Source: Methyloversatilis sp. (GTDB lineage: Bacteria; Pseudomonadota; Gammaproteobacteria; Burkholderiales; Rhodocyclaceae). From it: a stretch of 64,000 bases of DNA. Position 1 is the first letter of the stretch; each line of letters begins with the position of its first letter. Under the pieces are notes generated by a model. It had not been told where the DNA came from, made no database searches, and saw only the letters and a program-made list of their open reading frames with translations. Positions 1-64,000 of the stretch are shown here, piece by piece. The position numbers and the translations under genes were made by a program. The stretch covers positions 62,001-126,000 of the forward strand of contig NZ_JAUYNV010000004.1 of assembly GCF_030698125.1 (NCBI RefSeq), read 5' to 3'.

Positions 1-420
1 ATCGACGTGAAGTACCACATGCTGGTCGACGGTGCGGCACCGCCCGATACCGCGGCCGATTACTACCAGTGGAGCGCGCTGCTGCGCTCGGTGTCGGCAT
101 TCGAGGTCTATCGCAAGGTCTACCGTGACCTGATCACGCCGGTCAAGGTCGCCGAACTGCTCATCCTGAACGACCAGATGCCGCGCTCGCTGCGCACCAG
201 CATGGTCGAAGTGTTCGAAAACCTGAATGCGCTGTCGAACTACCGTTCGAGCGAAACCGAAAGGCGAGCCGGCGAACTGCAGGCCAGCCTGAAGTTCGGC
301 CGCATCGAGGATGTGTTCGCGCGTGGCCTGCACGAATACCTGACGCAGTTCATCGTGCGTGTCATCGATCTGGGCAACCGGGTGTCCGAAGACTTCCTGG
401 TGCCGATGTCGTCAAGTTGA
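1..420 (+). CDS. Alpha-E domain protein (DUF403), C-terminal part
   Basis: This is the last 139 codons of a gene that begins before the window; the frame is open from base 1. The helical, charged sequence with YYQWSALLRS, a run on RDLITPVKVAELLILNDQMPRS and a final RVSEDFLVP matches the end of alpha-E proteins as I know them. These are all-helical proteins of unknown activity that are usually encoded with a circularly permuted ATP-grasp protein, a transglutaminase and Anbu peptidase. A transglutaminase and Anbu do follow here, which supports the call. The ATP-grasp gene would be expected just left of the window. The family is recognised from motif and context only. Confidence 0.85.
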   Translation: MDVKYHMLVDGAAPPDTAADYYQWSALLRSVSAFEVYRKVYRDLITPVKVAELLILNDQMPRSLRTSMVEVFENLNALSNYRSSETERRAGELQASLKFGRIEDVFARGLHEYLTQFIVRVIDLGNRVSEDFLVPMSSS

Positions 421-433
421 TCACCCCTCGGGG

Positions 434-540
434 GGGCGGGCCGGCGACGAATTGACTGCCCCCTGGGCCGTCCTGCGTCCGTCCCGCCCGCGAGGGGGGG
501 GCAAGTCGTCTTGGGGCGGCCCGGCGACGACTTGTCTGCC
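434..540 (+). repeat. Imperfect 27-bp direct repeat with an internal hairpin
   Basis: The gap between the alpha-E and transglutaminase genes contains two near-identical 27-bp copies, 434-460 and 514-540, with an 80-bp period and three mismatches. CAAGTCGTC (502-510) and GACGACTTG (526-534) also form a perfect 9-bp inverted repeat. It may be a local duplication or an RNA processing or attenuation structure inside the operon. No function can be assigned. Confidence 0.55.
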
Positions 541-559
541 GAAATCAGAGGAGATAACC

Positions 560-1372
560 ATGCTGCTCGACATCCGCCACGAAACCACGCTGCGCTACAC
601 GCGGCCGGTGCAGTACAGCATCCAGCAACTGCGACTGACGCCGCGCGAAGATTCGACCCAGCGGGCGCTGGCCTGGAAGGTTCAGGCGCCGGGCAACGCA
701 CGCCGCTCGATCGATGCGCATGGCAATGTCGGCCACCTGCTGACGCTTGACCGCCCGCACAGCGAGTTGTCCATCCTGGTCAGCGGTACGGTTCGCATGA
801 CCGACGCTGCGGCGTGGATGCCGCGTGATGCGGGCACGCTGTCGCCGCTGTCCTATCTGGCGACCAGCCGTCTGACGGAAAGCGACGAGCAGGCACATGC
901 GATGGCGGCCACCCATCTTCGCGCCCGACGCGACACCGTGGGCGAACTGCTCGATCTGAGCGGCGCGGTCTGCGGCGCGGTACGTCACCAGCCTGAATGC
1001 GTACCGCCGGCCGGTGCCGCCAGTGCATTCGAAGCCGGGCGCGGCTGCGGCGCCGACATCGCGCACGCTTTCATCGCATGCTGCCGTGCCGCCGGGCTGC
1101 CGGCGCGTTTCGTCAGCGGCTATCTGGTCGACGCGGCAGGAGAATGGGCTGCGCCGCACACCTGGGTCGACGTCTGGCTGGCCAGCGGCCCCGCCGCCGG
1201 CGGCGAAGCAGGCTGGGTCAGCGTCGATGTTCTGGAACGATCGCTGGCCGGGCAGGGCTACTGCAGGCTGGCCGTCGGTCGCGATCATCTCGATGCCTGC
1301 CCGGTGCGTCTGAGCGACACGGCTGACCATGCCGTGATGACGGTGACGCGGGTGTCTGTGCACCGCCACTGA
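560..1372 (+). CDS. Transglutaminase family protein of the Anbu cluster
   Basis: A 270-residue protein with an N-terminal beta domain (LLDIRHETTLRYTRPVQ) followed by a transglutaminase-like papain-fold domain. A full catalytic set is visible: C163 in GRGCGADIAHAF, H200 in APHTWVDVW and D223 in WVSVDV. Related proteins are cysteine peptidases or amidases acting on peptide or amide bonds; the substrate here is unknown. The ATG at 560 is preceded by an AGAGGAG ribosome site at 547-553. A longer frame with a start at 359 would overlap the previous gene and has no family support. Being next to alpha-E and Anbu genes suggests a shared peptide-tagging or processing role, which is inference. Confidence 0.88.
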   Translation: MLLDIRHETTLRYTRPVQYSIQQLRLTPREDSTQRALAWKVQAPGNARRSIDAHGNVGHLLTLDRPHSELSILVSGTVRMTDAAAWMPRDAGTLSPLSYLATSRLTESDEQAHAMAATHLRARRDTVGELLDLSGAVCGAVRHQPECVPPAGAASAFEAGRGCGADIAHAFIACCRAAGLPARFVSGYLVDAAGEWAAPHTWVDVWLASGPAAGGEAGWVSVDVLERSLAGQGYCRLAVGRDHLDACPVRLSDTADHAVMTVTRVSVHRH

Positions 1373-1484
1373 ACGGTCGGCCTTTCCGGATGGGCTCGCC
1401 CGGCTGTGGCTTTTCTGGCCGCACCGCGCACAGGCCCGCCGACACGGATAACATTCCTTTCCCACACCTGCCGGAACTTCTGCC

Positions 1485-2216
1485 ATGACTTACTGCGTGG
1501 GCATGCTGCTCGACGCCGGGCTGGTCTGCCTGTCCGATTCCCGTACCAATGCGGGGGTCGATCACATCAATACCTTCCGCAAGATGAATGTGTTCGAGCG
1601 GACGGGCGAACGCGTGCTCGTGCTGATGAGCGCCGGCAATCTCGCGGTCACGCAGACGCTGGTGAGCCTGTTGCGCGAGCGCCTGACCACCGACGGCCCG
1701 AACCTGCACACTGTGGCGAACCTGTTCGAAGCGGCCCGCCATGTCGGCGACTGCCTGCGCGAGGTGTATGCGCGCGACGCCGATGCGCTGCAGGAATTCG
1801 GCATCGAATTCAACGCGTCCTTCATCCTCGGCGGTCAGATACTGGGTGAGGTGCCGCGGCTGTTCCAGATCTACTCGGCCGGCAATTTCATCGAGGCGAC
1901 ACGCGACACGCCTTACTTCCAGATCGGTGAGGCAAAGTACGGCAAGCCCATCATCGACCGCGTCATCCGCCCGGAAACCTTGCTCGACGATGCGGCCAAG
2001 TGCGCGCTGATCTCGATGGATTCGACCATACGGTCCAACCTGTCGGTCGGACTGCCGCTCGACCTGCTGGTGCTGCGCCGCGACGGACTCAAGGTGTGCT
2101 CAAGCCTGCGCATCGACAGCGATAACGCCTACTTCGAAATGATCCGCAGCCGCTGGGGCGAAAGCCTGCGCGAGGCCTTCCACGCGCTGCCCTCGCCGGA
2201 CTGGATACCGGGCTGA
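1485..2216 (+). CDS. Anbu-type proteasome-like peptidase
   Basis: A 243-residue Ntn-hydrolase. The N-terminus MTYCVGMLLDAGLVCLSDSR places a threonine directly after the initiator Met, so Met removal would expose a catalytic Thr as in proteasome beta subunits. D18 in LSDSRTNAG and K33 in FRKMNVF are the likely partner residues, and LMSAGNLAVTQ resembles the proteasome SAG loop. The start is typical of Anbu, the bacterial ancestral beta-subunit homologue, and the neighbouring alpha-E and transglutaminase genes are the known Anbu context. It probably assembles into a cytoplasmic oligomer. Physiological substrates of this family are not established. No strong ribosome site precedes the ATG. Confidence 0.9.
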   Translation: MTYCVGMLLDAGLVCLSDSRTNAGVDHINTFRKMNVFERTGERVLVLMSAGNLAVTQTLVSLLRERLTTDGPNLHTVANLFEAARHVGDCLREVYARDADALQEFGIEFNASFILGGQILGEVPRLFQIYSAGNFIEATRDTPYFQIGEAKYGKPIIDRVIRPETLLDDAAKCALISMDSTIRSNLSVGLPLDLLVLRRDGLKVCSSLRIDSDNAYFEMIRSRWGESLREAFHALPSPDWIPG

Positions 2217-2308
2217 TACGCTCGGGCCCGGTGCGCTGCGCTGAATCGTGCGTTGCGCGGAACGGGGCGTTGTCCTTCCGGGCATTTCTGCCGGCCCGCC
2301 CGTAAAGC

Positions 2309-2335
2309 TAAAGGTTCCCGCAAGGCCGTCGTTAA
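2309..2335 (+). promoter_or_regulatory. Candidate sigma-28 (FliA) promoter before pelA
   Basis: TAAA at 2309-2312, a 15-bp spacer, then GTCGTTAA at 2328-2335. The flagellar sigma factor consensus is TAAA-N15-GCCGATAA, so the -35 core and spacing are exact and six of eight -10 bases match. It lies about 30 bp before the first ATG of pelA and about 100 bp before the signal-peptide start. If real, it would tie Pel polysaccharide production to the flagellar regulon. This is a sequence match only. Confidence 0.45.
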
Positions 2336-2366
2336 TCGGGATTCCAACCACGAACCTGTCCGGAGC

Positions 2367-5240
2367 ATGTCCGCTCAAGCCGACTGGCACTGCGCACGCG
2401 CAACCGATGTGTGCGTTACACCGCATACCCTTGTGCCACGGGGGTTGCGAGGTGTTCTGTACTTCCTGCTGTGTCTGAGCGCTGCAAGCTTCGCATGCGT
2501 GGCTGCAGCGCGCGCAGCTGATCTGCCGTCCATCGCTTTGCACTATGGCAAGCAGGCGCCGCTGGCTTCGCTGAAGGCGTTCGACATTGCGGTAGTCGAA
2601 CCCGACCACGGGTTCGATCCGGCCGCCTACCGTGCCGGCAAGGCAGGCGGTACCGGCGGTGAACTGTTCGCCTATGTCAGCGTCGGCGAAGTGCATCCGT
2701 CGCGCGGCTACGCCTCGCGCATTCCTGCAGCGTGGCGCATCGGCAGCAACACCGACTGGCAGTCCATCGTGATCGATCAGGCGCAGCCGGACTGGCCGGC
2801 CTTCTTCGCCGAACAGGTCATCGCACCGCTGTGGACGCGCGGCTACCGCGGCTTCTTTCTCGATACGCTCGATTCCTACCACCTGGTGAAGAACGCAGAC
2901 GTTGCGGCACAGCAGGCCGGTCTGGTGGCGGTCATCCGCCTGATGCGAACGCGCTTTCCGGGCATCCGCCTCATCATGAACCGCGGCTTCGAAGTGCTGC
3001 CCGCGCTGCAGGGCGAGGTGTTTGCCGTGGCCGCCGAGTCGCTCTACCGCGGCTGGGACGCGAAGAAGAAACGCTATGTCGAGGTGTCGCAGGCGGATCG
3101 CGACTGGCTGCTTGGCCAACTCGTGGCGGCACGCGAGCAGCACGGCGCCGCAGTGCTGGCGATCGACTACGTGGCGCCGACAGACCGCGCGCTGGCGCGC
3201 GACACGGCCAAACGTATCCTGTCGCACGGCATCGTGCCCTATGTCACCGATGCGGCGCTCGAAACCACCGGCGTCGGCCTGATCGAAGTGCTGCCGCGCA
3301 AGGTGATGTTCCTCTACAACAGCCGTGAGTCGTCGCGCATCAACGCGTCGAGTGCGCATCGCTATGCTGAAATGCCGGTCAATCATCTGGGTTATGTGGC
3401 CGAGTATGTCGACGTCAATGGCAGCCTGCCGGACGTGGTGTCCGCCGGCGACTACGCCGGCGTCGTCGCCTGGTTCGATGGTTACGTTGCGCCGGATCGG
3501 ACCGGCGCGCTGTCGAACTGGCTGGCCGCGCGCATCGCCGAAGGTACGCGGGTTGCGGTATTCGGCAGTTTCGGCTTCCAGCCAGCCGGCAGCTTCGTCC
3601 GCGCCGCGGGGCTCGAAGACGCCGGGCCGCCGAAAGGCGCGCTGAAGGTTGTCACCAGCGATGCGCTGATCGGCTACGAATCACCGGCACTTCCGGAGCG
3701 TCGGGGCGTCGAGGCGATACGGGTGTCGGCGCCCGGCGCACGGGCGCTGCTGCGCCTGTCGGACGCCAACGGCACGCACTACGACGCGGCGGCCTTCACC
3801 GCCTGGGGTGGCTATGTGCTGAACCCGTTCGTCGTGCGCGTGCTGCCGGGCGAGGACGAACAGTCGCGCTGGATCGTCGAACCTTTCGCCTTCATCCGTC
3901 AGGCGCTGGCGCTGCCCGCGCTGCCGGTCGCCGACACCACGACCGCGACCGGCCGCCGCATGTTCTTCGCCCACATCGACGGCGATGGCTTTCCGTCGCG
4001 TGCCGAAATGCCGGGCCGCCGTCTGGCCGCCGAAGTGCTGCTCGACGATGTGCTCAAGCGCTACGCGGTGCCGCATGCGATGTCCGTGATCGAGGTCGAA
4101 ACCAGCCCTCAGGGCGCGTATCCGAAAGAGTCGCCGCTGATGGAAGAGGTGGCGCGCCGCATGTTCGCGTTGCCGCACGTCGAAATCGCGTCGCACAGCT
4201 ACACGCACCCGTTCTTCTGGGACAGCGTGGAACGCGGCGAAGTGCGCGAGTCACTGCAGGGCTATTCACTGGCACCCAAGGGCTATGTGCCGAGCCTGCA
4301 GCGCGAAATACTGGGTTCGAGCGAATACATCCGCAGTCGTCTGGCACCGCCCGGCAAACCGGTCGGACTGATGTTGTGGACCGGCGATGCGTCGCCGACC
4401 GAAGCGGCGCTGGACATCGTCGACGCGGCAGGCATGGTGCAGATGAATGGCGGCTACACGGTGGCCACCCGCAACTACGCCAGTCTTGCCGCGGTGTCCG
4501 CGCTGGGGTCGTGGCAGGGCCGGCGCTTCCATGTGCATGCGCCGATCATGAACGAGAACGTCTATACGAACTTGTGGACCGGCCCGTTCTACGGCTTCCA
4601 GCGCGTCATCGAAACCTTCGACTACACCGGCGCGCCGCGCCGCCTGAAGCCGATCAACATCTACTACCACACGTATTCGGCCAGCAAGCGTGCGGCGCTC
4701 GACGCGCTGCACAAGGTGTACCGCCATGCGCTGGCGCAGGACGTTCACCCGGTCTTTCCGAGCGAGTACGTGCGCATCGCGATGAACTTCAACGATCTGG
4801 TGCTGGCGCGCTCGCTGGATGGCCAACGCTACCTGGTGCGCAATGCGCCGCATCTGCGCACGCTGCGCCTGCCGCCCGAACTGGGTTATCCGGATCTCGC
4901 CGCAGCGTCCGGTGTGGCCGGTTTCAACGCCGGGCCGGAAGGCCGCTATCTGCATCTGGCCGCCGAAGAGGCGAGCTTCGGCCTGCTGCCGACGGCGCCG
5001 GCGGCACCCGCGCTGTCGAGCAGCAACGGGCGCATCGCCGCCATGACGCGCGACGGCGACCGGCTGGTGCTGGACCTGCGGGCCCACGTACCGCTTGAAT
5101 TCGTGCTCGCGAACATCGACCATTGCACCGCCAGCGCGGATGGCAAGGCGCTCAAGCCCTACCGCCGCGACGCAGCACTTTCACACTTCAGACTGACCGC
5201 GCATGCTGCGACGATCGAATTACGCTGCCGCCTCGCTTGA
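2367..5240 (+). CDS. pelA: PelA, Pel polysaccharide hydrolase and deacetylase
   Basis: Periplasmic bifunctional enzyme of Pel exopolysaccharide export, 957 residues from the ATG at 2367, close to the roughly 950 of Pseudomonas PelA. After the signal peptide (VLYFLLCLSAASFACVAAARA) comes a TIM-barrel glycoside hydrolase domain (YVSVGEVHPSRG, MNRGFEVLP). A middle domain follows, then a polysaccharide deacetylase domain with the metal motif HIDGDGF (D538, D540) and SHSYTHP (H610, H614), matching the Pseudomonas catalytic residues in order and spacing. Start choice is uncertain: the ATG leaves a long tail before the signal peptide, and GTG at 2433 or TTG at 2445 would give a standard one. The gene overlaps pelB by 38 bp. 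Confidence 0.95.
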   Translation: MSAQADWHCARATDVCVTPHTLVPRGLRGVLYFLLCLSAASFACVAAARAADLPSIALHYGKQAPLASLKAFDIAVVEPDHGFDPAAYRAGKAGGTGGELFAYVSVGEVHPSRGYASRIPAAWRIGSNTDWQSIVIDQAQPDWPAFFAEQVIAPLWTRGYRGFFLDTLDSYHLVKNADVAAQQAGLVAVIRLMRTRFPGIRLIMNRGFEVLPALQGEVFAVAAESLYRGWDAKKKRYVEVSQADRDWLLGQLVAAREQHGAAVLAIDYVAPTDRALARDTAKRILSHGIVPYVTDAALETTGVGLIEVLPRKVMFLYNSRESSRINASSAHRYAEMPVNHLGYVAEYVDVNGSLPDVVSAGDYAGVVAWFDGYVAPDRTGALSNWLAARIAEGTRVAVFGSFGFQPAGSFVRAAGLEDAGPPKGALKVVTSDALIGYESPALPERRGVEAIRVSAPGARALLRLSDANGTHYDAAAFTAWGGYVLNPFVVRVLPGEDEQSRWIVEPFAFIRQALALPALPVADTTTATGRRMFFAHIDGDGFPSRAEMPGRRLAAEVLLDDVLKRYAVPHAMSVIEVETSPQGAYPKESPLMEEVARRMFALPHVEIASHSYTHPFFWDSVERGEVRESLQGYSLAPKGYVPSLQREILGSSEYIRSRLAPPGKPVGLMLWTGDASPTEAALDIVDAAGMVQMNGGYTVATRNYASLAAVSALGSWQGRRFHVHAPIMNENVYTNLWTGPFYGFQRVIETFDYTGAPRRLKPINIYYHTYSASKRAALDALHKVYRHALAQDVHPVFPSEYVRIAMNFNDLVLARSLDGQRYLVRNAPHLRTLRLPPELGYPDLAAASGVAGFNAGPEGRYLHLAAEEASFGLLPTAPAAPALSSSNGRIAAMTRDGDRLVLDLRAHVPLEFVLANIDHCTASADGKALKPYRRDAALSHFRLTAHAATIELRCRLA

Positions 5241-8200
5241 GCGGCCGCGGCTGGTCGCGCCGCATGTGCTGCTGGGCATCGCGCTGCTGGTGGCGCTGCT
5301 GCTGGTCGTGCTCTATCCGTATCGCGAGCTGGTGCAATACACGCTGAATGCGACCCGCGGCGACACGCTGACGATCGCCTATCTGCGCAATCTGCTGCGC
5401 ACCGATCCGGACAATCCAGAATTGCGCCTGGCGCTGGTGCGACAGGCGCTGGCACGGCGCGACTACGACGGTGCGCGCCTCGCGCTCGCGCCCCTGCTGT
5501 CCGCTACGCCAGCCGGCGCTGCTGGCACCGAAGCGCGCTGGGTCGAATGGACGGTGTTCGAAAGCGAACTGCTGGCCAGCCTGCCCGGATCTGCACGGCG
5601 CGCCGAACTCGAGGCGACCTTGCCCGAAAAGTTGCGCCGCACCGTGCTGATCGATGGCCTGACCGACCAGAACCGCATGGCGCTGGTCGAACGTGCGCTG
5701 TCCTGGGGGCAGGCGGTGCTGGCGCTGGAATTGCTGTCGGGCTTCACGCGCGAAGGTGTGCGGCCCGACGCGCGCATCTATCGCGAGGCGGCGAAGGAAT
5801 TGCTGGGTCATGGCGAATACCAGAACGCCGCGAAAATCCTGCTGCTGCTGCGTGCCGCCGAACCTGATCCCGCCAGCCGCCGCCAGCTCTACCTGCAGGC
5901 CATCCGCATACTGCAGTCGGGCAATCTGCTGGCGCTGGCGCTCGAAACGGCCGAACGCGAACTGGGCGAACTGTCGGGCGACACCGAAGTGCTGTACTAC
6001 CTGGTCACGCTGGCGCGCGCCGCCAACCGTCCCGACGCGGCAGCGCGCTTTGCGCGCTCCATGCTGAAGCTGTCGCTGCAGCAGCAATTGCGCCGCATGC
6101 TGCTGGCGCAGTCGGGTTTCGACGCGCGGCCCTGGCGGGTGGCGACGAATGGCGCGCCCGAGCTGCCGTTCGACGACCGCATCTACACGCTCGGTTTCGA
6201 GGCCTTCCTCGGCAACCGCCAGCTCGACGACGCGCAGCGCGTCGCCGCATCGGCGGTGCGCCAGGCGCCCGACAGCATGATCTGGCGCGAGCGCCTGGCC
6301 ACGTCGTCCGAGTGGTCCGGCAAGCCGCAGGAAGGGCTGGATCAGTGGCTGGTCATCGCCCGGCGCACCGGCCGCGAAGACGCGTGGGACGCAGTGCTGA
6401 GGCTGGCGCCCGGCCTGCTCGACGACGAGGCGCTGCTGGCCGGCCTGCGCCACCGCATTGCGCGCCAGCCCGGCGACAGCCGCCTGCTGAGCGCCATCAT
6501 CGCCACCTATGAACGGCTCGGCAAACCGCGCGAGGGCATCGAATTCCTGCAGGGCGTGGGCGGTGCGAACCCGCCACTGCCGGTACTGGTTGCGCTGGCC
6601 GATCTGGCCGAGCGCGCAGCCGACATCGATCTCGCACTGGCCACGCTGGCGCGCATCGATGCCACCGCCACGCCGGACGTGCGTCGCACATCGCGCCGCG
6701 CGGGCCTGCTGATCTCACGCAATCGCTTCGATGAGGCCATGGCGGCGCTCGAAGCAGTCCGCCCGGCGGCCACCGACGCCGACCGTGATTACTGGCGACT
6801 GTATTCGTCGCTGGCACAGCTACTGCAGGACGACGACCGGGCGCGCGATGCGCTGGCCCGCATCACGCGCTTCGACGATGTCGAGGTGTCCGAACTGCAG
6901 GATCTGGTCGAACTGCTGCTGGATGTCGCACCGCTGCAGGCGGCGCGCGAAGCCGAGCGCGGCTGGCGCCTCCATGGCGATCGCGTGTGGCTGATGCGTA
7001 CGCTGGATCTGTATGTGTTCACCGGCCGGCCGCAGGACATCGGCCGCATCATCGGTGAGCTGTCGGACGCCCAGCGGCGCGATGCGGAACGCCTTCCGCT
7101 GTTCCTGCAGATCCGTGCGCGCTGGCATCAGGCCGCGGGCCGCAAGGCGCAGGCGCTGGACGATTTCAGCGCCGCGCTGGCCATCGACCCGGGCTCGGTC
7201 GACGTGCGCTCGGCGCTGCTGTGGCTGTTCATCGACGGCAACGACACGCTGGCGCTGCGCGAACTGCTGGCGCGCCACGAACAGGCGTGGGCGCGCGAAC
7301 CGCTGCTGCATGACGCGCTGGCTGCGTCCTGGCAGGCGTTGTCGCGCCCGCAGACTGCGCTCGAACGCTATCTGCTGCCGCGCATCGGCGCGCAGCGCGG
7401 CGACTTCCTGTGGATGATGAACGTTGCCGATGCACTGGAACAGAATCAGGAAACCGAGCGCGCCTGGCGGCTGCGCGAACAGCTGTGGCGCGCCGAACGG
7501 CCGAAGCTGCGCGTGCTGGCCGCCGACGACATCGCGCAGCTGCAGCGACTGGCGCGCGTGCGCCTGGCGCGCGCACAGCAGCCGGGTGACGCGTCGCATG
7601 CGCTGCTGCGCGAGGTGCTGCGGCTCGATCGAGCGCCCGATGGCGAATGGCTGCCCGCGGCGAAGGAACTGGCGCTGTCATGGTTCATCGATCATGGCGA
7701 GTACGAAGCGGTGCGCGGCTTTCTGTGGCACCAGTACGGTCGCGCGCTGAACCGTCCGCTGTGGGCCGACATCACGGCCGCGCTCGGTCAGGGCGACGTC
7801 GCGGCGGTCGGCGCGCTGCTCGAGCAGTGGGACGAACGCCTGCCGCGCTACGACCGCGTCAACAGCGCGCGTCTGGTCGGCGACGTGCGGCGTGCCCAGA
7901 CAGCCGCCTTCGAAACGATGGACGCACAGCGCGACGACGCGCCGCTGCACCTGCAACTGAGCGACGCGCTGCTCGATTACGCCGACCGCTTCGACCTCGA
8001 CATCGCACAGCGGGAACTGGCCGGCATCGACGAGCGCCAGCAGTCGGCCACGCTCGACATCGGTGTCGCGCCCGACCTGCGGTTCAGCGTCGAATTCGGC
8101 TCGATCACGCGCGGTCGCGGTGACAACGTCGATTTTTCGGCAGTGCCCGACGAACGCGAATACCTGCTCGGCCGGCTGGCCTGGGTGCACGATGATGGCG

Positions 8201-8916
8201 TGACCCGCATCACCGTCGGCCAGCGCGACGGCTTCGAAACGATTCATCCGTTCGCCATCGAGCGCGAGCAGCGCATCGACCGGCGCCTGTCCGGATCGCT
8301 GGGCATCGGCCTGAACATGCCGGCCACCGAAAACCTCGGCCTGCGCGTCGCCGGCATGCGCGACCAGGTCGAACTGCGCGGCACCTATCGCGTGTCGCGC
8401 TACGACCGCATCGGTCTGCAGCTGTCGCGCTACCGCTACCAGGCGCAGAACGATCTCGACATCGGCCGCGGCCGGCTGTGGCAGGCGGAATACGTGCACT
8501 CGATCCGCACCGAACTGCCCGACCTTGAAGTCAGTGCCTATGTGGCGGGCTACCGCTTCAATCCGTCCGACATTGATCTTGCCGATGCGCGTGCCGTAGA
8601 TCTCAAGAACCGGCTGTTCTTCGCCAGTGCCGCCGACGCCACCGCGCTGCGGCCGCAAAGTTTCAACCTGCACGGCGTGCGCCTGACCCACAACGTGCGG
8701 CTGGTGCGCGACTACACCAAGGCGCTGCGGCCCTTCGGCTCGGTCGGCGTGCTCAACAACAGCGTGTCGGGTGCCGGTTACGACGTGGCATTCGGGCTGG
8801 CCGGCAGCGTGCTCGGCACCGATCATTTTTCGCTGTCCTGGCGACAGAACAAGGGCGGTGGCGGGCTGTTCGCGCGCACCACCGAATTTGCGCTTCACTA
8901 CCGGCTGTTCTTCTGA
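5203..8916 (+). CDS. pelB: PelB, TPR scaffold and outer-membrane porin for Pel export
   Basis: A 1,237-residue protein, similar in size to Pseudomonas PelB (about 1,190). It has a short cytoplasmic N-terminus, one membrane segment at about residues 20-42 (ALLVALLLVVLYPY) and a long helical part of many TPR-like repeats. The C-terminal part, from about residue 930, looks like a beta-barrel and ends in HYRLFF with a terminal Phe typical of outer-membrane proteins. In the family the TPR region holds and stimulates PelA while the barrel exports the polymer. The start lies inside the end of pelA, indicating translational coupling; pelC follows after 31 bp. Confidence 0.93.
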   Translation: MLRRSNYAAASLERPRLVAPHVLLGIALLVALLLVVLYPYRELVQYTLNATRGDTLTIAYLRNLLRTDPDNPELRLALVRQALARRDYDGARLALAPLLSATPAGAAGTEARWVEWTVFESELLASLPGSARRAELEATLPEKLRRTVLIDGLTDQNRMALVERALSWGQAVLALELLSGFTREGVRPDARIYREAAKELLGHGEYQNAAKILLLLRAAEPDPASRRQLYLQAIRILQSGNLLALALETAERELGELSGDTEVLYYLVTLARAANRPDAAARFARSMLKLSLQQQLRRMLLAQSGFDARPWRVATNGAPELPFDDRIYTLGFEAFLGNRQLDDAQRVAASAVRQAPDSMIWRERLATSSEWSGKPQEGLDQWLVIARRTGREDAWDAVLRLAPGLLDDEALLAGLRHRIARQPGDSRLLSAIIATYERLGKPREGIEFLQGVGGANPPLPVLVALADLAERAADIDLALATLARIDATATPDVRRTSRRAGLLISRNRFDEAMAALEAVRPAATDADRDYWRLYSSLAQLLQDDDRARDALARITRFDDVEVSELQDLVELLLDVAPLQAAREAERGWRLHGDRVWLMRTLDLYVFTGRPQDIGRIIGELSDAQRRDAERLPLFLQIRARWHQAAGRKAQALDDFSAALAIDPGSVDVRSALLWLFIDGNDTLALRELLARHEQAWAREPLLHDALAASWQALSRPQTALERYLLPRIGAQRGDFLWMMNVADALEQNQETERAWRLREQLWRAERPKLRVLAADDIAQLQRLARVRLARAQQPGDASHALLREVLRLDRAPDGEWLPAAKELALSWFIDHGEYEAVRGFLWHQYGRALNRPLWADITAALGQGDVAAVGALLEQWDERLPRYDRVNSARLVGDVRRAQTAAFETMDAQRDDAPLHLQLSDALLDYADRFDLDIAQRELAGIDERQQSATLDIGVAPDLRFSVEFGSITRGRGDNVDFSAVPDEREYLLGRLAWVHDDGVTRITVGQRDGFETIHPFAIEREQRIDRRLSGSLGIGLNMPATENLGLRVAGMRDQVELRGTYRVSRYDRIGLQLSRYRYQAQNDLDIGRGRLWQAEYVHSIRTELPDLEVSAYVAGYRFNPSDIDLADARAVDLKNRLFFASAADATALRPQSFNLHGVRLTHNVRLVRDYTKALRPFGSVGVLNNSVSGAGYDVAFGLAGSVLGTDHFSLSWRQNKGGGGLFARTTEFALHYRLFF

Positions 8917-8947
8917 CGGCCGCCTTTCTAGAACAGGGAGATACACC

Positions 8948-9475
8948 ATGACCCGCCTGATCCATCGCACTCTCGGCCTGCTGGCCTGCGTCACGCTGCT
9001 TGGCGGCTGTGCCGTCATCGACCACTCGCCGCCGTCCGGCGCCGACAAGAGCGCCGCCTGGGTGGTGCTGCCGTTCGCCAACGCGACCGAAACGCCGTTC
9101 GCCGGCCAGCGCGCCGAAAGCGTCACCGAAGGGCTGTTGCGTTCGCTCGGCGTGGCCAACCTGAAGCGCTACCCGGTGAGCCTGCAGAACGACAACCTGT
9201 TCGAATCCGGCAAGCCGAAGGACGCCGACAAGGCGATGGACTGGGCGAAGGAGCAGGGCGCGCGCTACGCGGTCACCGGCACCGTCGACGAGTGGCGCTA
9301 CAAGGTCGGCGTCGATGGCGAACCGGCGGTGGGCGTGGCGCTGCAGATCGTCGAGATCGACGGCGGCAAGGTGGTGTGGAGCGGCGTCGGCGGCAAGAGC
9401 GGCTGGAGCCGCGAATCGCTGTCCGGCGTGGCGCAGGAACTGATCAAGTCGCTGCTCGTGCCGGCCCTGAAATAA
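8948..9475 (+). CDS. pelC: PelC, outer-membrane lipoprotein of Pel export
   Basis: A 175-residue lipoprotein. The signal MTRLIHRTLGLLACVTLLGG ends in a lipobox LLGGC, so acylation is expected on C21. In Pseudomonas, PelC forms a periplasmic ring on the inner face of the outer membrane around the PelB barrel and funnels Pel through it. The mature part has the expected small alpha/beta fold (WVVLPFANATETPF, YAVTGTVDEWRYKVG). The ATG has an AGGGAG ribosome site at 8935-8940. Its stop codon TAA is directly followed by the pelD ATG. A longer frame starting upstream would run into pelB and is rejected. Confidence 0.93.
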   Translation: MTRLIHRTLGLLACVTLLGGCAVIDHSPPSGADKSAAWVVLPFANATETPFAGQRAESVTEGLLRSLGVANLKRYPVSLQNDNLFESGKPKDADKAMDWAKEQGARYAVTGTVDEWRYKVGVDGEPAVGVALQIVEIDGGKVVWSGVGGKSGWSRESLSGVAQELIKSLLVPALK

Positions 9476-10867
9476 ATGAATCCGCGCGCGCCCGGCGAGA
9501 AGCCGGTCATCCGCCGTGTCGATGAGCCGCTGGTCCGGCGCATCATCGACCGCTTCACGCCGACCGGCTCCGGGGCCGGCGCATCGGCGCTGACCGAAAC
9601 GCTGGTGCTGCCGGTGCTGGCACTGGCACTGGCGTTCTGGCTGAATCCGCTCGACCCCTTCTTCCTGCGCTCGCAGTTCGCGTGGGTGTGGCTGGGCCCG
9701 GTGCTGGTGGCGCTGCGCTACGGCCCGATACCGGGCCTGGCTGGCAGCGCCATCGTGTTCGGTGCCTGGTTCGTGTTCGCCGAGCTGGGCGTGGCGCTGG
9801 GCGAACTGCCCAAGCTGTACTTCCTCGGCTGGCTGATCACGGTGATGATCAGCGGCGAGTTCTCATCGCTGTGGCGTGGTCGCGTGCGGCGTGCCGAAAG
9901 CGTGCAGGCCTATCTCGAACAGCGGCTCGAATACCTGACGCACCAGCACTATCTGCTGCGCCTGTCGCATGACCGGCTGGAACAGGACCTCATTTCGCGC
10001 CCGGTGTCGATGCGCGATGCGCTGGTGAGCCTGCGCGGGCTGGCGTCGGCACCGGCGGCAGCGGGTACCTCGCTGCCCGGAGCAGCCGAACTGCTGCGGC
10101 TGGTGTCCCAGTACTGCCAGATCGAGCGCGCCGCCCTGTTGCAGGTCGATCAGAACGGCCATGCGGACGGTGCCGTGCCGGTTCATCTGGGCGCGCCTTT
10201 CGACATCGACATGGCGGACCCGCTGGTGGGCTTCGCCTGCGAACGTCGCCGCCTTGCCCACATTGCGCTTGATGAGGAACGCGCGCTCAGCGGCTCGCGC
10301 TACCTGGTCGTGGCGCCGCTGACCGACATGAGCGGCGACATGCGCGCGCTGCTGGTGGTCGACGGCATGCCGTTCTTCGCGCTGCATGACGAAACGCTGC
10401 AGATGCTCAACCTGCTGCTCGGCTATTACGCCGACGGCCTGTCGGCGAGCGAACTGGCGGCGCCGGTCCGCGCGGTGTACCCGGACTGCCCGCCCGACTT
10501 CGCCTTCGAACTGGCGCGCATGTGGCGCGTGCGAGTCGAATCCGGGGTGGCCAGTGCACTGGTCACGCTCGATTTTCCGGCCGCCGCGCCGGAAGACGAT
10601 CTGGCGCTGCAGATCAGCCGCATCCAGCGTTCGCTCGACGTGGTCTGGCTGGTGCGCAGCGCTGCGGGTTCGCAGCTGATCACGCTGATGCCGCTCGCCG
10701 GCAGTGCGGCGGTCGAAGGTTATCTCGCGCGCATCGATGCCTGGCTGGCGCAGCACCGCAACGGCGGGCTGGATGCGAGCGGCGTCGGCAGCCGCATCAA
10801 TCTGATCGATACCGTGGAACCGCTGACGCTGCTCGAACGGCTGCTGAAAGGCCGCCATGGGCGCTAG
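9476..10867 (+). CDS. pelD: PelD, inner-membrane c-di-GMP receptor of the Pel synthase
   Basis: A 463-residue membrane protein. About four hydrophobic segments lie between residues 40 and 128, followed by a helical stretch (about 135-172), a GAF-like domain (about 195-330) and a degenerate GGDEF-like domain. RSLD at residues 385-388 fits the RxxD inhibitory-site motif through which Pseudomonas PelD (RxxD, 367-370) binds cyclic di-GMP. No catalytic GGDEF motif is visible, so it should bind but not make the messenger. It starts immediately after the pelC stop and overlaps pelE by 11 bp. Synthesis of Pel is thus probably switched on after translation by c-di-GMP. Confidence 0.92.
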   Translation: MNPRAPGEKPVIRRVDEPLVRRIIDRFTPTGSGAGASALTETLVLPVLALALAFWLNPLDPFFLRSQFAWVWLGPVLVALRYGPIPGLAGSAIVFGAWFVFAELGVALGELPKLYFLGWLITVMISGEFSSLWRGRVRRAESVQAYLEQRLEYLTHQHYLLRLSHDRLEQDLISRPVSMRDALVSLRGLASAPAAAGTSLPGAAELLRLVSQYCQIERAALLQVDQNGHADGAVPVHLGAPFDIDMADPLVGFACERRRLAHIALDEERALSGSRYLVVAPLTDMSGDMRALLVVDGMPFFALHDETLQMLNLLLGYYADGLSASELAAPVRAVYPDCPPDFAFELARMWRVRVESGVASALVTLDFPAAAPEDDLALQISRIQRSLDVVWLVRSAAGSQLITLMPLAGSAAVEGYLARIDAWLAQHRNGGLDASGVGSRINLIDTVEPLTLLERLLKGRHGR

Positions 10868-11858
10868 CAAATTCGGCCTGATGGCCCTGCTGACCGAGCT
10901 GGGCGCGCTGCAGGCGCTGCTTGTGATCGAGCATGCCGATCAGGCCTTGCTGGCCTACCTGGCGATTCACGCGCCGGCCAGCGGCCTGCTTGCGCTTGCC
11001 GTCTACCTGCTGATTCCGGCGCAGCAATCGAAGCCGCGCGCCAGCGTGCTGGCGCTGCTGTTCAGCTGCATCTTCTTCGTGCCGCTGCTCGGTTTCGTCG
11101 GCGTGGTCATCGGTGCGCTGTTGCGCCACCTGCTGCCGCGGCTGCGTGCGCCGCAGCGGTTCACCGCGGTGCGCCTGCCCGATCTCGATACGCACGAAAG
11201 CAGCGAAAAGTCGTCCACCGGATTCCGCCAGGCCGGCGTACGCCAGTTCCTGAAGAACGAACGTGCGCCGGTGCCGCAGCGCCTGCGCGCGATGGTGGCG
11301 CTGTCGCACGCGCCGTCGCGCATCGGCTCGCCGGTGCTGCGCGAACTGCTGGGCGATGCCGAAGACGACCTGCGCCTGCTCGCCTATGGCCTGCTCGACG
11401 GACGCGAGAAGCAGCTCAACGCCTCCATCCACGATGCGCGCCAGCGCCTCGCGGCCAGCCGCGACGTCGCGGAACGCAGCACGGTCGCGCATCAGCTCGC
11501 CGCGCTGTACTGGGAACTCATCTATCAGGGTCTGGTGCAGGGCGACCTGCTGGATTACGCGGTCGGCGAAGCGCTGCGCCACACCGAAACCGCGCTGCAG
11601 GGGCTGACCGATGACCCGGCGCTGCACCTGCAGCACGGCCGGTTGCTGCAGCAGCTGCAACGCTTCGACGAAGCCGACACCGCCTACCGGCGCGCGCGCG
11701 AACTGGGCCTGCCCGCGTCGCGCGTGGTGCCCTATCTGGCCGAACTGGCGTTCGCCCGGCGCGACTACGCGCGGGTGAAAACCCTGCTGGCAAGCATGCA
11801 GGACTGGGAAGGCCTCTCGCGCCTGCAACCGGTGCTGCGTTTCTGGGGACATGCATGA
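10857..11858 (+). CDS. pelE: PelE, inner-membrane TPR protein of the Pel synthase
   Basis: A 333-residue protein with two N-terminal hydrophobic segments (about residues 8-60), one further membrane segment near VLALLFSCIFFVPLLGFVGV, and a helical cytoplasmic part with TPR-like repeats (LHLQHGRLLQQLQRFDEADTAYRRARELG). In the Pel system PelE joins PelD, PelF and PelG in the inner-membrane synthase complex. It overlaps pelD by 11 bp and pelF by 4 bp, so translation is coupled. Identity rests on position, topology and length; primary sequence is poorly conserved in this family. Confidence 0.88.
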   Translation: MGASKFGLMALLTELGALQALLVIEHADQALLAYLAIHAPASGLLALAVYLLIPAQQSKPRASVLALLFSCIFFVPLLGFVGVVIGALLRHLLPRLRAPQRFTAVRLPDLDTHESSEKSSTGFRQAGVRQFLKNERAPVPQRLRAMVALSHAPSRIGSPVLRELLGDAEDDLRLLAYGLLDGREKQLNASIHDARQRLAASRDVAERSTVAHQLAALYWELIYQGLVQGDLLDYAVGEALRHTETALQGLTDDPALHLQHGRLLQQLQRFDEADTAYRRARELGLPASRVVPYLAELAFARRDYARVKTLLASMQDWEGLSRLQPVLRFWGHA

Positions 11859-13420
11859 ACGCGCTGACAAAACCCGCGGGCGTCGATGTGGCGCTGCTGC
11901 TCGAAGGCACGTTTCCGTACGTGTCGGGTGGCGTGTCGAGCTGGGTGAACCAGATCATCCGCGCTTTTCCCGACCTCACGTTCGCCGTGGTGTTCATTGG
12001 CAGCCGGCGCAGCGATTACGGCGACATGCGCTACACGCTGCCGGACAACGTGAAGCACATCGAAACCCACTACCTGCATGACGACCTGGGCAGCGCCAGC
12101 GCACATGACCGCAAGACCGGCATGGCGGGCGACACCGAAGGCTTCGCCCGCATGGCGGCCCTGCACGACACCTTCCGCAGTGGTGGTGACGCGCTCGACC
12201 TGTTCGGCGCGGCGTGCCGCGAAATCAGTCCGGGCGGCCGGGTCAGCCTCGATGACTTCCTGCGCAGCGAAGCCTCGTGGGACATCGTGACCGACCGCTA
12301 CCGCAAGTACTGCAGCGACCCCAGCTTCGTCGACTATTTCTGGACCGTGCGCATCATGCACCAGCCGCTGTGGCAGCTCGCGCGCGTCGCGCACGGGCTG
12401 ATTCCGGCGAAGGTCTATCACAGCGTATCGACCGGATACGCCGGCTTCCTCGGCGCCATGCTGGCGCAATCGACCGGCCGGCCGCTGGTGCTGTCGGAGC
12501 ACGGCATCTACACCAAGGAACGCAAGATCGACCTGTACCAGAACGAGTGGATACGGGACAACCGCAACGTGTTCCAGAAGGACGCGTCCGAACTGAGCTA
12601 TTTCCGCCAGCTGTGGATACGCTTTTTCGAATGGCTGGGCCGGCTGACCTATGGCGCGGCCGACCCCATCATCGCGCTGTATGAAATCAACCGTTTGCGC
12701 CAGGTCGCCGACGGGGCCGACACCGCGCGCACGCGCAACATTCCGAATGGCGTGGCGATCCACAAGCTGGCGCCGCTGCGCGACAAGCGGCCCGACAGCG
12801 TTCCGCCGGTGCTGTGCCTGATCGGGCGCGTGGTGCCGATCAAGGACATCAAGACCTTCATCCGTGCGATGCGTCGCGTCGTGAACCGCATGCCCGAGGC
12901 GCAGGGCTGGATCGCCGGCCCGGCCGAAGAAGATCCGGCCTATGCCGAAGAGTGCCGCAACCTGGTCGACAGTCTGGGCCTGAACGACAACGTGCGCTTT
13001 CTCGGCATGCAGAAGATCGACGAATTGATGCCGAAGATCGGTCTGGTCGTGCTGTCGTCGATTTCCGAGGCGCTGCCGCTGGTGCTGCTGGAAGGCTATG
13101 CCGCGGGCGTGCCGGCGGTGTCGACCGATGTGGGCTCGTGCCGGCAACTGATGTACGGGCTGGGTGAGGACGACGAGGCGCTCGGTGCGGCCGGCCGCGT
13201 GGTCGGCATTGCCGACCCGCAGGCGCTGGCCGATGCGGCGCTCGAACTGCTCGGTGATCCGGTCGCCTGGGCATCCGCGCAGCAGGCCGGCATCGCGCGC
13301 GTCGAACGCTACTACAGCGACACGCAGATGTTCGACCGCTATCGCGAGGTCTACACGCAGGCGCTGGCGCGCGAGGGGCGCACCGCCGGTGGCTGCCCGT
13401 TCGGGCACGGAGCGCGCTGA
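11855..13420 (+). CDS. pelF: PelF, cytoplasmic glycosyltransferase that polymerises Pel
   Basis: A 521-residue GT4-type glycosyltransferase using UDP-sugars. The N-terminal domain opens with VALLLEGTFPYVSGGVSSWV, the PelF acceptor-side glycine-rich loop. The C-terminal Rossmann domain has VLCLIGRVVPIKDIKTFI and the retaining-transferase motif E-x7-E in SEALPLVLLEGYAAG, followed by VPAVSTDVGSC. PelF polymerises galactosamine/N-acetylgalactosamine-rich Pel on the cytoplasmic face of the PelDEG complex. The start ATG overlaps the pelE stop (ATGA), and its own TGA shares one base with the pelG ATG. Confidence 0.95.
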   Translation: MNALTKPAGVDVALLLEGTFPYVSGGVSSWVNQIIRAFPDLTFAVVFIGSRRSDYGDMRYTLPDNVKHIETHYLHDDLGSASAHDRKTGMAGDTEGFARMAALHDTFRSGGDALDLFGAACREISPGGRVSLDDFLRSEASWDIVTDRYRKYCSDPSFVDYFWTVRIMHQPLWQLARVAHGLIPAKVYHSVSTGYAGFLGAMLAQSTGRPLVLSEHGIYTKERKIDLYQNEWIRDNRNVFQKDASELSYFRQLWIRFFEWLGRLTYGAADPIIALYEINRLRQVADGADTARTRNIPNGVAIHKLAPLRDKRPDSVPPVLCLIGRVVPIKDIKTFIRAMRRVVNRMPEAQGWIAGPAEEDPAYAEECRNLVDSLGLNDNVRFLGMQKIDELMPKIGLVVLSSISEALPLVLLEGYAAGVPAVSTDVGSCRQLMYGLGEDDEALGAAGRVVGIADPQALADAALELLGDPVAWASAQQAGIARVERYYSDTQMFDRYREVYTQALAREGRTAGGCPFGHGAR

Positions 13421-14790
13421 TGGCCGGCATCGGTTTCGAACTGCGCAAACTGCTCAAGAAGGACAGCCTGCTCGGGCTGGCGCAGGCCTACAGCTACGCC
13501 GGCGTGATCGGCTCCGGACCGTGGGTGCTGTCCATCGTCGGCATCCTGATGGTCGGTCTGCTGTCGCGCGCCGTCGTGGTGCCCGAATTCCTGGTCACGC
13601 AGTTCCAGGTGTCGGTGACCTATCTCATCGCCACCTCGCTCATCCTGACCGGCCTCGTGCAGCTGGCGTTCACCCGTTTCGTGTCGGACCGCCTGTTCGA
13701 GAAGCGCGACGACATCATCATGTCGAACTTCAACGGTTTGCTGCTGTGGGTGATCGCGCTGGCCGGCATCATCGGGCTGGTGCTGGCGTTCACGCTGTTT
13801 TCCGGCCTGTCGGTCGCCTACCGGCTGCTGATGCTGTCGGGCTTCGTGCTGCTGTGCGGCATCTGGGTCGCCACGATCTTCCTGTCCGGGCTCAAGATGT
13901 ACCGCGCCATCCTGCTGCTGTACGCACTGGGTTACGCGATCACCGTCACCGCTGCGCTGCTGGCCCGGCCGTGGGGGCTGGAAGGCCTGCTCGGCGGCTT
14001 CGTGCTCGGCCATTTCGTATTGCTCGTCGGCATGTGGATCATGACGTCGTGGCACTACCGCTCGGCGGTCACCATCTCGTACGAATTCGCCGACCGCAGC
14101 ACGCGCTATCCGACGCTGATGGCGATCGGCCTGCTGTACAACCTCGGCGTGTGGGCCGACAAGTTCATGTTCTGGAGCTGGCCGGAAACGTCGGACGCCA
14201 TCATCGGGCCGCTGCGCGCCTCGGTCATCTACGATCTGCCGGTGTTCATGGCCTACCTGTCCATCATTCCCGGCATGGCGGTGTTCCTGGTGCGCATCGA
14301 AACCGATTTCGTCGAGTACTACGATCGTTTTTTCGATGCGGTGCGCGCTGGCGGATCGCTCGAATACATCGAGGACATGCGCGACGAAATGGTCTATTCG
14401 ATCCGCCAGGGCCTGGCCGAGATCGGCAAGATCCAGACGCTGGCCATGCTGGCGGCCATCGTGGCCGGCCCGGCCGTATTCGCGCTGCTGGAGATTTCCG
14501 AGCTCTATCTGCCGCTGCTGTACATCCAGACGCTGGCAGCCAGTCTGCAGGTCGGCCTGCTGGCGCTGCTGAACGTGTTCTTCTATCTGGACCAGCGCCG
14601 GCTCATTCTTGGCCTGTGCGCCTTCTTCTGCGTGTCGAACATCGTGTTCACCGCGCTGTTCTTCAAGCTGGGTGCCAGCTTCTACGGCTACGGCTATGCG
14701 TTGTCGGTGCTGCTGACGCTGCTGTTCGGCCTGTATGCGCTCGACCGCAAGCTCGGTCGGCTGGAATACGAAACCTTCATGCTGCAGTGA
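13420..14790 (+). CDS. pelG: PelG, inner-membrane Pel transporter
   Basis: A 456-residue, very hydrophobic protein with about twelve membrane segments, related to the Wzx/MATE flippase superfamily. It starts MAGIGFELRKLLKKDSLLG, typical of PelG, and is the expected channel that moves the growing Pel chain across the inner membrane together with PelD, PelE and PelF. The ATG overlaps the pelF stop by one base (TGATG). It is the last gene of the operon. The next gene converges from the other strand after 28 bp, with no obvious hairpin terminator between them. Confidence 0.95.
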   Translation: MAGIGFELRKLLKKDSLLGLAQAYSYAGVIGSGPWVLSIVGILMVGLLSRAVVVPEFLVTQFQVSVTYLIATSLILTGLVQLAFTRFVSDRLFEKRDDIIMSNFNGLLLWVIALAGIIGLVLAFTLFSGLSVAYRLLMLSGFVLLCGIWVATIFLSGLKMYRAILLLYALGYAITVTAALLARPWGLEGLLGGFVLGHFVLLVGMWIMTSWHYRSAVTISYEFADRSTRYPTLMAIGLLYNLGVWADKFMFWSWPETSDAIIGPLRASVIYDLPVFMAYLSIIPGMAVFLVRIETDFVEYYDRFFDAVRAGGSLEYIEDMRDEMVYSIRQGLAEIGKIQTLAMLAAIVAGPAVFALLEISELYLPLLYIQTLAASLQVGLLALLNVFFYLDQRRLILGLCAFFCVSNIVFTALFFKLGASFYGYGYALSVLLTLLFGLYALDRKLGRLEYETFMLQ

Positions 14791-14818
14791 TCGCAGGACC
14801 GGACATCGGCCCTGAAAA

Positions 14819-15730
14819 TCAGGCCTGACGCCGTCCGTCCTGCTCGGCCAGTGATCCGCCGCGCGTCAGGTCTGGCGCGGCGGTCGAAATCGCGCGCAGC
14901 GCGTCCGAAGCGTCGGATTGCATGTCGCTGGCGTCGCACAGCGTCGTGATCTGCAGACGGCCACCCGTCTGCTGCGCCTCGCCCTGCATGCTGATGGCCG
15001 GCAGGTCGCTGGCGTCACGTCCGGTGCCGATGCGGATCAGACGGCCGATCGGCGCCGTGCCGGTCGGGTCGAACAGATACCAGCGATCTCCCAGAAACAC
15101 CTCGATGCAGCAGTGCAGACCGGACAGCCCCTGCGCCGCGCTGCTGCCCGGCCCGGTCACGCTGACCAGCCGCGCCGGGATGTAGAGCGCACGGCACAGC
15201 GCAATCGCCAGATGGGCAAAGTGTTCGCTTGCGCCGCTCTTGTCCAGCAAGGTGTCCATGACCGACTTGTCGGCACCGGCCTGGGCCGGGTCGAAGCAGG
15301 TGCGATCGCGCACGCACTCGCACAGTGTGGCCACGCGCCCATAGCCGGGCTTCATGCGGCCGAAGGTGCGGAAGGCCAGATGGGTCAGCGGCTCGGTCGG
15401 GCAGAACGGGCTTTCGTGCAGGAAGGGCAGTACATCGAACGGCAGTTCGGCGACACCGATCTCGGCCAGCGCGGCCGGGTCGGCCAGGTGATGCGTGGTC
15501 AGCACGCGCGCCGAGTAGTCGATTTCGAGCGGCCCGGGCGGCGCCTGCACGTGCAGTACGCGCTGGCCGAGGCGGCCATTGACGATGCGGCTGCGGGCGC
15601 CGAGCGACGACACCAGCGACTCGCCGCTCACCTTTTGCTGGGGTGTGGCGGCGGGCAGGATGCGCAGCGCTAGACTGCCCGCGGTGCCGACGTCGTAACG
15701 CAGTGAAACAGTGACGTTCATCCTGGGCAT
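14819..15730 (-). CDS. Transglutaminase-like protein with Cys-to-Ser at the active site
   Basis: A 303-residue protein with a beta N-terminal domain (MNVTVSLRYDVG) and a transglutaminase-fold core. The His (H206, GLHCCIEVFL) and Asp (D221, YLFDPT) of the triad are present. At the nucleophile position the usual G-x-C-x-x-FAHL reads GASEHFAHL, so the catalytic Cys is a Ser (S168, codon AGC). The protein may be inactive as a peptidase, act as a binding subunit, or use Ser. The start is set at ATG 15730 with GGAG eight bases upstream; ATG 15721 is also possible. It converges on pelG and shows no sign of belonging to the Pel system. Confidence 0.8.
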   Translation of the reverse strand: MPRMNVTVSLRYDVGTAGSLALRILPAATPQQKVSGESLVSSLGARSRIVNGRLGQRVLHVQAPPGPLEIDYSARVLTTHHLADPAALAEIGVAELPFDVLPFLHESPFCPTEPLTHLAFRTFGRMKPGYGRVATLCECVRDRTCFDPAQAGADKSVMDTLLDKSGASEHFAHLAIALCRALYIPARLVSVTGPGSSAAQGLSGLHCCIEVFLGDRWYLFDPTGTAPIGRLIRIGTGRDASDLPAISMQGEAQQTGGRLQITTLCDASDMQSDASDALRAISTAAPDLTRGGSLAEQDGRRQA

Positions 15731-15926
15731 GGGTACGGCTCCGGTATCGAATTGATGCGACCGGCCGGATGCTAGACGTGCAGGGTGCACAAGGCTGTAG
15801 GACGGGGACTACCCGCCTCCGGGCGGGACCCGGAACGGAAGATTTCTGCACAGGGCGCCGGTCCCAGGTCAGAACTGGATGAGAAAAGCGATCAGGAAAC
15901 GGATCAGGAAACCGACCAGAACCGGT

Positions 15927-16790
15927 TCAATACAGCGGCCGCTGCAGTTCGCTCCGCAGGATGCGGTAGAGCGACATGCGTCCGGGGGCGACGTTGTCGC
16001 GCAGCGCGCAGTCGGGCTCGCGGTCGTGCGCGCAGTCGCGGAAGCGGCACTTGCCGAGCCAGGGACGGAAGTCGACGAAGGCGTATTCCAGCGCCGGCAC
16101 GTCGAGGTGCGACAGGCCGAATTCCTGCAGGCCGGGGCTGTCGATCAGTTCGCCGCCGCCCGGCAGTTCGTACAGGCGGGCGTAGGTCGTGGTGTGCTTG
16201 CCGGAATCGAGCGCAGCCGATATTTCGCGCGTCGCTGCCGCGGCACCGGGGATCAGCGCGTTCACCAGTGTCGACTTGCCCATCCCCGACTGGCCGATGA
16301 ACACGTTCAGCCGGCCCTTCAGATGGCTGGCGAGCAGCGACACGTCCTGCTTCGCCGACAGCTCGAGCACCGTGTAGCCCATGGCGGCGAAGCCGGCGAG
16401 TTGCGCGCGGGCGCCCGCAAGACCTTCGGCGAGGTCGCACTTGTTGAGCACGATCAGGCCGTCGACGTCCTGCGCACCGATCGCAATGAGGATGCGCGCC
16501 ACCAGATCGGCGTTGAAGCCGGGTTCGGTCGCGGTGACGATCACCACCTGGTCAACGTTGGCGGCGACCGTCTTCTGCTTGAAGGCATCCTTGCGGTAGA
16601 GCAGGCTGCGCCGTTCGTGAATGCGTTCGATGCGCGCCTGATCGGCCTGCAGCGACAGCTCGACCCGGTCACCGCAGGCGACTTCGGAACGTTTGCCGCG
16701 CGGAAAGGCCTGCAGCACCTGTCCGTCGTCGAGCCGAACCATGTAGTGCCGGCCGTGCGCCGACACGACGCGACCTGCAACGGTGTTCAA
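15927..16790 (-). CDS. rsgA: RsgA, small ribosomal subunit biogenesis GTPase
   Basis: A 287-residue circularly permuted GTPase that checks late 30S ribosome maturation. An N-terminal OB-fold region (GRVVSAHGRHYMVRLDDG) is followed by the G4 motif NKCD (116-119), then the G1 loop GQSGMGKS (166-173) and the G3 motif DSPG (217-220), in the order unique to this family. The C-terminal zinc site is C248, C253, H255, C261. It is shorter than the E. coli protein (350) mainly at the N-terminus, as is common in betaproteobacteria. The ATG overlaps the stop of the upstream pterin dehydratase gene by 3 bases. Confidence 0.95.
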   Translation of the reverse strand: MNTVAGRVVSAHGRHYMVRLDDGQVLQAFPRGKRSEVACGDRVELSLQADQARIERIHERRSLLYRKDAFKQKTVAANVDQVVIVTATEPGFNADLVARILIAIGAQDVDGLIVLNKCDLAEGLAGARAQLAGFAAMGYTVLELSAKQDVSLLASHLKGRLNVFIGQSGMGKSTLVNALIPGAAAATREISAALDSGKHTTTYARLYELPGGGELIDSPGLQEFGLSHLDVPALEYAFVDFRPWLGKCRFRDCAHDREPDCALRDNVAPGRMSLYRILRSELQRPLY

Positions 16791-17122
16791 AGGTCGCGCA
16801 TCGCTTCGATGCGGGCGGCGCAGATCAGGTCATTGATGGACACGCCGCGCACGCTGTGCGTCGTGAACACCACGCGCACCCGGTTGAAGCCGAACATGAT
16901 GTCCGGGTGATGATCTTGGGCTGCCGCCAGTGCCGCCACCTGGTTCACGAACGCAACCACCTGCGCGTAATCGGCGAACTGGAAGTCCTTGGAAATGTGG
17001 TTGTCCGCCTCGATCCAGCCCGGCACGCTGCGCAGGTGGGTGGCCAGGGTGTCGCCGGTCAGTCTCTTGTGCGCGCCTTTCTGCGGCGTGCAGTGCTGCT
17101 GGGCAAGTTCGTGTGCGTTCAT
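16787..17122 (-). CDS. phhB: Pterin-4-alpha-carbinolamine dehydratase
   Basis: A 111-residue protein of the PCD/DCoH family. The signature is clear: KRLTGDTLATHLRSVPGW, then FQFADYAQVVAFVNQVAALA and the active-site stretch AAQDHHPDIMFGFNRVRVVF, with the expected paired histidines, ending in a THSVRGVSINDLICAARIE segment. The enzyme dehydrates 4a-hydroxy-tetrahydropterin so that the pterin cofactor can be regenerated. No aromatic amino acid hydroxylase is seen in the window, so its partner is unknown here. It lies between the M48 peptidase gene and rsgA, overlaps rsgA, and is probably in one transcript with them. Confidence 0.93.
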   Translation of the reverse strand: MNAHELAQQHCTPQKGAHKRLTGDTLATHLRSVPGWIEADNHISKDFQFADYAQVVAFVNQVAALAAAQDHHPDIMFGFNRVRVVFTTHSVRGVSINDLICAARIEAMRDL

Positions 17123-17140
17123 GAATGAAGGTCGTGGCAG

Positions 17141-18373
17141 TCAGAGCGTCTGCAGTTTCGCCACGCGCAATGCGGCGGGCGGGTGCGAATCATAGAAGCT
17201 GGAGTACAGCGGATCGGGCGTCAGCGTCGAGGCGTTGTCGCGGTACAGCTTGACCAGCGCCGACACCAGCCAGCCGGAGCGGGTCTGCGCCGCGGCATAG
17301 GCATCGGCTTCGAATTCATGCTTGCGCGACATCAGCGACATGATGGGCGACAGCGGGAAGGAGAACACGGGCATCACCAGCGCGAACAGCATCAGCGCGA
17401 TCACGTTGCCCTCGCTGCTCACCCCCAGCTGCGCGTAGAACCACGGCTGGTCGATCAGCCAGCCGAGCAGGGCGAAGAAGGCCAGACTGCCGCCGCCGAT
17501 CAGCGCCACGCGCTTCCAGATGTGGTGGTGCTTGTAGTGGCCCAGTTCGTGCGCCAGCACGGCTTCGATCTCGTCGCCGCCGAGCCGGTTGAGCAGGGTG
17601 TCGAAGAACACGATGCGCTTGCCCTTGCCGAAGCCGGTGAAGTAGGCGTTGCCGTGCGCCGAGCGGCGCGAGCCGTCCATGACGAACAGGCCGTCGGCGC
17701 GGAAACCGCAGCGCTCGAGCAGGCCTTCGATGCGGCTGCGCAGCTCGCCGTCCGGCATCGGCTCGAACTTGTTGAACAGCGGCGCGATCAGCGTCGGGTA
17801 CAGCAGCATCGCGGCCAGACTGAACGCCAGCCAGAACGCCCAGGCGTACACCCACCAGGCACTGCCCAGGCTGTCCATGATCCACAGTACCGCGGCCAGC
17901 ACCGGCGCGCCGATGGCGGCCGCCACCAGCCCGTGCTTGATCAGGTCGCCGAAGAACATGGCGGGCGTCATCTTGTTGAAGCCGAAGCGCGCTTCGATGA
18001 CGAAGGTGCGGTACAGCGTGAAGGGCAGATCGATCACGCCGGACGCCAGGGTCAGCACGCCGACGAACACCAGGTCGCGCAGCAGGCCGTCGCCGGCAAG
18101 GCTTCCGGCAAGGTTGTAGAACCACTGCAGGCCGCCGCCCAGCGTCAGCACCAGCAGCCACAGTGCGCTCACCACCACGTCCGCGCGGGCAAGGCTCACG
18201 CGCGCAATCGTGTAGTCGGCCGCTTTCTGGTGGGCGTCCAGCGGAATGCTGTCGCGGAAGGCCTGCGGCACTTCGGCGCGGTGCGCCGCGATGTGCGCGC
18301 GGTGGCGGGTCGCGAGCCACAGGCGCACGCCGGTGGTCAGCACGAGTGCAAGGATGAAGATTTCGGTCAGCAT
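17141..18373 (-). CDS. M48 family membrane zinc metallopeptidase
   Basis: A 410-residue Ste24/CaaX-protease-like integral membrane peptidase. Several hydrophobic segments fill residues 1-200 and two more lie after the active site. The zinc site is HELGH (275-279) in EAVLAHELGHYKHHH, and the third ligand Glu lies in SRKHEFEADAYAAAQ. Members degrade or process membrane proteins, but the bacterial substrate is unknown. Downstream, phhB follows after 18 bp and rsgA overlaps phhB, so the three may be cotranscribed. The start is divergent from orn, with a 136-bp shared upstream region that contains two short inverted repeats. Confidence 0.92.
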   Translation of the reverse strand: MLTEIFILALVLTTGVRLWLATRHRAHIAAHRAEVPQAFRDSIPLDAHQKAADYTIARVSLARADVVVSALWLLVLTLGGGLQWFYNLAGSLAGDGLLRDLVFVGVLTLASGVIDLPFTLYRTFVIEARFGFNKMTPAMFFGDLIKHGLVAAAIGAPVLAAVLWIMDSLGSAWWVYAWAFWLAFSLAAMLLYPTLIAPLFNKFEPMPDGELRSRIEGLLERCGFRADGLFVMDGSRRSAHGNAYFTGFGKGKRIVFFDTLLNRLGGDEIEAVLAHELGHYKHHHIWKRVALIGGGSLAFFALLGWLIDQPWFYAQLGVSSEGNVIALMLFALVMPVFSFPLSPIMSLMSRKHEFEADAYAAAQTRSGWLVSALVKLYRDNASTLTPDPLYSSFYDSHPPAALRVAKLQTL

Positions 18374-18509
18374 GATGGAGAGCCTCGGGTGGATGCGGTT
18401 CCTGTCGGCACTCCGATTTAGACGGAGTCCAGGTCACCTGAGTGTGACAAAATCAGGCCGATCCGCGTTCGGACGAACGCATTAATCCCGCTTGGAAATT
18501 TTCTCGATT

Positions 18510-19058
18510 ATGGCACAGGACCCCACCTACCTCGTCTGGCTGGACATGGAAATGACCGGTCTCTATCCGGACAGCGACCGCGTCATCGAACTGGCCTGCG
18601 TGGTCACCGACGCGCATCTGGAAGTGGTCGCCGAAGGGCCGGTGATTGTCGTGCACCAGTCCGACGAAGTGCTCGCCGGCATGGACAAATGGAATACCAG
18701 CACGCACGGCAAGTCCGGCCTGACCGAGCGCGTGCGCGCCTCGACCGTTACCGAAGCGGCCGCCGAAACCGACATGATCGCGTTTCTGAGCCAGTACCTG
18801 CCCGAGCGCACCAGCCCGATCTGCGGCAATTCGATCTGTCAGGACCGCCGCTTCCTCGCCCGCCACATGCCGCAGCTCGAAGCCTGGTTCCACTACCGCA
18901 ATCTCGACGTGTCGGCGCTGAAGGAGCTGTGCAAGCGCTGGCGGCCCGAGCTCGCGGCGCAGTTCAAGAAGGCGCAGCGGCACGAAGCGCTGGCCGACAT
19001 CTACGAATCGATCGACGAACTGAAGTTCTACCGCGAACACTTCCTGCGCATGGAGTGA
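18510..19058 (+). CDS. orn: Oligoribonuclease
   Basis: A 182-residue DEDDh 3'-5' exoribonuclease that degrades two-nucleotide RNAs and clears pGpG, the breakdown product of cyclic di-GMP. Motifs: D12 and E14 in [13 protein letters not shown], the middle Asp in [17 protein letters not shown], and the final His and Asp in [11 protein letters not shown]. The ATG at 18510 is chosen because the protein then begins [18 protein letters not shown] as in other Orn proteins; a TTG at 18492 is in frame but has no ribosome site. Given the PelD c-di-GMP receptor in the same window, Orn activity could affect Pel indirectly. It is 4 bp from nadE. Confidence 0.96.
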
Positions 19059-19062
19059 GGCC

Positions 19063-20679
19063 ATGAGCACCCTCCGCATTGCGGTTGCGCAGATCAACTG
19101 CGTGGTCGGCGACCTCGACCACAACGCCCGCCTGATTCTCGACGCCGCGCAGCGCGCGGTGGAGCAGGGCGCCCGGCTGCTGCTGACACCCGAACTGGCG
19201 CTGTGCGGCTATCCGCCGGAAGACCTGCTGCTGCGGCCGGACTTCATCCGTGGCTGTGCCGCCGCGCTGGCGCGTCTGGCAGCCGAAGCGCCGGCCGGCC
19301 TTGCGCTGCTGGTCGGGCATCCGCACGCGACGGGCGATCGCCTGTACAACGCCGCCAGTGTCGTGCGGGGCGGCCGCGTTGAAGCGACCTATTTCAAGCA
19401 GCGCCTGCCCAATTACGAAGTGTTCGACGAACAGCGTTATTTCGACGAAGGCACGGCCCCGCTGGTGTTTGAAGTTGCCGGCGTGAAGGTCGGCGTGAAC
19501 ATCTGCGCCGACGTGTGGGAAGCCGGCGCGCCGGAAGCCGCGGCGGCGGCGGGTGCCCAGCTGCTGGCCGTGCTCAACGCCTCGCCCTACCACGTCGACA
19601 AGCCGGTCACGCGCGAACAGGTGCTGGCCGAACGCGTGCTCGCGACCGGCATGCCCGCGGTGTACTGCAATCTGGTCGGCGGTCAGGACGAACTGGTGTT
19701 CGACGGCGCCTCGTTCGCGCTCGACCGGCTCGGCCGCCTCGCCTGGCGCGCGCCGCATTGCCGCGAACACTTCGCCACGGTCGAATTCAGCGAGGGCGAC
19801 ATCGTCGCCCAGCCGCTGGCGCCGGTCACGCCGGTCGAGCAGGACTGTTACGAAACGCTGGTGCTGGGCGTGCGCGACTACCTCGGCAAGAACGGCTTCA
19901 AGCAGGCGCTGATCGGCCTGTCGGGTGGCGTCGATTCCGCACTGACGCTGTGCATCGCTGTCGATGCGATCGGCGCCGCGAACGTGCGCGCCGTCATGAT
20001 GCCGTCGCCCTACACCGCGCAGATGAGCCTCGACGACTCGCGCGAACTGGTGCGCAATCTGGGCGTGCGCTACGACGAAGTGTCCATCGCCCCGGCCATG
20101 GCCACTTTCGAGCAGATGTTGAAGCCGCTGTTCGGCGACGCTGCGGCCGACACCACCGAAGAAAACGTGCAGGCACGCGCCCGCATGATCATGCTGATGG
20201 CGCTCTCCAACAAGACCGGCGCCATCGTGCTCACCACCGGCAACAAGAGCGAAATGGCCGTCGGCTATTCCACGCTCTACGGCGACCTGGCAGGCGGTTT
20301 CGCGGTGATCAAGGACATCTACAAGACCTTCGTCTATCGCCTGTGCGCCTGGCGCAACAGCCAGCGCCCCGACATCCCCGACAACATCCTGACCCGCGCC
20401 CCGTCCGCCGAACTGCGCCCCGACCAGACCGACCAGGACAGCCTGCCGCCCTACGAAACCCTCGATGCCATCATCCAGGCCTACATGGAGCGCGACGAAT
20501 CACCGCGCGAAATCATCGCTCAGGGTTTTGCCGAAGCGGATGTGAAGCGGGTGATCGGGTTGCTGAAGCGCAATGAGTACAAGCGCAGACAGGCGCCGCC
20601 GGGGGTGAGGGTGACGGAACGGGGGTTCGGGAAGGATTGGCGGTATCCCATCACCAGTCGCTATGTCGACGAAACCTGA
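19063..20679 (+). CDS. nadE: Glutamine-dependent NAD+ synthetase
   Basis: A 538-residue two-domain enzyme that converts nicotinic acid adenine dinucleotide to NAD+ using glutamine. The N-terminal nitrilase-like glutaminase domain (about 1-250) has the Glu-Lys-Cys triad in LLTPELALCGYPPEDLL, TYFKQRLPNYEVFD and GVNICADVWE. The C-terminal ATP-pyrophosphatase domain has the P-loop GLSGGVDSALTL and the conserved LTTGNKSEMAVGYSTLYGD. Length is normal for the glutamine-dependent form. The ATG follows orn by 4 bp, so the two are probably cotranscribed. Confidence 0.96.
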   Translation: MSTLRIAVAQINCVVGDLDHNARLILDAAQRAVEQGARLLLTPELALCGYPPEDLLLRPDFIRGCAAALARLAAEAPAGLALLVGHPHATGDRLYNAASVVRGGRVEATYFKQRLPNYEVFDEQRYFDEGTAPLVFEVAGVKVGVNICADVWEAGAPEAAAAAGAQLLAVLNASPYHVDKPVTREQVLAERVLATGMPAVYCNLVGGQDELVFDGASFALDRLGRLAWRAPHCREHFATVEFSEGDIVAQPLAPVTPVEQDCYETLVLGVRDYLGKNGFKQALIGLSGGVDSALTLCIAVDAIGAANVRAVMMPSPYTAQMSLDDSRELVRNLGVRYDEVSIAPAMATFEQMLKPLFGDAAADTTEENVQARARMIMLMALSNKTGAIVLTTGNKSEMAVGYSTLYGDLAGGFAVIKDIYKTFVYRLCAWRNSQRPDIPDNILTRAPSAELRPDQTDQDSLPPYETLDAIIQAYMERDESPREIIAQGFAEADVKRVIGLLKRNEYKRRQAPPGVRVTERGFGKDWRYPITSRYVDET

Positions 20680-20940
20680 GCAAGCTTCTCGGCCATCTGA
20701 GCAAAGTTGATCGGCTTGGCCAGAAAGTCGTCCATGCCGGCGTCGATGCACTTGCGGCGGTCGGTGTCGAAGGCGTTGGCGGTCAGCGCGATGATGCGCG
20801 GCTGCGCTCCGGCGTGTGCGCGGATGGCGCGGGTGGCTCCGAGGCCGTCCATCGCCGGCATGCTCATGTCCATCAGGAACACGTCGTGGCGCAGCCGCCT
20901 TGATGACTGCGTCCATCAGTTCGGGCGAGTAACGCGCCTA
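20661..20940 (-). pseudogene. Fragment of a response-regulator receiver domain, frameshifted
   Basis: The minus strand at 20661-20882 encodes the second half of a CheY-like domain: FLMDMSMPAMDGLGATRAI with the phospho-acceptor Asp, IIALTANAF, and the conserved Lys in FLAKPINFAQM, ending at a TAG that overlaps the nadE end. Just upstream, ARYSPELMDAVIKAA reads on in another frame, and joining the two needs a one-base shift near 20890. No kinase or output domain and no start codon with a ribosome site is present; the P-II promoter occupies the next bases. It resembles the receiver of a hybrid histidine kinase, so it is called a decayed remnant. Whether a short peptide is made is unknown. Confidence 0.65.
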
Positions 20941-20946
20941 ACGGCG

Positions 20947-20975
20947 CTGTCAGTGAGGCTTGAAGCCTTTATACT
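20947..20975 (+). promoter_or_regulatory. Sigma-70-type promoter of the P-II gene
   Basis: CTGTCA (20947-20952, four of six matches to TTGACA), a 17-bp spacer and TATACT (20970-20975, five of six matches to TATAAT). Transcription would start about 20 bp before the ribosome site GAGGAG at 20988-20993 that precedes the ATG at 21003. Confidence 0.5.
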
Positions 20976-20987
20976 TCGCGGCCTTAG

Positions 20988-21341
<354 letters not shown>

Positions 21342-21369
21342 CGCCGCCGGGTTCCGCGGCGAGCCGGGC

Positions 21370-21948
21370 CTACTGGCCGGACATCGGTTTGAGCAGCACC
21401 ATCAGGGCCCCTGCGCCGCCTTCGTGCGGCCGGGCCTGACAAAAGGCCAGCACCTCCTGGCGGTGCATCAGCCAGCCCAGCACCAGTCCTTTCAGCACCG
21501 GCTCCCGCCCGGGCGAACCCAGCCCCTTGCCGTGAATGACCCGCACGCAGCGCAGGCCGCGCCGGTGCGCATCGTGCATGAAACCGACCACCAGATCGTG
21601 TGCGGCATCGCGCGTGGCGCCGTGAAGGTCGATCTGCCCCTGCGACACCCAGCGGCCGCGTCGCAGGTCGCGCAGCACCTGCTTGCCCAGGCCGGCGCGC
21701 AGGAACGACGGTTCCTCGCCGCCTTCCAGACGCAGATCGGTCGACAGCGGTCCGCGGATCGATTCGGCCAGCACCGAGCGGTCGTCCGCTTCACGCTGCA
21801 CCGGCCAGGCGCGCGGCGGCGGAGTTTCGAGCAGGATGCGGTCCGTGGATAGACGATGCACGCCTTCCACCGCCTGCCTGAACAGCGCGATATCTTCAGC
21901 GTCGGGCAGCGCCGGCGCCGGGTGGCGCCGCCTCTTGTTGGACGACAT
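21370..21948 (-). CDS. Smr domain protein
   Basis: A 192-residue protein whose C-terminal 90 residues form a Smr (small MutS-related) domain: QIDLHGATRDAAHDLVVGF with the DLHG motif, then CVRVIHGKGLGSPGREPVLK with the HGKG motif, and a final LVLLKP-like strand. The N-terminal half is charged and probably flexible. Smr domains cut or bind nucleic acids; stand-alone forms like E. coli YdaL/SmrA/SmrB act as endonucleases, SmrB on mRNA at collided ribosomes. Which role applies here cannot be told. It lies 22 bp downstream of trxB on the same strand and is probably cotranscribed. Confidence 0.85.
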   Translation of the reverse strand: MSSNKRRRHPAPALPDAEDIALFRQAVEGVHRLSTDRILLETPPPRAWPVQREADDRSVLAESIRGPLSTDLRLEGGEEPSFLRAGLGKQVLRDLRRGRWVSQGQIDLHGATRDAAHDLVVGFMHDAHRRGLRCVRVIHGKGLGSPGREPVLKGLVLGWLMHRQEVLAFCQARPHEGGAGALMVLLKPMSGQ

Positions 21949-21970
21949 CGCGCTTCATGTCCACCCGGGT

Positions 21971-23074
<1,104 letters not shown>

Positions 23075-23124
23075 TCAAGTTCTTGTGTCATCCGCCCGAT
23101 AAACAAGACAGATATTGGGGCAAT

Positions 23125-23154
23125 TTGTTTCCACTGTGGAAAAGTCCCTATAAT
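23125..23154 (+). promoter_or_regulatory. Sigma-70-type promoter of the Crp/Fnr gene
   Basis: TTGTTT (23125-23130), an 18-bp spacer and a perfect TATAAT (23149-23154). The leader to the ATG at 23295 would be about 135 nt. This is the strongest sigma-70 -10 match seen on the plus strand. Confidence 0.55.
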
Positions 23155-23294
23155 CAGGGCCGCATCAGTGTTTGTGGCTCAACCCCACCTCCGGCGACGA
23201 CGCAGTGGCCCGGAGAATGACCACAGGCGCGACGATCCATTCAAAGCGGCGCAGCCTGTTCCTGTCAGGCATGCTCGCATCAGGAGGTCTTGAG

Positions 23295-23966
23295 ATGGTA
23301 ACGGCTCACCCCGTTTCAGTTACGGCTTTGCGCACGTTTTCGATGTTCAGCGGGCTGCCCGACAGCTCACTCGACCCGGTCGCCAAGGTATCCAACATGC
23401 GGCGCGTGCCGCGCGGTTCCATCGTGGTCCGCGCCGGTGACAAGACGGATTTTGTCTATCTCATCCTGTCCGGCAGCCTGAAGGTGCTGGTGAGCGACGA
23501 GGAGGGTCGCGAAGTCATCCTGTCGATGCTCGGCCCGGGCGAGTTGTTCGGCGAGATGGGCGTGCTGGACGACAACCCGCGTTCGGCCACCGTGGTGTCG
23601 GTGGTGCCGAGCGACCTGATCGTCATTGCCAAGAGCGACTTCAAGCGCGTGCTGCAGGAGAACTTCGACGTGTCGATGTTCATCATGCGCAATCTGGTGG
23701 CGCGCCTGCGCACCGCCGACCGCAAGATCGAAAGCCTGGCGCTGATGGACGTCTATGGTCGCGTGGCGCGCCTGCTGCTCGAAATGGCCGACGAGGTGGA
23801 TGGCCAGAAGGTCGTGAACCGCAAGATTTCCAAGCAGGACATCGCCAAGATGATCGGCGCGTCGCGCGAAATGGTGTCGCGCGTCATGAAGGACCTGCAC
23901 CTGCAGGGCCTGATCGAAGAAGCCAACGGCAAGATCCACCTGCGCGAACGTCTCGAAACCGTTTGA
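23295..23966 (+). CDS. Crp/Fnr family transcriptional regulator
   Basis: A 223-residue regulator. Residues about 20-130 form a cyclic-nucleotide-binding-type beta-roll (VPRGSIVVRAGDKTDFVYLILSGSLKVLV, MLGPGELFGEMGVLDDNPRSATV). A long dimer helix follows, then a winged helix-turn-helix with KISKQDIAKMIGASREMVSRVMKDLHLQGLI. There are no N-terminal cysteines of the Fnr iron-sulfur type, so it is Crp-like. The arginine after PRS in the GEMGVLDDNPRSATV loop is where Crp proteins contact the cyclic nucleotide phosphate, so it may bind cAMP or another nucleotide, which is unproven. ATG 23295 has an AGGAGGT ribosome site at 23282-23288. Confidence 0.92.
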   Translation: MVTAHPVSVTALRTFSMFSGLPDSSLDPVAKVSNMRRVPRGSIVVRAGDKTDFVYLILSGSLKVLVSDEEGREVILSMLGPGELFGEMGVLDDNPRSATVVSVVPSDLIVIAKSDFKRVLQENFDVSMFIMRNLVARLRTADRKIESLALMDVYGRVARLLLEMADEVDGQKVVNRKISKQDIAKMIGASREMVSRVMKDLHLQGLIEEANGKIHLRERLETV

Positions 23967-23992
23967 CGCTTCCAGGTTGCCGCTTTCCGACA

Positions 23993-24012
23993 CGGGCCGC
24001 TGATGCGGCCCG
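23993..24012 (+). terminator. Stem-loop between the Crp/Fnr gene and ftsK
   Basis: CGGGCCGC, loop TGAT, GCGGCCCG: a perfect 8-bp stem 27 bp after the regulator stop codon. No T-run follows, so it would be a weak or Rho-assisted terminator or a 3'-end protecting hairpin. A TATAAT at 24018-24023 directly after it is probably the -10 of ftsK. Confidence 0.35.
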
Positions 24013-24061
24013 CGTCTTATAATCGGGCTTGTTTTCACCCCGGCCCCGCGCCATCTCCCCT

Positions 24062-26338
24062 GTGGCGAAAGACGCTCAGCAACTTCCCCTTCCCGAACGC
24101 ATCGCTGCCGTGCTGCACGAGGCCCGCTGGCTGGTCCTTGCCGCGCTGGCGCTCTACCTCGTCATGGCGCTGGGCGGTTACGACCGCGCCGATCCGGGCT
24201 GGTCGCATGCCGCCGCGTCCGAAGGGCTGTCCAACCCGGCCGGTCGTTTCGGTGCCTGGCTGGCCGATCTGGCGCTGTTCCTGTTCGGGCTGTCGGCCTG
24301 GTGGTGGGTGGCCCTGCTGATCGGCGGCTGCGTCTGGCTGTCGCGCGCGAGCGAGCGCCGGCTCGATCGCCGCCCGCTCTACGTCGCGCTCGGAGGTTTC
24401 CTGCTGGTGCTGCTGTCGAGCAGCGCGCTCGAAGCGGTGCGCTTCCACAGCCTGGCCGCCGAACTGCCGGTCGGGCCGGGCGGCATGCTGGGCAACGAAC
24501 TCGGGCAACTGCTGAGCAGCGGATTCGGCTTCACCGGCGGCACGCTGCTGTTGTTGGTGTCGCTCGGCGTCGGGCTGAGCGGCATGACCGGCGTCACCTG
24601 GCTCGGTGCGGCCGAAGCGGTCGGCCGGGCGCTGGAACTTGTGTGGTTCGGCAGCGTGCGCGCCTTCACCACCTGGCGCGACCGACGGGTCGGCCAGCAG
24701 GTGGCCGAGCAGCGCGAAGCGGTGGTCGAAGCCGAGCGACGCAAGCCGTCGCGCCGGCGCGAACCGATCCGCATCGAAGTGCCCGAAGTCGAGGTGCAGC
24801 AGTCGGAACGGGTCAATCAGGAGCGCCAGCAGACGCTGTTCGCCAACCTGCCCGGATCGCTGCCGCCGCTCGCCCTGCTCGACGAAGCGAAGCCGGACAT
24901 CGAACCGCCCAGCCCGGAAACGCTGGAACTCATTTCGCGCCAGATCGAACGCAAGCTGGCCGATTTCAACGTCGAGGTGAAGGTGCTGGCCGCCTATCCG
25001 GGCCCGGTCGTCACGCGCTACGAAATCGAGCCGGCGACCGGCGTCAAGGGCAGCCAGATCGTCGGTCTGGTGAAGGATCTGGCGCGTGCGCTGTCGGTCA
25101 CCAGCATCCGCGTGGTTGAAACCATTCCGGGCAAGAGCTGCATGGGGCTGGAAATCCCCAACGCACGCCGGCAGATCGTGCGCCTGTCGGAAATCCTCGG
25201 TTCGGTTGCCTATCACGACATGGTGAGCCCGCTGACGATGGCGCTCGGCAAGGACATCGGCGGCCTGCCGGTGGTGGCCGATCTGGCGCGCATGCCGCAT
25301 GTGCTGGTCGCCGGTACGACCGGCTCGGGCAAGTCGGTGGCGATCAACGCGATGATCCTGTCGCTGCTGTACAAGGCTGATCCGAGCCGCATCCGGCTCA
25401 TCATGATCGACCCGAAAATGCTGGAACTGTCTGTTTACGAAGGCATTCCGCATCTGCTGGCGCCGGTGGTGACCGACATGCGCCATGCCGCCAACGCACT
25501 CAACTGGTGCGTCGGCGAAATGGACCGCCGCTACAAGCTGATGTCGACGCTCGGCGTGCGCAATCTGGCCGGCTTCAACGCCCGCCTGCTGGAAGCCGAG
25601 AAGGCCGGTGTGCCGCTGAACAATCCGTTCTCGATCACGCCGGACACGCCGGAACCGCTGCAGACCCTGCCGATGATTGTCGTCGTCATCGACGAACTGG
25701 CCGACCTGATGATGGTGGCCGGCAAGAAAATCGAAGAGCTGATCGCCCGGCTGGCGCAGAAGGCGCGCGCGGCTGGCATTCACCTGATACTGGCGACGCA
25801 GCGACCGAGCGTCGATGTGATCACCGGCCTGATCAAGGCGAACATCCCGACCCGCATCGCGTTCCAGGTGTCGAGCAAGATCGACTCGCGCACCATCCTC
25901 GACCAGATGGGTGCCGAGGCGCTGCTCGGTCAGGGCGACATGCTCTACCTCGCGCCCGGTACCGGTCTGCCGACACGCGTGCACGGCGCCTTCGTCGCCG
26001 ACGGCGAGGTGCACAAGGTGGTCGATCACCTGAAAAGTACCGGCGCACCGGACTACATCGAAGGCCTGCTGACCGGCGCCACCGATGACGACGGCGGCGA
26101 GCTGCAGCTCGAAGGCGCGGGGGGCGGTGCCGGCGGCGAAGCGGACCCTTTGTACGATCAGGCGGTCGAAGTGGTCGTCAAGACGCGTCGGCCGTCGATT
26201 TCGCTGGTGCAGCGTCACCTGCGCATCGGCTACAACCGCGCCGCGCGCCTGATCGAGCAGATGGAGAAGTCCGGGCTCGTGTCACCCATGAATGCCACCG
26301 GCGGTCGCGAAGTGCTGGCGCCGGTGCGGGAGGAATGA
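24062..26338 (+). CDS. ftsK: DNA translocase FtsK
   Basis: A 758-residue DNA pump that clears the chromosome terminus at the division septum and acts at dif with XerCD. The N-terminal domain has about four membrane segments ([17 protein letters not shown] onward to about residue 200). A short charged linker follows, then the motor with Walker A GTTGSGKS and Walker [13 protein letters not shown]. The C-terminal gamma domain is a winged helix ([29 protein letters not shown]) for KOPS recognition. GTG 24062 is preferred over TTG 24029, because a perfect TATAAT at 24018-24023 would start the transcript at about 24030. The stop overlaps the lolA start. Confidence 0.93.
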
Positions 26339-26976
26339 TCATGGTGCATCCATGGCTGGCGTCAGTTGTCGGCGCTTTGTGTCTGCTGGCGCTGCCGGCT
26401 TCGGCCGCCAGCGGCATCGAGCAGTTGCGCTCGTTCATCGACTCGACCCAGTCGGGTCGCGCGAGCTTCGAGCAGCGGGTGACCGCAAAGTCCGGTCGCA
26501 AGCCGCAGGAAGCAAGCGGCACGATGGCGTTTTCGCGCCCGGGCAAGTTCCGCTGGACCTACGACAAGCCGTACTACCAGTTGCTGGTCGGCGACGGCGA
26601 GAAGCTGTGGGTGCATGACCGCGATCTGAACCAGGTCACCGTAAAGACGCTCGGCGACGCGCTGGCGTCGACGCCTGCTGCGCTGCTCGCCGGTCGCAAC
26701 GAGCTCGAACGCAATTTCGAACTGCGCGAAGGTGGTGTTGAAGACGGCCTGAGCTGGGTGGACGCCACACCCAATGCAGCCGAGGGCGGTTTCGAGTCGG
26801 TACGCATCGGTTTCTCCGACGGCATGCTGCGCGGCATGGTGCTGCGCGACAGCTTCGGTCAGACCACCTTGCTGCGTTTCAACAGCTTCGAACGCAATCC
26901 GAAGCTTGATGCAGCACAGTTCCGCTTCACGCCACCTGCCGGCGCCGATGTGATCGGCGACGACGTGAAAAAGTGA
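26335..26976 (+). CDS. lolA: LolA, outer-membrane lipoprotein chaperone
   Basis: A 213-residue periplasmic carrier that takes lipoproteins from the LolCDE complex to LolB at the outer membrane. The signal peptide is [24 protein letters not shown], cut before ASGIEQL. The mature part has the LolA signatures [34 protein letters not shown] and [19 protein letters not shown] 26335 overlaps the ftsK stop in ATGA; ATG 26341 is a second choice and would not change the mature protein. FtsK-lolA-rarA is a common gene order in proteobacteria and suggests one transcript. Confidence 0.95.
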
Positions 26977-27000
26977 GTCCTGCCGTCGTGACCCGAGCGC

Positions 27001-28365
27001 ATGGCTGATCTTTTCGGCATGCCGGACGAGCCGGTGGCGCCCGCGCGCGCAAGTGCTGCGCCGGGCGAAGCGAAAAGTCCGGCGCACGCACCCCTGGCCG
27101 AACTGCTGCGCCCGCGCACGCCGGACGAGGTGATCGGCCAGCAGCACCTGCTCGGGCCCGGCAAGCCGCTGCGCCTGGCGTTCGAATCCGGCATTCCGCA
27201 CTCGATGATCCTGTGGGGCCCGCCGGGTGTCGGCAAGACCACGCTGGCACGCCTGATGGCGACAGCGTTTGACGCCGAATTCACCGCGCTGTCAGCCGTG
27301 TTTGCCGGCGTGAAGGATATCCGCGAAGCGATGCAGCGCGCCGAAGCGGTTGCCGCGAGCAGCGGCCGGCGCACGATCCTGTTCGTCGATGAAGTGCACC
27401 GCTTCAACAAGGCGCAGCAGGATGCCTTCCTGCCGTATGTCGAATCGGGCACCGTCACCTTCATCGGGGCAACGACCGAAAACCCGAGTTTCGAAGTCAA
27501 TTCCGCGCTGCTGTCGCGCGCCGCCGTGTACGTATTGCAGAGCTTGAATGAGGACGAATTGCAGGCGTTGTTCGAGCGCGCCCGCACCGGCGCCCTGAAC
27601 GGGCTGGCTTTCGACGACGACGCGCGCGCCCGGTTGATCGGCTTTGCCGATGGTGATGCCCGCAAGTTGCTGAATCTGCTCGAACAACTCGATACCGCGG
27701 CGCGCACCGCCAGGGTCGATCCGGTCACTGCGGCGTTCGTCGACAGCACGCTGTCGCGCAATCTGCGCCGCTTCGACAAGGGCGGCGACGCCTTCTACGA
27801 CCAGATTTCGGCGCTGCACAAGTCGGTGCGCGGCTCCAACCCGGATGCCGCGCTGTACTGGTTCGTGCGCATGCTCGACGGTGGCGCCGATCCGCTCTAC
27901 CTGGGCCGGCGCATCGTGCGCATGGCGGTCGAGGACATCGGTCTGGCCGACCCGCGCGGGCTTGAACTTTCGCTGCAGGCTTGCCAGACCTACGAGCGGC
28001 TCGGTTCGCCCGAGGGCGAACTGGCGCTCGCCCAGGCGGTCATCTTTCTCGCCTGCGCCGCCAAGTCGAACGCCGTCTACATGGCCTATAACGCGGCCCG
28101 CCGCTTCGTGGCCGAAGACGGTTCGCGCCCGGTGCCGATGCACCTGCGCAACGCGCCGACGAAAATGATGAAGAACATGGGCTTCGGTGCGGAGTACCGT
28201 TATGCGCACAGCGAGCAGGACGGCTATGCGGCCGGCGAGCACTACCTGCCCGACGGCATGCCCGAGCCGCAGTGGTACCAGCCGACCGATCGCGGCATGG
28301 AGGCGAAGATCGCCGAAAAACTGGCTGCTCTGCGCGAGCGTGACCGCAAGGCACGCGGCGACTGA
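27001..28365 (+). CDS. rarA: Replication-associated recombination protein A (RarA/MgsA)
   Basis: A 454-residue AAA+ ATPase related to clamp loaders that acts at stalled replication forks. Walker A is WGPPGVGKTTLARL, Walker B is TILFVDEVHRFNKAQQD, and sensor 1 is TFIGATTENPSFEVNSALLSRA. The C-terminal part (HKSVRGSNPDAALYWFVRMLDGGADPLYLGRR) is the tetramerisation domain typical of RarA, including the conserved YAHSEQDGYAAGEHYLPDG near the end. It follows lolA by 24 bp. Its stop codon overlaps the first base of a 109-bp repeat unit. Confidence 0.95.
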   Translation: MADLFGMPDEPVAPARASAAPGEAKSPAHAPLAELLRPRTPDEVIGQQHLLGPGKPLRLAFESGIPHSMILWGPPGVGKTTLARLMATAFDAEFTALSAVFAGVKDIREAMQRAEAVAASSGRRTILFVDEVHRFNKAQQDAFLPYVESGTVTFIGATTENPSFEVNSALLSRAAVYVLQSLNEDELQALFERARTGALNGLAFDDDARARLIGFADGDARKLLNLLEQLDTAARTARVDPVTAAFVDSTLSRNLRRFDKGGDAFYDQISALHKSVRGSNPDAALYWFVRMLDGGADPLYLGRRIVRMAVEDIGLADPRGLELSLQACQTYERLGSPEGELALAQAVIFLACAAKSNAVYMAYNAARRFVAEDGSRPVPMHLRNAPTKMMKNMGFGAEYRYAHSEQDGYAAGEHYLPDGMPEPQWYQPTDRGMEAKIAEKLAALRERDRKARGD

Positions 28366-28472
28366 TCGACGTGTTGATCGCGACCGGGGGGCGCTCCTAC
28401 AAGGGCGTCGCGGTTTTCCTGTAGGAGCGAGCCCTGCTCGCGATCCGGTCGCCAAAACACGCGACGGCGCAG
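28364..28472. repeat. REP-like palindromic repeat, copy 1
   Basis: First of two tandem units with a 109-bp period. Inside lies CGCTCCTACA (28392-28401) and its exact reverse complement TGTAGGAGCG (28420-28429), followed by GAGCCCTGCTC, a short palindrome. GTAGGAGCGAGCCCTGCTCGCGA resembles the REP family widespread in Pseudomonas and relatives, where a RAYT transposase in trans is thought to move the elements. It begins at the rarA stop codon. Confidence 0.7.
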
Positions 28473-28578
28473 GATCGACGTGTTGATCGCGACCGGGGGT
28501 CGCTCCTACAAGGGCGTCGTGGTTCTCCTGTAGGAGCGAGCCCTGCTCGCGATCCGGTCGTCAAGCACGCGACGGCGC
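28473..28578. repeat. REP-like palindromic repeat, copy 2
   Basis: Second unit, differing from the first by about six changes, including T for G at 28500 and small differences near the right end. The same 10-bp arms CGCTCCTACA and TGTAGGAGCG are kept. It ends one base before the stop of the converging phosphatase gene, so the pair fills the whole space between two convergent genes and could act as a bidirectional terminator. Confidence 0.7.
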
Positions 28579-28579
28579 G

Positions 28580-29344
28580 TCAAGCAAGGCAGGCGGCGAG
28601 ATGGGCGAAATCGTCGTGGATGGCATCCGGGCGGATGTCCGGGTGACTTTCGTCCGCGGGTGAGTACTTGCCGGTGCGCACCAGCACGCCGGCGATGCCC
28701 AGCGCCTGTGCACCGCCGATATCGTCGCGCAGGTCGTCGCCGACCATGATGGCGTCGGCGGCCGCCACGCCGAGGCGGTCGAGCGCGGCCTGGAAGAAGG
28801 GCGCCGCAGGTTTGCCGGCGATTTCCGCCGCGACGCCGGTGCTGTATTCGAGTGCGGCGACGAAGGCGCCCATGTCGAGCGACAGGCCGTCTTCTTCCTT
28901 GAAAGTCCGGTTGCGCGCCATCGCGATGAAGGGCAGTCCGCGCTGGATCAGGCGGAAGGCGGTGTTCAGGGTTGCATAGTCGAAGCAGGGCCCGGCATCG
29001 CCCAGCACGACCGCATCGGGCTCGGTGGCATCGGGCCCGACTTCGCTGCGCAGGTCGGGGTGCACGACCCAGTGCGGATGCAGCCTGCGCGAACGCACCA
29101 GATTCAGCGTGGCGCCCGGTGCGGTCAGCAGTTCGTCCTCCTGCATGGCGAAGCCGAGCGCATTCATCTTGGCGACCAGCGTGCGCAGCGGCGTGCGCGT
29201 CGTGTTGGTCAGGAACAGCAGCGGCAGACCGGCGGCGCGCAGCCGGGCGAGCGCTTCGATCGAACCGGGGATGACCTGGTCGCCGACATGCAGCACGCCC
29301 GCCAGATCGATCAGCAGGGCCTTGGGGTGGGCGGGCAGTGACAT
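28580..29344 (-). CDS. HAD-IIA family phosphatase, LHPP-like
   Basis: A 254-residue HAD hydrolase. Motif I is LIDLAGVLHVGD, with the nucleophile Asp but Ala at the second position of the usual DxD; LHPP-type members also lack that second Asp (DISGVL). Motif II is LLFLTNTTRTP, motif III Lys is in EIAGKPAAPFF, and motif IV is AIMVGDDLRDDIGGAQALG. The cap is of the C2 type inserted between motifs II and III. Relatives dephosphorylate small metabolites, phospholysine, phosphohistidine or pyrophosphate; the substrate here cannot be told. ATG 29344 has GGGAG seven bases upstream. It stands alone between the repeats and a regulator operon. Confidence 0.85.
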   Translation of the reverse strand: MSLPAHPKALLIDLAGVLHVGDQVIPGSIEALARLRAAGLPLLFLTNTTRTPLRTLVAKMNALGFAMQEDELLTAPGATLNLVRSRRLHPHWVVHPDLRSEVGPDATEPDAVVLGDAGPCFDYATLNTAFRLIQRGLPFIAMARNRTFKEEDGLSLDMGAFVAALEYSTGVAAEIAGKPAAPFFQAALDRLGVAAADAIMVGDDLRDDIGGAQALGIAGVLVRTGKYSPADESHPDIRPDAIHDDFAHLAACLA

Positions 29345-29446
29345 GGTGGGTCTCCCGGATGAGTCAGTGATGGCGGCCTGATCGCGGCGGGAACGCCGCT
29401 CACGGCACCACCGCAAGCTTCCTGCTCGCCGGTCAGGCACGAAGGA

Positions 29447-30109
29447 TCACAGCGTCACCAGTTGATGGCGGGCGGCAAAGCTCACCAGTTCGACCGGGTT
29501 CTTGATGTCGAGTTTTTCGAACAATCGCGCCCGATAGGTGCTGATGGTGTTGGCCGACAGCGACAGTTCGCGCGCGATGTCGCCCACGCTGTGGCCGCTG
29601 GCGAGCAGCTTGAGCACCTGCATTTCGCGGTTCGACAGGCTGTCCAGCGGGCTGGCGGGGGTGTCGCTGCGCACGCCGAAAGCCAGCCGCTCGGCCAGTT
29701 CGGGTGTCACGAACAGGCCGCCGCGCGCGACGCGGGCGATGGCGTCGAACAGCTGTTCGGTCGAACAGCCCTTGTTCAGGTATCCGGCTGCGCCGCTCTT
29801 GAGCGCGCGCACGCCGAACTGCGATTCCGGATAGGTGGACAGCATCAGCACCGCGACCTGCGGGAATTCGCTGCGCAGCTGCTTCAGCACGTCGAAGCCG
29901 TCGCGGTCATTCAGCGCGATGTCGAGCAGCACCACGTCGGCACCGTCGGTGCGCAACAGTCGCATCAGGTCCGGGCCGCCAGCCGCTTCGCCGACGACGG
30001 CGATGGCCGGGTTTTCACCGAGGATCTGCGCGATGCCCCGGCGCAACATCAGATGATCGTCAACGATGACGACGCGCGTGGGGCGGGTGGCGTCCATGAA
30101 GGAATTCAT
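29447..30109 (-). CDS. LuxR/NarL-type response regulator
   Basis: A 220-residue two-component regulator. The receiver domain (about 11-128) has the acidic pair in VVIVDDHLMLRRG, phospho-acceptor D63 in VVLLDIALNDRDG and the conserved Lys in GAAGYLNKGC. The C-terminal LuxR helix-turn-helix is LSNREMQVLKLLASGHSVGDIARELSLSANTISTYRARLFEKL. Its start overlaps the stop of the PAS-domain histidine kinase gene by 3 bases, so the kinase is its likely partner. Targets are not known. Confidence 0.92.
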   Translation of the reverse strand: MNSFMDATRPTRVVIVDDHLMLRRGIAQILGENPAIAVVGEAAGGPDLMRLLRTDGADVVLLDIALNDRDGFDVLKQLRSEFPQVAVLMLSTYPESQFGVRALKSGAAGYLNKGCSTEQLFDAIARVARGGLFVTPELAERLAFGVRSDTPASPLDSLSNREMQVLKLLASGHSVGDIARELSLSANTISTYRARLFEKLDIKNPVELVSFAARHQLVTL

Positions 30110-31293
30110 CGGGTCGAATCCGGTACGCGCAGCGTGACCGTCGTGCCGGCGCCCGGTGCGCTGTCGATCTGCAATTCGCCGCCCAGCACGCGGGTGCGTT
30201 CGTACATGCCGAGCAGGCCGAACGAGGTGGGCTGTGCCGGCACCTGCATGCCGCGACCGTTGTCGCAGATGCGCAATTCGATGTGGCTGGCCGCGCCGGT
30301 CACCTCCACCTGCACTTCGGTGGCGCCAGCGTGACGCGCGATATTGGTCAGCACTTCCTGTACGACGCGATACACCGCCACTTCGGCGCTGCGCCCGAGC
30401 CGGCGCTCCGGCCCGGCGTCAGGCACGTGCAGCGTGCAGCGCACGCCGCTGCGCGCCTGCATTTCTTGCAACTGCCACTCGATCGCCGCCCACAGGCCGA
30501 GGTGGTCGAGCACGCCGGGCCGCAGGTCGGTCAGGATGCGCCGCACCGCGCCCAGCGCCTGCCGGGTCACGCCGACCATGTCGTCGAATTTGCGTTCGAG
30601 CGTGTCGTCGCGCGCCAACTTGGCGCGCAGCCAGTTCAGGTCGAACTGCAGCGCGGTCAGCGACGCGCCCAGTTCGTCGTGGATTTCGCGTGCGATGTGG
30701 GCGCGCTCGTCCTCGCGCACCTGCTGCAGGTGCGCCGACAGCCGTTGCAGCGCGCCGTGCGATTGCTGCAGCCGTGCGTTGGCCTGTGACAGCGCGGCGG
30801 TGCGTTCCGACACGCGCCGTTCCAGTTCGGCATGATTGGCGCGCAGCACCGCCTCGGCCTGCTTGCGTTCGCTGATGTCGGCGAAGGTGACCACGGCGCC
30901 GACAATCTGGCCGGCGTCGCGGATCGGGTAGGACGTGTACTCGGCCGGAAAGGCGCTGCCGTCGCGCCGCCACAGCACTTCGGATTCGACCCGCACGCCG
31001 CGCCCTTCCTGGAAGGCACGGAAGATCGGACAGTCCTCGACCTCGTAACAGCGGCCGTCGGAATGCGCGTGGTGGATCAGGTAGTGCATGTTGCGGCCGA
31101 GCACTTCGTCGGCGTCGAAACCGATCAGTTCGGCGCCGGCGCGATTGATGAAGATGCAGCGGCCACGCTGGTCGATGCCGTAGATCCCTTCGCCGGCCGA
31201 CTCCAGCAACATTTCGAGCTGGTGCCGCCAGGCAGCGTGATGCGACAGGTGGTGGAGGTTGGCAAACACGGTGCGCACGTCGAAGCGATGCAC
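30106..31293 (-). CDS. PAS-domain sensor histidine kinase, NarX/DegS type
   Basis: Up to 395 residues from GTG 31293, with no membrane segment, so a cytoplasmic sensor. A PAS domain (about 25-145) includes EGIYGIDQRGRCIFINRAGAELIG and a PAC segment. A coiled coil (about 145-195) leads into a HisKA_3 domain with H205 in EDERAHIAREIHDELGASL, then an HATPase with ICDNGRGM and FGLLGMYERTRVLGG. It phosphorylates the overlapping LuxR regulator, by inference. The start is unsure: a sigma-54 promoter at 31300-31315 would start transcription near 31290, so GTG 31278, GTG 31269 or ATG 31212 are alternatives. No heme or other cofactor motif was identified in the PAS domain. Confidence 0.88.
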   Translation of the reverse strand: MHRFDVRTVFANLHHLSHHAAWRHQLEMLLESAGEGIYGIDQRGRCIFINRAGAELIGFDADEVLGRNMHYLIHHAHSDGRCYEVEDCPIFRAFQEGRGVRVESEVLWRRDGSAFPAEYTSYPIRDAGQIVGAVVTFADISERKQAEAVLRANHAELERRVSERTAALSQANARLQQSHGALQRLSAHLQQVREDERAHIAREIHDELGASLTALQFDLNWLRAKLARDDTLERKFDDMVGVTRQALGAVRRILTDLRPGVLDHLGLWAAIEWQLQEMQARSGVRCTLHVPDAGPERRLGRSAEVAVYRVVQEVLTNIARHAGATEVQVEVTGAASHIELRICDNGRGMQVPAQPTSFGLLGMYERTRVLGGELQIDSAPGAGTTVTLRVPDSTR

Positions 31294-31299
31294 CAGCCC

Positions 31300-31315
31300 T
31301 GCATCAAGCGTGCCA
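31300..31315 (-). promoter_or_regulatory. Sigma-54 promoter before the PAS kinase operon
   Basis: On the minus strand the sequence reads TGGCACGCTTGATGCA, a full match to TGGCACG at -24 with GC at -12 and the exact ten-base GG-to-GC spacing. Transcription would start near 31290 and run into the PAS kinase and LuxR regulator genes. The gene just upstream encodes a sigma-54 activator. Confidence 0.7.
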
Positions 31316-31317
31316 AA

Positions 31318-31404
31318 CGGTGCACCGGTCGTCTTCCATGCACCGGCGCGGGTTTGCCTGCGATCGGCCGATGCACGCAGACGGTGCGCGCACCGATCTG
31401 GTGC
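31318..31404. promoter_or_regulatory. TGCACC dyads, candidate activator sites
   Basis: Three inverted repeats share a TGCACC-type half site: CGGTGCACCG (31318-31327), CGGTGCGCGCACCG (31382-31395) and GCACC-GATCT-GGTGC (31390-31404). A single half site TGCACCGG lies at 31339-31346. They sit right behind the -24 element and 65-90 bp upstream of it, the usual place for enhancer sites of NtrC-type activators. Confidence 0.45.
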
Positions 31405-31406
31405 AA

Positions 31407-32819
31407 TCAGGCAGGCGCGTCGCGCAGCCGCAGTGCGCCGTCGGTGTCGCCGGCTTCGATCAGCCCCAGTTCTTCATAGCGGCGCAACTTGCGCCACAGC
31501 GACACGCGGTCGATGCCGAGCAGGCGCGCTGCCATGGCGCGGTTGCCGCCGACTTCGGCCAGCACGTCGAGGATGTGCGAGCGCTCGACGCTTTCCAGCG
31601 TGCGGATTTCGCCACCCGTGCGGCTGCCCGCATCGCGATGAACCGCCGACGCGGCAAATCCGGCCGGCAGGTCCGCCTCGCCCAGCATGCTGCCGCTGGC
31701 CAGTGCCACGCCGCGTTCGATCAGGTTTTCAAGCTCGCGCACATTACCCGGGTAGTCGTAGGCGCAAAGCTTCTGCATCGCCGACGGCGCGATGGCGGTG
31801 ACCGGCTTGCCCATCGCCAGTGCGGCGCGTCGCAGGAACTGTTGCGCCAGCAGCGGAATGTCTTCGCGCCGGGCACGCAACGGCGGCAACTGCAGCGTGA
31901 CCACATTGAGCCGGAAGTAGATGTCCTGCCGGAACGTGCCGGCTTCGACCGCACTGCGCGGTTCGCGATTGGTGGCCGCGAGAAAACGCACGTCGGCACG
32001 CACCGGCTCGGTGCCGCCGACCCGCATGTATTCCCGCTCCTGCAACAGTCGCAGCAGCTTGACCTGCATCGCCGCAGACATTTCGGTTACTTCGTCGAGA
32101 AACAGCGTACCGCACTGCGCCGCCTCGACCAGGCCGCCGCGCGATTGCTGGGCGCCTGTATAGGCGCCCTTTTCGTGACCGAACAGTTCGTTGGCCAGCA
32201 GGTCTTCGCTCAGCGCGCCGCAATTGATCGCCACGAAAGGCCCGCCGGCGCGTCGACTGTGCGCGTGCAGGTGGCGCGCCAGCAATTCCTTGCCGGTACC
32301 TGTTTCGCCGACGATGAGCACGTTGCAATCGGTCGGCGCCACGCCGCGCGCGATGTCGAGAATGGCGCGCATGCCGCCGTCGCGCGTGATGATGCGTTCT
32401 TCGGCGGCCTGCTCGACCAACTGGCGCAAACGGTGGTTTTCGGCGCGCAACTGCGCCTTGTCGGCCGCCTCGCGCACCAGCTTGCGCACCTCGCCCAGCC
32501 GGAATGGCTTGGAAATGTAATAGAAGGCGCCGGTGCGCATTGCCTCGACCGCCGATTCGGTGGTCGCAAAGCCGGTCACCACGAGCACTTCCATGTCGGG
32601 CCAGGCCTCGCGCGCGCGGCGCAACAGATCGAGGCCATCCATGCCGGGCATGCGCACGTCGGTCAGCATGACCTCGAAGTCGCGCGCGCGCAGCAGCGCC
32701 AGTGCGCTGTCGCCGTTGTCGGCGGTCGTGACATCGAAGCCGTCGCGCCGCAGGGCAGTGGCCAGCCCCTCGCGGGCAACCGCCTCGTCATCGACCAGCA
32801 GTACGCGTGCTCCACTCAT
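31407..32819 (-). CDS. NtrC-family sigma-54-dependent response regulator
   Basis: A 470-residue three-domain activator. The receiver (about 5-118) has phospho-acceptor D54 in VMLTDVRMPGMDG and K104 in YISKPF. The AAA+ domain (about 143-370) has Walker A GETGTGKE (171-178), the sigma-54 contact loop GAYTGA (218-223), Walker B GTLFLDEV and the R-finger region. The Fis-type helix-turn-helix near the C-terminus is GGNRAMAARLLGIDRVSLWRKLRRY. Its ATG overlaps the stop of the histidine kinase gene upstream by 4 bases, so the pair is a two-component system. Two -24/-12 promoters flank this gene pair and are its obvious candidate targets. Confidence 0.95.
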   Translation of the reverse strand: MSGARVLLVDDEAVAREGLATALRRDGFDVTTADNGDSALALLRARDFEVMLTDVRMPGMDGLDLLRRAREAWPDMEVLVVTGFATTESAVEAMRTGAFYYISKPFRLGEVRKLVREAADKAQLRAENHRLRQLVEQAAEERIITRDGGMRAILDIARGVAPTDCNVLIVGETGTGKELLARHLHAHSRRAGGPFVAINCGALSEDLLANELFGHEKGAYTGAQQSRGGLVEAAQCGTLFLDEVTEMSAAMQVKLLRLLQEREYMRVGGTEPVRADVRFLAATNREPRSAVEAGTFRQDIYFRLNVVTLQLPPLRARREDIPLLAQQFLRRAALAMGKPVTAIAPSAMQKLCAYDYPGNVRELENLIERGVALASGSMLGEADLPAGFAASAVHRDAGSRTGGEIRTLESVERSHILDVLAEVGGNRAMAARLLGIDRVSLWRKLRRYEELGLIEAGDTDGALRLRDAPA

Positions 32820-34252
32820 GATGTTTCCTCCGCTGGTATCCAGACCGTGACGCAGGCGCCGCCGTCCGGTTCGAGAGCGATGCTGACCCGGCCGCCGTGT
32901 TCGGCCGCGATTTCATGCACCACGAACAGCCCGAGCCCGGAGCCCTTGCCGACCGGTTTGGTCGTGAAGAAAGGGTCGAACACGCGCTGCAGATTGCCCG
33001 GCGCAATGCCGGGGCCGTTGTCGCACACTTCGATCGCCGTGCCGCCGTCGCGCTGCATGCCGCTGACCACGATGTGGGGCGTGGTCGCGGTTTCGTCGCA
33101 GGCTTCGAGCGCATTGCGGATCAGGTTGAGCAGCGCCTGCTGGATGCGCTGGCCGTCGGCGTGGATTTCCAGCGCCGGGTCGATGTGCAGCGTGACGGCG
33201 TCGCCGGCGTCCGGCTGTTCGGCGCGCAGCAGCGCGATGGTTTCCTCGACCAGTGGCCGCAGTGGCTGGCGCACCAGCGCGAAGTGGCTGTCGCGCGCGA
33301 AGGCGAGCAGCGTGCGCACGATGCGCTGGGCGCGCTGCACCTGATCGTCGATCTGTTCGACAAAGGCATTGAGCGGGGTGGCGTCGCTCCGCTCGGGTTC
33401 TTCGAGCAGCAGCTGGGCGTTGAGCGAAATATTGGACAGCGGGTTGTTCAGCTCGTGTGCCACGCCGGACAGCATGGTGCCCAGCGAGGCCAGCCGCGCG
33501 GTGCGCAGTACGGCCAGCTGGCGTTCTTCGAGGTCGCCGAGCGCCCGATTGAAGGCGTCGACCAGCGCCGCGATCTCGTCGTCGTGGTCGCGCGGCGTCA
33601 GGCGCGCCAGATTGCCGGTACCGACCCGCGCCAGATCGCTTTCGACCTCGCGCAGCGGTACCACGACGCGCCGTGTCACCAGCTGGCCAATGCCCAGTAC
33701 CAGCACGATGGCGGCGAACATGATCACGTACAGCCGCGATTCCTGACCGGTCAGCGCGCTGCGCATGGCTTCGCGCGCCTGGTCGGACAGGCGTTCGCTG
33801 CTGTCGAACACCTGTTTGCCGACGGCCTCCATGCGCTCTTCCAGCGGCGAAATCGGGTCGGTCGGCTTGATGCGGCGCTGCAGGCGGTCGTCCAGCAGGT
33901 CGCGCCAGTCAGTCAGCGACTGCTCAAGTTCGTCGAGCGCAAAGCCGGGTGCGGCGCGCTGCATCAGCGGGCGGTCGCGCCCGATCAGCGCCAGCGCCTC
34001 TTCCGCCTTGCTCACTGCCGCCTTCAGTTCCGATGGTTTGCGGAACAGCAGGTAATTCTTCTCCAGCCGGCGCGCCTCGCGCACCACATCGTGCATGCGC
34101 GTGACCTTGTATTCGTCGTCGACGTGCGACAGCAGGCCGCGCACCTGTTCGAGTGCTGCGAACACCAGCAGCACGAACAGGCCGCCGAGCACGATGTAGC
34201 CGAGCAGGATCTTGCCGTGCAGCGATCGGGGCAACAGTTTCATCAATTGCAT
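32816..34252 (-). CDS. Membrane sensor histidine kinase, partner of the NtrC-type regulator
   Basis: About 478 residues from ATG 34252. Membrane segment 1 (about 14-34), a helical periplasmic domain (about 35-172, with REARRLEKNYLLFRKPSEL) like four-helix sensor bundles, membrane segment 2 (about 175-192), and a HAMP domain (to about 245). HisKA has H266 in MLSGVAHELNNPLSNIS. The HATPase domain has LLNLIRNALEA, CDNGPGIAP and GKGSGLGLFVVHEIAAEHGG. The ligand is not evident. Start is uncertain: ATG 34243 and ATG 34312 are in frame and none has a clear ribosome site. The gene is divergent from a sigma-54 promoter 190 bp away. Confidence 0.9.
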   Translation of the reverse strand: MQLMKLLPRSLHGKILLGYIVLGGLFVLLVFAALEQVRGLLSHVDDEYKVTRMHDVVREARRLEKNYLLFRKPSELKAAVSKAEEALALIGRDRPLMQRAAPGFALDELEQSLTDWRDLLDDRLQRRIKPTDPISPLEERMEAVGKQVFDSSERLSDQAREAMRSALTGQESRLYVIMFAAIVLVLGIGQLVTRRVVVPLREVESDLARVGTGNLARLTPRDHDDEIAALVDAFNRALGDLEERQLAVLRTARLASLGTMLSGVAHELNNPLSNISLNAQLLLEEPERSDATPLNAFVEQIDDQVQRAQRIVRTLLAFARDSHFALVRQPLRPLVEETIALLRAEQPDAGDAVTLHIDPALEIHADGQRIQQALLNLIRNALEACDETATTPHIVVSGMQRDGGTAIEVCDNGPGIAPGNLQRVFDPFFTTKPVGKGSGLGLFVVHEIAAEHGGRVSIALEPDGGACVTVWIPAEETS

Positions 34253-34442
34253 GTTGAAACGTTGCGTTGCGGATTTCAACGGTAATGCGAACGGCGCATC
34301 GGTCAGTTTCATGCGGGTTTTCGTCGGTCGGACAGGCATGAATAGCCCGGGCCGCTGCATTGTGCAACGTCTGCTGAATGCGAAAACCGGGGCGGGATGA
34401 GAGAACATAATGAAATCAGAGACTTGAGATATTTTATTGGAC

Positions 34443-34458
34443 TGGCACATCCCCTGCT
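34443..34458 (+). promoter_or_regulatory. Sigma-54 promoter of the small RNA
   Basis: TGGCACATCCCCTGCT: TGGCAC at -24, GC at -12 with exactly ten bases between GG and GC, and TGCT matching the TGCW end of the consensus. Predicted start about 34469. No convincing protein-coding start follows before a strong terminator at 34572-34605. Confidence 0.7.
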
Positions 34459-34468
34459 AGAACTTCCG

Positions 34469-34605
34469 TGCCAGCTCTGTGGCCACCGCCCGACGGCTCC
34501 TCGGACGGTGGCCGGTGGCAGGGGGCAATGGGGAGGCCGGTTTGCCAGCGGACTGAACCGGTTCTTTTGTGCGGCTCGCGACTCCTTCGCGAGCCGTTTT
34601 TCTTT
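34469..34605 (+). ncRNA. Probable sigma-54-dependent small regulatory RNA
   Basis: About 137 nt between a -24/-12 promoter and a Rho-independent terminator. Predicted folds: TGCCA (34469-34473) with TGGCA (34516-34520) outside GGCCACCG (34481-34488) with CGGTGGCC (34506-34513); then CCGGTT with AACCGG around 34537-34560; then the terminator. The loop of the first hairpin has CTCCTC (34497-34502) and the terminator loop is CTCCT (34582-34586), both complementary to AGGAG ribosome sites. GGA triplets at 34503, 34532 and 34550 could alternatively bind CsrA. No convincing ORF with a ribosome site lies inside. I do not recognise it as a known RNA family. The rest of the 34253-34760 gap holds the two promoter elements and a GCTCCGG/CCGGAGC inverted repeat at 34651-34679 before ccmA. 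Confidence 0.65.
34572..34605 (+). terminator. Rho-independent terminator of the small RNA
   Basis: A perfect 10-bp stem, CGGCTCGCGA (34572-34581) with TCGCGAGCCG (34587-34596), loop CTCCT, followed by TTTTTCTTT. It is one of the two best intrinsic terminators in the window. Confidence 0.9.
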
Positions 34606-34760
34606 GTGTCGTTTCCGTCCCTTTACTGCTTTCGCGATTCGTCCTGCCTCGCTCCGGGCCCGCGACGCGATGCCGGAGCCCCTGCCCGCTCACATCACCA
34701 GACCTTCGCGCACCGGTTTAACGGATAATTCGCGGCCGCCCACCCGTCGCGGCGCCGTTC

Positions 34761-35429
34761 ATGCTGTCCGAACCGTCCATGCCTGAATCTTCCGCCCCGC
34801 TGCTTGAAACCCGCGCCCTGACCTGTGTGCGCGGTCGTGCGCGGCTGTTCGCCGGGCTCGACCTGACGCTCGGCGAGGGTGAGTTGCTGCACGTCGCCGG
34901 TGCCAACGGCAGTGGCAAGACCAGCCTGCTGCGCATCCTGTGCGGCCTGTCGGAACCGGAATCGGGCGAGCTGCGCTGGCGTGGCCAGCCGGCCCGGTCG
35001 GTGCGCGACGACTGGCGCGGCGGCATGCTGTATCTGGGTCACCGCAACGGCGTGAAGGACGATTTCACGCCGCTGGAAAACCTGCACGCGAGTGCCGCCA
35101 TCGCCGGCGAGCGCATCGCCGACACAGTGCTGCTCGAGGCGCTGGTCGACATCGGTCTGGCCGCGCGTCTCGATGTGCCGGCGCGCAGCCTGTCGCAAGG
35201 TCAGCGCCGGCGCGTGGCGCTGGCGCGCCTGCTGGCCGATACGCGCAGCGCGCTGTGGATACTCGACGAACCTTTCACTGCGCTCGACGTGCGCGCCGTT
35301 GCGGTGCTGGCTGCGGCGATGGCCGCGCATCTGCGACGGGGTGGCGCGCTGATCTACACCACGCATCAGCCGGTGGACATCGAAGCCGAGCGCCGGCAGA
35401 CACTCAATCTGGATGATTACGCATGCTGA
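34761..35429 (+). CDS. ccmA: CcmA, ATPase of the heme-handling cytochrome c maturation ABC complex
   Basis: A 222-residue ABC ATPase. Walker A is VAGANGSGKTSLLRIL, the signature is RSLSQGQRRRVALARLLA and Walker B is LWILDEPFTALD. With CcmB, CcmC and CcmD it releases heme-loaded CcmE for cytochrome c assembly in the periplasm. ATG 34761 and ATG 34779 are both possible starts; neither has a good ribosome site, and the second would give MPESSAPLLETRAL. The gene overlaps ccmB by 7 bp. It is the first of nine ccm genes on this strand. Confidence 0.95.
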   Translation: MLSEPSMPESSAPLLETRALTCVRGRARLFAGLDLTLGEGELLHVAGANGSGKTSLLRILCGLSEPESGELRWRGQPARSVRDDWRGGMLYLGHRNGVKDDFTPLENLHASAAIAGERIADTVLLEALVDIGLAARLDVPARSLSQGQRRRVALARLLADTRSALWILDEPFTALDVRAVAVLAAAMAAHLRRGGALIYTTHQPVDIEAERRQTLNLDDYAC

Positions 35430-36091
35430 GGCTGTTCGTGTCGGTGGTGCGCCGCGACCTGCTGCTGGCCTGGCGACGGCGCTCCGACGTGCTGACCGCG
35501 CTCGGCTTCTTCCTGCTGGTGACCAGCCTTTTTCCGTTGGGAGTCGGGCCGGAACCGGAGCAACTGAGCCACATCGCGGCCGGCGTCATGTGGGTCGCCG
35601 CGCTGCTGGCGACGCTGCTGTCGGTCAGCCGGCTGTTCGAATCGGACGAAGCCGACGGCACGCTGGAACAGATGCTGCTGTCGGTCGAGCCCTTGCCCGT
35701 CATCGTGCTGGGCAAGGTATGCGCCTACTGGCTGCTGACCGGCCTGCCGCTGGTCGTGATTGCGCCGCTGATCGGGCTGCAGTTCAACCTGTCGGCCGAC
35801 GAAACCCTGATCGTGTGCGCCACGCTGCTGGTCGGCACGCCCTCGCTGTCGCTGCTCGGCGCAGTCGGTGCCTCGCTGACTCTGGGCCTGCGTGGCGGTG
35901 GTGCGCTGATCGCGCTGCTGGTACTGCCGCTGTACGTGCCGGTGCTGATCTTCGGCGCCGGTGCGCTCGATGCATGGCGTGCCGGACTGGGCATACAGTC
36001 GCATCTGGCGCTGCTGTCGGCGGTGCTTCTGGTCGCCCTGGCGGTGTGCCCTCTGGCCAGCGCCACCGCGCTGCGGATCGCTCAGGATTGA
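35423..36091 (+). CDS. ccmB: CcmB, heme exporter ABC membrane subunit
   Basis: A 222-residue membrane protein with six hydrophobic segments, the size and topology of CcmB. It begins LRLFVSVVRRDLLLAWRRRSD, with the conserved RRDL, and has the EADGTLEQMLLS segment typical of the family. It is the membrane partner of CcmA in the System I complex. The start lies 7 bp inside ccmA. Unlike the other ccm genes, which overlap or nearly touch, it is separated from ccmC by 173 bp that contain long inverted repeats. Confidence 0.95.
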   Translation: MLRLFVSVVRRDLLLAWRRRSDVLTALGFFLLVTSLFPLGVGPEPEQLSHIAAGVMWVAALLATLLSVSRLFESDEADGTLEQMLLSVEPLPVIVLGKVCAYWLLTGLPLVVIAPLIGLQFNLSADETLIVCATLLVGTPSLSLLGAVGASLTLGLRGGGALIALLVLPLYVPVLIFGAGALDAWRAGLGIQSHLALLSAVLLVALAVCPLASATALRIAQD

Positions 36092-36148
36092 ACTGTTTTT
36101 GCAGCATTCGGGCCAAAGCAGCGAGTCGGTTAAACTGTCCGCCGCTGA

Positions 36149-36224
36149 TGTGGCAGGCGGTCGCTTTCAAAGGTGACCGGGCCTGTACCGTACGACCGCC
36201 ATTCCCTGCCACACCCCGGTCACC
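36149..36224 (+). promoter_or_regulatory. Structured RNA leader of ccmC, possible pseudoknot or switch
   Basis: Two interlocked inverted repeats. Stem 1: TGTGGCAGG (36149-36157) with CCTGCCACA (36205-36213), extended by CGGTCG (36158-36163) with CGACCG (36193-36198), leaving a 6-base bulge. Stem 2: GGTGACCGGG (36172-36181), inside the loop of stem 1, with CCCGGTCACC (36215-36224). In total 25 perfectly complementary base pairs in 76 nt. The element ends 40 bp before the ccmC ATG. I do not recognise it as a known riboswitch class. The ccmB-ccmC gap has nothing else notable. Confidence 0.6.
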
Positions 36225-36264
36225 CCACCGCGCAACCTGAACCCGGATCAACCCGAAACTGCTG

Positions 36265-37059
36265 ATGTCTGATTCACCGCTTACTGCCACGCGCGCGCCG
36301 TCGTCCGGCTTCAGCCTCTTTTACTACGCCAGTCCGCAAACCTTCTTTCCGCTCGCCGGCAAGCTGCTGTGGCCGACCTGGATCATCGCCATCGTGCTGA
36401 CGATCGCCGGTCTCTACACCGGCTTCTTCATCGCGCCGACCGACGCCACCCAGGGCGACAGCTACCGCATCATCTTCATCCACGTGCCCGCCGCGTGGAT
36501 GTCGATGGTGATCTATCTGGTGATGGCCTTCTGGTGCGCGGTCGGGCTCATTTTCAACACCCGGCTGTCCTTCATGATGTCGAGCGCGCTGGCGCCGACC
36601 GGCGCGCTGTGGGCCTTCATCGCGCTGTGGACCGGCGCGCTGTGGGGCAAGCCGACCTGGGGCACCTACTGGGTGTGGGACGCGCGACTCACTTCGGAAC
36701 TGATCCTGTTCTTCCTGTACTGCGGTTACATGGCGCTGCAGGCGGCCATCGACGATCCGCGCCGGGCTGATCGCGCTGGCGCGCTGATCGCCATCGTCGG
36801 TGCGATCAACGTGCCGATCATCTATTTTTCGGTGAAGTGGTGGAACACCCTGCATCAGGGAGCGTCTGTAAGCCTGACGCAGTCACCGTCGATGGCCAGC
36901 ACCATGCTCACCGGCATGCTGCTGATGGCGCTGGCGGCGTGGGCTTACACGATAGGTGTGGCGCTGGTGCGCGTGCGCGCCATCATGATCGAACGCGAGC
37001 GGCACACCGACTGGGTGCGTCAGCTCGGCAATGCAACAGCAGGAGGCAGCAAGGCATGA
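36265..37059 (+). CDS. ccmC: CcmC, heme-handling membrane protein
   Basis: A 264-residue protein with six membrane segments and the tryptophan-rich WWD-type motif [19 protein letters not shown], plus the conserved flanking histidines ([11 protein letters not shown] and WWNTLHQG). It delivers heme to His of CcmE in the periplasm. The N-terminus is about 20 residues longer than E. coli CcmC. ATG 36265 has no clear ribosome site, which fits control by the structured leader upstream. Its stop overlaps the ccmD start in ATGA. Confidence 0.95.
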
Positions 37060-37253
37060 ACTGGGAAAGCGCCAGCCACTTCTGGGCGATGGGCGGTTAC
37101 GGATTTTTCGTGTGGGGCTCGTACGCGGTGACCGCGCTGCTGATCGGCGCCGAACTGGTGCTGGTCGCGCGGCGCATGCGCGCAGCGTGCGCCGGCGCGG
37201 CACGCGACGTGGCCATCGAACGCATCGATGCCGACCGGCGGGGGCGCGCATGA
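37056..37253 (+). CDS. ccmD: CcmD, small subunit of the heme exporter
   Basis: A 65-residue protein with one membrane helix ([24 protein letters not shown]) and a charged cytoplasmic tail. The start [26 protein letters not shown] is typical of CcmD, which holds CcmE to the CcmABC complex. It overlaps ccmC by 4 bp and ccmE by 4 bp. It is short and easily missed, but position and sequence are clear. Confidence 0.9.
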
Positions 37254-37696
37254 AACCGCGTCAGAAACGCTTTGCCCTGATCGCGGTCGGCGTGATCGCG
37301 CTGGCCGGCGCGGCCACGCTGGTGCTGACCGCGTTCGAGGACAACATGGTTTTCTTCTTCACGCCGAGCCAGGTGGCGGCGCGCGAAGCACCGCAGGGCC
37401 GCACCTTCCGCATCGGTGGCATGGTGGAAGAGGGCAGCCTGCAACGCGGCGACGACGGCACGTCGGTCAAGTTCGTGGTGACGGACACGGCGCACAAGAT
37501 TCCGGTTACGTTCACCGGCGCATTGCCCGATCTGTTCAAGGAGGGCAAGGGCGTGGTGGCGCAGGGCAAGCTGAACGACGGCGGTGTGTTCGCCGCCAGC
37601 GAAGTGCTGGCCAAACACGATGAGAACTACATGCCGCCGGAAGCCGCACACGCGCTCGAACAGGCGAAGAAGGCACAGGGCACGGTCGTCCAGTGA
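37250..37696 (+). CDS. ccmE: CcmE, periplasmic heme chaperone
   Basis: A 148-residue protein anchored by one N-terminal membrane helix ([19 protein letters not shown]) with a periplasmic OB-fold. Heme is bound covalently by the His in [12 protein letters not shown]; the Tyr four residues on is the usual axial ligand (H-x3-Y motif). It carries heme from CcmC to the CcmF ligase. The start ATG overlaps the ccmD stop. The C-terminal tail after the Pro-rich motif is longer than in E. coli and charged. Confidence 0.95.
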
Positions 37697-37747
37697 AGTT
37701 CAACACCGGCGCGCCCTGGCGCGTCCGGTTTCAGGGGTTGAGTACGC

Positions 37748-39763
37748 ATGTATCCCGAGCTAGGTAATTTTTCGCTGTCCATCGCGCTGGCGCTGTCGCT
37801 GCTGCTGGGTATCCTGCCGCTGATCGGCGCGCAGCGGGGCGACGCGCGGCTGATGGCGGCGGCGCGTCCGCTGACCCAGGGCGTGTTCGTGTTCGTCACG
37901 TTCGCTTTCGTGTGCCAGATCCAGTCCTTCATCCTGAATGACTTTTCGGTGCTGAACGTCGCGACCAACTCGAATTCCACACTGCCGCTGGAATACCGCA
38001 TCGCCGCTTCGTGGGGCAGCCACGAAGGATCGCTGCTGCTGTGGGTGTTCATGCTGGCGGGGTGGGCGCTGGCGGTCAGCGTGTTCTCGCGCCGCCTGCC
38101 GCCGGACATGGTGGCGCGCGTGCTCGCCGTGCTCGGCCTGATCACGGTCGGTTTTCTCGCCTTCATGCTGGCCAGTTCGAACCCGTTCGACCGCCTGTTG
38201 CCGGCGGCGGTCGATGGCCGCGACCTGAATCCGCTGCTGCAGGATCCGGGCATGATTTTCCACCCGCCGATGCTCTACATGGGCTACGTCGGCTTTTCGG
38301 TCGCCTTCGCCTTCGCGATCGCCGCGCTGATCGGCGGCCGTCTCGACGCGGCCTGGGCGCGCTGGTCGCGGCCGTGGACCACGGTCGCCTGGGTGTTCCT
38401 GACCTTGGGCATCGCGCTCGGCAGCTACTGGGCGTATTACGAACTGGGCTGGGGCGGCTGGTGGTTCTGGGACCCGGTCGAAAACGCGTCCTTCATGCCC
38501 TGGCTGGTCGGCACCGCGCTGATCCACTCGCTGGCGGTGACCGAAAAGCGCGGCGCCTTCAAGAGCTGGACGGTGCTGCTGGCGATTTCGGCCTTTTCGC
38601 TGTCGCTGCTCGGCACCTTCCTCGTGCGCTCCGGCGTGCTGACTTCGGTGCATGCCTTCGCCACCGACCCGGAACGCGGCGTGTTCATCCTCGCGCTGCT
38701 GGTGTTCGTCATCGGTACCTCGCTGCTGCTGTTCGCGATCCGTGCGCCGTCGGTCGGGCTGGGCGGCGGCTTCGCGCTCATTTCGCGTGAAACCGCGCTG
38801 CTCGGCAACAATGTGCTGCTGGCGGTGGCCACGTCGGCGGTGCTGCTCGGTACGCTTTACCCGCTGTTTCTCGACGCGCTGGGCATGGGCAAGATTTCGG
38901 TCGGTGCGCCGTATTTCGACGCGGTATTCGTGCCGCTGATGACGCCGGTCGCCTTCCTGATGGCAATCGGGCCGTTCGTGCGCTGGAAGAAGGACGGCGC
39001 GCCAAGCCTGGTGACCCGCCTGCGCTGGGCGTTCGCGGTCAGTGTGGTCAGCACGGTCGTCATGATGGTCATGTCGGGCGGTTTTTCACCGATGCTCGGT
39101 CTGGGGACCTTCATCGTGGTGTGGATCGTCGCCACCAGTGTGCAGCATCTGGTCGAGCGGCTGCGCGGTCGCACCGGTGACGGCAACTGGTTCGCCCGCG
39201 CCAGGGCACTGCCCGGCGGCTGGTGGGGCATGTGGTTCGCCCATCTGGGCATTGCGGTCACCATCGTCGGCATCACGCTGGTCAAGGGCTTCGAACAGAA
39301 CATCGACCTGAAGATGGCACCGGGGCAGACGGCGACGCTGGCCGGCTATACCTTCCGTTTCGATGGCGCGTTCGCGCACGAAGGCCCCAATTACGACGCC
39401 GCGCGCGGACGTATCGAAATGACGCGTGACGGCCGGCCGGTCGCGATGATGTATCCGGAAAAGCGCATGTACCGCGTATCGCAGATGCCGATGACCGAAG
39501 CGGCGATCGACTCGGGCATCACGCGCGACATTTACGTATCGATGGGCGAGCCGCTGCCGGACGGCAGTACCTGGATCGTGCGCATCTTCTACAAGCCTTT
39601 CATCAACTGGATCTGGGTCGGCGCGCTCATCATGGCGCTCGGTGGTTCGCTCGCAGCGGCTGACCGTCGCTACCGCAAGCTCGCGCAACGTGACGGGCGG
39701 CAGCCGGCCGAGGCGCCTGCAACGGCGGTGAAACCCGGGCCGGCGCAGGAACAGCACGCATGA
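37748..39763 (+). CDS. ccmF: CcmF, cytochrome c heme ligase core
   Basis: A 671-residue integral membrane protein with about fourteen or fifteen segments. It has the WWD motif WGGWWFWDPVENASFMPWL and the conserved DPGMIFHPPMLYMGYVGF and THPERG-like region (TSVHAFATDPERG), with heme-ligating histidines in periplasmic loops. With CcmH/I it attaches heme to apocytochrome c. It follows ccmE after a 51-bp gap without a notable site. Its stop overlaps the ccmG start. Confidence 0.96.
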   Translation: MYPELGNFSLSIALALSLLLGILPLIGAQRGDARLMAAARPLTQGVFVFVTFAFVCQIQSFILNDFSVLNVATNSNSTLPLEYRIAASWGSHEGSLLLWVFMLAGWALAVSVFSRRLPPDMVARVLAVLGLITVGFLAFMLASSNPFDRLLPAAVDGRDLNPLLQDPGMIFHPPMLYMGYVGFSVAFAFAIAALIGGRLDAAWARWSRPWTTVAWVFLTLGIALGSYWAYYELGWGGWWFWDPVENASFMPWLVGTALIHSLAVTEKRGAFKSWTVLLAISAFSLSLLGTFLVRSGVLTSVHAFATDPERGVFILALLVFVIGTSLLLFAIRAPSVGLGGGFALISRETALLGNNVLLAVATSAVLLGTLYPLFLDALGMGKISVGAPYFDAVFVPLMTPVAFLMAIGPFVRWKKDGAPSLVTRLRWAFAVSVVSTVVMMVMSGGFSPMLGLGTFIVVWIVATSVQHLVERLRGRTGDGNWFARARALPGGWWGMWFAHLGIAVTIVGITLVKGFEQNIDLKMAPGQTATLAGYTFRFDGAFAHEGPNYDAARGRIEMTRDGRPVAMMYPEKRMYRVSQMPMTEAAIDSGITRDIYVSMGEPLPDGSTWIVRIFYKPFINWIWVGALIMALGGSLAAADRRYRKLAQRDGRQPAEAPATAVKPGPAQEQHA

Positions 39764-40287
39764 GTCGCTATCTGTGGCCGCTCGGCCTGTTCGTCGTGCT
39801 CGCCGGTTTCCTGTTTGCCGGCCTGTTCCTGAATCCGCGCGAGGTGCCCAGCCCGCTGATCGGCCGCGCAGTGCCAGCGTTCAGCGTCGCGCAGCTGGGC
39901 GCGCCGGACAAGACTTTCTCGCCGGCCGACATGAAGGGCAAGGTTTGGCTGATGAATGTGTGGGCTTCGTGGTGCGTGTCGTGCCGGCAGGAACATCCGC
40001 TGCTGGTCGAACTCGCGAAGACCGGTACCGTCGCGATGATCGGCCTGCACTACAAGGACGAACGCGACGCGGGCCTCAAGTGGCTGGCCGACTACGGCGA
40101 CCCCTACCTGCTGTCGGCGCATGACCGCGACGGCCGCATCGCGATCGACTTCGGTGTGTATGGCACGCCGGAAACCTTCATCATCGATCGCCAGGGCGTG
40201 ATCCGCCACAAGCACACCGGCCCGCTGACGCCGGCGCTGCTGCGTGACGACATCCTGCCGCGCATCCGGCAACTCGAGGCCTCCTGA
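39760..40287 (+). CDS. ccmG: CcmG/DsbE, thiol-disulfide oxidoreductase
   Basis: A 175-residue membrane-anchored thioredoxin-fold protein. N-terminal anchor is LWPLGLFVVLAGFLFAGLFL. The active site is CVSC in WASWCVSCRQEHPLL, and the GVYGTPETFIID segment includes the cis-Pro region. It keeps apocytochrome c cysteines reduced for heme attachment. The ATG overlaps the ccmF stop, and ccmH follows directly (1 base between the stop and the next ATG). CxxC residues differ from E. coli (CPTC), as is common. Confidence 0.94.
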   Translation: MSRYLWPLGLFVVLAGFLFAGLFLNPREVPSPLIGRAVPAFSVAQLGAPDKTFSPADMKGKVWLMNVWASWCVSCRQEHPLLVELAKTGTVAMIGLHYKDERDAGLKWLADYGDPYLLSAHDRDGRIAIDFGVYGTPETFIIDRQGVIRHKHTGPLTPALLRDDILPRIRQLEAS

Positions 40288-40288
40288 C

Positions 40289-40762
40289 ATGCGCCACCTG
40301 TTCCTGCTGATCGCGCTGTCGATCTGCGCGCTGCTGCCTGCGCACGCCGATCAGGCGCCGACGCTGGCCGACGATCCGGCGGTCGAGGCGCGCGTGCAGC
40401 ATCTCGGCGAAGAACTGCGCTGCCTCGTCTGCCAGAACCAGAACATCGCCGATTCGCACGCCGATCTGGCGATGGACCTGAAGAAGCAGGTGCGCGAACA
40501 GATCGCCGCCGGACGCACTGATCGCGAGATTCTTGACTATATGGTCGAGCGCTATGGCGACTTCGTGCTCTATCGCCCACCGCTGAAAGCCACCACGGTG
40601 CTGCTGTGGGCAGGGCCATTCGTGCTGCTTCTGGTGGTCGTGCTGCTGCTTGCCCGTCGCCTGCGCCGTCGTACGGTTCAGGCGGCTGCCGCCAATACAT
40701 TGACTGCCGATGAGCAGCAGCGCGCGCGCGCGCTGCTGGCCGGCGAGGAGAAACAGGTTTGA
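40289..40762 (+). CDS. ccmH: CcmH/CcmL, thiol-reducing subunit
   Basis: A 157-residue protein with a signal peptide (MRHLFLLIALSICALLPAHA), a periplasmic three-helix domain with the redox motif CLVC in EELRCLVCQNQNIADSHADLA, and one C-terminal membrane anchor (VLLWAGPFVLLLVVVLLLA). It reduces the CxxCH site in apocytochrome c together with CcmG. The short betaproteobacterial form is split from CcmI, which follows as a separate gene, unlike the fused E. coli CcmH. ATG 40289 is used because it begins a proper signal peptide. Confidence 0.94.
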   Translation: MRHLFLLIALSICALLPAHADQAPTLADDPAVEARVQHLGEELRCLVCQNQNIADSHADLAMDLKKQVREQIAAGRTDREILDYMVERYGDFVLYRPPLKATTVLLWAGPFVLLLVVVLLLARRLRRRTVQAAAANTLTADEQQRARALLAGEEKQV

Positions 40763-41610
40763 CGCAGTTCATGATAGGCGCCGGGCTGATGCTCGCCCTG
40801 GCGCTCGCCTTCGTGCTCGTCCCGTTGATGCGCGGGCGTGTCGGCGCAGTCCCCGAAGCCCAGCGTGCGCTTACGCTGGCCATTCACCGCGATGCCCTTG
40901 CCGAACTCGACCGCGATCTGGCGGCCGGTCTGATCGACGATGCGCAGTACCGCATTTCCTGCGCGGAGCTGGAGCGTCGGGTGCTCGACGAAGCGGGCGC
41001 CGCACCGACGTCGGTACGCAGTTCCGGCCGCTGGGTGGCCATCGTGTCGGCCCTCGCCGTGCCCGCGTTCGCGGTGCCGGTCTACCTTGCGCTTGGCAAG
41101 CCCGAAGCCGTGGATGCGCCGCGCAGCAGCCCGAGCGAACAGCAGGCCATGGGGCAGGAAGAAATCACGCCTGAACGCATCAGGGCGATGGTGGATCAAC
41201 TCGCCGAGCGCATGAAGAGCGAGCCGGACAATGCCGATGGCTGGCAGATGCTGGCGCGCTCGTACAGCGCCATGGAGCGCTTCGACGAAGCGAGCGCGGC
41301 GTATGCAAATCTGGTGAAGATCGTCAGCGGTGACGCACAGGTATGGACCGACTACGCCGATGTGCTTGCGATGAGCAAGGGGCGTCAGCTGTCGGGCGAG
41401 CCGGAAGCCATGCTGGCGAAGGCGCTCGCCATCGATCCCGATCATCCGAAGGCCCTGGCGCTCGCGGGCAGTGCGGCGATGCAGCGCGGCGACAAGGCGG
41501 GCGCACGCAAGCACTGGGAGCGACTGCTGAAGTTGCTGCCGCCCGAGTCGCCGCTGATCCAGCCGCTGACCGAGAGCCTCCAGGATGCGGCGGAGACGCC
41601 GGCGAACTGA
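40759..41610 (+). CDS. ccmI: CcmI, TPR protein that presents apocytochrome c
   Basis: A 283-residue protein with an N-terminal membrane segment (GAGLMLALALAFVLVPLM), a second one in the middle (VAIVSALAVPAFAVPVYLAL) and C-terminal TPR repeats (DGWQMLARSYSAMERFDEASAAYANLVKI). It holds apocytochrome c for the CcmF/H ligase. The start is TTG 40759, overlapping the ccmH stop in TTGA with GAGGAG at 40745-40750; ATG 40771 is the alternative. The gene is followed 94 bp on by an intrinsic terminator, which ends the ccm operon. Confidence 0.92.
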   Translation: MTQFMIGAGLMLALALAFVLVPLMRGRVGAVPEAQRALTLAIHRDALAELDRDLAAGLIDDAQYRISCAELERRVLDEAGAAPTSVRSSGRWVAIVSALAVPAFAVPVYLALGKPEAVDAPRSSPSEQQAMGQEEITPERIRAMVDQLAERMKSEPDNADGWQMLARSYSAMERFDEASAAYANLVKIVSGDAQVWTDYADVLAMSKGRQLSGEPEAMLAKALAIDPDHPKALALAGSAAMQRGDKAGARKHWERLLKLLPPESPLIQPLTESLQDAAETPAN

Positions 41611-41703
41611 AAAGAAAATCGAACTGACCATTGGCGTCCGTCCGCGAGCGTCCTGCGTTATCAGGCAAGGACCGCGCGGTTGGCAGCGGATGGACGACAG
41701 ACG

Positions 41704-41733
41704 AAAAAAAGCCGGCATCACGCCGGCTTTTTT
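41704..41733. terminator. Bidirectional terminator after ccmI and the small lipoprotein gene
   Basis: Seven A residues, GCCGGC (41711-41716), loop ATCAC, GCCGGC (41722-41727), then six T residues. The A and T tracts pair with each other and serve both strands, so it ends the ccm operon on one side and the lipoprotein gene on the other. Confidence 0.92.
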
Positions 41734-41750
41734 CATCATGCATTGAAGAA

Positions 41751-42065
41751 TTACTTCTTCATTTCTTCAGCAGCAGCCTTGGCAGCGTCGGCAGCAGCAT
41801 CAACGGCTTCGCCGGCGGCCTTGGCAGCTTCGCCAGCGGCATCGGTGGCGGTCGCAGCAGCGTCGGAAGCGGTAGCGGCGGCATCCGTAGCGGTTGCGGC
41901 AGCGGCGTCAGCAGCAGCAGCGTCAGCAGCAGCCGGGGCGGGGGCAGCGTCAGCCGGGGCAGCGGCCGGAGCGGGTTCGGCAACCGGTGCCGGTGCTTCT
42001 TCCGGCTTCGAGCAAGCGGCGAGGGTCAGGGCGAGCAGGGCGGCGGCGAGGAGGGACTGGTTCAT
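41751..42065 (-). CDS. Small Ala-rich lipoprotein, unknown function
   Basis: A 104-residue protein. The signal MNQSLLAAALLALTLAAC has a lipobox LAAC, so a lipoprotein is expected with Cys18 as the acylated residue. After a Pro/Ala spacer (EEAPAPVAEPAPAAAP) almost the whole rest is built of short AADA, ATDAA and EAAKAA steps, likely helical, ending EEMKK. Ala-rich repeats of this kind occur in outer-membrane or secreted lipoproteins of other betaproteobacteria. No enzyme motif is visible. The start is set at ATG 42065, after an AAGGAAA ribosome site; an upstream in-frame start at 42095 lacks a signal. The gene ends at the shared terminator. Confidence 0.75.
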   Translation of the reverse strand: MNQSLLAAALLALTLAACSKPEEAPAPVAEPAPAAAPADAAPAPAAADAAAADAAAATATDAAATASDAAATATDAAGEAAKAAGEAVDAAADAAKAAAEEMKK

Positions 42066-42190
42066 TTTGATTTCCTTGGCTGATGGCGACAACAAAAATT
42101 CTGTCTGACAAGATCGAACGTACAGTATCGATCAGCCCAAAATAGTAGCATGGGCGTCATGCATCAAGGTAGTGCGCGGGAAACATGACC

Positions 42191-42679
42191 TTACAGGCCA
42201 AACTTTGTTGTGCAGATGCAACATGAACAGGCATCCCACAATTCGCCGAAGCGCTGCTTGTAGGCGGCGTTTTCCTGCGTGTTGCCGACCAGCAGCTTGC
42301 CGCGGAAATGCATGCTGTGCGTGCGAATCAACAGGGGGCCGCCAATGCCGAGCATGAAGGTTTCGGTCAGGTGTCTCAGGGTGCGCGGGGTCTGCCGGAT
42401 ATGCACCCGATGGGATTGCGCAGCGCACAAATTCAATAGTCTCGGCATGCGATGCTGCAGCGCATCGGCGTCGTGCAGCACGACGCGCACGGTCATTGCC
42501 GGGTCGCGAGTCAGCGCGTCGGATAGCTGCGCCACGCGGGGCGAACTCGCCAGCGCGGTGTCCACCAGGTCGACGTCGAAAATGTCGAGGCCGAGCCGGC
42601 TGCGGTCGAGCAACTGCACCACCGCGGCCTGGTAGCCCGCCTGGTCGGCGAAGCGCAGCGGCTCGGCGTCGTCAGTCAC
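42191..42679 (-). CDS. DUF7931-like protein
   Basis: A 162-residue protein from GTG 42679, overlapping the cupin gene by 8 bp, so translationally coupled. The order LGLDIFDVDLVDTAL, VRVVLHDADALQHRMPRLLNLC, HRVHIRQTP and a final RFGELWDACSCCICTTKFGL resembles the DUF7931 family as I recall it, often found next to acetyltransferase genes. The domain fold recalls phospholipase-D-like proteins, but no HKD motif is visible. Function is unknown. Association with the L16-hydroxylase-like gene upstream may hint at a role in ribosome modification, which is speculation. Confidence 0.6.
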   Translation of the reverse strand: MTDDAEPLRFADQAGYQAAVVQLLDRSRLGLDIFDVDLVDTALASSPRVAQLSDALTRDPAMTVRVVLHDADALQHRMPRLLNLCAAQSHRVHIRQTPRTLRHLTETFMLGIGGPLLIRTHSMHFRGKLLVGNTQENAAYKQRFGELWDACSCCICTTKFGL

Positions 42680-43799
42680 CGCGCGCCCCCGGGTACAGGA
42701 AGCCGTCGCCATACCAGTCGTGCAGCAGCGCCAGCGTGCCGGCATGATCGGGCACCGCGACCAGCACGCGATCGCGGGCAAGCGCGGCGAGCGCGTCGCC
42801 GCTGCCGGGTGGCACATCGACCGCCTCACCGTTGATCCACACATGGCGGCCGCTGCGCAGCAGCTGTGTGCGGGTGTCGAGACGCACGCCGTGCTTTGCG
42901 ACCTTCTGTGCGAAGCGCTTCAGACTCACCGTGTCCTCCGGCGGATCGAAGAACACATGCTGCTTCGGTTCAGACAGATAGCTGCCGAGGAACTGTTCGA
43001 CGTCGCTGCGCGACCAGCGGATGGCGCCAAGCATGTCGGCTACGCGATCGATCATCGCCGTCGGCAGTCTGGCCGGGTCGTCCTGCAACGCGAGATCCGG
43101 GTCGGCATACATGCCATCAAGGCACAGACGGTCGCGCAGGTGGTCGAGGAAGGCCGTGCCAAGTTCATGCGCCGACGGGGCCCGGAAGCCGATCGAATAC
43201 GTGGTGCATTCGCCGTCTGCAATACCGTCGTGCGCGTAGTGCGGCGGCAGGTAGAGCAGATCACCGGGTTCCAGCAGCCATTCCTGCTCGGGCACGAAAT
43301 CGCGCAGGATGCGCAGCGGCGCGCCATCGACCAGCGTCAGATCCTTTTGCGCACTGATCTGCCAGCGGCGCCGGCCGCTGCCCTGCAGCAGGAACACGTC
43401 GTAGGAATCGAAGTGCGGCCCGACGCCGCCGCCATCGGTGGCATAGCTCACCATGACGTCGTCGAGCCGAGCGTACGGGATGAATGCGAAGCGACGCATC
43501 AGCGCGTCTGCCTGCGGCAGCACGAGGTTCAGTCCCTGCACCAGCACCGTCCAGGGCTGCGCCTTCGGCCGCTTCAACAGGTGCTTCGGCAGCGGGCCGC
43601 GTTCGAGCTGCCAGCCGGTGCTGTCGTGTGCGATGAAGCGCGATTCCACGTCTTCGTCACGCGCCAGATCGAACAGCGCGTCGCGGCTCAGCAGTCCTTC
43701 GAAGCCGGGAATCGCGCCGCGCACCAGCAGTGGCTTCTTCTGCCAGTGGTCACGCAGGAAGGTACGCGGGCTCAGCCCGCCGAGCAGTGTCTTGTCCAT
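42672..43799 (-). CDS. roxA: Cupin/JmjC oxygenase, likely ribosomal protein L16 arginine hydroxylase
   Basis: A 375-residue 2-oxoglutarate and Fe(II)-dependent oxygenase of the RoxA/YcfD type. Iron ligands H129 and D131 are in GGGVGPHFDSYDVFLLQG and H187 in LYLPPHYAHDG, matching the family spacing. WLLEPGDLLYLPPHYAH and a C-terminal winged-helix region (VSLKRFAQKVAKHGVRLDTRTQLL) complete the fold. The enzyme hydroxylates a ribosomal protein arginine (L16 in E. coli), which helps growth at low temperature. Start at ATG 43799, 83 bp from the divergent rlmD start. It is followed by and overlaps the DUF7931-like gene. Confidence 0.88.
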   Translation of the reverse strand: MDKTLLGGLSPRTFLRDHWQKKPLLVRGAIPGFEGLLSRDALFDLARDEDVESRFIAHDSTGWQLERGPLPKHLLKRPKAQPWTVLVQGLNLVLPQADALMRRFAFIPYARLDDVMVSYATDGGGVGPHFDSYDVFLLQGSGRRRWQISAQKDLTLVDGAPLRILRDFVPEQEWLLEPGDLLYLPPHYAHDGIADGECTTYSIGFRAPSAHELGTAFLDHLRDRLCLDGMYADPDLALQDDPARLPTAMIDRVADMLGAIRWSRSDVEQFLGSYLSEPKQHVFFDPPEDTVSLKRFAQKVAKHGVRLDTRTQLLRSGRHVWINGEAVDVPPGSGDALAALARDRVLVAVPDHAGTLALLHDWYGDGFLYPGARGD

Positions 43800-43882
43800 G
43801 ACGCGGATTATCTCCGATGCACCGGCAGCGCGCGCGCAGCGGGTAAAATCCGCCTCCCCCAGGAATCATGCAAGGTTGAACG

Positions 43883-45202
43883 ATGCCGGTCGTCCGTATC
43901 GAATCGATGGACCACGAAGGTCGCGGCGTCACGCACTTCGAAGGCAAGGTGATCTTCGTGGATGGCGCGTTGACGGGCGAGCTGATCGACTTTTCGCCCT
44001 ACGTCCGCAAGCCTTCGTACGAGCTGGCGCAGATCAGCCGCATCCTCAAGCACAGCCCGCAGCGCGTGCAGCCACGCTGCCGTTACTTCGGCACCTGCGG
44101 CGGCTGCAGCATGCAGCACCTCGACGTGGTCGCGCAGGCGTCGGTCAAGCAGCGCGTGCTGGAAGACGCGCTGTGGCATATCGGCCGCGTGAAACCGGAG
44201 ACGGTGTTCACGCCCCTGATCGGCCCAGGCTGGGGTTACCGTTACCGGGCACGCCTGTCGGTGCGTCACGTGTCGCGCAAGGGTGGCGTGCTGGTGGGCT
44301 TTCGCGAACGCAAGTCGAGCCATGTGACGAACATGTCGTCGTGCGAGGTGCTGCCGCCACACATGTCGGCACTGCTTCTGCCGCTACGCGGACTGATAAA
44401 CGGCTTTTCGATCTGCGACCGGGTGCCGCAGGTCGAGGTGGCGATCGCCGGCGAGGGTGCGCAGCAGATGACGGTGCTGGTGTTTCGCGTGCTCGCGCCG
44501 TTGTCGGCGCAGGACGAAATTGCGCTGCGTGCGTTTGCCGACACGCAGCGGGTGTCCATCTATGTCCAGCCGGGCGGCCCGGACACGCTGGCGCCGTTCT
44601 GGCCGTTGCCGATGCCCGAGCTGGCGTACGAACTGCCCGATTTTGGCGTGCGCCTGGCGTTCGCGCCGTCCGAATTCACGCAGGTGAATCACGGCATGAA
44701 CCGTGCGCTGCTGCGCCGCTCGATGTCGATGCTGGCGCCGCAGCGGGGCGAACGCATCGCCGACATGTTCTGCGGTCTGGGCAACTTTTCGCTGCCGATT
44801 GCGGCGCTCGGCGCCGACGTGGTCGGTATCGAGGGCGCCGAAGCGCTGGTGCAGCGCGCCGCGCGCAACGCCGAAGCGAACGGTCTGGCGTCGCGCGCGA
44901 GCTTTCGCGTCGCCAACCTGTTCAAGGCGACACCCGAGAGCCTTGCTGCGCTCGGCCACTTCGACAAGATGCTGATCGATCCGCCGCGAGAAGGCGCGTT
45001 CGATCTGGTCAAGGCGCTGCCCCGGGCAGATGCCGCAGGGGCGCTGCAGCGCATCGTGTACGTGTCGTGCAGCGCGGCCACGCTGGCGCGCGACGTGGCG
45101 GTTCTGGTCAACGAAAAGGGTTATCGCTTCCGCGGCGCCGGCATCGCCAACATGTTTCCGCAGACCTCGCACGTCGAGTCGATCGCGCTGATCGAGCCCT
45201 GA
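43883..45202 (+). CDS. rlmD: 23S rRNA (uracil-1939-C5) methyltransferase
   Basis: A 439-residue SAM-dependent RNA methyltransferase of the TrmA/RlmD family. An iron-sulfur cluster site is formed by C66, C72 and C75 in RCRYFGTCGGCSMQHL with C154 in MSSCEVLPP. The SAM-binding part has RIADMFCGLGNFSLPIA and FDKMLIDPPREGAF. The catalytic Cys lies in IVYVSCSAATLARDVAVL. It is encoded divergently from the L16 hydroxylase gene, so two ribosome-modifying enzymes share a 83-bp upstream region. It ends at a bidirectional terminator. Confidence 0.94.
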   Translation: MPVVRIESMDHEGRGVTHFEGKVIFVDGALTGELIDFSPYVRKPSYELAQISRILKHSPQRVQPRCRYFGTCGGCSMQHLDVVAQASVKQRVLEDALWHIGRVKPETVFTPLIGPGWGYRYRARLSVRHVSRKGGVLVGFRERKSSHVTNMSSCEVLPPHMSALLLPLRGLINGFSICDRVPQVEVAIAGEGAQQMTVLVFRVLAPLSAQDEIALRAFADTQRVSIYVQPGGPDTLAPFWPLPMPELAYELPDFGVRLAFAPSEFTQVNHGMNRALLRRSMSMLAPQRGERIADMFCGLGNFSLPIAALGADVVGIEGAEALVQRAARNAEANGLASRASFRVANLFKATPESLAALGHFDKMLIDPPREGAFDLVKALPRADAAGALQRIVYVSCSAATLARDVAVLVNEKGYRFRGAGIANMFPQTSHVESIALIEP

Positions 45203-45227
45203 CCCGGTCGCCTGCGGCAGCAGAAAT

Positions 45228-45255
45228 GAAAAAGGCGGCCGAAGCCGCCATTTTC
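45228..45255. terminator. Bidirectional terminator after rlmD and the Bax-inhibitor-1 gene
   Basis: TGAAAAAGGCGGC, loop CGAA, GCCGCCATTTTCA. The 6-bp GC core with A- and T-rich flanks suits both directions and ends the two convergent genes. Confidence 0.85.
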
Positions 45256-45272
45256 ATCCCGTACTGCCGGGG

Positions 45273-45962
45273 TCAGTCGCGCTGACCGGTCAGGGCCATC
45301 AGCAGATGCAGCAGACTGACGAACATGTTGTACAGGTTCAGATACACCGACAGCGACGCCGACACGTAGTTGGTTTCGCCGCCGCGCACGATGCGCTGCA
45401 CGTCGTACAGCATCCACGCCGCAGAAATCATCACGATGCCACCCGAGATCGCCAGCGAAAACACCGGCATCTTCAGGAAGATGTTGGCGACGATGGCGAG
45501 CAGCAGCACAATCATGCCGACCATCAGGAAGCTGCCCATGTTCGAGAAGTCGCGCTTCGTCGTGCTGGCGATCGACGCCAGCGTGAAGAAGGTGACCGCC
45601 GTGCCGCCCGCGGCCATCGCGATCAGCGAGCCGCCGTTCGAGAAGCCCAGCGCAACCTGCAGGATGCGGCTCAGCATCAGACCCATGAAGAAGGTGAAGC
45701 CCAGCAGCAGGGCGACGCCCAGACCGCTGTTCTTGTTCTTCTCGATCGCCCACATGAAGCCCCAGGCAATGCCGAGGAACAGCACGAGCGACAGGATCGG
45801 GCTGCCCGCCATGAACGAGAAGTTCATCTGGATGCCCACGACGGCGCCGAGCAGCGTCGGTACCATCGACGCGGCCAGCATCATGTAGGTGTTGCGCAGT
45901 ACGCGATTCTGCCCGGCGCTTGCGGCGCCGGCAGTCTGGATGGTCTGGAATTGCGGTTGCAT
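45273..45962 (-). CDS. Bax inhibitor-1/YccA family membrane protein
   Basis: A 229-residue protein with seven hydrophobic segments after a short cytoplasmic N-terminus (MQPQFQTIQTAGAAS). The conserved MGLMLSRILQVALG, GGTAVTFFTLASIASTTKRDF and the final MLYDVQRIVRGGETNYVSASLSVYLNLYNMFVSLLHLL are typical of the BI-1 family, including the two Asp in the pore region. E. coli relatives (YccA, YbhL) affect FtsH activity or ion flux; the exact role is unknown here. Start is ATG 45962 rather than 45989, where the extra residues have no family support. The gene ends at the shared terminator. Confidence 0.92.
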   Translation of the reverse strand: MQPQFQTIQTAGAASAGQNRVLRNTYMMLAASMVPTLLGAVVGIQMNFSFMAGSPILSLVLFLGIAWGFMWAIEKNKNSGLGVALLLGFTFFMGLMLSRILQVALGFSNGGSLIAMAAGGTAVTFFTLASIASTTKRDFSNMGSFLMVGMIVLLLAIVANIFLKMPVFSLAISGGIVMISAAWMLYDVQRIVRGGETNYVSASLSVYLNLYNMFVSLLHLLMALTGQRD

Positions 45963-46110
45963 GGCGTGACCCCGAAGGATGATTAACACACTAAAGACTA
46001 TCGCACAGGCCGTTAAGTTTCAACGCATTGGACGCGTGTTAGTATCCGGCCCCGAATGAAAAACAGGGTGTTGCACGCCGGGCCCCCGTGTTCATCGCGA
46101 GCAGTTCAGT

Positions 46111-46198
46111 GGAAGCTTGGCAGAGTGGTCGATTGCACCGGTCTTGAAAACCGGCATACCGCAAGGTATCCAGGGTTCGAATCCCTGAGCTTCCGCCA
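46111..46198 (+). tRNA. tRNA-Ser (anticodon TGA)
   Basis: 88 nt with encoded CCA. The acceptor arm pairs GGAAGCT with AGCTTCC, the anticodon arm CCGGT-CTTGAAA-ACCGG has anticodon TGA for serine UCA codons, and the long variable arm (CATACCGCAAGGTATC) marks it as a class II tRNA. The T arm is CAGGGTTCGAATCCCTG. A GAACGTC/GACGTTC inverted repeat at 46281-46299 lies downstream without a T-run. No integrase or duplicated 3' end is nearby, so no element is inserted here. Confidence 0.97.
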
Positions 46199-46333
46199 GA
46201 ATCATGTGCCTGGCGGCATCACATGTGTCGCGGAAAGGCACTGGCGAACGCGTCCCGAAGGCGGTCGCACGGTGATGCGAGAACGTCGAACTGACGTTCG
46301 GGTAGCTGGCTTTGTCATCCTCTCCAGCCACCA

Positions 46334-47662
46334 TCACAGCACGCGTGCGTAAAGCGTGATGACGACGATGCACACCCCGTTCAGCAGCAGTCCGCAGCGC
46401 ATCATCGATGCCGCCGATACGTGGCCGGTGCCGAATACCAGCGCGTTCGGCGGCGTGGCGACCGGGAGCATGAAGGCGCAGGAGGCTGCAATCGCAATGG
46501 CGGCCGACAGCGCGCGCGGATCGAGGCCGAAGTCCGGGGCCAGTACAGCGAAAACCGGCACCAGCAAGGCGGCGCTGGCGGTGTTGCTGACCAGTTCGGT
46601 CAGCATGACCACGAAGGCCACGATGCCCAGCAGCACCAGCCAGTCGGGTGTGCCGCGCAACAGATCGGTCAGCGCGTTGGCCAGGAAGCGGCTCGCGCCA
46701 CTCGAACCCATCAGGGCGCTCAGCGCCAGTCCGCCACCGAACAGCAGCAGCACGCCCCACTGCGTATGGGATTCGATGTCCGGCCAGTCGATGGCACGGC
46801 TGGCCACCAGCAGCACGATGGCGGCCAGCGCGACCACGGCGTCGATGTCCTGTTCGACGCCCAGCGCGCGCGCCAGCGGCGCACCGAACACCCAGCCGGC
46901 TACGGCGAACGCAAACACCGAAGCCGTGGCGATGCGTCCGGGCGTCCAGCCGTCTTCGCCGTCGTCGGCCGGCAGTTCGATGCGTCCGCCGAGCGCCGGA
47001 CGCAGCACCAGCCACAGCGTCGCCGCCATCAGCGGCAGCAGCACGACGACCAGCGGCATACCGAAGCGCATCCATTCAGCAAAGCCGATGCCGGCCTGGG
47101 CCGCGGCAATGGCGTTCGGCGGACTGCCGACCAGCGTACCGATGCCGCCTATGCTGGCGCTGTAGGCCACGCCCAGCAGCACGAAGGTGCGTTCGCGCGG
47201 ATCGGCATCAGGGCCGAGCAGGCCGAGTGCCAGCGGCAGCATCATGGCTGCGGTGGCGGTGTTGCTGATCCACATCGACAGCAGGGCGGTCAGCGCAAAC
47301 AGCAGGGCCAGCGAGCTCACCCTGCGGCCGCCGGACAGTGCGAGCACCCGGCGGGCGAGCCAGCGATCCAGCCCGTGCCGCGCGAGTGCCGCCGCCAGTG
47401 CAAAGCCGCCGAGGAACAGGAAAATGATGGGGTGCGCGAATGACGCCAGCGCCTTCGACGGCGCCACACCGGCAAACAGCACCGCCAGCAGCGGCACCAG
47501 CAGCGCGGTCAGCGTCAGCGGCAGGGCCTGCGTCATCCACAGTGAACCAGTCAGCGCAAATATCGCCAGCGCGGCGCGCAGTGCGGGGTCGTCGGGCGCG
47601 AACAGCGCCACGGCGACTGCGAGCGTGATGCAGGCGGCGATGCGCCACGGCGATGCGGTCAT
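46334..47662 (-). CDS. SLC13/DASS family anion transporter
   Basis: A 442-residue membrane protein with about eleven segments and the twofold SNT-type motif: SMWISNTATAAMMLPLALG in the first half and LTELVSNTASAALLVPVFA in the second, which bind sodium and substrate. GGIGTLVGSPPNAIAAAQAG and LPVATPPNALVFGTGHV are the family repeats. Members transport dicarboxylates, citrate, sulfate or phosphate; the substrate cannot be told from sequence. Start at ATG 47662 (MTASPWRIAACITL) is chosen over one at 47785. There are 187 bp between this gene and the next upstream, without notable sites. Confidence 0.9.
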   Translation of the reverse strand: MTASPWRIAACITLAVAVALFAPDDPALRAALAIFALTGSLWMTQALPLTLTALLVPLLAVLFAGVAPSKALASFAHPIIFLFLGGFALAAALARHGLDRWLARRVLALSGGRRVSSLALLFALTALLSMWISNTATAAMMLPLALGLLGPDADPRERTFVLLGVAYSASIGGIGTLVGSPPNAIAAAQAGIGFAEWMRFGMPLVVVLLPLMAATLWLVLRPALGGRIELPADDGEDGWTPGRIATASVFAFAVAGWVFGAPLARALGVEQDIDAVVALAAIVLLVASRAIDWPDIESHTQWGVLLLFGGGLALSALMGSSGASRFLANALTDLLRGTPDWLVLLGIVAFVVMLTELVSNTASAALLVPVFAVLAPDFGLDPRALSAAIAIAASCAFMLPVATPPNALVFGTGHVSAASMMRCGLLLNGVCIVVITLYARVL

Positions 47663-47849
47663 GTTGCGGACGGGAATGAAAAGTGTGGCGTCAAGAATAC
47701 CTGCGGAGATGCCTGCGAGCGTACGACGCGAAAGAGGGCAGGTCTGTGCCGATGCGCCCGGGCGGTGGACCTGAGCCGGTCGCATCCACAGTGCGTCGCG
47801 AGGCTGACGTCCGGGTCAACCGAGACGGGTTACCTTCACACTCCGATGG

Positions 47850-48506
47850 TCAGGCCGCGTACCAGAGCACGGCGAAGTAGTGACACGTCGTGCCGGCCAT
47901 GACAAAAAGATGCCATGCAAAATGGCCATACTGCAGCCTGGAGTCAGTGGCATGGAACACGACGCCGGCGGTGTAGAACACGCCCCCGGCAAGCAACCAC
48001 AACAGCCCGGACAACGGGACCCGGGTGACCATCGGATCGACTGCGATCACGACAAGCCAGCCCATCAGGAGGTAGAGGCCGGTTGAAAGAACGGGGTGGG
48101 ATGCCTTGCCGACGGCCTTGAACACGATGCCTGCAACGGCAATTGACCAGACCAGACCAAACAATGTCCAGCCCCATGCACCACGGAGGACGCCCAGACT
48201 GAATGGCGCGTATGTGCCGGCGATGAGGAGGAAGATCGAGGAGTGATCCAGGACTCGAAAGACGCGCTTGGCCTTTCCGGCTGGAAGAGCGTGATAGAGG
48301 GTCGACGCCAGGTAGAGCAGCAAGACGGTTGCCGCGAAGATGATGACGCCGACAATGAAGGCGGCGTCGCCCTGTCGTGCTGCATGGACGACAAGTACCG
48401 GAGCTCCGACGAGCGCTGCGAGCAGTCCGACAGCGTGACTCGAGCTGTTTGCGATCTCCTCCGCACGCGATTGTTCGCGCTTCAGGTTCGCGTTCGACGG
48501 CTGCAT
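47850..48506 (-). CDS. trhA: Hemolysin III (TrhA/YqfA, PAQR) family membrane protein
   Basis: A 218-residue protein with seven membrane segments. Family motifs are REQSRAEEIANSSSHAVGLLAALVG, the SSTLYH-like LASTLYHALP with metal-binding His, and the C-terminal VFHATDSRLQYGHFAWHLFVMAGTTCHYFAV with two more His. In E. coli the relative affects membrane fatty acid fluidity; haemolysis is only a historic name. Start is ATG 48506. The 264-bp gap to nrdJ holds a 10-bp inverted repeat (48721-48765) that may end nrdJ transcription, and no convincing gene. Confidence 0.85.
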   Translation of the reverse strand: MQPSNANLKREQSRAEEIANSSSHAVGLLAALVGAPVLVVHAARQGDAAFIVGVIIFAATVLLLYLASTLYHALPAGKAKRVFRVLDHSSIFLLIAGTYAPFSLGVLRGAWGWTLFGLVWSIAVAGIVFKAVGKASHPVLSTGLYLLMGWLVVIAVDPMVTRVPLSGLLWLLAGGVFYTAGVVFHATDSRLQYGHFAWHLFVMAGTTCHYFAVLWYAA

Positions 48507-48720
48507 TCCGGGTCCTGATGAGTCTTGACGACGCGACAGGAAAACCCGGTTCGTGGCAGGTGCCTGCGTCCGGCCAACGCCGGACTGCATTCGATCTTCA
48601 TCGCGTTACTCCCGTTGCAGCCGCTTCGTCGGCGTCTTGGGCGCTAGGCCCGGACACGATTCGGCTGGCTGGTCATTGTCTTTTACGGCGTCGCGATGGA
48701 CGCGGCGCTCATCGTCAGAC

Positions 48721-48765
48721 CTTCAGCCGCACCCCAACACGCATCTGCGGGAGCTGCGGCTGAAG
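48721..48765 (-). terminator. Hairpin just after nrdJ
   Basis: CTTCAGCCGC (48721-48730) and GCGGCTGAAG (48756-48765) are exact reverse complements with a 25-base loop, 5 bp past the nrdJ stop. No T-run follows in the direction of transcription, so it may be a Rho-type or processing hairpin. Confidence 0.4.
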
Positions 48766-48770
48766 CCCGG

Positions 48771-51659
48771 TCAGCCGCAACTCCCCACCGCCCCGCAGGC
48801 GGTGCAGAAGTCGCAGCCGTCCTTGCGGATGACCGACTGATTGCCGCATTCGCCGCACAGCGCACCCTGCATCAGCTTCGGCTCGTCGTCGCCGCGCGGC
48901 GACTCCAGGATGCCCATTTCGCGCATCGGATAGCCCGCTTCGTCGAGGATGCCCAGCATGGCGTAGCGGTGGATGATCAGCCGGGCGACGTAGGCGACCG
49001 TCGACGGCCAGTTCTGCTGGCGGCGCGTGCCGGGCACGAAGGCCATGAAGTCGCCCAGCGGTTCCGGATAGCTGATGAGCTTGCGCAGCTTCATGCCGAT
49101 CCAGGCCGGGTCCATCACGCGCATGTCGAGCGCGAGGATGCGTGTCAGCCCGTCGAGCGCGCGCGGGTAATTGCCCGACAGCCACACCGAGTACGGACGC
49201 GTTTCGCCGCCCGGCAGCGTGATTTCCTTCAGGCCGAGCACGAAATCCTCGCCGGTGGCCGGGTTGCTGATGTCGACCGTCCAGCTCAGCGTGCCGTCGG
49301 TGCCGGTTTTCGGCTCCTGCAGCGCGAACAGCGTGTCGAGCACCGGCGTCGGGGCTTCGCGTTCGAGCGCGCCCAGCTTGTCGCAGCGGTAGCGGATCAC
49401 GTTGGCGAACGCGGCCACCACGCCCGGCATGCGGCGATGCTCGCCGCTGGGCGGCAGCGGCATGTCGAAACCCTGGTCGCTGGCGGTGCGCGCCAGCACG
49501 TCGAGCTTGAGCTTGAGCCAGCCCGGGTCGTTGGCGCGCATGTCCATCGACAGCGTCTTCGCGACGGCACCCAGGCCGCGCGGCTGGTCGGCGCCATTGA
49601 CCCACACCTCGAACGGCAGGGTCTGCATGCGGCCATCCGCACCTTCGTTTTCGATGTGGCCGACGAACAGCGCGAATTCGCCGCCCGGCGTCTTCAGCAT
49701 GTAGGTCCAGCTCGGGTTGCCGTCCGGCATGTCGGGCCGGCCGGGCCAGCGCAGGCTGGACAGCACGGGCGCCGGCAGCGCGCCGATCGACAGGCGCTGG
49801 TTGGTGCCAGTGATGATTTCGACGTCGTGCGGCTGCTTCTTCTCTTCCGTCTTCGGCGTGTCGACCGACAGCACGCTGCCCAGCACGCTGTTCGGCCGGT
49901 AGGTCGCAAGGCCCTTCAGGCCGGCCTTCCAGGCGGCGAGATAGAGATCTTCGAAGTCGGCGTACGGATAGTCGGCCGGTACATTCACCGTCTTGGAAAT
50001 CGACGTGTCGATATAGGGGGCGACTGCTGCGACCATGTCCTTGTGCGCAGACGCGGAAATTTCCAGCGCGGTGACGAACCAGGGCGGCAGCTTCGTCACG
50101 TCGCCGCCGAGGTGCTTGTACATCCGCCAGGCGTAGTCCTCGACCGCGTACTCCTTGAAGGTGCCGTCGGCCATGCGCTTCTTGCGCGTGTAGGTCCAGG
50201 AGAACGGCGGCTCGATGCCGTTGCTCGCGTTGTCGGCGAAGGCCAGCGAAATGGTGCCGGTGGGCGCGATCGACAGCAGGTGCGAATTGCGCAGGCCGTG
50301 CTTGCGGATCTGCTCCTTCACCTCGGCCGGCAGGCGCGACGCGAAGTTGCCGCCCGACAGGTACATGTCGGCGTTGAACAGCGGAAAGCTGCCGCGCTCC
50401 TTCGCCAGTTCGACCGACGCCAGATAGGACGCGTCGCGCATCACTTCGGAAATGCGCGACGCCATCAGCCGCGCTTCCTGCGTGTCGTAACGCTGGCGCA
50501 GCATGATCAGCGCGTCGCCCAGGCCGGTGAAGCCGAGGCCGACGCGGCGCTTCGCCATCGCTTCGTCGCGCTGCTGCGGCAGCGGCCAGTGGGTCACTTC
50601 GAGCACGTTGTCCAGCATGCGGATGGCCACCGCGCAGACTTCGGCGAAGCCGTCGAAATCGAATTCGGCTGTTTCGCCGAACGGCTTCTTCACGAAGCGG
50701 GTCAGGTTGATCGAACCCAGATCGCAGCAGCCATAGGGCGGCAGCGGCTGCTCGGCGCACGGGTTGGTCGCCTCGATGCTTTCGCAGTAGTACAGGTTGT
50801 TGTCGCGGTTGATGCGGTCGAGAAACAGGATGCCCGGCTCGGCGTGGTCGTAGGTCGAGCGCATGATCTGGTCCCACAGCTCGCGCGCCCGCGGCTTGGC
50901 ATAGACCCACAGGCCGTCTTCGCGCTGGTACGCGCCGGCGGCCTTGATGTCGCTGGCAGGCTCGGCCTTGTGCACCAGGTCGACCGTGCTGTCGGCTTCG
51001 ACCGCCTTCATGAAGGTGTCGGTCACGCCGACCGACACGTTGAAGTTGGTCAGGTCGCCGCTGTCCTTGGCGTGGATGAATTGCTCGATGTCCGGGTGAT
51101 CGCAGCGCAGCACACCCATCTGCGCACCGCGGCGGCTGCCCGCCGATTCGACCGTTTCGCACGAGCGATCGAACACCCGCATGTAGCTGACCGGGCCGGA
51201 CGCACGCGACTGCGTGCCGCGCACGCGCGCGCCAACCGGGCGGATGCTGGAAAAGTCATAGCCGACGCCGCCACCGCGGCGCATGGTTTCAGCGGCCTGC
51301 GCGAGCGCCGTGTAGATGCCCGGGCGCTGGTCCTCGATTTCGGTGATCGAGTCGCCGACCGGCTGCACGAAGCAGTTGATCAATGTGGCGGTGAGCTGGG
51401 TGCCGGCGGCGGAACTGATGCGTCCGGCCGGCACGAAGCCCCGTTCCTGCGCGTCGAGGAATTTCGCTTCCCAGTGCGCGCGGCGGTCTTCGGCCTCGGC
51501 CTGCGCAAGCGCCTTCGCCACGCGACGGCGCACTTCGGCCACCGTCGTTTCGCCGCCCTTGGCGTATTTCTCGATCAATACTTCGCTGGAAATTTCCTGC
51601 TCGGGCAGGCAGGCGATTTTTTCTTCTTCGGTCAGCGGGACCAGGTCGATCTGTTGCAT
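48771..51659 (-). CDS. nrdJ: Class II (adenosylcobalamin-dependent) ribonucleotide reductase
   Basis: A 962-residue enzyme that reduces ribonucleotides using vitamin B12 coenzyme. The radical site is [20 protein letters not shown] with C301 and E303; the redox Cys partner is probably C96 in [26 protein letters not shown] and [25 protein letters not shown] are family signatures. The C-terminal third repeats a TSCPD-type domain, and the last 30 residues form a zinc-ribbon-like [13 protein letters not shown] tail. No oxygen-dependent nrdAB is seen nearby. An AGGAG ribosome site lies 7 bp before the ATG. The leader holds two competing hairpins (51675-51705) but no convincing cobalamin riboswitch core. 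Confidence 0.95.
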
Positions 51660-51674
51660 GGGGTGTCTCCTGAC

Positions 51675-51705
51675 TTCGGTTCACCGAACTTTACGCTTCG
51701 GTGAA
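51675..51705 (-). promoter_or_regulatory. Competing hairpins in the nrdJ leader
   Basis: In the mRNA sense, TTCACCGAA (51705-51697) pairs perfectly with TTCGGTGAA (51688-51680) over a GCGTAAAG loop. The TTCGG part can instead pair with CCGAA (51679-51675) over a TGAA loop. The second hairpin ends three bases before the AGGAG ribosome site. It may be an RNA switch or, as DNA, a 26-bp operator. Confidence 0.5.
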
Positions 51706-51875
51706 ACGCCGCAACAGCCTTGACAGGCAGCCGGCCGGGCGGTCGTCCGCCTGCCGTCTGGCCTTGCGGACGATGGCGACGGCGCGCTGCGCGATTGCAG
51801 TGCAACATGGCCCGGAAAGCTGGGCTGGCTGTGGATCGCCGCGCCCAAAGGAACCCTCCCCACCGGCTCTGGCAG

Positions 51876-53246
51876 CTATGCCTTCGGTACCCTCAGCGCG
51901 AACACGCTGCCGTGGCCGACGCGTGAGCGCACGGTCAGCGGGTGCCCCAGCAATTCCGCCTGCTTGCGCGCCAGCGCCAGACCCAGACCCTGACCTTCAT
52001 CGTGCCGGGTCTGGCGGTCGTCGAAGCGGCGGTACGGAATGAAGATCTGCGGGATCAGTTCTTCGGCGATGCCCGGCCCGGTGTCCCACACCTGCAGTTC
52101 CACCTCGTCGCCACGCGAACGGGTGGCGACGAGCACGCGGCCGCGGTCGGTGTAGCGCACCGCGTTCGACACCAGATTGTCGAGAATGGAACGCAGCATC
52201 ATCGGGTCACTGTCCAAAGTGGCGCGAGCCGGGCGGATCACCAGTTCGATCCCCTTGTCGCGCGCCAGCGGACCGAACTGGGCGGCGCACGACGCCAACA
52301 CTTCGGCCAGCGGCAATGCGCGGCGCACCACGCGTGCCTCGCCGGCTTCCAGCCGCGACAGTTCGATCAGTCGCGACAGCTGGCTGCTCATCGCGCGCAC
52401 CGCCTCGTCGACGCCGGCGCAGGCTTCATTCACCGTCGCGTGGCTCACTTCGTCGTCGCGCAGCGAGCGCAGATATCGCATGTGCAGACCGACCGCATGC
52501 ACCGGCTGGCGCAGATCGTGCGTCACGCCGGCCAGAAAGAGATTCTTGGCACGCATCGCCGCCTGCACCGCGTCGCGCTCGCGTCGCAGCGTGTCGGCCA
52601 GGCGCGCGTTCTGGCGCGTCAGCAGCAGTGCATTGCGCATCGTGGCGTGCGCGTTGCGCCCGAATGAAACGAGTACCGCGAGGTAGAACACGATGGTCAG
52701 ACCACCGGCGATGTTGATGGCGCCGCCGATCAGCCACGACTTGACGACGAACGGCACCAGCGCGCACACCAGATACAGATTGAGCGCGCGTGGCAGCGCC
52801 GTGGTGGCGGTGACGGCGCCGCCAGCCATGCCGACCAGCATGGCGACACTGAAGAAGTCCATGAACGGGTCGCGGCCCTCGTAACCCAGCCAGGGCAAAA
52901 CGCCCCAGGCCAGACCGGTCAGCGCGGCGATGATCGTGTAGATGCGCTCGGTGCGGTCGAGTTGGTGACCGCCCAGATCGCCCAGTTTGGGCTGCATCCA
53001 GCGCACGTACAGGGCGCGCAGGGCGACCAGCAGGCAGACGATGGCCAGCCACACCCAGACCGCCGAGTGTCCCTCGGCGCTGACCAGCACCGCCGCAGCG
53101 GTGCTGGCCACGGCAACGTTGCCGGCAACGATGGTGGGCGTATGGCCGAACAGCACGCCCAGCAGATCGCGCCGGACCGCCTCGCGTTCGTGCGCGCTGT
53201 CATCCGTGCAGTCGTGTGCGTCGAGCGGTATCGACGTCATCGCCAT
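51876..53246 (-). CDS. Six-segment membrane sensor histidine kinase
   Basis: A 456-residue kinase. Residues about 38-195 hold six membrane segments. A coiled coil follows, then HisKA with H243 in FLAGVTHDLRQPVHAVGLHMRYL and a HATPase domain with LDNLVSNAVRYTDRGRVLV, VWDTGPGIAEELIPQIF and GQGLGLALARKQAELLGH. It has no receiver domain. The ligand is unknown. ATG 53246 is only 15 bp from the ATG of the divergent LuxR regulator, so the pair must share a tiny or overlapping promoter region. Upstream 5' in-frame starts would run into the regulator gene and are rejected. nrdJ lies downstream, 216 bp away. Confidence 0.88.
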   Translation of the reverse strand: MAMTSIPLDAHDCTDDSAHEREAVRRDLLGVLFGHTPTIVAGNVAVASTAAAVLVSAEGHSAVWVWLAIVCLLVALRALYVRWMQPKLGDLGGHQLDRTERIYTIIAALTGLAWGVLPWLGYEGRDPFMDFFSVAMLVGMAGGAVTATTALPRALNLYLVCALVPFVVKSWLIGGAINIAGGLTIVFYLAVLVSFGRNAHATMRNALLLTRQNARLADTLRRERDAVQAAMRAKNLFLAGVTHDLRQPVHAVGLHMRYLRSLRDDEVSHATVNEACAGVDEAVRAMSSQLSRLIELSRLEAGEARVVRRALPLAEVLASCAAQFGPLARDKGIELVIRPARATLDSDPMMLRSILDNLVSNAVRYTDRGRVLVATRSRGDEVELQVWDTGPGIAEELIPQIFIPYRRFDDRQTRHDEGQGLGLALARKQAELLGHPLTVRSRVGHGSVFALRVPKA

Positions 53247-53261
53247 GGTATTTTCCGGCGC

Positions 53262-53894
53262 ATGGAAGCCCGCGAGATTAGCATCGTCGTTGCCGAAGAC
53301 CACGCCCTGGTGCGCCAGGGCCTGCGTCTGATGCTGTCGCGTGCGCCGCGCGTGCGCTGGCTGGGCGAAACGGGCGATGGTGAAGGCGCGCTGCGGCTTG
53401 CCCGCGAGCTCAAGCCGGACGTGCTGCTGCTCGATCTGGGTCTGCCGCGGCTCGACGGGCTCGAAGTGATGCAGGCCATCTCCGTCGCTCATCTGCCGAC
53501 CCGCGTGCTGGTCGTGACGGCGCGTCAGGATGCCGCGACCGTGCAGGCCGCGCTGTCTTTCGGTGCGCATGGCTACATGCTGAAGACAGACGACGCCGAC
53601 GCGCTGGTGTCGGCCATCCACACCGTGGGCGACGGCGGCTACCACGTCAGCCCGGAACTGGCGACCTTGTTCGGCCATGGCGCGACGGCAGAACACGAAG
53701 GCCTGACCAGCCGCGAAATGGATATCGCCAGCCATGTCGGACGCGGCCTGTCGAGCAAGCAGATCGGCGCCGAACTGGGCATTTCCGAACACACGGTACG
53801 CAAGCATCGGGAGAACATCGCCCGCAAGCTCGGCCTGCGCAACGCGGCCGAGCTGGTGGCCTGGTCGATCCGCCAGCGCCTTCCCGGGGCGTGA
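53262..53894 (+). CDS. LuxR/NarL-type response regulator, divergent partner
   Basis: A 210-residue regulator. The receiver has VVAEDHALVRQGLRLML, phospho-acceptor D58 in VLLLDLGLPRLDGLEVMQ and the Lys in HGYMLKTDDADAL. The LuxR helix-turn-helix is LTSREMDIASHVGRGLSSKQIGAELGISEHTVRKHRENIARKLGL. The kinase encoded divergently 15 bp away is its likely partner. It precedes a PEP-CTERM protein gene and the giant adhesin gene; a 17-bp dyad before the adhesin gene is a possible target, by inference only. The 243-bp gap to the next gene has only small hairpins. Confidence 0.9.
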   Translation: MEAREISIVVAEDHALVRQGLRLMLSRAPRVRWLGETGDGEGALRLARELKPDVLLLDLGLPRLDGLEVMQAISVAHLPTRVLVVTARQDAATVQAALSFGAHGYMLKTDDADALVSAIHTVGDGGYHVSPELATLFGHGATAEHEGLTSREMDIASHVGRGLSSKQIGAELGISEHTVRKHRENIARKLGLRNAAELVAWSIRQRLPGA

Positions 53895-54137
53895 CCCGGC
53901 CGTCGTAGCCGGCCGTGATCCAGTTCCTGCTTTTCTTCATGTCCTGCCGCGCGCTACGCGCTTGTTCGTATTTACCGCCCAAGAGGCTGCGCGCCTAATT
54001 CCCTCCTGAAATTTCCGGCGGCGCGTCTGCCGAGTTCCGCTCCGTAAGCGTTTCCCGGGTGCGGGATTCGACACGGTCATGGTCCGGAAGTCACGCGCGG
54101 GCAAGCGCCCGCCGACATCCACAACAAGGAGGTTCAG

Positions 54138-54773
54138 ATGACCATTTCCGCTTCCGGCGCGCTGCGAAGTGCCGTGTTTTCCCTGTGTCTGTGGACGGGT
54201 GCCGCGTGCGCCGTGCCGATCACCTTCCAGACGACCGGCTCGTCCGTGCAGACCTATTTCGAGGGGCATCCGCTGGCGAGCGCGAGTTCCCGCTTCGACG
54301 GGCTGAGCGGCGTACTGGATCTCACGCGGGACACGCCGGTGCTGGCCAACTATTTCAAGCTGTTCGCGGGCACCGGGCCGGCAGACGAATCCGGCATGAG
54401 TGGAATCCAGTACCGGACCCACGCGCTGAGCATGACCGTCATGGGCCTCACCCGTTCATTCGAGGTCGACATCGGCATGCAGGAAATCGCCAATGGCCAG
54501 TACCAGCTGTATGCCTTCGATCTGCCGACGCTGACCTTCGACCTGGGCGCGACCGGCGTGCTCACCGTGACACCGGACCCGCTGCGTACCCAGTCGGTGC
54601 AGTTTCTGGCCAATACGCCCCTGTACCACTTTCGCGATGTGCGCGCGACCTTCGAGTTGTCCGGGCCGCTTGTTTCGGCCGTGCCCGAACCGGGGTCGCT
54701 GGCGCTGACCGGGCTCGCCGTTGCGGCGCTGCATGCGATGCGGCGACGCAACTCGATGCGTTGCAGAAATTGA
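54138..54773 (+). CDS. PEP-CTERM sorting domain protein
   Basis: A 211-residue secreted protein. The signal peptide is MTISASGALRSAVFSLCLWTGAACA, followed by a beta-rich domain of about 150 residues with no enzyme motif. The C-terminus is VPEPGSLALTGLAVAALHAMRRRN, with the VPEP motif, a hydrophobic helix and a basic end, typical of proteins processed by exosortase. The exosortase and the PEP-CTERM exopolysaccharide genes are not in this window. The ATG has a perfect AAGGAGG ribosome site at 54127-54133. Extra residues SMRCRN follow the usual basic end. Confidence 0.85.
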   Translation: MTISASGALRSAVFSLCLWTGAACAVPITFQTTGSSVQTYFEGHPLASASSRFDGLSGVLDLTRDTPVLANYFKLFAGTGPADESGMSGIQYRTHALSMTVMGLTRSFEVDIGMQEIANGQYQLYAFDLPTLTFDLGATGVLTVTPDPLRTQSVQFLANTPLYHFRDVRATFELSGPLVSAVPEPGSLALTGLAVAALHAMRRRNSMRCRN

Positions 54774-54857
54774 CACATATGGCGTCAGGATGCGGTGTCC
54801 GCGGAATCCCGACGTGATGCATTGAACACCACCACTGTCACATCAGCTTACAATCAT

Positions 54858-54874
54858 GTAGGAATAATTCCTAC
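54858..54874. promoter_or_regulatory. 17-bp dyad before the adhesin gene
   Basis: GTAGGAAT-A-ATTCCTAC is a perfect inverted repeat with a one-base centre, AT-rich in a GC-rich background, about 45 bp before the adhesin ATG. It resembles binding sites of NarL/RcsB-type regulators (TAGGAAT halves). A CGACCG/CGGTCG hairpin follows at 54877-54895. Confidence 0.5.
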
Positions 54875-54919
54875 GAGCGACCGCAAAGCACGGTCGTGGC
54901 AGTAACCGGGAGTCACACC

Positions 54920-57900
54920 ATGAAAAGTACGCAACGTCGTCGCAACCTGCCAAGGTTGCGCACCCTGGTGGCCAATCTGCACCGCCCGCACGGATTCGCG
55001 ATCGGTATGGCGAGCCTGCCGCTGCTGATGTCACCGGCGGCGTGGGCGCAGGCGATCCAGGCGGATGGCCGGACGCTGACGACGGTGAGCACGGCCGGAG
55101 CGGTGACGGACATCCGGACCGGCACGATTGCGGGCAACTCCGGTTTCAACTCGTTCAACACCTTCAGCGTCAATTCGGGGCACACGGCGAACCTGCACGT
55201 GCCGAGCGGGGCGGTGAATCTGGTGAACATCGTGCGTGATGCGCGCAGCGACATCCACGGCACGCTGAACGCGATCCGCGACGGGCGCATCGGCGGCAAT
55301 GTGTTCTTTGCCAATCCGCACGGATTTGTCGTCGGCGCGGGTGGCGTGGTGAATGTGGGTTCGCTGTCGGTGAGCACGCCGACGCAGGGCTTCGCGGACC
55401 GCTTCTTCGTCAATGGTCAGCCGGATGCCGGCGCGGTGGGTCAGCTGCTCAACGGGACGGCGCCGCTGTCGCGTGCGGCGATCCGCATCGATGGGCGGAT
55501 CAACGCGGTCGATGGCGTGACGCTGGCGGCCGGCACGGTGAGCGTGGCCGGCGCGGTGCTGACGGGGGCGCGCTTCGAGGGGCGTGCGCCGGACTTCACC
55601 GACATCGTCAATACGCAGGGAGTGAGCACGGGCAGCCGGCTGGTCGAGCGGGCGGGGCGCATCTACATCGCGGCGGACGAGGACATTGAAATCGCCGGCA
55701 CGCTGGATGCGCGCGGCGGTGCGGGGATCGACGGGGGCGAGGTTGAACTGAAGGCCGGGCGCGACATCCTGATCGACATCGACGCGATGGTGACGGCGGC
55801 CGGCGACGGGGACCACTCGGACGGCGGACGGATCGACTCGATGGCGCAGCGCAACGCCACGCTGCGCAGCGGCGCGGTGATGGATGCGAGTGCCGGGGCG
55901 AGCGGCGACGGCGGCTTCGTCGAGTTCTCGGCGAAAAAGACAGTGTCGATCAGTGGCGGCGCGCTGCGCGCGGGCGCCGGCGCCGGCGGCCAGGCAGGTC
56001 ACATCCTGATCGATCCCGAGGAACTGCTGTGGACCGGTTCCGGCTTCGACATGTACTCGCAGGGCGCGCTGCTGGAATTGCGCGCCGACGACCGCATCGT
56101 GCTGGACGACGTGTTCCTGTCGTCGCGTAAGGTCGATGGCGCCGCGTCGCGTGCCAACCACCTGGGCGGCGACTCGACCGGGGCGTCGGGCAAGATCAGC
56201 CTGGTGTCGAAGCAGATCGAACTGAAGAACGGCACGCAGTTGCTGGCGAATGCGGACAACGGCTTCGCCGCCGGCGATGTGGAATTGCTGGCGACCGACA
56301 TCAATGCCGTCGGCGCGGTACGTTCGGCCGATGCAGGTATCAAGGTGCAGGGTTCGACGATACGCGGCGCGACCATCACCTTGTCGTCGGTGGCCGATAC
56401 ATCGCTCATCACACAACTGCTCGACACCGTCCCCAACATCACCGTCGAACAGGCGCAGACCTATCTCGATTCGGAAATGGATGACATTTCCGACGGTCCC
56501 GGCGGCGAATACCTCGCCATCACGACCGACGCCACTGCGCTGACCGAAATCAAGGGCTCACTCATCAGCGGCACCGGCGATGTGACCATCAAGGCGCATG
56601 CCGGCGCCCGCGCCGGCTTCGAAAAGATCGCCACCGCCGATGTGATCATCGGCGACGACAACGGGGTTGCCAGCACGATCAGCGGCCGCAAGGTCGACGT
56701 GGCGGCGACGTCGGACACCTCGCTCACCTTCAACGTGCTGGGCAATGCGCTGCGACTGGCCGACCAGAGCTGGCTGCCGGCCGAAGACAGCGGCGAGGTG
56801 CAACTGCTGAACGACCAGCTGTTCGATTTTTCCAGCATACCGCTGGTGTCGCTGTCGGAATCCACCGCGCGCGTCACCGTCGATGGTGCGACCGAACTGA
56901 CGGCGACCGACACGCTGACGCTGTCCTCGTCCGCCACGTCGGCCGCCAAGCCGACGTTTGCCGGGCTCGTCGTCTTTTCGGTGGCATGGGGCGAATCCAC
57001 GGCGATCGCCGAAACCAGGGTTCAAGGCACGACGAAGCTGGTCAGCGGCAACGCGACATCGGTCAAGGCCGTGACCGACACCGAACTGAACGTGACCGCC
57101 AGCGTCAATTCGACCAACAAGCCGATCGACGCGACCTTCGTGCGCGCGTCCAACAACGCCACCACCAGTGCCATCGTCGGCGACGACACGACGACCACGG
57201 CCGGGTCGGTCGCAGTCGAAGCGAACACCAAGGCCGACATCTCGGCCGGCGCGATCGCATCGAACACCGGCGGCAGCGGTCTGGGCATTTCGGTCGCGGT
57301 CACCACCTCGACCACGAACACCACGGCCACGCTGGGCGGCGACGTCACGACCACCCACGGCGACGTCAAGGTCGACGCGAAAACCGACATCGCCAAGAAC
57401 AGCAGTGCTGCCGAAGCGGCGACGCTGGGCAACCCGAACACGCTGTCGGCGAAGATGACGAATTTCACCGCCGGCATCCAGCGCAATGTCGGCAGTTCGA
57501 TACTGGGCGCCACCGGCCTGGTCAGTTCCGGCACAGCCAGCAAGATCACCGACTTCATGTTCCCCGGCATCAAGGAAGGCAAGTTCAATGCCGCCGGTGC
57601 CGTGTCCTACACCGATTCGGAAAACAACGCGAGCGCCAGCATTGCGGCCGGTGCGAGCGTGAAGGCGCAGGGCAAGGTCGATGTGGTGTCCCTGATCAAC
57701 GACCGCCCCAGTGCGAGCGCCGACGCCAAGGCCACCTCGACCGGCACCGCCATCGGCGGCTCGGTGGTGATCGCCAATTTCCTGAACAACAGCGATGCGT
57801 GGATCGGCGATCTGGCCGAGGTCGACGCACGCGGCGCGATCCGGGTCGATGCGCAGACGCACATTCCCTATCCGTGGCAGATCGACTGGAGCTCGCCGGC

Positions 57901-60900
57901 CGTCATCCTGAATCACCTGCAGGGCAATCTGCTCGACCTCGTGCTGACGACGTTCGCCCTGAATTCGGCCAGCGGCAAGAGCGGCCTCGGTCTCGCGGCG
58001 GCGGTCACCGTGTTCACGCTCGAGAACAACTCGAACGCCTGGGTCGGCGAGGGCGCGAAACTCAACACGATCTACGACAACGCGGTCGATCCGGCGCTCG
58101 ATCTGGCTGCGCAGTCGGTGACCGTGTACGCGAAGAACGACGTCAATACGGTGAATGCGGTCGGCATTCTGTCGAAGAAATTCCTCGGCAACAGCGGCGG
58201 CAAGGCGGCGATCGGCGGTTCGGCCAATGTGCTGGATATCAGCGGCGAGGCGGTGGCGGGCATCCGCGACGGTGCCGACGTGCGGGCCGAGCAGGACGTC
58301 GAGGTCAAGGCCGAAAGCAACAACCAGATGGTCACCGTGACCGAGGCGGGCGGCAGTTCCGACCAGGTCGGCATCGAAGGCGCGCTGTCGATGAATACGG
58401 TGCGCACCGACACCATCGCCTACATCGACGACAAGGCGACGGTCGATGCCGGGAAGAATCTGACACTGGATGCCGACAGCGAAATCCGCACGATTTCGGT
58501 GGCCGGCGGCATCGTCGTCACCAAGGGGCCGGTCGGCATCGGCCTGTCGGTGTCGCTGAACACGCTGGACGCCGACGTGCGCGCCTTCATCGGCAACCGC
58601 GATCCCCTCCTCGATCTGACACCGGCCACCGGCCTCATCAAGGTGGGTGACAACCTGACGCTGGCCGCTACCGCCGACACTGAAATCAGCGCCTACTCGC
58701 TGGCCGGCGCGGTCGCCACCAGCAGCAAGTCGCAGACCGACGTGCCGGCCGGCGCGGGCGAAACCCAGGATGGCAGTTCGAGTGCGGCGGTGGCCGGTTC
58801 GGGGTCGTCGAGCGGCGGTTCGGCCGGCTCCGGCTCATCGGGTGGCAGCGCGGGGTCGGGCACCGGCAAGGGCAAGTTCGGCATCGCGGTATCGGGTGAC
58901 GCGTCGGTCAACGACATCGAAGCCGACACGCTGGCCTACATTTCAAGCGGCGTGCAGGTCCAGCAGGCCGACAATGTGTCGGTCACCGCAGACAACACGC
59001 TGGACATCAACGCGCTCTCCGGCGCGGTGACCATTTCGACCCAGCAGGATGGCAACAGCATCGCCGGCTCGTACGCGCAGAACACGCTTGCCGGCACCAC
59101 CAGCGCCTACATCGCCGACGCGAGCGTCACCCAGAACGGCACGCTGACGCTGGACGCCGACGTCGATGGCAACATCAAGACGCTGTCGGCCAGTCTGGCC
59201 GGTGCCAAGGGCAAGGCGGGCGTGGCCGGTTCGGTGTCGGTCAACGAAATCAGCAACACCACGCACGCCTACATCGCGCGCTCGTCGCTGAGCGGCGTCA
59301 GCACTGCGTTCATCGGTGCAAGCGACCTGTCCGGCATCCAGTCGGTGGCGGGCGCCATCGCCTTCGGCGGCAAGGCCGGCATCGGCCTGTCGTTCGCGTG
59401 GAACAAGCTCGACAACGACACCCTCGTGTATGTCGATGACTCCGATCTGCAGGCCGGCGGCAGCATCACGCTGGACGCGCAGACCGACAATGACATCGAT
59501 ACCATTTCGGCTTCGCTCGGTCTGAGCAAGGGGCCGTTGGCGGGTTCCGGTGCGGTGGCGGTCAACACCATCACCAACACGACCGAGGCACGCATCCGCG
59601 GCAAGAAGACCGCGCTCGGCATGGACGCCGCCAGCGGCATCGCCGTGCTGGCAAAGGACGACTCGGAAATTTTCGCGCTGGCCGGCGCCATCGGTGCGAC
59701 CAGCGGCAATGCCGGCATCGGCGCATCGGTCGCCTGGAGCGAGGTCGGCAACTCGGTGAAGGCGACCATCGAAGGCGGCGCCGACGTACGCACGACGAAT
59801 GGCGAACTGAAGGTGGATGCAGCCGCCGACACGCGGATCGACGCCACGGCGGTGGCCGGTGGCGTGGCGGACAAGGTGGCGGTATCCGGATCGTTCTCGT
59901 CGGTCGAAACGGACAATACCGTCAGCGCCAGCATCGTCGGTTCGAAGGCACAGGCGGACAACAACGCCGTCATCGTCACGGCGCGCGACACCTCCGGCAT
60001 GCTGTCGATCGCCGGCAGCGCGGCGCTGTCGCTGGGTGGCGCAGCGGTCGGCGTCGGCGTCGCCTACAACGTGATCGACAACACCACTGAGGCGCTGGTG
60101 ACCAACTCGGATGTCGATGGCACGAGCATCCGCCTCGAAGCCACCGAGAATGCCGAGATCGAGGCGATCGCCGCGGGCGGCGGCGGCTCGGCCAAGGTGG
60201 CCGTGACCGGTTCGCTCGGCATCAACACGATCAGCAACAGCACCGTGGCCCACGCCTCGGGCTCCGACCTGGATGCCAGCGGCGACATCACGATCAAGGC
60301 GCGCGACGAGTCGGAAATCCTGTCGATTTCCGGCGCGGCGAGCGGTGCCGGTACGGCAGCGGTGGGTGCGGCAGGTTCGTACAACTCGATCGGTGGCGAA
60401 GTGCGTGCCGAACTGTCGGGCGGCAGTGCCGATGGCGCCAATGTGCGCGTCGATGCCGAACGTCAGGGCACGCTCGACGTGTGGGCGATCGCCGGCTCGG
60501 CGGCGGGTACCGCCGGCTTCGCCGGCTCGATCGCCCTGAACAACGCCGGCGGCGGCACGACCGCGCGCATCGACGACGGTGCGATCGTCAACGCGACCGA
60601 AAGTGCGACCGTCACGGCCGAGGCCGATGACTTCATCAAGTCGCGCGCCGGCAGCGTGGCTTTCGGCGGTAGCATCGGCGCAGCCGGCGGCATCGCCTTC
60701 AACGACATCCAGTCGACGACGACCGCCGAAGTGAGCGGTGCCAACACGTCGGTGACCGCGCTGGGTGGCGGCTCGGGCGAAGGGGTCGACAACGGCGCGC
60801 TGAGCGCCTACGACAGCAGCAAGCTGCCGTCGCAGCAACCCTTGTCCGGTCGTCAGCAGAAGGACACCGTGAAGGGCGTCAGCGTGGTCGCGTCGTCCAC

Positions 60901-63900
60901 CGCGATGGTCGAGAACATCGCGCTCAGCGCGGCGGGCGGTGGCAATGCCGGCGTCGCCGCGACGGTGGGCATCGCGATGATGGGCGGCAGCACGACGGCG
61001 CAGGTCACGGGCGGGGCAAAGCTGAACGCCAGTCTGGGCACCAGCGACCAGGAAGTACGGGTCGCGGCCTATCACCACGACCAGATCGGCTCCGCCACCG
61101 GTGGCGCGGCGATCGGCGGTGACGCCGGCATCGGCGGTGCGGCCGACACGGCCGTGGTGTCGCATGTGACGACGGCGAAGGTCGATAACGCCACGCTGCA
61201 GGCGAACAAGGCGGTGACCGTCGATGCCGGTTCGACCAGCAAGTTCGAACAGGTCATCCTCGCGGTCGGCGGCGGAACCTATGCCGGTCTGGCCGGCACC
61301 ATCGGTGTGCTGCTGGTCGATGGCACGACGCAGGCGCTGGTCAACAGCAGCGATCTCGAATCGCAGGGCTCGATCAAGATCGAGGCAACGTCCGACACCG
61401 AAGTCGACATCGATGCCGGTGCGCTCGCCGTCAGTGGCGTGGCCGGTGTCGGCATCACGGCCGCGGTGACGGTCGTCGAGCAGGCCACGCTGGCCCGCGT
61501 CAGCGGCACCAGCCGGCTCGATGCCGACGGTGCGACGACCATCCGCGCCGATTCCGGCTTCGATCAGGAAGTGCTCGCCGCCACGGCGGCGGCGGCCGGC
61601 GGCGTCGGGGTGGCGGGCACCATCAACGTCGTACTGGCCAAGGGCACGACCGACGCGCAGGTCGGCACCGGTGTGCAGATCAATTCGGACACCGCATTCG
61701 GCGGTACCGATGCGCAGGATGTATTCATCGAAGCGGACGACCTCATCAAGGTCGAGAGCGGCGTGGGCAGTCTGGGCGTGGGCATCGGCGGTGCCGGCGT
61801 CGGTGCAGCGGTCGATGTCGTGCTGGTACGCAGCGGTTCGTCGGCCACGGTGGCGACCGGCGCGCAGATCACTGCCGACGGCGACATTTCCGTCACCGCC
61901 GACAGCGTGCGCGATATCGATTCGACCACCGCCGCTGCGGCGGGAGGGCTGAGTGCCGGCATCGCCGGCGCGGTATCGGTCATTTCCATCGGCACCCGGC
62001 CGGATGGCGACGCCAGCGACAACACCACCGGATCGGTCAGCAAGGCGACCGAACTGGCGTCGCGCAGTGCCACCGGCAACCAGATCGACAGCGACACCGA
62101 TGCGGCCGATGCGTCGGCTGCGCGCGCGAACGCGGCGCGTGCCGGCATCAACGCCTCGTCCGACTTCAACGCGACACCGAGCAATACGTCCGCCGCCGCC
62201 ATCGTGGCCAGTGGCGCCACGCTCAATGCCGGCGGCAATATCGATGTGCTGGCGCACACCCGCAGCGATACCGATGCTACGGCGATCGGAGCGGCCGTTT
62301 CCGGTGGCGTGTCGCTGGGAGGCGGCATCGCGATTTCGATGGTCGAAGATCGTACGGTGGCCAGTCTCGCCGGCTCGACGACGGCAAGCGGTGACGTGAC
62401 GGTGCGGGCGACCGACGATCAGCCGGACGTTTCGAAGCTGCGCACCTACGCCGGTGGCGCCGGGCTGGCCGGCCTGGCCGCCAGCTTCGCGTGGCACGAA
62501 AAATCCTCGACCGCGACGGCCAGTCTGGGTGGCATCGTGACGGCGAGCACCGGCAGCGTGACGGTCAATGCAAAGGTCGATCACAACCTCGATGCCGAAG
62601 GGGGGGCAGCCGCCCTGGGTGTCGTGGGTATCGGCGCCGCGATCGCCTACGTCGATGAAACCAGTTCCGCCGAAGCACAACTGCTGAATGGCGCCGATAT
62701 CACCGCCGAGTCGCTCGACGTGTACGGACAGTCGCGCACCACCTCGAAGGGCGAGGTGGTGGCGGCCGCCGGCGGCATCGTGGCCGGTGCGGGCGCCGAT
62801 GCCAATGTGAGCGACGTGTCTGCCGCCCGGGCGACCGTCGGCAACAACGTGAAGGTGACGACGGTCGGCGGCCTGACGCAGATCCGCGCCGACAGCGACC
62901 CGGTGGCCGAAGCGGTCACCGTCGGCATCGCCGTGTCGGCCGGGCTGTCGATCGGCGTGTCGCTGGCCGAAGCCACCGTCGATACCGATTCTCTCGTCAC
63001 CATCGGTACCGGCTTCGACGTGACGGCCGGAAACCTCACGCTGAAGGCGCAAACCCTGCCGCGCGCCGGGCGCGAAACGGCCAGCGCCGACGCACTCGCG
63101 GCCGGCGGTGGTCTGCTGCTGGGCGCAACCGCCACCGAAGCGATCGCCACGGTGGAATCGATCACACGCGTCCAGATGGGCGCTGGTCACGACATCAAGC
63201 TCGGCAACGGTGTGTTCAACACGCTGTCGAAGTCCACCGTCAGCGGGCTGAGCGACGTGAGCGGCATCGCGATCGGCTTCATCGCGGCCGGTGGCAACAG
63301 CGCGGAAACGACGGTCGACAGCACCACCGAAGCGCTGATCGGCGCCGGCACGATCAACGCCGGCAGCATCGTCATCCGCAGCGAAAGCAGCGATGAACTG
63401 GATGCCGGATCGACATCCGGTGCGGGCGGCCTGGGCGTGCTGCTGGCAGCCAGCGTGGTCAACGATGCCGATGCGACGACCACAACGCAGGTCGCCGGCA
63501 CGCTGCGTGCCGCCACGGTCGATATCGACGCGAAGCACACCACCGATTTCCAGGGCACGGCCGACAGCACGTCGGCCTCGGTCGCCGGCTATTCCGGCGC
63601 CTGGGTCACCAACACGGTGGACAACACGACCAAGGTCGAACTGCTGAACGGCACCCGCATCGAGAACGCGCAGACCGTCGACATCGATGCCGAAACGCGT
63701 GTCATCAAGGGTTCGGCCGGCGCCGACTGGACGGTGCAGGCGGCGTCCGGCGGCATCCTGTCCGGTGCGTCGGGCGCGAGCTACTCGACGATACGCAACG
63801 ACACCGACGTGCTGATCGGCAGCAACGCCTTCATCGATGCACGGGTGGCCGGTCTCAACGCCGGTGCGATACGCCTCGGCGCGAAGAACGATGTCGATGT

Positions 63901-64000
63901 GTACGACGCTGTGCTGCTCGACACCGGTGGTGCAATCGCCATCGCGCACACCGAATCCTTCATCAATGCCGACAGGAACGACGCGGACATCACGGTCGGC
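54920..64000 (+). CDS. Giant filamentous adhesin (FHA/LktA-like), N-terminal part
   Basis: At least 3,027 codons, open to the right edge of the window. A long N-terminal signal (LHRPHGFAIGMASLPLLMSPAAWA) leads to a two-partner-secretion domain with VNLVNIVRDARSDIHGTLNAI, GGNVFFANPHGFVVG and VNVGSLSVSTP, the haemagglutination-activity type. The rest is a repetitive parallel beta-helix of about 50-60-residue modules, rich in Ala, Gly, Thr, Asp and Val with recurring phrases such as TNTTEA and SVAGS. A Gly/Ser-rich linker lies at about 58771-58872. It has no Cys in the region read and should be exported by a TpsB porin, which is not in this window. It probably mediates attachment or biofilm formation; a toxin role is not supported. 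Confidence 0.88.
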   Translation, partial: MKSTQRRRNLPRLRTLVANLHRPHGFAIGMASLPLLMSPAAWAQAIQADGRTLTTVSTAGAVTDIRTGTIAGNSGFNSFNTFSVNSGHTANLHVPSGAVNLVNIVRDARSDIHGTLNAIRDGRIGGNVFFANPHGFVVGAGGVVNVGSLSVSTPTQGFADRFFVNGQPDAGAVGQLLNGTAPLSRAAIRIDGRINAVDGVTLAAGTVSVAGAVLTGARFEGRAPDFTDIVNTQGVSTGSRLVERAGRIYIAADEDIEIAGTLDARGGAGIDGGEVELKAGRDILIDIDAMVTAAGDGDHSDGGRIDSMAQRNATLRSGAVMDASAGASGDGGFVEFSAKKTVSISGGALRAGAGAGGQAGHILIDPEELLWTGSGFDMYSQGALLELRADDRIVLDDVFLSSRKVDGAASRANHLGGDSTGASGKISLVSKQIELKNGTQLLANADNGFAAGDVELLATDINAVGAVRSADAGIKVQGSTIRGATITLSSVADTSLITQLLDTVPNITVEQAQTYLDSEMDDISDGPGGEYLAITTDATALTEIKGSLISGTGDVTIKAHAGARAGFEKIATADVIIGDDNGVASTISGRKVDVAATSDTSLTFNVLGNALRLADQSWLPAEDSGEVQLLNDQLFDFSSIPLVSLSESTARVTVDGATELTATDTLTLSSSATSAAKPTFAGLVVFSVAWGESTAIAETRVQGTTKLVSGNATSVKAVTDTELNVTASVNSTNKPIDATFVRASNNATTSAIVGDDTTTTAGSVAVEANTKADISAGAIASNTGGSGLGISVAVTTSTTNTTATLGGDVTTTHGDVKVDAKTDIAKNSSAAEAATLGNPNTLSAKMTNFTAGIQRNVGSSILGATGLVSSGTASKITDFMFPGIKEGKFNAAGAVSYTDSENNASASIAAGASVKAQGKVDVVSLINDRPSASADAKATSTGTAIGGSVVIANFLNNSDAWIGDLAEVDARGAIRVDAQTHIPYPWQIDWSSPAVILNHLQGNLLDLVLTTFALNSASGKSGLGLAAAVTVFTLENNSNAWVGEGAKLNTIYDNAVDPALDLAAQSVTVYAKNDVNTVNAVGILSKKFLGNSGGKAAIGGSANVLDISGEAVAGIRDGADVRAEQDVEVKAESNNQMVTVTEAGGSSDQVGIEGALSMNTVRTDTIAYIDDKATVDAGKNLTLDADSEIRTISVAGGIVVTKGPVGIGLSVSLNTLDADVRAFIGNRDPLLDLTPATGLIKVGDNLTLAATADTEISAYSLAGAVATSSKSQTDVPAGAGETQDGSSSAAVAGSGSSSGGSAGSGSSGGSAGSGTGKGKFGIAVSGDASVNDIEADTLAYISSGVQVQQADNVSVTADNTLDINALSGAVTISTQQDGNSIAGSYAQNTLAGTTSAYIADASVTQNGTLTLDADVDGNIKTLSASLAGAKGKAGVAGSVSVNEISNTTHAYIARSSLSGVSTAFIGASDLSGIQSVAGAIAFGGKAGIGLSFAWNKLDNDTLVYVDDSDLQAGGSITLDAQTDNDIDTISASLGLSKGPLAGSGAVAVNTITNTTEARIRGKKTALGMDAASGIAVLAKDDSEIFALAGAIGATSGNAGIGASVAWSEVGNSVKATIEGGADVRTTNGELKVDAAADTRIDATAVAGGVADKVAVSGSFSSVETDNTVSASIVGSKAQADNNAVIVTARDTSGMLSIAGSAALSLGGAAVGVGVAYNVIDNTTEALVTNSDVDGTSIRLEATENAEIEAIAAGGGGSAKVAVTGSLGINTISNSTVAHASGSDLDASGDITIKARDESEILSISGAASGAGTAAVGAAGSYNSIGGEVRAELSGGSADGANVRVDAERQGTLDVWAIAGSAAGTAGFAGSIALNNAGGGTTARIDDGAIVNATESATVTAEADDFIKSRAGSVAFGGSIGAAGGIAFNDIQSTTTAEVSGANTSVTALGGGSGEGVDNGALSAYDSSKLPSQQPLSGRQQKDTVKGVSVVASSTAMVENIALSAAGGGNAGVAATVGIAMMGGSTTAQVTGGAKLNASLGTSDQEVRVAAYHHDQIGSATGGAAIGGDAGIGGAADTAVVSHVTTAKVDNATLQANKAVTVDAGSTSKFEQVILAVGGGTYAGLAGTIGVLLVDGTTQALVNSSDLESQGSIKIEATSDTEVDIDAGALAVSGVAGVGITAAVTVVEQATLARVSGTSRLDADGATTIRADSGFDQEVLAATAAAAGGVGVAGTINVVLAKGTTDAQVGTGVQINSDTAFGGTDAQDVFIEADDLIKVESGVGSLGVGIGGAGVGAAVDVVLVRSGSSATVATGAQITADGDISVTADSVRDIDSTTAAAAGGLSAGIAGAVSVISIGTRPDGDASDNTTGSVSKATELASRSATGNQIDSDTDAADASAARANAARAGINASSDFNATPSNTSAAAIVASGATLNAGGNIDVLAHTRSDTDATAIGAAVSGGVSLGGGIAISMVEDRTVASLAGSTTASGDVTVRATDDQPDVSKLRTYAGGAGLAGLAASFAWHEKSSTATASLGGIVTASTGSVTVNAKVDHNLDAEGGAAALGVVGIGAAIAYVDETSSAEAQLLNGADITAESLDVYGQSRTTSKGEVVAAAGGIVAGAGADANVSDVSAARATVGNNVKVTTVGGLTQIRADSDPVAEAVTVGIAVSAGLSIGVSLAEATVDTDSLVTIGTGFDVTAGNLTLKAQTLPRAGRETASADALAAGGGLLLGATATEAIATVESITRVQMGAGHDIKLGNGVFNTLSKSTVSGLSDVSGIAIGFIAAGGNSAETTVDSTTEALIGAGTINAGSIVIRSESSDELDAGSTSGAGGLGVLLAASVVNDADATTTTQVAGTLRAATVDIDAKHTTDFQGTADSTSASVAGYSGAWVTNTVDNTTKVELLNGTRIENAQTVDIDAETRVIKGSAGADWTVQAASGGILSGASGASYSTIRNDTDVLIGSNAFIDARVAGLNAGAIRLGAKNDVDVYDAVLLDTGGAIAIAHTESFINADRNDADITVG

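Follow-up and report, generated by a model that had tools for sequence, protein, structure and literature searches.

The stretch at 34443-34605 of the window (the whole 64,000 nucleotides of Methyloversatilis DNA analyzed here, part of a 4.2-Mb draft genome) is, judged by its sequence, a real sigma-54-type small RNA (sRNA) gene. It lies between a divergent kinase gene and ccmA and consists of an exact -24/-12 site followed by a stretch of three hairpins. We consider it probable that this is a stand-alone gene under the control of the neighboring kinase and NtrC-type regulator, with an RNA that acts by Hfq-aided pairing through a segment of hairpin 1. The part of this model that is read directly from the DNA comprises the promoter, the upstream palindrome, an IHF-like site, the fold, covariation in hairpin 1, conservation, the occurrence of the control pattern at a single site and the presence of hfq. 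A preliminary description of this DNA had proposed an RNA of about 137 nt with a -24/-12 promoter and a terminator, placed beside an NtrC-type two-component system in a layout like that of cbrAB-crcZ without homology to CrcZ; its coordinates and motifs are correct and the layout is supported by the sequence. It had counted two hairpins, and the fold shows three: hairpin 1 and the terminator are present as described, with hairpin 2 between them (Table 1).

Table 1. Coordinates of the sRNA gene, its putative control elements and its neighbors in the window
Feature	Position	Strand	Basis or remark
NtrC-type response regulator, proposed activator	31407..32819	-	receiver, Sigma54_activat, Fis-type HTH
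Histidine kinase (HAMP, HisKA, HATPase_c)	32816..34252	-	Pfam domains
Degenerate second palindrome TTGCATGTTGAAAC at kinase start	34247..34260	.	intact in 7/12 homologues
Upstream palindrome CGCTGCATTGTGCAACG, putative site of adjacent NtrC-type regulator	34353..34369	.	conserved in 12/12
IHF-like site AATCAGAGACTTG, between palindrome and promoter	34414..34426	.	WATCARN4TTR in 11/12
Sigma-54 (-24/-12) promoter	34443..34458	+	12/16 positions invariant across 12 homologues
Non-coding sRNA, ~137 nt	34469..34605	+	fold, alignment; start 34468-34470 predicted from promoter
Hairpin 1, covarying stem	34469..34527	+	7 pairs changed on both sides
Invariant GGCUCCUCG, proposed anti-SD-type pairing seed	34495..34503	+	identical in 12/12
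Conserved AAUGGGGAGGCCGG, hairpin-2 start	34527..34540	+	12/14 positions invariant at 34528-34541
Hairpin 2, AGCGGAC in loop, U-rich 3' side (UUCUUUU)	34531..34568	+	fold and alignment
Intrinsic terminator and U tract	34571..34605	+	loop CUCCU not conserved
GATAAT element before ccmA, separate from sRNA	34724..34729	+	GATAAT in 12/12

The promoter of the preliminary description is borne out, as TGGCACATCCCCTGCT at 34443-34458 is an exact fit to TGGCACN5YTGCW. Behind it lies a non-coding, terminated stretch, the arrangement by which sRNAs of the sigma-54/NtrC type are recognized at the level of sequence. Matches to the -24/-12 pattern with at most one mismatch are frequent in the window (16 vs. 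6.0 expected), which would favor a chance meeting of promoter- and terminator-like sequence with no RNA gene behind it. We give that explanation almost no credence in view of the conservation, the covariation and the single occurrence of the palindrome-promoter pair set out below. Exact matches number three, and the two at 6812 and 47217 fall within long open frames.

With a 181-base query the locus was found in 12 of the 13 genomes of the genus; in the thirteenth the kinase match stops at a contig end, and the RNA locus is therefore not assembled there. All 12 genomes with an assembled locus keep both the promoter and the sRNA. The RNA itself appears confined to Methyloversatilis in the genomes searched. 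Searched against 150 family genomes, the DNA query returned four members of the genus together with matches of 20 and 29 bases (E 0.005 and 0.008), and a covariance model built from the 12 Methyloversatilis sequences and searched against 395 family genomes gave 12 strong matches (E 1e-28 or better), all within the genus. Weak matches to this model were found in 20 other genomes (E 2e-4 to 0.07); the 18 of these 20 loci that were inspected have no sigma-54 site on the match strand and resemble unrelated terminators or coding DNA, and they were rejected. An Rfam search, also suggested in the preliminary description, matched no family to the sRNA region at gathering thresholds; the best permissive match, sX14, was rejected at 22 bits against a gathering threshold of 80. 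A literature search found no report of this sRNA. The gene is probably a further example of the sRNAs regulated by sigma-54 and NtrC-type proteins, apparently one not described before.

The RNA at 34469-34605 folds at -68.9 kcal/mol (z -2.3), and five further homologues folded singly have z values of -3.0 to -4.9 (six of the 12 sequences were folded in all). Across the 12 aligned sRNAs, 11 of them distinct, 99.6% of cells pair. Compensatory changes, which the preliminary description had named as a test of the stems, are found at seven pairs and in 23 cells, all within hairpin 1; all 500 shuffles stay below the observed value on each of the five measures used, and slid controls give at most four pairs and eight cells. 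Variation in hairpin 2 and in the terminator is too slight for a covariation test. The 11-bp terminator stem spans 34571-34597 and is followed by TTTTTCTTT.

Within the covarying hairpin, GGCUCCUCG makes up most of the loop together with its closing pairs (one homologue is aligned here with an internal gap), and the stem arms vary around it, with 8/25 and 4/22 invariant positions. The CUCCUC that it contains occupies 34497-34502, its first four bases lying in the 7-nt loop and its last two in the short closing stem. Two anti-Shine-Dalgarno (anti-SD) loops had been proposed. The segment in hairpin 1 is invariant in all 12 homologues and stands; CUCCU in the terminator loop (34582-34586 in the window) occurs in only 5/12, with GCAA in 6/12 and GAAA in 1/12, and the second anti-SD loop is thus a peculiarity of one species group. 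A pyrimidine loop, CCUCCUCCC, on more variable stems is described for the SmelA075/SmelA099 sRNAs of Rhizobiales (PMC3927594), whose three or four hairpin loops each have the anti-SD motif; in contrast, only one Methyloversatilis hairpin keeps such a motif, as GGCUCCUCG. As a separate observation, pairing would be possible between the invariant CUCCUC and the near-invariant GGGGAGG at 34530-34536, in a loop-to-strand contact or in a dimer; the two elements vary too little for a covariation test of it.

Two readings other than a stand-alone non-coding RNA bear on this stretch. The start of ccmA comes next on the same strand at all 12 genus loci, by alignment, as would suit a leader or attenuator of the ccm operon in which a regulated terminator allows read-through into ccmA. 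This is improbable, since none of the 85 positions past the terminator is invariant, ccmA has a GATAAT element of its own in 12/12, promoters of this kind point at different genes in other genera, and all six minimum-energy folds that were computed contain the terminator stem. That separate GATAAT past the terminator also speaks against the regulation of ccm by the sRNA that had been suggested. In the second reading the stretch would be a short coding gene or a dual-function RNA, which would fit the invariant AUG in AAUGGGGAGG and the sister two-component systems in which a promoter at the same position drives small open frames. We regard this as very improbable because the frames that begin at the invariant AUG have no stop codon within the RNA and vary with the species group, and no open frame is common to the 12 RNAs.

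Upstream of the promoter the window reads CGCTGCAN3TGCAACG, and TGCAN3TGCAAC is kept in 12/12 homologues at a near-fixed distance from the promoter, its centre about 108 bp before the predicted sRNA start. The second palindrome lies 108 bp farther upstream than the first and is degenerate in the window. Between palindrome and promoter stands a site that we call IHF-like because it fits WATCARN4TTR, which we take to be the IHF consensus; it too keeps a near-fixed distance upstream of the promoter across homologues, and the twelfth homologue has one mismatch, by eye. The control elements themselves are conserved and the spacers between them hold few invariant positions. Neither the palindromes nor the IHF-like site figured in the preliminary description. 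The palindrome-spacer-promoter pattern occurs exactly once per genome in 12/13 genus genomes, with a control of 0, and at the stringency used the sRNA locus is by its sequence the sole place in each genome where palindrome and promoter stand together. The sRNA therefore looks like the dedicated output of the regulator, and it is probably the dedicated or main output of the adjacent kinase/NtrC-type pair. A looser palindrome-promoter pattern, which is noisy and fails to pick up the CTGCA-type sites of the genus itself, found 20 places in 19 of 150 genomes vs. 3 in the control; five of the 20 are kinase loci that were also found separately.

The kinase frame as listed starts at 34450, which is probably too far upstream; a start at 34252 is one possibility. 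Among protein models the regulator comes closest to AtoC, NtrC, and ZraR, but it reaches the cut-off of no equivalog in the best 25 and is therefore not filed as LuxO, CbrB, GlrR, or NtrC; its relatives of solved structure belong to the NtrC family, LuxO being the sixth. Directly downstream of this pair, at 29447-31293 on the minus strand, is a second two-component system with a PAS/HisKA_3 kinase and a LuxR-type regulator, for which the best model, UvrY/SirA/GacA, gives 164 bits vs. a cut-off of 280.

In the GlrR-GlmY system of enterobacteria a sigma-54 sRNA is likewise linked to an NtrC-type system, and the Qrr family of Vibrio is included in Rfam. The Methyloversatilis locus differs from the first in that its sRNA has no Rfam match and its regulator scores 346.9 bits vs. 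the GlrR cut-off of 763. It resembles LuxO-Qrr in that the gene of an NtrC-family regulator adjoins a sigma-54 sRNA. The LuxO site TTGCAW3TGCAA lies ~89-119 bp before the qrr starts, with qrr1 adjoining luxO (PMC11443567), and ttgcaaaatgcaa is found at qrr1 (PMC10328515). The TGCAN3TGCAAC of Methyloversatilis is similar, as is GTTGCN5GCAAC in other genera. Compared with TTGCAW3TGCAA, the left half of the promoter-proximal copy reads CTGCA or ATGCA (CTGCA in the window), whereas TTGCAN3TGCAAC is found in the distal copy of 7/12 homologues and several sites in other genera keep TTGCA. Unlike in the Qrr system, there is no Rfam match, one sRNA gene per genome and a kinase encoded beside the regulator, which scores 319.7 bits against a LuxO cut-off of 800. 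The CbrAB system of Pseudomonas activates the sigma-54 sRNAs CrcZ/CrcY, with IHF between the activator site and the promoter (PMC6296734), and our locus shares with it the NtrC-type system, the IHF-like site and the sigma-54 sRNA promoter. However, CrcZ is an A-rich Hfq decoy of 407 nt with six A-rich stretches (PMC4063720), whereas the Methyloversatilis RNA has ~137 nt, 10-16% A and no ARN runs; CbrA has a transporter part (PMC13022988), whereas Pfam shows only HAMP, HisKA, and HATPase in the Methyloversatilis kinase, with no transporter part. The sRNA gene is built like LuxO/Qrr and CbrB/CrcZ and, by Rfam, model scores, and RNA make-up, is a member of neither.

Transcription of the sRNA, binding of the regulator and of Hfq, and pairing by the loop are the steps that we infer from these elements. 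A signal at the adjacent kinase would lead to phosphorylation of the adjacent NtrC-type regulator, which would then bind the palindrome(s) TGCAN3TGCAAC upstream of the sRNA, with IHF bending the DNA between palindrome and promoter. The sigma-54 polymerase at 34443 would thereby be activated to make the ~137-nt RNA of hairpin 1, hairpin 2, and terminator. Hfq would engage the U-rich stretch and the U tail, and the invariant GGCUCCUCG would base-pair, probably at ribosome sites, with a limited set of target mRNAs. The gene hfq is present in 13/13 genus genomes by a family search, and the sRNA has the UUUUUCUUU tail and the UUCUUUU stretch by which Hfq-dependent sRNAs are recognized; a tblastn search for csrA and hfq in part of the genomic DNA had given no match before hfq was found in this way.

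Pairing through the hairpin-1 loop is likely from the sequence, and the RNA more likely has a few specific targets than represses "many mRNAs," with ccm and carbon or nitrogen genes as possible examples, as the preliminary description had supposed. The pattern CGAGGAGCCN{0,12}ATG has 52 sites in the 13 genomes vs. 21 for the control. These are exact 9-base complements of the loop; 30 of the 52 were read, and no start region among the 30 was common to both species groups. Complement sites that recur lie inside one coding frame, presumably MreB-like sequence, or only within one species group, and are not taken as targets. In one species group a 276-aa open frame has the complete 9-base loop complement at its start region; this frame was read in two genomes, at L129 (G153) and L142 (G156), and the matched string is also found at G000:C31:36957 and in G157. 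Two genomes of that group also have a complement site in another open frame. Duplexes were also scored for 116 ortholog pairs, drawn from two genomes (1.6 Mb of the first, 0.4 Mb of the second) and including some spurious frames. In both genomes, only 12 of the 116 start regions reach -14 kcal/mol, a count exceeded by 28 of 30 shuffled loops, and this want of enrichment counts against wide pairing at ribosome sites. The claim of broad repression therefore finds no conserved target in the 30/52 sites and 116 pairs, which cover a minor share of the genes.

It is also possible, though unlikely, that the same sigma-54 sRNA works by holding a protein, as a CsrA-type sponge or a CrcZ-like Hfq decoy, and not by pairing. 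That no pairing target emerged among the 116 ortholog pairs would suit such a role, as would the two GGA triplets (in GGGGAGG and AGCGGAC) that are invariant in 12/12 RNAs, the presence of GCGGACAACNAGGAGAUUC in the RNAs of two other genera (g31 and g59) and an RNA-like stretch at locus L030 with seven GGA. However, sponges of the CsrB/RsmY type have many ANGGA motifs in their loops, whereas each of the 12 Methyloversatilis RNAs has only 2-3 GGA and no ANGGA; a decoy for Hfq is in turn opposed by an A content of 10-16% and the absence of any run of three or more ARN triplets in 12/12. On motif content both roles are less likely than Hfq-aided pairing, and CsrA binding at GGA triplets, the alternative raised in the preliminary description, is weak.

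Related kinases in other genera extend the comparison. Those of g31, g43, g53, and g59 form one clade of 20 rows with Methyloversatilis (support 100/100) in a tree of 34 rows, six from the genus, in which long branches meet according to the tool's own warning. The regulator helix GIDRVSLWRKL is found in 14/15 clade loci as far as each extends (L028 is cut inside the helix and L026 just past it, and the fifteenth locus, L020, ends before the regulator). Every kinase-bearing genome of g31 (2/2), g59 (3/3), and g43 (2/2) has a TGGCACN5NTGCT promoter pointing away from the kinase, followed by ~70-85 nt and a terminator, with an RNA sequence that differs from that of Methyloversatilis; at L024 the scan stopped at an inner T run, so that its 56-nt length is too short. 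Two g43 genomes of the 395, G136 and G174, gave no kinase match at 1e-95. The Methyloversatilis covariance model matched none of the g31, g43, and g59 RNAs. A segment common to g31 and g59, GCGGACAACNAGGAGATTC, occurs in 5/395 genomes, at one site each and always beside a kinase of this clade. A pyrimidine-rich 5' loop is seen in g59 (UUCUUCUCGG, GAUCCUCGG) and in one genome of g43 (ACUUCCUCGGG), and not clearly in g31. None of the seven g53 loci has a TGGCAY-type promoter within ~600 bases past the palindrome at the kinase start; one palindrome is kept there, and two loci have a poor TGGCGC...CGC match. The lack of a comparable RNA beside the g53 kinase, the sequence differences between genera and the restriction of pyrimidine-rich loops to some of them weigh against our model. 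The clade loci outside Methyloversatilis (L019-L028 and L159-L162) hold differing short RNAs in three genera.

Outside this clade, 10 of 14 kinases face a sigma-54-type promoter and an eleventh, L042, does so by another pattern; mostly small or transporter-linked open frames follow the promoter, by reading. The sister systems L029 and L031-L039 mostly have a sigma-54-type promoter and like palindromes, with small open frames and a recurring small-protein family; the transporter at L029, L031, L035, and L039 we take from its translated sequence to be SulP-like. At L030 (g5), also outside the clade, the RNA-like terminated stretch extends ~129 nt past the promoter, and with two of its seven GGA in ANGGA it may be a CsrA-type sponge.

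Overall, the likely reading for Methyloversatilis may have a wider counterpart, which we put forward only tentatively: a fixed switch of palindromes, IHF, and -24/-12 promoter that has a short RNA as its only direct output, an RNA rebuilt in each genus, with a site that has converged on that of LuxO/Qrr to give a Qrr-like circuit outside the vibrios. Apart from this, Methyloversatilis and related genera gain a candidate circuit of the CrcZ/Qrr kind, in which the one recognizable promoter site of a sensor pair stands before an sRNA. As the promoter is kept while the RNA changes across genera, the turnover of sRNAs under one regulator becomes directly testable.
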